DNA of 25,160 nt from a virus. Positions 1 through 25,160 of this stretch are shown here, piece after piece (position 1 is the stretch's first letter; every line of letters begins with the position of its first letter). The translations under genes and the position numbers were made by a program. The notes beneath the pieces are model-generated. The model was given only the letters and a program-made list of their open reading frames with translations. It did not search any database and was not told where the DNA came from. The stretch is from IMG/VR virus record IMGVR_UViG_3300036814_000619, positions 1 through 25,160 of that record. One strand, 5' to 3'.

Positions 1-25
1 ATCTAAAGTGAAAATGATTCCCCTA

Positions 26-44
26 TACCAGTTAAACGCTGGTA
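26..44. repeat. Hairpin, 6-bp stem
   Basis: TACCAG (26-31) and CTGGTA (39-44) are perfect reverse complements around a 7-base loop. A T-rich stretch follows at 50-62, so a weak terminator is possible, but there is no continuous T run directly after the stem. Confidence 0.4.
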
Positions 45-86
45 ACCGTTCTTTTGACTTTTAACCTAGTTTTCATTCCTTCCTAC

Positions 87-130
87 GGGGGCCAGCTCAA
101 GTCTTCCTACTTCTTCCAAGGCTGGTCCCC
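87..130. repeat. Hairpin, 10-bp stem with one wobble
   Basis: GGGGGCCAGC (87-96) pairs with GCTGGTCCCC (121-130), with a single G-T wobble, around a 24-base pyrimidine-rich loop. The stem is long and GC-rich and has no trailing T run on either strand, so it looks more like a structural RNA or DNA element than a terminator. Confidence 0.5.
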
Positions 131-161
131 ACTTATAATAAGCACTTACTCTGCGGCGGAT

Positions 162-209
162 CGGCTAATCTCTTTTTTAAGTTCTAATATTAGAACTGGA
201 GATTAGTCG
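162..209. repeat. Nested inverted repeat with an 18-base perfect palindrome
   Basis: An outer stem pairs CTAATCTC (165-172) with GAGATTAG (199-206). It extends outward by a G-T wobble and two further pairs to 162/209. Inside it lies AGTTCTAATATTAGAACT (180-197), an 18-base perfect palindrome, next to a T6 run (173-178). Such a stem within a stem can be a cruciform, a protein-binding site or a structured RNA. Its position upstream of the early genes fits an operator or origin element, but that is inference. Confidence 0.6.
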
Positions 210-215
210 GTCCAT
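177..215 (-). CDS. Possible 12-codon leader-type mini-ORF
   Basis: On the - strand a perfect AGGAGG (222-227) lies six bases ahead of an ATG (215-213). The frame runs 12 codons (MDRLISSSNIRT) to a TAA at 179-177. Its last codons are the 18-base palindrome at 180-197, so translation would run through the hairpin, as in attenuator leaders. No downstream - strand gene is visible before the window edge. It may be chance. Confidence 0.2.
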   Translation of the reverse strand: MDRLISSSNIRT

Positions 216-264
216 TATTAGCCTCCTAGCGCAACCCAGCCCTCACGCGGAAAGCATCGTGGAA

Positions 265-290
265 AGGGCTTATATATCATGATCAGCCCT
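265..290. repeat. Hairpin, 6-bp stem with AT-rich loop
   Basis: AGGGCT (265-270) and AGCCCT (285-290) are perfect complements around a 14-base AT-rich loop that itself contains the palindrome TGATCA. There is no T run after it. Confidence 0.35.
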
Positions 291-296
291 GGCTCC

Positions 297-327
297 GGGG
301 GGGACCGGCTACCCTATACCCCCCCCC
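297..327. repeat. G7 and C9 homopolymer pair
   Basis: A run of seven G (297-303) is followed 15 bases later by a run of nine C (319-327). The two can pair into a very stable all-GC stem, and the G run could instead join in G-quadruplex folding. Homopolymers this long are also prone to polymerase slippage and read error, so the exact lengths should be treated with care. Confidence 0.5.
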
Positions 328-388
328 ATCGTCGCATTCTGGCATAGTCCGGTAAGATGCATTATGGGATGTCAGGATCGGATTGTAG

Positions 389-402
389 GGTAACTCGTTA
401 CC
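389..402. repeat. Tight inverted repeat GGTAAC-TC-GTTACC
   Basis: GGTAAC (389-394) and GTTACC (397-402) are perfect complements with a two-base centre, the form of a compact protein-binding palindrome. A second, looser hairpin CCTAG (401-405)/CTAGG (416-420) overlaps its right end. Confidence 0.4.
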
Positions 403-420
403 TAGTGCCAGTTTACTAGG

Positions 421-561
421 CTAGGTGAAAGCTTCCAGCATGGTGATACGATCGGATTCCACCTGGATCATCGAGTAGTTCGCGGATAGTTCGACGGCTA
501 CGGCTCCACTAGCAGGATCGGCATCCAAGTTACCCCTACAATTAGAACACGAACCATCCAT
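421..561 (-). CDS. Possible 46-residue protein with CxxC
   Basis: This is the longest open frame in the left intergenic region. It runs from ATG at 561-559 to TAG at 423-421 and begins MDGSCSNC, so it carries a CxxC pair near the N-terminus. The remainder is mildly acidic with no repeat or membrane segment. A TAG lies directly before the ATG, fixing the start. No convincing ribosome binding site precedes it, and it runs opposite to all genes between 646 and 7373. It could be the first gene of a leftward unit or a chance ORF. I do not recognise it. Confidence 0.25.
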   Translation of the reverse strand: MDGSCSNCRGNLDADPASGAVAVELSANYSMIQVESDRITMLEAFT

Positions 562-590
562 CTAAAATAAAATCCACTAACCCAAACCAA

Positions 591-620
591 TTGTTGCGGT
601 AATCTTGGAAAGGTATTACC
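591..620 (+). promoter_or_regulatory. Candidate promoter with overlapping palindrome
   Basis: TTGTTG (591-596) and TATTAC (614-619) are spaced by 17 bases, resembling a weak sigma-70 promoter just upstream of the first + strand gene at 646. An inverted repeat GGTAAT (598-603)/ATTACC (615-620) spans the spacer and overlaps the -10 box, as an operator would. The match is partial and the call is inference. Confidence 0.35.
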
Positions 621-645
621 TTATCACTATTGGAAATGAGGGAAG

Positions 646-750
646 ATGGAAGATGACGATGTCGCGGATGTGTTCGGATTCATAATGGCACTAGGTTTTC
701 TGGCCATATGGCCAACCTTGTACTTCATATCGTGCAATTGGGAAGGTTAG
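646..750 (+). CDS. Small 34-residue membrane protein
   Basis: An ATG at 646 follows a purine-rich GAGGGA (638-643) and opens a frame of 34 codons ending in TAG at 748-750, five bases before the next gene. The peptide starts with an acidic head (MEDDDVADVF) followed by one hydrophobic stretch of about 19 residues rich in Phe, Leu, Ile and Trp, with a short CNWEG tail. This is the form of a single-span membrane microprotein. It is the first gene of the + strand unit, and its stop lies close to the ribosome binding site of the next. No function can be assigned from sequence. Confidence 0.55.
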   Translation: MEDDDVADVFGFIMALGFLAIWPTLYFISCNWEG

Positions 751-754
751 GGAG

Positions 755-1006
755 ATGGGTTTAAACCATGATCGATTATCTAGATCGAGATCTGCAGCGA
801 TGGATCTGCTAGATCGTGCCGAAACTGCAGCAAGAAAGTTGACCACTGGAAAAGTATCAGAGTCTGACATCGCTGTTGAAGTTTCCGCTGAGGTTGAACT
901 ATTGGAAGATGAAGCGGCTGGAAATATCAGTCGTGGAGTAGATCCAGCGATCGAGTATGAATGGGTTGCCAATATCAAATTGCACCTGAAATCGTGGGGG
1001 TATTAG
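755..1006 (+). CDS. Hypothetical early protein, 83 residues
   Basis: The ATG at 755 lies directly after GGTTAGGGAG, which also contains the stop of the preceding microprotein, so the two are probably coupled. The protein has a basic N-terminus (RLSRSRSAA), an acidic middle (VEVSAEVELLEDEAAG) and an aromatic C-terminus. It looks soluble and mostly helical, with no Cys and no membrane segment. A second in-frame ATG at 800 is possible but has a poorer ribosome binding site. Its position next to the RadC-domain gene suggests an early accessory role. I do not recognise the family. Confidence 0.65.
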   Translation: MGLNHDRLSRSRSAAMDLLDRAETAARKLTTGKVSESDIAVEVSAEVELLEDEAAGNISRGVDPAIEYEWVANIKLHLKSWGY

Positions 1007-1019
1007 GGAGGTTGGGAAG

Positions 1020-1454
1020 ATGTCAGTTAGACTCGTAACTACTGAATTGGTGAGAGAATCCAGACCAGAAGAATTGGATCGGGTTAGTGGACCGGAAGAT
1101 GCTGGTCCGATTCTGCAGGATCTAATTGGTTCATCGGATAGGGAGAAATTCGTAGTACTCCATCTGGATATGCAGAACCAGATCATCGCATCGGAGATCG
1201 TATCCGTAGGCAGTTTGTGTGCGTCACTTGTCCATCCGAGGGAAGTATTCAAAGGATTGATCCTCAACAACGCTGCAAGTTTCATCGCTGGCCACAACCA
1301 CCCATCGGGGAATCTTGTAGCCAGTAGGGAAGACATGGCAGTAAAGACTCGCCTAGAATCGGCTGGTAAGTTGTTAGGAATCCAGATGCTGGATTTTATG
1401 ATCGTGAGTCCAGATGGGTATGTTGGCGGTAAGAATGTTAGGAGTAGGGAATAA
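1020..1454 (+). CDS. Stand-alone RadC-type JAMM (MPN+) domain protein
   Basis: At 144 residues this is the JAB/MPN+ domain of RadC without the helix-hairpin-helix N-terminus of bacterial RadC (about 220 residues). The metal site is complete: Glu59 in a SEIVSVG context, then HNHPSGN with His92 and His94, seven residues, Ser102 and Asp105, which fits the JAMM pattern HxHx7Sx2D. The flanking sequence (PREVFKGLILNNAASFIAGH, then RLESAGKLLGIQMLD) is typical of RadC. JAMM domains are zinc hydrolases; the substrate of RadC proteins is unknown. The ribosome binding site TTAGGGAGG precedes the ATG, and the stop overlaps the next ATG (TAATG). Short RadC proteins are common in phages and mobile elements. 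Confidence 0.9.
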   Translation: MSVRLVTTELVRESRPEELDRVSGPEDAGPILQDLIGSSDREKFVVLHLDMQNQIIASEIVSVGSLCASLVHPREVFKGLILNNAASFIAGHNHPSGNLVASREDMAVKTRLESAGKLLGIQMLDFMIVSPDGYVGGKNVRSRE

Positions 1455-1654
1455 TGGGCGATGTGAAGTGGTATCTAGGTGGTGGTGGTGCGGTCCCGAC
1501 ATTCTGGATATGTTCCACATCTTGTATCGCGGATAGTCCAGACGATGTTGACCTAGTGGACTATTGCATTTTAGTTACTCCGGACAAGGGTGCAAGATGT
1601 GGGAATTGTGATCGCGTCGCGGTATTTGATTTTCCAATTGAAAGGAAAGAATGA
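1454..1654 (+). CDS. Cys-rich 66-residue hypothetical protein
   Basis: The ATG overlaps the stop of the RadC-domain gene (TAATG) and the TGA overlaps the next ATG (ATGA), so this gene is embedded in a coupled operon. It has five cysteines, with Cys20 and Cys24 in ICSTSC, Cys38, and Cys49/Cys52 in CGNC, a spacing that could bind zinc. A glycine run (LGGGGAVP) lies near the N-terminus. No membrane segment is seen. The family is not recognised; a small zinc-ribbon protein is the best guess. Confidence 0.65.
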   Translation: MGDVKWYLGGGGAVPTFWICSTSCIADSPDDVDLVDYCILVTPDKGARCGNCDRVAVFDFPIERKE

Positions 1655-1800
1655 TGGATCTGGAGACATTACAGAGAATGCGCGATGAGTGTATCAAACT
1701 TGAAACCCATCGTGCTAGGTGGTTCCGACGGGTTGCCAGTACGATGGAAATTGAGGATCTACCAGATGATGACGATGACGATGAAAAGGATTCACAATGA
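1651..1800 (+). CDS. Small acidic-tailed protein, 49 residues
   Basis: This frame fills the gap between two longer genes exactly. Its ATG overlaps the preceding TGA (ATGA at 1651-1654) and its TGA overlaps the following ATG (ATGA at 1797-1800). The first codons are ATG ATG, with GAAAGGAAAG as ribosome binding site. The N-terminal 35 residues are predicted helical and basic (RARWFRRVAS) and the C-terminus is strongly acidic (DDDDDDEKDSQ). The perfect start-stop coupling on both sides makes this a real gene despite its size. Function is unknown. Confidence 0.65.
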   Translation: MMDLETLQRMRDECIKLETHRARWFRRVASTMEIEDLPDDDDDDEKDSQ

Positions 1801-2693
1801 GAAAATCCTACCCCATCATCTCGCCTAGTCAGTTGTGGAAATACTCCGATGCAGATTGTGGATCCCGGAGCAGTATCCGCGCGGAGATACGCGATACATG
1901 GTCCAGAATCCAGATTCGCGCACTAGGTTTAGGATTCAGGAAAGTTATTCCAATTCTCCCGGTAGCGGATTCGAGCATAAATATTTTCGGTAGTGGAACC
2001 AAGACGGAAAAGGGAGAATCCATACCGGAACCTGTCAAGACTCTCATCTGGTACGGTTCTCCCGGTAGGGAATCCGGAGTGGAAATGTGCGATAACAGAT
2101 CGCCGGCGTGTACTGCTGGATGTCTCGGTCACGGATGTTGGCATCTGAAAATCAGATCGGGTAAGAATTCCAAACTGTGGAAGACAATGCTACTAGTAGG
2201 GAATCCTGACCTATTCATCCGACTATTAATGTTAGAGCTAGACAGTCACATCCGATCCTGTGAAAGAAATTCCATCGAACCTGCCGCGCGAATTGACGGT
2301 AGTACCGATACCGGGATCGGTGATGTGTTGTCGGGATTCGACAGGTTCTCCGATTGCAATTTCTACGATTACAGCAAATCCACATCGCGACTAAGTAGAT
2401 TCCTATCGGGTAAGTTTCCAGACAATCGGCATCTTACCTATTCAAGAAGTGAAAAGAACCATCGACAGTCAGTTGATATCGTCAACCGTGGTGGATCGGT
2501 TGCGGTTCCAGTCAATTTAAAGCGGCACGAATTCCCATCAACATGGTGCGGTATGCCAGTAGAAGATGGTGACCGACACGATGTGAGATACCGAGATACT
2601 CCAGGAACATGGCAATTTCTAGAGTGGAAAGGACAGGCTAGTAGGAAACACGCTGTGGCTAGTGGATTTTGTGTATCGGTGAAGGGATGTTGA
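1797..2693 (+). CDS. Gp88-family phage protein
   Basis: The 298-residue product matches what I know of the phage 'gene product 88' family. It has a cysteine cluster at Cys98, Cys105, Cys109 and Cys114 (CDNRSPACTAGCLGHGC) and then a basic helix with a NPDLFIRLLMLEL segment. These are followed by three strand-like motifs in fixed order: ARIDGSTDTGI (about 164-174), NFYDYSK (188-194) and HLTYSRSE (212-219). The C-terminus has the family's EDGDRHDVRY (256-265). The molecular function of Gp88 proteins is not established. The cysteine cluster followed by repeated strand motifs would suit a metal- or Fe-S-binding barrel, which is inference. The gene starts within an ATGA overlap and ends over the next tiny ORF. 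Confidence 0.8.
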   Translation: MRKSYPIISPSQLWKYSDADCGSRSSIRAEIRDTWSRIQIRALGLGFRKVIPILPVADSSINIFGSGTKTEKGESIPEPVKTLIWYGSPGRESGVEMCDNRSPACTAGCLGHGCWHLKIRSGKNSKLWKTMLLVGNPDLFIRLLMLELDSHIRSCERNSIEPAARIDGSTDTGIGDVLSGFDRFSDCNFYDYSKSTSRLSRFLSGKFPDNRHLTYSRSEKNHRQSVDIVNRGGSVAVPVNLKRHEFPSTWCGMPVEDGDRHDVRYRDTPGTWQFLEWKGQASRKHAVASGFCVSVKGC

Positions 2694-2764
2694 TAACCAT
2701 CATCGGGATAGTAATTATCATGGTAGTGGTGCCAGAATTAGATCGTAGGAGAAATGGCCAATAG
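2687..2764 (+). CDS. Tiny membrane peptide, 25 residues
   Basis: An ATG at 2687 inside the last codons of the Gp88 gene follows GTGAAGGG and opens a 25-codon frame to TAG at 2762-2764. The peptide is one continuous hydrophobic helix (LITIIGIVIIMVVV) with a charged tail (ELDRRRNGQ), which would insert as a single membrane span. The overlap with the upstream stop and good spacing to the next gene (2780) support it, but such short frames can be chance. Confidence 0.4.
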   Translation: MLITIIGIVIIMVVVPELDRRRNGQ

Positions 2765-2779
2765 GAAAGTAGGTACAAA

Positions 2780-3184
2780 ATGAGACTGCAATTACTACAT
2801 AGGATGATCACCCGCCTGGATTGTGCGAGCTCCGGAGAATGGGGAGGGAGAATCCGTACACAGACATCCGATGGCATAGGTCACACAGATGATTCCCATA
2901 GTTATCGGGAGGAAAGAGGAACCATCATCCTGGGTGACGGTGCCGAAGTGGATAAGATACAGAATGCTAGCGACCGGGAGAAGCTAGGATTTTATCCGTT
3001 GACGACACCAGATGATTCTCCCCACTTCGGGATCTGGTACTCGGTTCGTTGTTGGCAGATCCTGATCTACGCCGAGGGCGATGTCACATGGGAGTCCTAC
3101 TCCGATGATTCTAATTTCTGGTCTGGTATCCGGAGACACGCCAGGTTTCATGGTCTGACTGCCCAATACCTGGAAAGCTTGTAG
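2780..3184 (+). CDS. Hypothetical protein, 134 residues
   Basis: An ATG at 2780 follows an AGGAAAGTAGG ribosome binding site. The product is soluble-looking, with three Trp-containing stretches (GEWGGRIRTQ, GIWYSVRCWQ, VTWESYSDD) and a His-rich C-terminus (RRHARFHG). There are two Cys and no membrane segment. It lies in the same + strand unit as the Gp88 gene with a 15-base gap after the tiny membrane ORF. No family is recognised. Confidence 0.6.
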   Translation: MRLQLLHRMITRLDCASSGEWGGRIRTQTSDGIGHTDDSHSYREERGTIILGDGAEVDKIQNASDREKLGFYPLTTPDDSPHFGIWYSVRCWQILIYAEGDVTWESYSDDSNFWSGIRRHARFHGLTAQYLESL

Positions 3185-3185
3185 G

Positions 3186-3287
3186 ATGGGGCGCGCAGGA
3201 TCGATTCTCCCGGATTTTATTGACTCGACCCGACCCATGGCACCCAAGAATCCTACCGCGCAGAGAAGGGAGGAGCTGTGCCGGTAG
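3186..3287 (+). CDS. Possible 33-residue ORF
   Basis: This frame opens at ATG 3186, immediately after the stop of the 134-residue gene, and closes at TAG 3285-3287, overlapping the GTG start at 3278. It is basic (KNPTAQRREELCR) with no membrane segment. The ribosome binding site is weak (GGAAAG at 3172-3177). It may be only the leader ahead of the strong GGGAGGAG site of the next gene. Confidence 0.25.
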   Translation: MGRAGSILPDFIDSTRPMAPKNPTAQRREELCR

Positions 3288-4153
3288 GGTTCCTGGAACA
3301 ACCGAGTAAGATCAGACCACAGCCCCTGCACAAACTAATGGCTAGGACTCCACCGGATATATCGGCTGGCGGATTGCTTACGCGTACAGCTCTGTGGAAT
3401 CTAGCAGTTTGGGCGAAATCTGAGGTACTCAGATTCAGATCACAGAACAAATACAATACTTCAAGGCTAGACAACACTCTCGGAGAGCAGGGATTCCTTG
3501 GCCGAGCGCGTCACTACGATCAAAAGTTACCGCGATACTTTCTCTTACTGGAATATGAGGAGTACCGTGAAGACTTGAAAGAACTACGAGACGGTGACCC
3601 TATCTCAGAGCAAAGGGGCAGCACAGAAATAGGTGGTATCTCTGCTCACGAGTATGAGCGGGACAACTTGTTCATGTTATTTGATTTGTGCAGGGACAAG
3701 AACAGCAGGCTACTGCACAGGGTGAGGGGATTATCAATGGACAAGCATGGTAAAGACGCAGTGGGTAGGTCGGTATTCAATCTGGTCCCGTACAAAGATG
3801 AGGGAGGTAGAGAATATATCAGCAGGTTTTTATTTGCTGAGTTGCACCCGGTGCGAATGTTAATGAGGAGCAAAGGGCTGAATCTTATGGGGTTCGCCGA
3901 CAAAATGGAGATAGCAAGGGCCAAGCTTCCGAAAAGTTTCTTCACGGATTCGATCATGAAGCCCTGGAATCTAGCAAAGATGAAGGAACTCTGGCCTGAG
4001 ACTGACCTCTGTCAGTTGCGCCAGGATTTCCACATATGGAAGGCAACAGACTGGGAGGCTGATCCTGTGCTGTTTGCTGCCACTGCCATGCAGGTCTTTG
4101 TCGAGCATGAGCGGGGACTATTGGCTAAGAAGAAAAAGAAGAAAAGAATGTAA
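3278..4153 (+). CDS. Unknown 291-residue protein of the recombination block
   Basis: A GTG start is chosen because GGGAGGAG (3268-3275) lies at ideal spacing and no good ATG is near. The protein is mixed alpha/beta, rich in Arg, Leu and Glu, with an acidic middle (LLEYEEYREDLKELRDGDP, about 90-108). Several hydrophobic-aromatic stretches follow, and it ends in a striking KKKKKKR tail. There is no signal peptide or membrane span. It sits 40 bases ahead of the exonuclease gene in the same strand unit, so a role in DNA metabolism is plausible but not shown. The lysine tail suggests nucleic-acid binding. I do not recognise the family. Confidence 0.7.
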   Translation: MPVGFLEQPSKIRPQPLHKLMARTPPDISAGGLLTRTALWNLAVWAKSEVLRFRSQNKYNTSRLDNTLGEQGFLGRARHYDQKLPRYFLLLEYEEYREDLKELRDGDPISEQRGSTEIGGISAHEYERDNLFMLFDLCRDKNSRLLHRVRGLSMDKHGKDAVGRSVFNLVPYKDEGGREYISRFLFAELHPVRMLMRSKGLNLMGFADKMEIARAKLPKSFFTDSIMKPWNLAKMKELWPETDLCQLRQDFHIWKATDWEADPVLFAATAMQVFVEHERGLLAKKKKKKRM

Positions 4154-4226
4154 GACCATACCACGATAATGGAGTACCTTATGCGACTGATCGGTGGGAG
4201 ATTACTTTAAAGGAAGGGAGTTTGTA

Positions 4227-5120
4227 TTGCCTATATCAGTGGAAGAACTGGAGGCTAGGCGGGTATCTGTCGGGGCTTCAGATGTTGCAGCGATCATGGG
4301 CTTGAGTCCATTTGCAAATGCTCACGACATTTACCTGCAAAAAGTTGTGGGTACTGACCATGGAGGAGGGACTGAGGCGCAGAATCTGGGCAATGATTGC
4401 GAGCCTATGCTTGTGATCTGGGCAGACGAGCAATTGGGTAACAGGAATCCGGACAGTCTCGTGGAGGTAGACAAGAAGTTCACGAAGCTGGTGGAGGAGC
4501 CAGACGGTAGGGTGTTGCCGGCCCACGCCAACCTCGATGGCTTCTCGATATACGGAGACCAGAGGGTGGGCATTGAGGCGAAGACTACCTCGATGTATGG
4601 GGTGTTTGGTGAGCAAGGAACGGACGAGGTGCCTGACCACATTCTTGTGCAGGCACAGTGGCAAATCTTTGTCGCAGATCTTCAGCGCGTAGTGATTCCT
4701 GTACTACATGGTGACGGGAATCTCCGTCGTTCATTCTACATAGTACACAAGAATGAGGAGATCTTTGAGGGTGCTAAGGCCAAAGTTCTATCCTTCTGGA
4801 ACGATCATGTTATCCCGAAAGTTCCACCGACTGAGGTGCTACCGAGCCTGGAAACCATGACAAATCTACGCCGGCAACCTGACTCTACGGTAGAGGTATC
4901 GGAAGAGCTGGTGCGATCTTGGCTAGTTACCAAGGAACTGAAGGCTCAAGCAACCAAAGACGAACGGGCCGCGAAGGCTGCTTTGATGGCTGCGTTGTCT
5001 GACGCAGAGGGTGGTACTTGTAGTTTGGGTGAGTTGAGTTATTTGAAACAGAAGAGGGCTAGTTACACAACCAACAACACGGAGTTCAGAGTACTCCGAT
5101 GGAAGGGAAACAAGAAGTGA
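4227..5120 (+). CDS. YqaJ/lambda-type 5'-3' exonuclease
   Basis: This is a PD-(D/E)xK recombinase nuclease that chews 5' ends of double-stranded DNA to leave 3' tails for RecT. Numbering from the TTG start, the family motifs appear in order: GASDVAAIMGLSPF (about 17-30), GNDCEP with Glu59, Asp104 in ANLDG, Glu117 and Lys119 in GIEAK, and the QAQWQ signature (Gln142, Gln144, Gln146). Lambda exonuclease uses an equivalent Asp-Glu-Lys triad. I place the start at TTG 4227 because GGAAGGGAG (4212-4220) is well spaced and the remaining N-terminus matches the family. GTG 4194 would add 11 residues but has no site. RecT follows with a stop-start overlap, as in other exo-recT pairs. Confidence 0.88.
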   Translation: MPISVEELEARRVSVGASDVAAIMGLSPFANAHDIYLQKVVGTDHGGGTEAQNLGNDCEPMLVIWADEQLGNRNPDSLVEVDKKFTKLVEEPDGRVLPAHANLDGFSIYGDQRVGIEAKTTSMYGVFGEQGTDEVPDHILVQAQWQIFVADLQRVVIPVLHGDGNLRRSFYIVHKNEEIFEGAKAKVLSFWNDHVIPKVPPTEVLPSLETMTNLRRQPDSTVEVSEELVRSWLVTKELKAQATKDERAAKAALMAALSDAEGGTCSLGELSYLKQKRASYTTNNTEFRVLRWKGNKK

Positions 5121-6316
5121 ACAGTATACAGAGAGTGGACAATTGGCTGGAGAAATCTGGCCCCAAACTTTTGGAGTTATTGCCTGGGAATATCGAGCAG
5201 GACAGATTCCTCAGGAATGTCAGCAGTCAGGTGAAGATGAATCCGGCTATCCAGAACTGCCGGCCTGATACGATTATCAACTCCATCATTCGAGCCACCC
5301 ACCTGGGCCTTGACATTGGAGTGCTGGGTAGTGCGTGGATCGTGCCATATGGTGACCAAGCTAACCTTGTGATTGGTTATGCTGGGTTGATTGACCTTGC
5401 GAACCGAAGTGGAACGGTGAATGCGATTCACTCTGGCGTGGTGCGGAAGAATGATATCTACAAGCGCACTGAAGATAACTTCTCTCACGACTACGATGCT
5501 TTCGGAACTGCTGAGTCGAGGGGTCCAGTGGTAGGATGCTACTGTCTTGTTGACCTCAAGAATGGTAGCCGGCAGATCGAGACGATGAACCTTGAGGATA
5601 TCGAACAGGTGCGTAGTGGTTCTCGCAGCGGAAACAACGGACCTTGGGTCACCTACTTCGAGGAGATGGCTAAGAAGAGTGTGATTCGCAGGGCTTTGAA
5701 GCGTATCAAGTTGAGTCCTGAGGTACAGGAAGCGATCCAGAGCAGTGACGACGCGGAGTACTTGCCAGCAGAGGTGAGGCCGGCAAAGAAGCGTGGGTCA
5801 GCGGGTCTGGTGGAGCGTCTCGACCCGCCCGCTGTCGTCGTCGACAAGCCCCGTATCGTGGACGCAGTGGTATCGGAGCCAGTGGTGGTGGTTGTCGAAC
5901 CTGAAGCCCCTGAGGCACCCGTAGAGGAACCCTCCCCCTCCTCGTCGAGGTTCGATCATGAGGACCACCTCAAACACGCCAAGAGGGTTGCTGCAATGAT
6001 TGGGTCACCAGTTCGGAAGTGGTATAAAATCACTGTCATGCGGGAGCGGATGATCAAGGAGCGGGCAAAGGCAGAAGGGGTTAATCCTGGCAACGCGGAG
6101 GAGTTCTGGGGTTTAGTAGAGGAAGTTTTCGTGCCCTTCGATTCCTCAAAGGTGGAGGACTGGAAAGAGAATTGCGACCTGGATGTGCTGTTGCGGATCC
6201 CGAAGAGGGGTGGCAAGGACCACTTCACTGCTGCCAGAGAGGGTGCTTACAGGGATTCGGACTCTAAGCCTGAGTCCCCTGCATTCTCCGTTGCTGATAT
6301 CACAGAAGTCGAATGA
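5117..6316 (+). CDS. recT: RecT-family annealing protein with extra C-terminal region
   Basis: The first 210 residues are a RecT single-strand annealing domain: an NPAIQNCRPDTIINSI helix, ATHLGLDIG, the IGYAGLIDLANRSG core and the PWVTYFEEMAKKSVIRRAL helix typical of RecT. It loads on the 3' tails made by the exonuclease and anneals homologous strands. E. coli RecT has 269 residues; here a Val/Pro/Glu-rich linker (about 234-278) leads to an additional, charged domain of roughly 95 residues and an acidic tail. I choose GTG 5117, which forms a GTGA overlap with the exonuclease stop and has GGAAGGGA at good spacing. ATG 5099 in the same frame is an alternative with a poor site. The TGA overlaps the next ATG. 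Confidence 0.88.
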   Translation: MNSIQRVDNWLEKSGPKLLELLPGNIEQDRFLRNVSSQVKMNPAIQNCRPDTIINSIIRATHLGLDIGVLGSAWIVPYGDQANLVIGYAGLIDLANRSGTVNAIHSGVVRKNDIYKRTEDNFSHDYDAFGTAESRGPVVGCYCLVDLKNGSRQIETMNLEDIEQVRSGSRSGNNGPWVTYFEEMAKKSVIRRALKRIKLSPEVQEAIQSSDDAEYLPAEVRPAKKRGSAGLVERLDPPAVVVDKPRIVDAVVSEPVVVVVEPEAPEAPVEEPSPSSSRFDHEDHLKHAKRVAAMIGSPVRKWYKITVMRERMIKERAKAEGVNPGNAEEFWGLVEEVFVPFDSSKVEDWKENCDLDVLLRIPKRGGKDHFTAAREGAYRDSDSKPESPAFSVADITEVE

Positions 6317-6873
6317 TTAAGAGAGGGTCTGGAGATTTGGAAGTTACGCCAACTGAAGACTTCGGTTTGGTGGAGTTCGGAGCAAGGTTCTCCGTCCAGG
6401 TATACCACTTTCATGGTCGAGTGAGATTGCAGATGGTCATTCATAATCTGCAAGACGGGACTCACGATATCCAGACCCTCTACTCCTATCCCGTAACCAA
6501 TGAGGGTGAAGAGGCGAACTTCAGGTACTATGACAAAGAGGAAAGGTCTACTGAGATCGACCTTGAAGAACTCCTCCGCTTCCTGCACGAACTGCCGTCT
6601 ACAAACAATAGCTTATTATCTTTTCTCGGTATCATATGCCGGTCGGAAGTCGCCAGGGATCTGGTCTGCATGATTGAGAAAGCCATTTGTGCTTGTCAAC
6701 TATGGTGGGGTTGGGGTTGCCCTATGGCAGCCGAAACCCTGCAATGTTATAACGAAGCCGCTACCCAGCCTTCTGAATACATTCGATCCCACAAACAGCG
6801 TGACCAGTGGGTGTATGCGAAGAAGATTCTCGCGACCAGGGCAGCGTCGAAGGAAGCTGAGAAACGACAGTAG
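6313..6873 (+). CDS. Hypothetical protein downstream of recT, 186 residues
   Basis: The ATG lies in an ATGA overlap with the recT stop, so translation is probably coupled. The N-terminal 90 residues look like beta strands (VEFGARFSVQVYHFHGRVRL). The middle has an acidic helix (EIDLEELLRFLHEL). The C-terminal third is helical, with a Trp/Cys patch (ICACQLWWGWGCP, about 125-137) and a basic end. No membrane topology is clear. Position suggests a link to the recombination pair, but no family is recognised. Confidence 0.65.
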   Translation: MIKRGSGDLEVTPTEDFGLVEFGARFSVQVYHFHGRVRLQMVIHNLQDGTHDIQTLYSYPVTNEGEEANFRYYDKEERSTEIDLEELLRFLHELPSTNNSLLSFLGIICRSEVARDLVCMIEKAICACQLWWGWGCPMAAETLQCYNEAATQPSEYIRSHKQRDQWVYAKKILATRAASKEAEKRQ

Positions 6874-6886
6874 GAAGTAGAAGTGG

Positions 6887-7114
6887 ATGCGCCCTGAAAA
6901 TATCGGCAGAAGACTCAAACTCAAACTTTCCTGGCCGCAAAAGTTTCACGATCAAATCGAAGACCTCGAACACGAAGTCTTTTGGGATAGCAAAAAGAAA
7001 GCGGTCGTCCTCATCACGCCGCAAGCGGTCATCGAGTACACCCCCCCGCCCACGGGGCGAGAGCCACCTGGAGAAACAAGCGGCCCTCCTCATAAAAAGC
7101 CACCATCTCCCTGA
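6887..7114 (+). CDS. 75-residue ORF, likely N-terminal part of the nuclease
   Basis: The ATG at 6887 follows GGAAGTAGAAG and starts a basic, compact N-terminus (GRRLKLKLSWPQKFHDQIE) that continues plausibly to about residue 51 (LITPQAVIEY). After the C7 run at 7041-7047 the sequence turns into a low-complexity Pro/Gly string and stops at 7112-7114. The neighbouring frame takes up a conserved nuclease exactly after that run. The natural product may therefore be a fusion of this N-terminus to the nuclease, through a +1 frameshift or a one-base error in the C run. Taken alone it is an unknown small protein. Confidence 0.5.
   Translation: MRPENIGRRLKLKLSWPQKFHDQIEDLEHEVFWDSKKKAVVLITPQAVIEYTPPPTGREPPGETSGPPHKKPPSP
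7040..7048 (+). other. Candidate +1 slippery site or indel hotspot (C7)
   Basis: Read in the 6887 frame this is ACC CCC CCG. Proline codons followed by C are known +1 slippage sites, and a +1 step here joins the 6887 ORF directly to the nuclease frame. One fewer C in the true sequence would do the same. The sequence alone cannot tell programmed shift, natural mutation and read error apart. Confidence 0.4.
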
Positions 7115-7373
7115 GTTCATCCGGGAACATAGGTTTCATCCAGTCAGAAGGTGGAGGTTCGACTTCGCTTGGCCTGAATTGTATGTCGCCTTGGAGGTAG
7201 AGGGTGGGATCTGGAATCGTGGCCGGCATACCAGCCCGAAAGGGTTTATCTCTGACTGTGAGAAATACAATAGCGCGCTAGTTATGGGCTGGAAGGTACT
7301 CAGGGTCACCCAACCAGACATTAAGGCTGGCCGGATGATTGACTGGCTGAAAGCGGTACTTCCTTCGCCTTGA
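7068..7373 (+). CDS. PD-(D/E)xK-like phage endonuclease, start unresolved
   Basis: This frame encodes a well-known type of small phage endodeoxyribonuclease. It has SHLEKQAALLIKSHHLPEF, then FHPVRRWRFDFAWPE with the probable catalytic Asp, then VALEVEGGIWNRGRHT, GFISDCEKYN and GWKVLRVT. It is open from 6861 to the TGA at 7371-7373, but between 6861 and 7178 it contains no ATG, GTG or TTG. The TTG at 7179 would cut off the conserved FDFAWPE segment. CTG 7068 is the only near-cognate codon at the family's N-terminus, behind GGGGCGAGAG. Otherwise the protein must be made by a frameshift from the 6887 ORF at the C7 run. The 3' end overlaps the convergent gene by 53 bases. Confidence 0.7.
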   Translation: MEKQAALLIKSHHLPEFIREHRFHPVRRWRFDFAWPELYVALEVEGGIWNRGRHTSPKGFISDCEKYNSALVMGWKVLRVTQPDIKAGRMIDWLKAVLPSP

Positions 7374-7944
7374 TTTTCCTGCCGGTACACAGGTTTCTCC
7401 ACAGTCCGAGGAAGTATTCCTTTCCGTCCAGGTTATGGCTGTTTGCCATGCGTTTCTCCCAAGGTATCAGCTGTTCTATCTGTTCATTTGATAGGGCAGC
7501 TCCGTCCTCATACCACTGCTGCGCTTCGATCACTGCCTTGTTGAGTGCGCTGATCCACTTACGAATCGGACCCTCAATCGCGGCTTCTCGGTACTCTTCA
7601 CCAGTTGTTTTTGAATCCGAACGGTCACCAAGTCCTAGTATGTGCTTGGCCATGCCGTCGAGGCTCAGGTTTATCAGTTTGTTTGGTGAGAAATCCAACC
7701 CGGTTTTTGTCACAAACATTCTGGTCTGATTAGAATCCAACCAAGTCTTGAATCTGTGTTCGCTGACAGGCCCAAGAGGATGCTTAGACATGGGATACCC
7801 ACCGTCAACTTCGACATACCAGAGTAGGTCATTGAAGCCTGTGATATTGTGAACGACAGGTATTCCGAATCGAATCCCCACCCTTGAGGTTATCTTGTGC
7901 CGGCCAATGTTCGTGAACTCCACCTCTTCGATTAACTTATCCAT
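7321..7944 (-). CDS. Hypothetical phage protein, 207 residues
   Basis: This is the last gene of the leftward unit. Its ATG (7944) lies eight bases inside the end of the methyltransferase beta frame, after a GGAAGAAGGAAG ribosome binding site. The N-terminal half looks like beta strands (KITSRVGIRFGIPVVHNI, LLWYVEVDGGYP) and the C-terminal half is helical with several Trp (RKWISAL, AQQWYEDG, GLWRNL). There is no signal peptide or membrane span. The 3' end overlaps the + strand nuclease gene. The family is not recognised. Confidence 0.65.
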   Translation of the reverse strand: MDKLIEEVEFTNIGRHKITSRVGIRFGIPVVHNITGFNDLLWYVEVDGGYPMSKHPLGPVSEHRFKTWLDSNQTRMFVTKTGLDFSPNKLINLSLDGMAKHILGLGDRSDSKTTGEEYREAAIEGPIRKWISALNKAVIEAQQWYEDGAALSNEQIEQLIPWEKRMANSHNLDGKEYFLGLWRNLCTGRKIKAKEVPLSASQSSGQP

Positions 7945-8953
7945 TCTTCCTTCTTCCTTCTCCTAAAACTTCCCAAGCCAAGAGGATTTGAGCCGGTACT
8001 TGCCCATTGCCGATTGCCTTCAAGCGCGCAACTCGATTCTCTTTCTTCTCTGTTAGCCGGGGCACCTCACCTGTGTCCGCTGGATCAGTGTCCCAGTAAG
8101 TGCCAGCCTTCACGCTTGTCTCCCACGCTTCCATCGTTCCTTCGGGGAGGGGAGCGAGCGAGGACCAGCCACACGGCCAGCCCATCAGCCACTCCGTCCA
8201 GTCAGGGTTCAATCGACCTTGACTGACCTCCCGAAAATCGACTGCATCGTTTAGATCATTGGACCGTTCTGGGTCTGGGAATCGCTTCCCGTCTCCGCTC
8301 TTCCAGTCTCTCGATTGTGGAGTAGGCCACGCTGGTATCACACCCTGAGCAGAGAAGGGAGACTTACCGTTGAGCATACTTGTCGCTTCTGCTTCAGGAA
8401 GATCACCTTCAAGAACTTGCTTTCGCAGCAATCTTACATTCCCCTCGTTCGGTCTCGTGTTGACTGTTGGCGTAGGCCACGGACCACCACCGCTTCCTGA
8501 GGTGCAGCGCGCCTGCGGAACGAGCGGAAATAGTTTCCCACCGGCAGTCATACCCGAGGCGGGCAAGGTCACCGAGGACAGTAGTTCCGTAGAGCCGAAG
8601 CAGTCCGGGTGTGTTCTCCAGGAGGACAGTTCTTGGTCGTACCTCGCTAATGACTCTCGCTGTATCAGGCCAAAGGTTTCGGTTGTCGTCTTCTCCTCGT
8701 TGCTGTCCTGCTTGGGAGAAGGGTTGGCAGGGGAATCCAGCAGACACGACATCGACGATGCCATGCCAAGGTTTACCGTCAAATGATCGTATGTCATCCC
8801 AGATTGGGAAGGGGTCGAGCGATCCGTCCTCTTGTCTCCGAAGCAAGACCTCGATGCAGTACGGTTCGTTTTCAACCGCACAGACGATGCGGTGACCAGC
8901 AAGCCTCGCTCCGAGAATTCCTCCACCAGTGCCAGAGAATAGTGCCAGCTCAT
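7937..8953 (-). CDS. C5 cytosine methyltransferase, target-recognition and motif X half (beta)
   Basis: This 338-codon frame ends with the C-terminal signatures of phage C5 methyltransferases: RLNPDWTEWLMGWPCGW (247-263) and motif X in GNGQVPAQILLAWE (315-328). They follow a variable, PTP-rich stretch (159-240) that would be the target-recognition domain. It lacks motifs I to VIII, which lie in the other frame at 8409-8957. Its ATG (8953) is four bases after the alpha ATG, behind the same Shine-Dalgarno, and residues 1-181 overlap the alpha gene. In-frame ATGs at residues 53, 64 and 68 are later start options without good sites. The split parallels M.AquI, whose alpha and beta subunits come from two ORFs. 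A +1 frameshift product or a broken gene are alternatives. Confidence 0.7.
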   Translation of the reverse strand: MSWHYSLALVEEFSERGLLVTASSVRLKTNRTASRSCFGDKRTDRSTPSQSGMTYDHLTVNLGMASSMSCLLDSPANPSPKQDSNEEKTTTETFGLIQRESLARYDQELSSWRTHPDCFGSTELLSSVTLPASGMTAGGKLFPLVPQARCTSGSGGGPWPTPTVNTRPNEGNVRLLRKQVLEGDLPEAEATSMLNGKSPFSAQGVIPAWPTPQSRDWKSGDGKRFPDPERSNDLNDAVDFREVSQGRLNPDWTEWLMGWPCGWSSLAPLPEGTMEAWETSVKAGTYWDTDPADTGEVPRLTEKKENRVARLKAIGNGQVPAQILLAWEVLGEGRRKNG

Positions 8954-8957
8954 TCAT
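8409..8957 (-). CDS. C5 cytosine methyltransferase, catalytic half (alpha)
   Basis: The 182-residue product has the catalytic motifs of a DNA (cytosine-5) methyltransferase in order. These are motif I LFSGTGGG (6-13), the motif II acidic residue Glu29, motif IV AGFPCQPFS with nucleophile Cys77, motif VI ENTPG (114-118), and a motif VIII-like LRKRWWSVAYA (153-163). It stops before any target-recognition domain or motifs IX and X, which are found in the second frame (7937-8953). ATG 8957 is chosen because the G7-containing site AGGGGGGGA lies just ahead and MNELALFSGTGGG is the usual N-terminus; an upstream ATG at 8981 has no site. Likely use is methylating phage DNA against host restriction. 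Confidence 0.85.
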   Translation of the reverse strand: MNELALFSGTGGGILGARLAGHRIVCAVENEPYCIEVLLRRQEDGSLDPFPIWDDIRSFDGKPWHGIVDVVSAGFPCQPFSQAGQQRGEDDNRNLWPDTARVISEVRPRTVLLENTPGLLRLYGTTVLGDLARLGYDCRWETISARSAGALHLRKRWWSVAYANSQHETERGECKIAAKASS

Positions 8958-9396
8958 TCCCCCCCTGTCTCTCTTTTGCATCTTCGAGATGGTCAGCGAT
9001 AGCCTTGTTGGCCCAGTCCATCAGTTCGCGAGGAGTGGCGAGACCAGTAGCGTCCAATCCTTTGAGTTCCTTCCTGATAATCCTCTGCTCTTCCTTAGTA
9101 AACTCAGGCCAGATTCCTATCCTCAATTTATCATCCTCGGTTCTTTGGTGTAGACGAGCCTCTGCCTGTAGCCAACGCCAAGCCCGCCAGCGATACGAAT
9201 ATTCCTCGGGAGACTCCCAGCCTGGGCATCTACCGGGATACACTCCTGGCTCCATCGGCCATTTTTCTTTATAGCCTTTTCTGAATAAAGTTCCTTCCCA
9301 GCTACGCTTAATCAGTTCGGTGATTGTGTATTTTGTGGGAGGCGGCTTCTTCTTTGCAGTTCTTTGGTGTCGAAGAGCCGAGTACTTCTTCGCCAT
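8950..9396 (-). CDS. Basic hypothetical protein, 148 residues
   Basis: The start is set at ATG 9396 (MAKKYSAL) because GGGGGGGAAG lies immediately before it; an upstream in-frame ATG at 9417 has no site. The N-terminus is strongly basic (RHQRTAKKKPPPTKY). The middle is Trp-rich (SYRWRAWRWLQAEARLHQRT) and the C-terminus has an acidic/basic helical pair (FTKEEQRIIRKELKG, ELMDWANKAIADHLEDAKE). This looks like a nucleic-acid- or protein-binding accessory factor. It lies directly upstream of the methyltransferase and overlaps its starts. The family is not recognised. Confidence 0.65.
   Translation of the reverse strand: MAKKYSALRHQRTAKKKPPPTKYTITELIKRSWEGTLFRKGYKEKWPMEPGVYPGRCPGWESPEEYSYRWRAWRWLQAEARLHQRTEDDKLRIGIWPEFTKEEQRIIRKELKGLDATGLATPRELMDWANKAIADHLEDAKERQGGNE
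8951..8966 (-). promoter_or_regulatory. Shared ribosome binding site and triple start/stop junction
   Basis: On the - strand AGGGGGGG is followed by AATGAATGA. Within these bases lie the ATG of the methyltransferase alpha frame (8957), the ATG of the beta frame (8953) and the TGA of the upstream gene (8952-8950). One Shine-Dalgarno can thus serve two start codons in different frames. Confidence 0.65.
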
Positions 9397-9406
9397 CTTC
9401 CCCCCC

Positions 9407-9712
9407 CTATCTAACAATCGCAGCGGCTGCCGCTATCGACCAAAGGAACTTCTTCTTGTACACAATCGCAAGGTTGTAAATCTTTTGCGAGTGGTTGGCG
9501 ATGATCCAACTTCGCTTCTCACTTAACAGGCTATTGATTGCTTGGGCACGACCTCTTGCCGGCGCGACTACCCACCTCTCTCTGGTGTCGTCATCTGAAC
9601 AGAGCCGAATATAGAAACGCTTCTCTTTCGAGTGGTACGCAAGGTTTTTCTCGCACAGGTGAAACAACATCCGCCCAGTTTCCCGCATTAGAATCAACTG
9701 CTGGTAGTCCAT
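9407..9712 (-). CDS. Hypothetical protein, 101 residues
   Basis: A soluble N-terminal part (RETGRMLFHLCEKNLAYHSK) with basic strands leads to a hydrophobic Ala-rich end (FLWSIAAAAAIVR). The ATG at 9712 has no ribosome binding site nearby. A good one, AGGAAGGA, lies further upstream and is ideally spaced for an in-frame ATA codon at 9727, which would add five residues. The TAG stop precedes the G-rich site of the next gene by one base. No family is recognised. Confidence 0.6.
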   Translation of the reverse strand: MDYQQLILMRETGRMLFHLCEKNLAYHSKEKRFYIRLCSDDDTRERWVVAPARGRAQAINSLLSEKRSWIIANHSQKIYNLAIVYKKKFLWSIAAAAAIVR

Positions 9713-9741
9713 GTCTGTAAGTTTTATGGCTAGGTTCCTTC

Positions 9742-9846
9742 CTAAAAGAACAGCCAGTCAACCAGCAACCAAAGCAGACCGCAGATAATAGAGAGGCTTA
9801 GAAGTTCTATCGTTCGATCCAAGAACGATCCAAAGAAGTTCTTCAT
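9742..9846 (-). CDS. Small 34-residue membrane protein
   Basis: The ATG (9846-9844) overlaps the stop of the 109-residue gene in an ATGA junction, and the frame ends in TAG at 9744-9742. The peptide has a short amphipathic start (MKNFFGSFLDRTIE) and then one hydrophobic span of about 20 residues (LLSLSIICGLLWLLVDWLFF). Start-stop coupling and composition support a real single-span membrane protein. Its place near the lysis-type cassette would fit a small holin or holin regulator, which is inference only. Confidence 0.55.
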   Translation of the reverse strand: MKNFFGSFLDRTIELLSLSIICGLLWLLVDWLFF

Positions 9847-10172
9847 TTCTTCTTTCTCTTCCTTATGAATTCCTTCAGGGTAGATTTCTTCAGGAAATCG
9901 TGGGCACTCTCCCTCCTGAGATCTATGATTTCCACTACCACTGATTTAGGAATCGCAGTCACCCCTCCAAAGGTGCGGTCCTTGGTTGCCGAGTCGGCTA
10001 GCACCATGACCTCTTCGTCTTCCTTCAAGATCCAACCCACTGTTACGCAGAGAATCGGCTCACATTCCTCAAGCACCTGCTCCAACTCCCCTACCCAGTC
10101 AGCTCGTGCAGTAATGTCTTTCCATGTTACCGCAACGATTCGACGAGGTAGAGGAGTCGGCTTGGTCGTCAT
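9843..10172 (-). CDS. Conserved-type small phage protein, 109 residues
   Basis: The product has a VTWKDITARADW start, an EPILCVTVGWILKED centre and a VTAIPKSVVVEIIDL end. Small phage proteins with a W-(K/E)-D-I motif, a central C-V-T-x-G and a late 'IP' strand are common, and this one fits them; their role is not known. It ends with a basic FIRKRKKK tail. The ATG follows AAGGT and lies 14 bases past the stop of the lipoprotein gene. The stop overlaps the 34-residue membrane ORF. Confidence 0.65.
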   Translation of the reverse strand: MTTKPTPLPRRIVAVTWKDITARADWVGELEQVLEECEPILCVTVGWILKEDEEVMVLADSATKDRTFGGVTAIPKSVVVEIIDLRRESAHDFLKKSTLKEFIRKRKKK

Positions 10173-10185
10173 AGGTTATACCTTA

Positions 10186-10431
10186 TTACTTGGCCTTGTC
10201 GATAGAGAGTCTTCTCTTCGTTGTCCACCATGTCGCCAGGGCCGCTGTGACAGCCACTGCTGCCTCCCGCCACGGTGAGGGTATCAGCGGTCGGGCAATC
10301 TCCACGGCTGTCTCAGCGTTACTGGTGACCCCTGGTGGCTCTCGGTAGAACAAGGTGTTGGACAGATCCTCAAGGGCACCGCACCCAACAAACAGCAACA
10401 ACATTATCAGAACTAATAGACTCCACTTCAT
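10186..10431 (-). CDS. Small lipoprotein with C-terminal span, outer-spanin-like
   Basis: The 81-residue product begins with a signal peptide (WSLLVLIMLLLFVGC) and a lipobox cysteine at Cys17. A periplasmic stretch of about 35 residues follows, then a second hydrophobic segment (EAAVAVTAALATWWT, about 56-70) and a basic tail. Its ATG overlaps the stop of the upstream membrane/coiled-coil gene (ATGA), the usual layout of an inner/outer spanin pair. Outer spanins are small lipoproteins, but a C-terminal membrane span is instead a mark of single-chain (unimolecular) spanins, and at 81 residues it is short for one. The ribosome binding site GAGAGGAG is strong. Spanin identity is inference. Confidence 0.6.
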   Translation of the reverse strand: MKWSLLVLIMLLLFVGCGALEDLSNTLFYREPPGVTSNAETAVEIARPLIPSPWREAAVAVTAALATWWTTKRRLSIDKAK

Positions 10432-10718
10432 CGCCGAGTCTCCTCTCTTAGTTTACGAACTTCAGCCAGGAGTGCCTGGTTTTCAGCTCTAGATTCTTTC
10501 AACAAATGCGTCTGCATCGTCAACAACTGATTCAGATTATTGATAGCGTGGGACATCTTACGGATCTCTGTCTCCAGCATACCAATAGTTTTGTTTGTCT
10601 CATACGCCACCGATCCGTTCGGTCCTTTGGTTGATTTAATGAATGAAAAAACCTCACGAAGAATCAATATGGTGAGGGCTATACCTCCGAGGCCAGTTCC
10701 AAAATCAAGGTTTTCCAT
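10428..10718 (-). CDS. Membrane-anchored coiled-coil protein, inner-spanin- or holin-like
   Basis: Residues 9-28 form one hydrophobic segment (GLGGIALTILILREVFSFIK), and residues 44-94 form a long heptad-rich coiled coil ending in ETRR. This is the architecture of an inner-membrane spanin (Rz) with the coiled coil in the periplasm, and some phage holin-cassette proteins look similar. The stop overlaps the lipoprotein ATG. The ATG follows AAGAGGA, which is part of the end of the gp16-like gene. No endolysin is seen in the window, so the lysis assignment rests on topology and pairing. Confidence 0.6.
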   Translation of the reverse strand: MENLDFGTGLGGIALTILILREVFSFIKSTKGPNGSVAYETNKTIGMLETEIRKMSHAINNLNQLLTMQTHLLKESRAENQALLAEVRKLREETRR

Positions 10719-10721
10719 GTG

Positions 10722-13700
10722 CTATTCCTCTTGCAGGGTATTTCTTAACCGTTGCTGGATTGGGATGAACTTGTCGAAATAGGTCGGAGACCCATACCCA
10801 CCACGCTGGGCGTCATAAATACTAGGAGCAACATCCAAAGCTAGTCGAGTCTGGACGAGGTTCTGCCAACCAACCAACCGCCGGCCAGCGTTATAGGCTC
10901 CTTCAGTTAATTCCTTACCTTCAAATCCTTTTGCAGCGGCAGCACCCAGCACCGTTCCGAAGTCATTGAGGAGACCAGCAGTCGGGCCGGCCAGCATATC
11001 CACTTTCGATCTTGACTTCATCCTCGACAGTTGCCCTGCTCCGAGTAGGGTGGACGCGCCCACCCCGGTCATGCGCTCCATGTAAGCATTTCCCTGTGAC
11101 AACCAACCGAGCGTACCCCCTCGATCTACCCCCTCTAGTATGCTCTTCTTCCACCAAGGAACTCTGGCAGTAACCCGACCTCGTTTGTCTTTCTTCACCT
11201 CGTCTTCAAATGGATCTTTACCATCGAGACTCTGGCGCGCCCAGTATCCAACAGCTCCAAGGGTGGAGGCACCAACAAACATCAATGCTTGATTCATGTC
11301 CCCCATCATCGCCCCCTTCTGGAGCATGGGAATGAGCAGCTGAGATGTGGCAGACATTGTGAACGATCCGAACTGCCCGATGATCCTTCCCACTTCCGTC
11401 GAGGTCATCCAGTTCGGAAGACTTCCAGCACCTGGAGTGATGATCGTTTGCTGAACTCGCTGGAAGGTGGCTCTTTCAAACGCTAACCGATCCTCAAGGG
11501 CAGTTCTCGCGTCGATATCTCCAGCGGCACCCCACTTCCTGGTCCGAGATAAATAAAACTTCCCGCCAAGTATCGTGGATTCAGTGTCACCAAACTTTTC
11601 CTGGAGGATTGCGATCCTCTGCAGTCGATCTTCGGTTAAGCCGAGACCACCCATGAAGGCTTTGTCTGACCGGCTCAGTCGCTTCCCTGATCGAAGCTTG
11701 TTTCCTATCTTGATAATCTTGTTCTGGATCGCCACGCTGTTGATGCTCTTCATCATTCCGTTCCACTTGTTTAGCATTAACAGGTTATTGAAACCTTTGC
11801 TCGTAGCGTGTAACCCCCTTTCAATGAAGTGATTCCTTTTGGGATCTTCCTCATCGAGGCCGGCTATCCTCCTGTTTCGATCACCACCGAGGGTGGCTTC
11901 ACTCGCGAAAACCCAGTCGGCCATATCTTCTGATAGTCTTTTGTTTCTGAAGAATGGATTCATATACCGAGCAAGGGCACGGAAGTACGATGGCAGACCT
12001 ACTTGTCCGATCCCCATTGCGAGGTCTGGGATACTCGACAAGAGGAATCCACCACCAAGGCGAACATAGTTGGCTTCACGAATCGACGCTCCGATTCTAC
12101 CCAAGCTCTCGTTTCCTGTACCGTCAGTACGGTGGAATCTATCGAAGATCAATCCCATATCTCGAAGGTCTCTACTCTTTCTCTTTAGTAGTTTCTCTTC
12201 CTCCCGCTTCTTCTTCTTCATCGTCATTCTTGCATTCTGCTGTACACCAATATGAAGACCGCGATAGTCTTCCTCGATCCTGGCCTTGACCTGTTCTGCG
12301 TCTGAGTTGATGTCAAATGCAGACCTTCGAGAACTCGACGACCTTTGGATTACCATTGCCCGCATCTCCATCAGTCGTTGAAGTTTCTGGAGATCAGTGA
12401 CCGCTCCGAGATCGTCGATAAAGTTCCTGCCGAACTTGAGAGCATCTGAGCGATCAGCTGCACTGCTCCCTAACTTCCACCCATAACTTTTTTCAGTGAA
12501 GATTAACTTGCCGGCCATTGTGTTTATTCCAGATCTAGTCTGGTCAAACTCCGCAGTCACCTCTAAAAGTTCCTTGTTCTTTTTGGTTCTTTCCACAACT
12601 AGGTCGTCGAGAGACTTCTGCATCGCGGTAGACACTGGCCTTCCGTTAGCATCTAACTCCTCAATCTCTGTCCTCAACAGTGCGATCTGTGAATCAATAC
12701 CTCGAACAACCTTTCTCTTGGCATGGAGATCAGCCCTGAAGTTCTTCAGATTAACTACCAAGGAGTTCAGGTGAGTCTGCGCCTTCTCCATCGAGGAGAA
12801 CCCAAGTTGCTTGACATCAATATGCAGCCTCATGTGCGATGACAGATTCAGGTGAGCCGCGTCGTCGAGGACTTGCTCTAGTTCAAGGTGGATAGATTCC
12901 AAAGCAGCCGGGGTAAGGCTTGTTGGATCCTCTGATAAGGTGTCGAGCTTGGCTGTTACGGTAGTCAGTCGATTTTTAAGATTCGCCGAGACCTGGAACC
13001 CGTCCATTGCTGAATCCATTTCACCAGAAAGGATCAACTTAGGGAGCAGGTTTCGGATTTGATTCGCCTGGATATTCATAACATCGTCTTCAAGCCAAGG
13101 AGCAATGAACCGATCCTCTACCGTCAGGACTCGTTGCTTCAGGCTATTGCCGGCTCCACCTCCAAGAGGTCCGGTGCCAGTGTCGTTGGTGATGTTCTCA
13201 TACACTTGGTTGGCGATCTCTTCCCACCGATCCTCGTCGCCAAGTTTTGCAATCCACTCGTCGTACTCGGCGATCTCTCGTTCTAGTCGCGCACGATCCC
13301 ACACTATCTCTGCTAGTTCCTCGGTCGTGCGAGGGGTGGGGGCAGGATCTTGCGCTTGGTTCCAGATTTCGGTGAGCTTGTTCCTTTGGGCCTCAAGAGG
13401 AGGTTGATAGTCATATTCTATTTCAACTATTTGAGCATCAGTTGGTTTGAAACCCTCCTTTACTTTCGGCCCATTGGGGCCATCAACCATTTGGGCTTCT
13501 GGGACCAAGATAAAAGTGTCACCCTTCTTTGGTCCCCACTGCCTATCCGGCGCAGATGGTAGTCCACCTCTAAATACAGGCATTGCGTTTACATTGACAC
13601 CCTCCCGCATCCCTTCGCTTTGTATTCCAGCAATGTCATCCGCAGTGCGTACCTTATGTTGCCCGGTTATTTCTTCCTGAGCATCCACGAAAGCATCTGC

Positions 13701-15395
13701 CGTATCATAATTCCTGGCCTCGGACTCTAATACTGCCCTCGTCGGCGTGGCCGGCGCAACGGGGGTGCGGGTGGTGGTTGGAGGGGCCACTGGGTCAGGG
13801 GCAGAAAGAGCCTCATGCTCGTCCACCAACTTCTGACGCTCAACCTCCATCTCCGGCAGCTCTCTAGCCTTCTTGTCTTCAAGGGCAAGGAAGATGCTCT
13901 TCTTGAACTGCGGGAGGTACACCATGATCTTTTCTTTTTTGTACACCCGTGTCAGGTAGTTCTCTAACTCAATAGAGTTTATGAAATCCTCGCCGGTAAA
14001 CGCCCCTGCCGATTCGCCTGTCTTCCTGAGTGTGTCAAAGAACTTGCGGTTTATCTTTGCAACTTCCTCTACAGCCTTAATGGTCTGACTGTCTCCGATA
14101 ATAGACTCGAAGGGGTTTACCAACTCCAGTTCACCAGTGGTTGTCGATACCGAAAGTTCGTGAGAAGCGTTTGCCGGGTCAACAATATCTCCACGCACCG
14201 CCGCCTTAGCACCAAGCATCATTACTTCTGCATTACTCAGGCGACCACCAGCGGATCTGTACTCTGCAAATACCAGATTCATGTCATGGCGAATCCGCAA
14301 GCCGGCAATCTCAGCAATACCCATTACCGCTTCTACACTCTGACGATTCAAAGTGTCGGTACGGACTATGGCTGGCTTCAACATTATGTCTAGGGCACCC
14401 CTTGCAAACTGAGACTCCGAACGAGCAAGGTTCATCTCCGGATTCAGAAAGAGCAACTTCGCCAACAGTTTGCCCAAGATCCCTTGAGATATACCAAGCA
14501 CCTTGGCAAGACCTGGGTTGATCTCCGAGGTAGCCTTGAGGAGGATCCCTGCAACTTCCTCTCGGTCCTGACCAAAGATAGCAAAACCTTCGTCACCCTC
14601 GATCAGTTCGTCTAGTCTTTGTTGCTCAACTGGATTCCTCTGGAGCCATGCTGAATACGATGCAGGGTCGAGAGCATCCTCCACGGTGTCCGCACCTAGC
14701 AATGCTCGGCTCGCAGCAGTTCGACTCGAACTGATGCCTCCGCTCATACCTCCAATGATCGCTCCGAAGACCGCGCCACCAACCAAGTCTCTCTGGAACT
14801 CTTCATCGGTTCTAGTTTCTTGGGCTATCCTCAAGAACGGCTCGGCCACCGTCAGGCCAAGGACATTCTCTGCGGCACCTATCCCAGCAATAGTCATTGG
14901 CCTAGCCGCGACATTCAGGGCTTTGGCTGCCCTGGTCGCACCGCTGAAGGCGATCCAGTTCACTGGGTCCACCACGCCAGCTCCTAAGCCAGCGAAGATA
15001 TTAGAAGCCAACCCGCCTTCCTGGATGACTTCACGGTCCCTGTTCTCTTCTCGAATCTTATTGACGAGATAGTTCGCCTCTACTCGACTCTCCGCTTTCA
15101 TTAAACTGGTAAAGGCTTCTGGGTATTTCTCTCTGATCCATGGATTCGCCATGACATCAGGATCTTCAGCTGGGTTGTAACCACGCTCCGGGGGGAAGAT
15201 CGGCTCGTTCATGGCAATCGCAAGGTTGTAGACGGTGTTTGTCTGGCGAAAGAAAGCACCAACCTGATCTGTGAAACCAGTATTCTTGGCAAGGGCAGTC
15301 TTCGGGGAGTGGAATCCCTGAGCAAACATCAACCTCTGCTGTTGAATGGTCTTATCTGCCATTGCTTCTTGGAGTAGTTGTAGTTGGGACTTCAT
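10722..15395 (-). CDS. Giant internal virion (ejection) protein, T7 gp16-like
   Basis: At 1557 residues it follows gp14-like and gp15-like genes, the T7 order, and is larger than T7 gp16 (about 1318). Hydrophobic segments occur in the N-terminal part (NIFAGLGAGVVDPVNWIAF, about 131-149; AVFGAIIGGMSGGI, about 208-221) and near the C-terminus (ALMFVGASTLGAVGYWA). A long coiled-coil region lies around 830-1010. A Pro/Thr linker near 520-555 leads to an inserted segment. The proteins of this class leave the capsid at infection and help form a DNA conduit across the cell envelope. I do not see the N-terminal lytic transglycosylase motif of T7 gp16. The ATG overlaps the upstream stop (TAATG). Confidence 0.65.
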   Translation of the reverse strand: MKSQLQLLQEAMADKTIQQQRLMFAQGFHSPKTALAKNTGFTDQVGAFFRQTNTVYNLAIAMNEPIFPPERGYNPAEDPDVMANPWIREKYPEAFTSLMKAESRVEANYLVNKIREENRDREVIQEGGLASNIFAGLGAGVVDPVNWIAFSGATRAAKALNVAARPMTIAGIGAAENVLGLTVAEPFLRIAQETRTDEEFQRDLVGGAVFGAIIGGMSGGISSSRTAASRALLGADTVEDALDPASYSAWLQRNPVEQQRLDELIEGDEGFAIFGQDREEVAGILLKATSEINPGLAKVLGISQGILGKLLAKLLFLNPEMNLARSESQFARGALDIMLKPAIVRTDTLNRQSVEAVMGIAEIAGLRIRHDMNLVFAEYRSAGGRLSNAEVMMLGAKAAVRGDIVDPANASHELSVSTTTGELELVNPFESIIGDSQTIKAVEEVAKINRKFFDTLRKTGESAGAFTGEDFINSIELENYLTRVYKKEKIMVYLPQFKKSIFLALEDKKARELPEMEVERQKLVDEHEALSAPDPVAPPTTTRTPVAPATPTRAVLESEARNYDTADAFVDAQEEITGQHKVRTADDIAGIQSEGMREGVNVNAMPVFRGGLPSAPDRQWGPKKGDTFILVPEAQMVDGPNGPKVKEGFKPTDAQIVEIEYDYQPPLEAQRNKLTEIWNQAQDPAPTPRTTEELAEIVWDRARLEREIAEYDEWIAKLGDEDRWEEIANQVYENITNDTGTGPLGGGAGNSLKQRVLTVEDRFIAPWLEDDVMNIQANQIRNLLPKLILSGEMDSAMDGFQVSANLKNRLTTVTAKLDTLSEDPTSLTPAALESIHLELEQVLDDAAHLNLSSHMRLHIDVKQLGFSSMEKAQTHLNSLVVNLKNFRADLHAKRKVVRGIDSQIALLRTEIEELDANGRPVSTAMQKSLDDLVVERTKKNKELLEVTAEFDQTRSGINTMAGKLIFTEKSYGWKLGSSAADRSDALKFGRNFIDDLGAVTDLQKLQRLMEMRAMVIQRSSSSRRSAFDINSDAEQVKARIEEDYRGLHIGVQQNARMTMKKKKREEEKLLKRKSRDLRDMGLIFDRFHRTDGTGNESLGRIGASIREANYVRLGGGFLLSSIPDLAMGIGQVGLPSYFRALARYMNPFFRNKRLSEDMADWVFASEATLGGDRNRRIAGLDEEDPKRNHFIERGLHATSKGFNNLLMLNKWNGMMKSINSVAIQNKIIKIGNKLRSGKRLSRSDKAFMGGLGLTEDRLQRIAILQEKFGDTESTILGGKFYLSRTRKWGAAGDIDARTALEDRLAFERATFQRVQQTIITPGAGSLPNWMTSTEVGRIIGQFGSFTMSATSQLLIPMLQKGAMMGDMNQALMFVGASTLGAVGYWARQSLDGKDPFEDEVKKDKRGRVTARVPWWKKSILEGVDRGGTLGWLSQGNAYMERMTGVGASTLLGAGQLSRMKSRSKVDMLAGPTAGLLNDFGTVLGAAAAKGFEGKELTEGAYNAGRRLVGWQNLVQTRLALDVAPSIYDAQRGGYGSPTYFDKFIPIQQRLRNTLQEE

Positions 15396-18300
15396 TATTC
15401 TCTCTCCTGCGCGTGGATCTTGTACCCAGCCTCTAGAACCTTGAAGAACTGATCGTTTGTTAAAGCCATAATAGAAGCACCATCGCCTGGGACGAGACCG
15501 GCAATCGTGATCTTCAGCTTTGCTAGTTCCTCATTTGGATTCGTTCCCCATTCAATGTCATACTTCCGGCTCGCTTCGGTGTAGTATCTTTTTATCCACC
15601 CAGCCCTCTTGTTTGAGTCCGCTGCGCCAGGAATAAGGCCGAACTGGCCGAAGATCGCCTCGGCCTCGCCGCCGATGTTTCCATACAAGGCAGAGGCCAC
15701 CCTGTTCGTGTACTCTGGATTCTCAGAAACCACTTCCTGTACAAGCCCGACATCAGTATGCCACCCTGGTGGAACATAACCCCCTGGGGGGGGCATCAGT
15801 GACCCAGTCGCGATATTCTCCTTGATCCATACCTCAACATTCTTCTCTACAACACGAGGGTCGCCGAGTGGAACATCAAACGCACGGGCACCAGGACCAA
15901 GGTGGACAATAGTGTCGATGGGATTGAGGGGGAACTCGCTTGGACCTTGTTGTGGGCCTGGGGGCACCTGAACCCAACTACCGGGCTTAGTTGGATGGTC
16001 CGCACGAAACTGAGAACCCTGTATGGTGGGGGTCGAAGCCACTAACGCCCTCATTGCGTCGGGGGTGAGCCTAGAGGCTGCGCCGGCAGGAATCTCGGTA
16101 GGGTACTGCTTCATAAACTCTTCTGGATCGTCGGCAAATCTCTGGGCCAATCTATCGTGGAGCTGGTGGAGAGACATCTCATAAACATATTGTTGGTATT
16201 CAGGAGAGTGGAGGGCAATATCGCCAGATCCTTGGAACCGCCAAAATGCGGCAAACTTCGACCTGGCTTTTAGTGCCCAAGGCTGCAACTTAATCTCTTC
16301 ACCGTCCACTGTTATCGTGTCGGACGCGCCCGATGACGGGTCTAATACCCGAGCATTATGGTCGAGGATATCTTTGAACTCTGGAACCAGCTCTGGATTT
16401 CTAAGCAAGGCTGGTGGCACTTTCCCTGAACTCAGCAGAACTTGCCCTGCTAGTTCGTTACGGTTTCTTGTCTTCTCTAAACCGCGATTTCTCCACCGGG
16501 CAAAGTCTTTCTCAAATATTTTTAGTTCTTTCGCATTAGCCTCATCAAACGGCTCGTTACCGATCAACGACCGCTGCACCATTCCAGAGAGGTGGCTGAA
16601 CACAGCTGTCGTTCCATTCCACATCGCTGAAGAAAGCTGTTCAACATTATTAGTAGCCTTACTACCTTGTATTTCAATCCATCCACCAAGGGTTCCCCGC
16701 TTGAAGTAACCGTCGCCAAGAGGAACCAAGGAGTCGATATACGCGTCTGAGATCTCTTCCCGAGTATCGAAGGTGAGCGGATCCTGGCCTGCCGGGGTCG
16801 GCCCCACCGCCGCTCGGAAAGAGTCTTTGTACTGTGGCTCGAAAATGAACTCAGTGCCCTGCGTGTTCTTGATTAGTCCCGACCGAGAATCGCCATCCTT
16901 CGGAAAAAACGAGACGGTGTATTTGGAAGATTTACCACCCATCGTTACTGTAGATAATGGCTGGATATGCAAGTTCGGTGCGATATCGCTGAAGAACTCC
17001 TCCTCGGTTATGCCATCAAGAAAGTTCGTTTGACCTCCCGACAGGACTTTGAACAACTCATCATAGATCCAGGCTTCCGAGTCAGCGGGATTTCCAGAGT
17101 TGTCCGTTCTTTGTTCTTCTGGAAGACTGATCTGATGGAAGAACGACTGACCGTTCCTCTTGATAGGTGGATAAGCGTTCAGGACTTGAATCACTGATTG
17201 GTTGATTGCTAACCCAATCTTCTCAGCGTCACCGTAAGTGCTGTACTCAGGGTTGGCTTGGATCGTTTGCAAGTTATTCCCGTAGTAGTTGTTCATTACA
17301 AGATTCGTGAACGAGTCCTTGCCACCCTGAGACATTGATACTGTTGCTGGATTACCATTCACGGTCTCTGAAATTAACTCTATGAGATCGGCTCGGTCAG
17401 CGGCTGAGGTTCTCCCGCCTCCTGCCCCTTGACCAGTGCCACGGCTCGGTTGGGCGACAGCGTTGACCACCGCTTGGGCAGGAGGTTGGTTTCCTCTGGC
17501 ATTGCCGTAGTTGACGATCTCACTGATTCGCTTTGGAGAAAACTTAAACCCATCAGGGAGTGCTTTCACCGGAATGAATCCAAGCTCCCCCATAAGATCT
17601 GACGCAGTTTGCCAAGCACCTGGGTCGCCCTCGTCCATTCTGTTGTTAAGTGCCTCAGCAAGTGAAGGCAGCAAAGCACCGTATTTATTTGAAATCTTTA
17701 TGAGGGCTTCGGAGTTAAAATTGAGGAGTTCTGGAGGCAGAGCGGATAAAGACTTGTCGAGGTCTACCGGCCTGGAACTGGTCTCACCCAGAACAGCATC
17801 AAGATTCCCGCTAGGACCATTCGCATTTGCTATTCTAACCGAATCACGGCCAGCTTTGTTGATCCGATCTTGGGCGCGCCCCCCCATCTCTACCGAAGCA
17901 AAGAGAGTCGCCGCATCTTCTCCGAATCCTGCTCTAGCCAGTGCGTCGATTACTGCTATTCCTCTTTCAAGGTCACCCCTATCAGGAGAATTGTACTGGA
18001 TCCCGCCCGTTGGGGAAGCGGTGAAAGATCCATCTTCCGGCTGAGACATCTGTGTGGCAGTAGACCCGATATATCCTTCACGGTTTTGTAAAACATCTCC
18101 ACGAATCCTATCGACGATGTTCCTTGGAAGATTCGCGACACCACCTGAACCAGCCTCGGCGAAGGCTCCAAGGAAATAATCCATACGGCCCTCGGCACCA
18201 CGAGAGAAATACGAGGTCCGCATTCCATTTAGCGCAGTGGTCTGGACTGCCGATAACTCGCCAGCATTGATAAGCCCTCGCTCGAGAAGACCGGCAGCAT

Positions 18301-18850
18301 AGGACAGGTCGTCAGCAGCTTGAGTACCAGGGGCTGCGGAATCACCATAGTTATTCAGGGCACGGCTATTGATGAGATCCAGCCGGGACTTATCCACGCT
18401 GTCGGCCATTGCCTTGAGAAGGGGGCCAGGAGACCCTCTAAGGGATTCCAGGCGGGTGGCCGAAGACTTAGACAGGATCCTCTGGGAGCGGGGGTGGAGA
18501 CCCTCTAGGGCCGTTTTCTCGCCCGCCTCAATATCGTCAGCGAAGTCGTGCATTATCCCAAATAGAGCAGCATCCTGATCCATCGGGTTCAGGTTCTCTT
18601 CATTCCTCAGTTCCAGCAATGCCTGATCCCTGAGCATCTCAGCGTTCTCGAAGTTCGCCTTGGCTTTGGTTTCCCAAACTCCTTGGTCTTCCTTCATCTG
18701 ATCGCCAAGAAGGCCAGCGGAGATACGAGTCACCGAGTCCGCTAACTGGCCGAAACTCTTGTATACCAGACCAGCCTCTGATCCAGGCATAAGGGTTCTT
18801 CGAGCCGTACCTGCGGTACTGATCCTGGAACGAGGTATCTTGATCGCCAT
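15395..18850 (-). CDS. Large internal virion protein, T7 gp15-like
   Basis: The 1151-residue protein lies between the gp14-like and gp16-like genes, the place of T7 gp15 (747 residues), and is probably part of the DNA-ejection tube. It is largely helical in the first 250 residues (heptad-like, many Ala/Leu/Glu), with mixed, Gly/Asn-rich parts in the middle and Pro-rich stretches near 970-1035. There is no signal peptide or clear membrane span. The start follows AGGAGACAA. The assignment rests on size, order and style rather than on a diagnostic motif. Confidence 0.6.
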   Translation of the reverse strand: MAIKIPRSRISTAGTARRTLMPGSEAGLVYKSFGQLADSVTRISAGLLGDQMKEDQGVWETKAKANFENAEMLRDQALLELRNEENLNPMDQDAALFGIMHDFADDIEAGEKTALEGLHPRSQRILSKSSATRLESLRGSPGPLLKAMADSVDKSRLDLINSRALNNYGDSAAPGTQAADDLSYAAGLLERGLINAGELSAVQTTALNGMRTSYFSRGAEGRMDYFLGAFAEAGSGGVANLPRNIVDRIRGDVLQNREGYIGSTATQMSQPEDGSFTASPTGGIQYNSPDRGDLERGIAVIDALARAGFGEDAATLFASVEMGGRAQDRINKAGRDSVRIANANGPSGNLDAVLGETSSRPVDLDKSLSALPPELLNFNSEALIKISNKYGALLPSLAEALNNRMDEGDPGAWQTASDLMGELGFIPVKALPDGFKFSPKRISEIVNYGNARGNQPPAQAVVNAVAQPSRGTGQGAGGGRTSAADRADLIELISETVNGNPATVSMSQGGKDSFTNLVMNNYYGNNLQTIQANPEYSTYGDAEKIGLAINQSVIQVLNAYPPIKRNGQSFFHQISLPEEQRTDNSGNPADSEAWIYDELFKVLSGGQTNFLDGITEEEFFSDIAPNLHIQPLSTVTMGGKSSKYTVSFFPKDGDSRSGLIKNTQGTEFIFEPQYKDSFRAAVGPTPAGQDPLTFDTREEISDAYIDSLVPLGDGYFKRGTLGGWIEIQGSKATNNVEQLSSAMWNGTTAVFSHLSGMVQRSLIGNEPFDEANAKELKIFEKDFARWRNRGLEKTRNRNELAGQVLLSSGKVPPALLRNPELVPEFKDILDHNARVLDPSSGASDTITVDGEEIKLQPWALKARSKFAAFWRFQGSGDIALHSPEYQQYVYEMSLHQLHDRLAQRFADDPEEFMKQYPTEIPAGAASRLTPDAMRALVASTPTIQGSQFRADHPTKPGSWVQVPPGPQQGPSEFPLNPIDTIVHLGPGARAFDVPLGDPRVVEKNVEVWIKENIATGSLMPPPGGYVPPGWHTDVGLVQEVVSENPEYTNRVASALYGNIGGEAEAIFGQFGLIPGAADSNKRAGWIKRYYTEASRKYDIEWGTNPNEELAKLKITIAGLVPGDGASIMALTNDQFFKVLEAGYKIHAQERE

Positions 18851-18877
18851 TTGTCTCCTAGTCCTTGAGCATATCTA

Positions 18878-19264
18878 TTACGAATTCGCGCCTAGCGTGA
18901 ACAACGATTCCGCTGCGCCCATGTAACCAGCCATTCGGGACTGCTTCGCCTTCTTGCGAAGAGTCTTTTCTTCCGATTTTGCGCCGGCTATTATTGATTC
19001 TTGTTCTCGCATCGTTTCACCAATTGATTCCATCATTACCAGCATCGGAGAACCTTCCAGTTCCACTCCCGCTGCTCCGAAACCGGCTTTTTGAGACCCG
19101 ACAACTCTTCGACCTTCAAGTCCAGCAACACGAGACTTTTCTTTACCGAGTCGCCTCGCCTCTCGTGCCTGTTCATTGTACGCATCTGATTCCGCTTGGC
19201 CGCCCAGCAGCTTTGACCCACCACTAAACATAGTGCTGAGAAACATCATCGTGAATGGGTCCAT
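18878..19264 (-). CDS. Internal virion protein, T7 gp14-like
   Basis: The 128-residue product starts with a hydrophobic helix (FTMMFLSTMFSGGSKLLGG), followed by a long charged helix. Next comes the motif QKAGFGAAGVELEGSP (about 58-73), typical of gp14-type proteins, and then another helical arm ending in a small Gly/Ala segment. In T7, gp14 (196 residues) is ejected first and forms the outer-membrane part of the ejection channel. It stands directly before the gp15- and gp16-like genes. The ribosome binding site TAGGAGAC overlaps the end of the preceding gene. Confidence 0.75.
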   Translation of the reverse strand: MDPFTMMFLSTMFSGGSKLLGGQAESDAYNEQAREARRLGKEKSRVAGLEGRRVVGSQKAGFGAAGVELEGSPMLVMMESIGETMREQESIIAGAKSEEKTLRKKAKQSRMAGYMGAAESLFTLGANS

Positions 19265-19273
19265 GTCTGTCTC

Positions 19274-21925
19274 CTAGTCCGAGTAACTAACTTCGATTGT
19301 GATACTTTGCATCTCAATCGTGTACGGGTTGTTGTGGGTAATGCTAAGTGTTGGACTCGTTCCGTATAGCCCAAGCACTGGCACATCTTCCCAACCATTT
19401 ATTGCAGAAGGAGCTGGGCCGCTAATCCAAGGCATTGACTGCAAGGAATACTTATCGACCACAACCCCACGAGTGTTGTTCAAGTAAAGCATCGCTCGAT
19501 CATAACTTCTCTTATGACCATGCGTAGAACCTGATCGACCCTGGATATCCAGGACAGCCGGTGCCATCGTGAATGTGAATGGCAAACCAACCACCGCTAA
19601 AGTAAATCCAGACGCTGCGGAACTGATATCCACAGTACCTTCTGAGGAAACAACAAACTCACCAAGGTAGTATTGTGCGTCTACTAAGACCTGTACGGTC
19701 TCTCCGACTAAATGGGTCAAGCCTGTGATGGTTGTTCCCGAACCAGTTACAGACTTCTGCGAATCCAACACCGCTGTTTCTGTAAAAGCCTCCAGGGAAT
19801 ACTGTGTAGAACCATCAATAACTCTAGACATCACCATGTATACAGAGTCGTCCCGAGTCCCTGAAAGAGATGTCACGACAGCCATGTCCCAAACTCTAGA
19901 GGTAGTCGCTGTGTCATAGTTCGTCGGACTCCACCCTAATACACTGTTTTGCCGGTTATAGGTCATGATGTCGAGTTGACCAGCGTTGCCCATGCAGAAG
20001 AGAAATGGATCAGGGCTATGGGCGAATACCAACTTCTGCGCTCGTTTTGTGGGCGACCAGAGATGGTCCGCTAAATCAGTCAGGTCAGCACTCTGGTATC
20101 TATCAGAGGATTCAGTGTAAGCCATCTCTCGGATTCCTTGGCCGCCTCGTGGTACAAACCCGATTGAGGGACCCATGTGGATGGCCTGGGAATTGTTACT
20201 TCCGTATTGGCTTTGGAGATCTACCGAGAGGTTTGTAGATGTTAAAGGCTGGCCTGACAGCTTATATTCAGAGAAGTCTGAACCTATCAGTAAGTCCTGC
20301 TGGGACACCATCCATCGGATTCTGTTACCAACATTGTTGGAGATCTTAAACAATAATCCTTGGTCGTCGTTCGGTCCTTGTTGCCAGTCGTCTGGTTCTC
20401 CACTACGGCTACTCGCGATAAGGTTTTGATAATCATTACTGAAACCAGCCATGAACACGCGGCCCTGGTGACTAGCTCCAACGGCGGGGTATCCAGTGGC
20501 TACGCTGAATCCGTAACCCCAGTTGAAGGTAGGCCCATAGTAAGACCTTGAAGTACCTTCAATGCATTCATAATCATAAGCATCTGTACGAGCATTACAC
20601 CTCGCCCTGCCGTCAGAAGCGAAGACAGATCCACCTAGTGTTGCGGTTCCCCCGGTACCGTCGAAAACTGTTTCATGACCATCAGGGAGGAAATCCGGGG
20701 TGGAAGAAAAGACATCAAAATTTCCGGAAACAATGTTAGCACCGGGTGCGTCCCCTCGGGGAAATACAGCCACTTCAGGGATCTTCTCCCTTTTCGGAAT
20801 CTTTGTCACGACGACATCGTATGTACCAGCGGTGAAGACTGTGTCGCTGAGTGACCATCCCACTAGGTAGCAAACAGCGGTGTTCGCTACAGTATCAATC
20901 GAGTGAATCCATAAAACGGCGGTGTCCCACGCAGCGTCGTAGAGTCCCCTGCGAACTGTTAAAACTTTCCCAACATACGAGTTGTCCAAGGTGATTGGGA
21001 TGTTGCTTAAAGTACCAAAATCACCCCGGGTCGCACCTGACCATGAACAGCCAGCCCATGTGGTGTCAGGAATGTACGGTCCAGTCCAATCGTTAGGGTC
21101 TTCGCCCATCCCGTTGGTGATCCTATGGCAAGTAAATGTAGTTGGGCTATTGAATCTCTCCATTCGGACCCAACACGAAATACCATTGAACTGCGTTTCA
21201 CCTTCGACTATCCCAAACTCGTCCCGGAACTTAGAAGCACCGCCGAGCCGCCAAATAGAACCAGCATCTTCTGGCCTGAATAAGTCCTCTGTAGATTCCA
21301 CCTTGCATCGAAGGTTTAATCCTGCTGGATTTTGACCCTGGTTCGGGATCGGTTGCTCTGGCATCGAAATCCCCACTTTAGGTTTGTAGGACTTCAATTG
21401 CGGAGAGCCACCTACTATCGGCGCAATGCCAAATTCGTAGGTAGCGGGAGTGCCATACTTCTTCTCGAAATAAAGGGGCGGACTCGATGGGGTATAAATG
21501 TAGACACGGTTATTGTGCTGGAAATGGGTGACAGCATCGCCGGCTGGCAGGGCACCTAGAGGATGGTAAGCACCTGTGTCATCTCCACTCGCAGGGTAAG
21601 GACCATGTGTTCCAGAACCACCCCAATCAATCTTCACGCCGTCCTTATAGACATAAAGCTTCCCACGATCTGGGGCGACTGAATACGCAAAGACTAACAG
21701 GTAGTCACCATCTGACGCAGAGTACGGAACGAGATGCGCCCTTACATTACCTTCGATAGCATCAATGTGTTTGATCCCAGGACGACGACGAACACCGCCA
21801 GTCCTTGTAAGAACTCCGTTCTTTAAGGTCTTGCAACCCTGACGAACTTGATCTGAGCTGCCCATCCCTAAAACTCTAGGGCTGAGTTCCCCGAAGGAAA
21901 AGCGTTCTTGTGGAATCCAAACCAT
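19274..21925 (-). CDS. Tail tubular protein B (T7 gp12-like nozzle)
   Basis: The N-terminus has the hallmark of this family: FSFGELSPRVLG (about 9-20), then KNGVLTRTGGVRRRPG (about 35-50) and a beta-rich body with repeated YVYKDG/VYIYTPS-type strands. At 883 residues it is close to T7 gp12 (794). The protein forms the lower tail nozzle and binds the A-type adaptor encoded just upstream. The start is behind GAGGAGAT, which overlaps the stop of the fusion gene. The gene order A, B, gp14, gp15, gp16 follows T7. Confidence 0.85.
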   Translation of the reverse strand: MVWIPQERFSFGELSPRVLGMGSSDQVRQGCKTLKNGVLTRTGGVRRRPGIKHIDAIEGNVRAHLVPYSASDGDYLLVFAYSVAPDRGKLYVYKDGVKIDWGGSGTHGPYPASGDDTGAYHPLGALPAGDAVTHFQHNNRVYIYTPSSPPLYFEKKYGTPATYEFGIAPIVGGSPQLKSYKPKVGISMPEQPIPNQGQNPAGLNLRCKVESTEDLFRPEDAGSIWRLGGASKFRDEFGIVEGETQFNGISCWVRMERFNSPTTFTCHRITNGMGEDPNDWTGPYIPDTTWAGCSWSGATRGDFGTLSNIPITLDNSYVGKVLTVRRGLYDAAWDTAVLWIHSIDTVANTAVCYLVGWSLSDTVFTAGTYDVVVTKIPKREKIPEVAVFPRGDAPGANIVSGNFDVFSSTPDFLPDGHETVFDGTGGTATLGGSVFASDGRARCNARTDAYDYECIEGTSRSYYGPTFNWGYGFSVATGYPAVGASHQGRVFMAGFSNDYQNLIASSRSGEPDDWQQGPNDDQGLLFKISNNVGNRIRWMVSQQDLLIGSDFSEYKLSGQPLTSTNLSVDLQSQYGSNNSQAIHMGPSIGFVPRGGQGIREMAYTESSDRYQSADLTDLADHLWSPTKRAQKLVFAHSPDPFLFCMGNAGQLDIMTYNRQNSVLGWSPTNYDTATTSRVWDMAVVTSLSGTRDDSVYMVMSRVIDGSTQYSLEAFTETAVLDSQKSVTGSGTTITGLTHLVGETVQVLVDAQYYLGEFVVSSEGTVDISSAASGFTLAVVGLPFTFTMAPAVLDIQGRSGSTHGHKRSYDRAMLYLNNTRGVVVDKYSLQSMPWISGPAPSAINGWEDVPVLGLYGTSPTLSITHNNPYTIEMQSITIEVSYSD

Positions 21926-21928
21926 TGT

Positions 21929-24900
21929 CTATCTCCTCACATCAAGCAATGAAGTGGACGAGAACATCCGAGGACTACTCTCTTGACCGTCCACTCCTTT
22001 AGCCGCTAACAATGCGTCAGCTGCCCGTTGAGCGATGTATGCCTGTTCAGTAGGAGGCTTACCAAAGTTTGTCGCAACATGAGCAGCGAGGGCTAGCCCC
22101 ATTGCATGAGCAACTAATGGAGACAACAAACCAATGTCGGCTCCAATATCCATCACATACTCTAAGGAAATAGTCCCCTCATTCGACAGCAAGCAACGCT
22201 TTAATATCGGTGGGGTGGCTCCGTCACTTACGACTTCGATCTCCCACTGATTCTGGCCCATACCACCGTTCGGTTGCATCGGAAGACCATTAATCGTTAA
22301 TGCTCTCAAATAGTCAGTAGGTAGGTTATATGCCTTTGCCCAGCGCGGGCCAGATGGGGCAACAGCATCGCCAGCAGAGTCGTTGAAAGTTTCCAGGTCA
22401 ATCGTTCTCTTTGCCCCATTCCATGCGTGGTCTGCTAGGAACTGAGCGCGGAAACCACCTTCCCATACAGTGTTCAACAAAATCGCCTGGGAAGAACCAT
22501 CACTGGTAGTCCCGATGGTTCCAACTCCTAGTTCAACTAACGCAACATTCCAGATTTGTACTACTGTCACAGCTTCTCCTTCATTTAAAAGCGGAGCCGA
22601 AATGCTCCCTATTCCGTCGATAACTGCTCCGCCGGGCAAGGTGCCGGTCAAGCCAGTGCCCAAAGAACCAACCCCGTCGATAACTACTTGTGCGAAAAAA
22701 CGGCTTCCATTGCCTTGGCCCACTGAGGCAGAACTTGAAAAAGATGCTTCAAGGTCTCCAACGAAATCTCTCGCGCCACCCGTGGACGATGCAGTAGTTG
22801 ATACAGTTCCTGATACCGGAACTGTTGCGCCAAATGTCACTGATACCGTGTCAACCACTATACATGAAATAGAAATCGGGATCTGCGACTCACTCGTGGT
22901 AGCCGAGATTCCATGAACAGATACTGATTTCTGTAACGGATCTGACGGTCCTACTGGTTGACGACCAGAAGAAACCACCATCGCTGCGGAGATTGACACT
23001 GACTGAGACGGCAGGATCCTCGTAGCCGTTGCTGACACATGGGCGATAACCGCTTCCAGGACACTAGGAGCCAGGTCGTTAACGCTCGTGGAAGACGATG
23101 CGCTTATGGTCGCTGCCGATGATGCCGGCCTTGAATAATCTACAGTAACGGCAACTGATCCGGTCGAGGAAAGACTTGCAGCCCCCGTACCAAACTGACC
23201 TAACTCTCCTGTTACGGTTGAAATCACACTAGCAAAGGCCGAGGCGGGCCTCGAGAAGACCATGGAAAAGGACACTGTTGGTCGGTCGAATGTCATAGAT
23301 GCAGTAGGTGTCTCGACACCAGCTACTGTCCCTACAGCGGTCGAGACGAGCGTAGCAGCGGAGGTCGCCGGCAACTCGTAGATCACCGATACCGTGGATG
23401 TTGGCAAGGTAAAGCTAGCGTCAGAAGTGGCGGTTCCCTGATAGGCAAGGGCGGCGATGGTCGAGGAACCGATGGTTGCTGCGCCGGATGCGGTCCGGGT
23501 GTAGGTCACCGCGCCGACCGTGCCGGTAGCCGAAGAGACTACCGAAGCCGCAGCGGTAGCGGAGCCAGCGAACGACGCAAGGGCGATGGTCGCCGAACCG
23601 ATGGTCGCTGCACCGGATGCGGTCCGGGTGTAGGTCACCGCTGCCACCGTGCCGGTAGCCGACGAGACTACCGAGGCCGCGGCGGAGGCCGGGGCTGCGA
23701 ACGACGCGCTGCCCGAAGCGGTCGCCGAGAGGATCCCCTCCAGGAAGGTCGAGTGGGGAAAGACCACAAACTCCACGACAGCCACGGTCGAGGAACCGAT
23801 GGTCGCCGAGGCGGATGCGGCACGGGTGTAGGTCACCGCTGCCACCGTGCCGGTGGCCGAAGAGACTACCGAAGCCGCAGCGGAGGCCGGGGCTGCGAAC
23901 GCCGCGCGGCCCGAAGCGGTCGCCGAGAGGATCCCCTCCAGGAAGGTCGAGCCATCCGAGACCACAAACTCCACGAACGCCACGGTCGCCGAGCCGATGG
24001 TCGCCGAAGCGGCTACCGACTGGGGAACTGGTCCGCTCGATTTCTCCTTGAAGAAGAGCGACATCGAAACGCCGCCGTTATGACTTTGGGTACTAGGGGT
24101 GCTGACCCATCCATAATAAGTAGACCCAGTCGTTGACCAGTTTGCATCCATATTAGAGAACGCACCTGAGCCAGTATATTTCTTGAAGAACCAAGAAGCA
24201 GTATGTGCAGCCGCTGCGTTGTCTTCAGAATGTCCGCCTTTTGTCGTACCGCTCGTAGGCCAAGTTTGGGCGAGTGTATCCACCTCAGTTCCGCCCGCTG
24301 GTACATTGTTAATGCTAGAAGCAGGAGCTGCCGGGGGGTCTATTTGTTGGCGACGACGAACAGTGGAGCAAAAAACATTCATAAACTCATCGCCAACATC
24401 TGTTGAGTTCCATGAACTATCCGTTGGCTTGTTCCACCGCCGATAGACCAATTTCGCCATCATTGTCATTGATGATTTGCAAGAGGCTTGCATCGACGAG
24501 ATCGTAGCCGTTGAATTGTCTGCTCCTCGAATGACAAATACCCGCAAAGTTCTAGGGCAACTCCCTCCGCCAGTGGCAGATACATCCGTATAAGAAAGCT
24601 GTTGATTCGTCAGGGCATGGCTACTCGTGATTGGAAGAACCCAGAGGCCACCAGCCTGTCGGCCACCGGAAGAGGAAGTGGAACGGAGATAACCGAAGTC
24701 AAGAAAGTCGGTGGTAATACCAGTTGTGCCTGAAGAGTTAGTGTAGGTTGCGACTTGATTGAGGATGTGTGAGTTGCCATTGCCAGGGTTTAACGCATTA
24801 TTTTGCCGCTCCTCTGAGTGCATTAAGACAAGGAAGTCTCCGGCTAAGAGCGTGTTAGGAGCAGATCCATTGATTGAATCAATAGTCAGGTGGAGAATAC

Positions 24901-24961
24901 CTGTATTCCGACCATCTGATGAACCTCCTACGGCTCTTAGGTCAAGAACTTCCAATGCCAT
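21929..24961 (-). CDS. Adhesin-like repeat protein fused to tail tubular protein A
   Basis: The last 215 or so residues (about 797-1010) form a complete tail tubular protein A. They have VQIWNVALVELGVGTI with DGSSQAILLN at its start, HAWNGAKRTIDLE (845-857), RWAKAYNLPTDYLRALTING (873-892), LEYVMDIGADIGLLSP (933-948) and DGQESSPRMF (991-1000). T7 gp11 is this domain alone (about 196 residues). Here it follows a 310-residue N-terminal domain with a GDFLVLMHSEER motif. After that comes a Ser/Ala/Thr/Val-rich beta repeat region (about 316-720) including 66-residue tandem units, and a short repeat (VIDGVGSLG and VIDGIGSIS, 760 and 780). The A domain sits in the portal-proximal tail ring, so the N-terminal part probably projects from the tail base. 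The gene upstream overlaps by no bases, with the stop two bases before. Confidence 0.75.
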   Translation of the reverse strand: MALEVLDLRAVGGSSDGRNTGILHLTIDSINGSAPNTLLAGDFLVLMHSEERQNNALNPGNGNSHILNQVATYTNSSGTTGITTDFLDFGYLRSTSSSGGRQAGGLWVLPITSSHALTNQQLSYTDVSATGGGSCPRTLRVFVIRGADNSTATISSMQASCKSSMTMMAKLVYRRWNKPTDSSWNSTDVGDEFMNVFCSTVRRRQQIDPPAAPASSINNVPAGGTEVDTLAQTWPTSGTTKGGHSEDNAAAAHTASWFFKKYTGSGAFSNMDANWSTTGSTYYGWVSTPSTQSHNGGVSMSLFFKEKSSGPVPQSVAASATIGSATVAFVEFVVSDGSTFLEGILSATASGRAAFAAPASAAASVVSSATGTVAAVTYTRAASASATIGSSTVAVVEFVVFPHSTFLEGILSATASGSASFAAPASAAASVVSSATGTVAAVTYTRTASGAATIGSATIALASFAGSATAAASVVSSATGTVGAVTYTRTASGAATIGSSTIAALAYQGTATSDASFTLPTSTVSVIYELPATSAATLVSTAVGTVAGVETPTASMTFDRPTVSFSMVFSRPASAFASVISTVTGELGQFGTGAASLSSTGSVAVTVDYSRPASSAATISASSSTSVNDLAPSVLEAVIAHVSATATRILPSQSVSISAAMVVSSGRQPVGPSDPLQKSVSVHGISATTSESQIPISISCIVVDTVSVTFGATVPVSGTVSTTASSTGGARDFVGDLEASFSSSASVGQGNGSRFFAQVVIDGVGSLGTGLTGTLPGGAVIDGIGSISAPLLNEGEAVTVVQIWNVALVELGVGTIGTTSDGSSQAILLNTVWEGGFRAQFLADHAWNGAKRTIDLETFNDSAGDAVAPSGPRWAKAYNLPTDYLRALTINGLPMQPNGGMGQNQWEIEVVSDGATPPILKRCLLSNEGTISLEYVMDIGADIGLLSPLVAHAMGLALAAHVATNFGKPPTEQAYIAQRAADALLAAKGVDGQESSPRMFSSTSLLDVRR
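23492..24016 (-). repeat. Tandem coding repeats, 198-base units
   Basis: Two near-identical 198-base units (23819-24016 and 23621-23818) are followed by a shortened 129-base copy (23492-23620) and degenerate copies further on. Each full unit encodes 66 residues with ATIGS at the start, STFLEGILSATASG in the middle and ASVVSSATGTVAAVTYTR at the end. The short copy lacks the middle block. High nucleotide identity between the first two units points to recent duplication or homogenisation. Base composition is more GC-rich than the neighbourhood. Confidence 0.8.
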
Positions 24962-24962
24962 A

Positions 24963-25160
24963 TCATGCCACCGTCAACTCTACGGTCAGTGTCCCTGGAT
25001 TCTGGCACTTCGTTACATACAGGTTGACCATTTGATGGTCAGTTACCGACTCACTTATTGTAGGATCTAAGCCGTATGACGAGGTGCAAATAATGTCGTT
25101 GGCGAGCATATAGGTAGACGGATAAGGATCAGAAGATTTATACGGGTGTGCGGCTGGAAG
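24963..25160 (-). CDS. Unknown protein, C-terminal 65 residues, cut by window edge
   Basis: On the - strand an open frame enters at the right edge and ends in TGA at 24965-24963, one base before the fusion gene ATG region. The visible end is beta-rich and polar (LYVTKCQNPGTLTVELTVA), in keeping with a virion protein. In T7 the capsid gene precedes the A-type tail gene, but 65 residues are too few to say whether this is a capsid, decoration or tail protein. No start is visible. Confidence 0.6.
   Translation of the reverse strand, partial: LPAAHPYKSSDPYPSTYMLANDIICTSSYGLDPTISESVTDHQMVNLYVTKCQNPGTLTVELTVA

Follow-up and report, generated by a model that had tools for sequence, protein, structure and literature searches.

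A conserved structured RNA at the head of the early genes of a tailed-phage lineage and its possible role as an RNA-primed replication origin

Why does a phage genome whose second-longest gap between genes measures 206 bases leave its first 645 bases without a gene? The question arises from a complete 25,160-base virus record, analyzed here as a whole and referred to below as the window, in which positions 1–645 had been singled out in a preliminary description as a hairpin-dense stretch free of long ORFs and as a candidate replication origin, early promoter or structured phage RNA. By our own gene set, this is indeed the longest gene-free gap, and each of its six frames carries 10–17 stops; the equivalent stretches of the related contigs L003, L004, L005 and L009 carry 7–24 stops per frame. 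Thus, conserved coding potential is not seen in the closest relatives of the window, with stops in every frame. What occupies the stretch instead, how far it extends, and what it might do for the phage are taken up in turn.

Position and limits of the gene-free region

To the right of the region the early genes run rightwards on the plus strand from position 755, with products that include a RadC-like protein, GP88, a YqaJ exonuclease and RecT; the virion and tail genes occupy the opposite strand, from 25,160 to 7,321. The GC skew flips at the region, where the direction of the genes flips too. A separate compositional feature is found at 23251–24250, where the GC content rises up to 0.70 within a protein of 1010 aa that matches a tail protein and contains repeated Ala/Ser-rich units.

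The right limit at 645 is correct: a conserved small ORF for a membrane-like peptide of 34 aa, with related peptides in L003, L005 and L009, opens at 646 (646–750, plus strand) and terminates the non-coding region. The left limit is not biological, since position 1, which corresponds to L003 5248, is a cut contig end, and the feature extends upstream of it. Sixteen contigs of the lineage, the window included, reach the region and seven span it (L003, L004, L005, L009, L119, L123 and L126), whereas seven of 21 loci stop before it and are uninformative (L112, L116, L118, L120, L122, L124 and L125); a near-complete relative has 35.8 kb. In the relatives, a further 161 nt of structured RNA precede the position at which the window begins, comprising the helices P1a, P1b, P2 and P3 (L003 5087–5231) and a short conserved linker, P3 ending 17 nt upstream of the window (L003 5231). 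The whole region is 0.8–0.9 kb long, runs rightward and ends at the small ORF, and window positions 1–645 would be the larger 3' part of a folded untranslated RNA heading the early genes.

To the left of the promoter-like sequence described below lies a gene of 155 aa, which has 160 aa in L119 and is missing from L123 and L126; beyond it follow, on the opposite strand, a small gene and the gene for the terminase large subunit. The proximity of the latter is one point favoring a DNA element, i.e., a pac/cos packaging site or a protein-bound origin with hairpins that act as DNA. Another is that nine of the sixteen contigs end inside the region or at its edge (the window, L002, L013, L015, L017, L096, L110, L121 and L127). 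However, these ends are scattered, L110 ending at the very edge and several others sitting at G or C runs, and they may be read as the failure of assembly at hard sequence. Furthermore, the window has no DnaA-box-like TTWTNCACA, of which 1.4 would be expected by chance, and no iteron-like or tandem array is found in 1–800. We consider a DNA element improbable, and the strand-specific signals described below also argue for an RNA.

Folding and covariation along the region

The preliminary description had counted at least eight inverted repeats and two direct repeats in the stretch. Eight inverted pairs are listed for 1–760, of which six have arms separated by more than 100 nt and two use arms past 645, but the excess of hairpins over chance in 1–645 is mild. 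Against 100 dinucleotide shuffles of 1–645, there are six perfect stems of at least 7 pairs with loops of up to 60 nt (shuffle mean 2.1; reached by 4 of 100), one of at least 8 (0.5; reached by 35), seven stems of at least 9 with G-U pairs allowed (3.4; reached by 6) and four of at least 10 (1.3; reached by 4). Direct repeats do occur, as nine two-copy families of 8–17 nt, and nothing about them stood out. Folding of 1–650 gives a z of −2.6 on the plus strand, equaled by none of 20 shuffles, and of −0.3 on the minus strand, equaled by 10 of 20. The signal is carried by 81–240 (z −5.6, the second lowest among all 160-nt windows on both strands); besides it, only 161–320 falls below −2 among the plus-strand windows of the region, and much of 241–645 folds like shuffled sequence. 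The most stable fold relative to shuffles in the entire window lies elsewhere, on the minus strand at 10081–10240 (z −5.8), within a stable fold at 10001–10240 that surrounds the junction of two small genes. The mild hairpin count and the shuffle-like folding of much of 241–645 are what might be expected if the structure were fortuitous. Nevertheless, chance structure or a hidden coding sequence would hardly account for conservation with compensatory changes, for stops in all frames of five sequences, or for indels that do not come in threes in the alignment of relatives, and we regard it as very unlikely.

The compensatory changes are most evident in P1–P3 (element 1), immediately upstream of the window. 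A model of this element built from L003, L004, L013, L005 and L009 recovers all five held-out relatives, which belong to two groups and range down to 63% terminase identity. Its covariance form scores 74.7 bits in L119, 68.3 in L121, 26.1 in L126, 24.1 in L127 and 24.0 in L123, as against 58.6, 53.7, 25.5, 24.2 and 25.0 bits, respectively, for a sequence-only model. Hence, structure gains 16 and 15 bits in L119 and L121 and none in the other three, i.e., it aids detection in the 79% group and not in the 63% group. Eight further loci in the held-out search, whose sequence ends short of the region or at its edge, gave no match, and neither did 74 of the 79 GP88-bearing loci, the remaining five being members of the lineage. 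A reverse-strand match in L004 at 22.8 bits, near the scores of L123, L126 and L127, shows that such a score can be reached by GC-rich inverted repeats alone; it was removed by a lower cut-off before covariation was counted.

Covariation was counted in ten of the twelve contigs in which the element is complete; the near-copies of L004 and L009, L015 and L096, were omitted. In these, 91.3% of 379 cells are paired (76.8 ± 1.3 in shuffles), 20 of 38 pairs are changed on both sides (13.3 ± 1.9), 57 cells are changed on both sides (20.6 ± 3.3), and covariation scores 0.519 (0.254 ± 0.020 in shuffles and at most 0.166 when slid), these figures leaning towards structure in that the alignment was fitted to it, the shuffles take no account of relatedness and the model had been built on five of the ten sequences. 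None of 500 shuffles matches these four measures; the number of further pair types is ordinary, being matched by 86 of 500. P1b is the clearest helix, with five of its eight pairs changed on both sides and 98.8% of its cells paired. In a control that asks how well arms from different relatives cross-pair, with lower values being better and arms chosen by eye, P1b gives 0.47, its inner part 0.78, the middle of P3 0.80, P1a 0.83 and P2 1.00, a value at which P2 gains little from the control. The cells of P1–P3 include 60 G-U as against 5 A-C combinations, and even with the bias that the structure was drawn on the plus strand, this excess fits a plus-strand RNA as the conserved form. Together with the folding signal being confined to that strand, it speaks against hairpins that act as DNA. 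RNAalifold applied to the whole region finds double changes in 21 of 164 pairs, with many pairs broken through misalignment of the variable parts, and for this reason the helices were analyzed separately.

Inside the window, the linker between P3 and P6 (1–86) begins in a conserved AUCUAA segment and leads to hairpin P6 (87–130; arms 87–96/121–130), with a pyrimidine-rich loop CUUCCUACUUCUUCC. The arms of P6 pair in relatives; eight sequences offer five distinct arm pairs (arms taken by eye), with one double-changed pair among six sequences, and its support is weak because the arms of different relatives also pair with each other (0.93). Hairpin P8 (158–213) has outer arms 158–172/199–213, with 97.8% of cells paired (at most 57.8% when slid) and two double-changed pairs, a result equaled by 52 of 500 shuffles. 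In its inner arms (181–186/191–196), five of six pairs are changed on both sides among six sequences, with a cross-pairing of 0.79, or 0.72 on distinct arms. The arms of P6 and of inner P8 were picked by eye because MAFFT misregistered them, and their self-pairing is consequently near 1.00 by construction. From these comparisons, P8 and, more weakly, P6 appear to keep their pairing through sequence change. A further stem, P7, is present as an extra only in L005 and L009, with 10 and 14 pairs of unrelated sequence, and is absent from the window and its closest relatives; in L096 a single base differs from L009 in P7 and breaks a pair (by eye).

P9 (239–276) consists of 239–243/265–269 with an inner CACG (244–247) and CGTG (258–261) and a conserved GUGGAAAGGGCUUAUAUA motif; its sequence and that of the motif are strongly conserved in L003, L004, L005, L009 and L013, the inner pairs reading CACA/UGUG in L119 (by eye), and P9 pairs badly in L009. 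P10 (297–327) opposes a G7 run (297–303) to a C9 run (319–327), and the relatives too have a G-run with a C-rich partner, the pairs hardly varying. P11 (348–369) pairs UCCGGUAA with UUAUGGGA around a central G-G mismatch; the stem is the same in six sequences, with one-sided changes only, and by eye it is seen in L119 and not in L123 or L126. From about 373 to 645 the region is poorly conserved, except for short blocks and a palindrome, and the long pairing of 382–395 with 528–542, which delimits a 3' domain (382–542), has by eye no counterpart in L005 or L009. The palindrome AAGGTATTACCTT (610–622), a possible operator before the small ORF, is kept in L002–L004, has a near copy in L009 and is degenerate in L005. 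Folded in isolation, element 2 has a structure shared between the groups only around the G/C runs. L119 (3785–4066) and L121 (71–352) have a 93-aa ORF on the minus strand, situated between P6 and the P9 element, and its end overlaps the 5' arm of P9 (by eye). Since this ORF splits the region, the region comprises two or more elements and is not a single rigid RNA.

These observations bear out the suggestion of a structured phage RNA, with compensatory changes and stops in every frame, the strongest set of changes lying just upstream of the window; the stems are conserved among the closest relatives of the window. We hold it highly probable that the region is a real, conserved structured RNA. 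A comparison of the window and eight relative loci with Rfam (cmscan) found no family that reaches its curated score in the region, and neither GOLLD nor ROOL does so anywhere in these sequences. Matches at E ≤10, all far below the curated scores, were set aside: the best are BjrC174 (27.4 bits against a curated 45; E 0.01) and mir-616 (E 0.011), both in L005, and, in the window, mir-2209 (E 0.044). Neither window 1–1500 nor L009 2620–3250 has a BLASTN match among phages. A pattern scan of genome contigs returned 11 stretches judged to be chance, three of which were weak in nhmmer over all loci (L105, L107 and L102; E 0.05–0.12) and eight unlisted. No description of this RNA was met in the literature searched, in which subscription journals had limited coverage.

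The size and setting recall the large ornate non-coding RNAs of the GOLLD and ROOL sort, with sizes given as 659 nt and often more than 800 nt in PMC12286853. By the same source, both often lie near tRNA islands. GOLLD is frequently, though not obligatorily, found close to tRNA genes or with such genes inside it. The present RNA might similarly be a free, trans-acting molecule, abundant in infection and forming its own particle: it is phage-borne, of similar size and stem-rich, several of its hairpins carry compensatory changes, and P7 behaves as a peripheral stem, unrelated in sequence between L005 and L009 and missing in the closest relatives of the window. Unlike those RNAs, however, it matches no Rfam family at the curated score, no tRNA is found in the window or in seven loci from four contigs (L009 included), the ORF of L119 and L121 divides it, and no clear 3' terminator was found. 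Such a role is a lesser possibility, somewhat less likely than the two cis-acting ones considered next.

The promoter-like sequence and the G strand of P3

An early promoter had also been proposed for the stretch. In ten of ten relatives, a hexamer starting with TTGA is followed after 17 nt (16 in L123) by a hexamer starting with TA and, 6–7 nt further, by a conserved GA at or just before P1a, the spacers differing in sequence between groups; the pattern was sought after it had first been seen by eye. A consensus promoter scanner passes over this position in L003, L005 and L009, because its rule requires a final T that is missing from those hexamers. A sigma-70 promoter before the structured RNA is likely, but it is located outside the window: counted leftward from the contig end, the −35 hexamer is reached after about 196 nt and the RNA probably starts at 161 nt. 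As seen by eye, the first G-run of the RNA has its complement in a C-run (or AGAACC) within the presumed promoter (L119 4360–4420, L121, L003 and L126), with a matched change between L119 and L121, though this complement precedes the presumed RNA start; this inverted complementarity between promoter DNA and the G-run is a point for the DNA-element alternative discussed above.

An odd feature of the region is the 3' arm of P3, which in all 12 contigs spanning P3 reads as G6–7, one to four bases, G7 and TTTT, and in the ten extracted sequences as G7-N2/3-G7-T4/5-GA. The opposing 5' arm varies between C and U; in 11 of 19 pairs only one side changes, mostly that of the pyrimidine. As pairing alone would allow A opposite U, the G strand seems to be further constrained. 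It matches a G-quadruplex motif in six of six sequences tested, and P3 is within the best fold of nine of nine sequences folded, and also, in three, with G-quadruplexes allowed. Three of the four runs of at least seven G in the 35.8-kb relative fall in the region. Nonetheless, the window has a G8 at 15786 and C7–8 runs at 7041, 8959, 9400 and 17879, and hence G/C runs as such are not unique to the region.

Phage early leader RNAs with conditional terminators are a known class, and the RNA could be a cis-acting leader of the early operon in which P3 with its U4–5 tract makes RNA polymerase pause or terminate conditionally, read-through is governed by the remainder of the RNA or by a protein bound to it, element 2 and the palindrome act on the small ORF, and replication is not involved. 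In keeping with this, the region stands directly before the early genes, P3, a long stem, is followed at once by UUUU(U) in ten of ten sequences, where an intrinsic terminator would have a GC-rich stem and a U-tract, the elements are separable, with an ORF between them in L119 and L121, and a conserved palindrome precedes the small ORF. Against it, a U4–5 tract is short for an intrinsic terminator, and a terminator scanner omits P3, though its rules (loop ≤8, 5 T in 8) exclude that stem. Moreover, most leaders are far shorter than this region, no Rfam leader family is matched, and a plain terminator leaves unexplained the unchanged G-runs facing a partner that drifts between C and U. We judge a leader about as likely as the RNA-primed origin to which we now turn; each is tentative.

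Replication genes and an RNA-primed origin

The early genes scanned yield only RadC, GP88, YqaJ and RecT; a methyltransferase is encoded further along. No DnaB_C or DNA_pol_A match was found in 12 records, several or most of which are fragments, with the controls registering in 14 and 10 of 14. No replication initiator is recognized by Pfam or PHROGs among the early proteins scanned, several of which lack an identification, and the early region may yet encode an unrecognized one; the AlphaFold model of a 291-aa early protein has a mean pLDDT of 35 and is uninformative.

The early region of L119 also has, on its transcribed (minus) strand, two type II hammerhead ribozymes about 1.2 kb apart (1372–1438 and 2628–2695; 50.5 and 49.4 bits, curated 37), which flank three small ORFs immediately ahead of the GP88 gene; as a tandem pair they could release or circularize the segment between. 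Within that segment, 1441–2058 (minus strand) has a weak, below-cut-off similarity to a Tad2-like domain of Thoeris anti-defense (E 0.0034). The Rfam scan finds no hammerhead in the window.

The lack of a recognized initiator, the host-type promoter, the long untranslated RNA and the G-tract followed by T together lead us to favor, at a probability of roughly 0.3, an RNA acting in cis as an RNA-primed replication origin akin to that of ColE1. In this scheme, transcription from the sigma-70 promoter would yield the untranslated folded RNA; transcription through G7-N2/3-G7-U4/5 might leave a lasting RNA-DNA hybrid or stop there; host RNase H and host polymerases would use the 3' end of the RNA to start copying; and the remaining RNA would set the frequency of initiation.

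Two known systems offer parallels. ColE1 has no plasmid-encoded initiator according to PMC5043065, and its RNA II is described in that paper and in PMC6317783 as an untranslated RNA with a host promoter several hundred nt before the working site and an essential guanine-rich stretch. Judged by sequence, the phage region may resemble it in its promoter-like hexamers, its G-rich stretch and the lack of a recognized initiator in the records scanned. It differs in belonging to a tailed-phage genome, with no match among plasmids in BLASTN of the 631-base L009 query (2620–3250), and no convincing promoter for an antisense RNA I was seen by eye. The mitochondrial CSB II of the H-strand origin, a further parallel for the G-tract (PMC6317783), is commonly G5–6AG7–8 with T-tracts downstream according to PMC5027508, and on that description it shares with the phage G strand two G-runs and a downstream T-tract, the runs being split by one base there and by two or three here. 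Unlike CSB II, the phage G strand, known from its sequence, has a pyrimidine partner in hairpin P3, and a bacterial polymerase would be expected to transcribe it. This partner is the main objection to a primed origin, for the predicted structure would already engage the G strand within its own RNA; the ORF that splits the region in L119 and L121 and the long G/C runs elsewhere in the window also weigh against it.

A conserved structured RNA without an Rfam match, at a fixed position throughout a lineage of phages, is of value on its own account. Somewhat more tentative than the primed origin as such is the wider proposition that these tailed phages, a lineage with genomes of about 36 kb, have no initiator, helicase or polymerase of their own and would instead combine a ColE1-like primer RNA, bearing a CSB II-like G7-N2/3-G7-U4, with RecT/YqaJ recombination. 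If the RNA primes replication, it would provide a tailed phage with an initiator-free, RNA-started origin, allow the question to be tested directly on a 0.9-kb fragment, and tie the origin chemistry of plasmids and mitochondria to that of phages.
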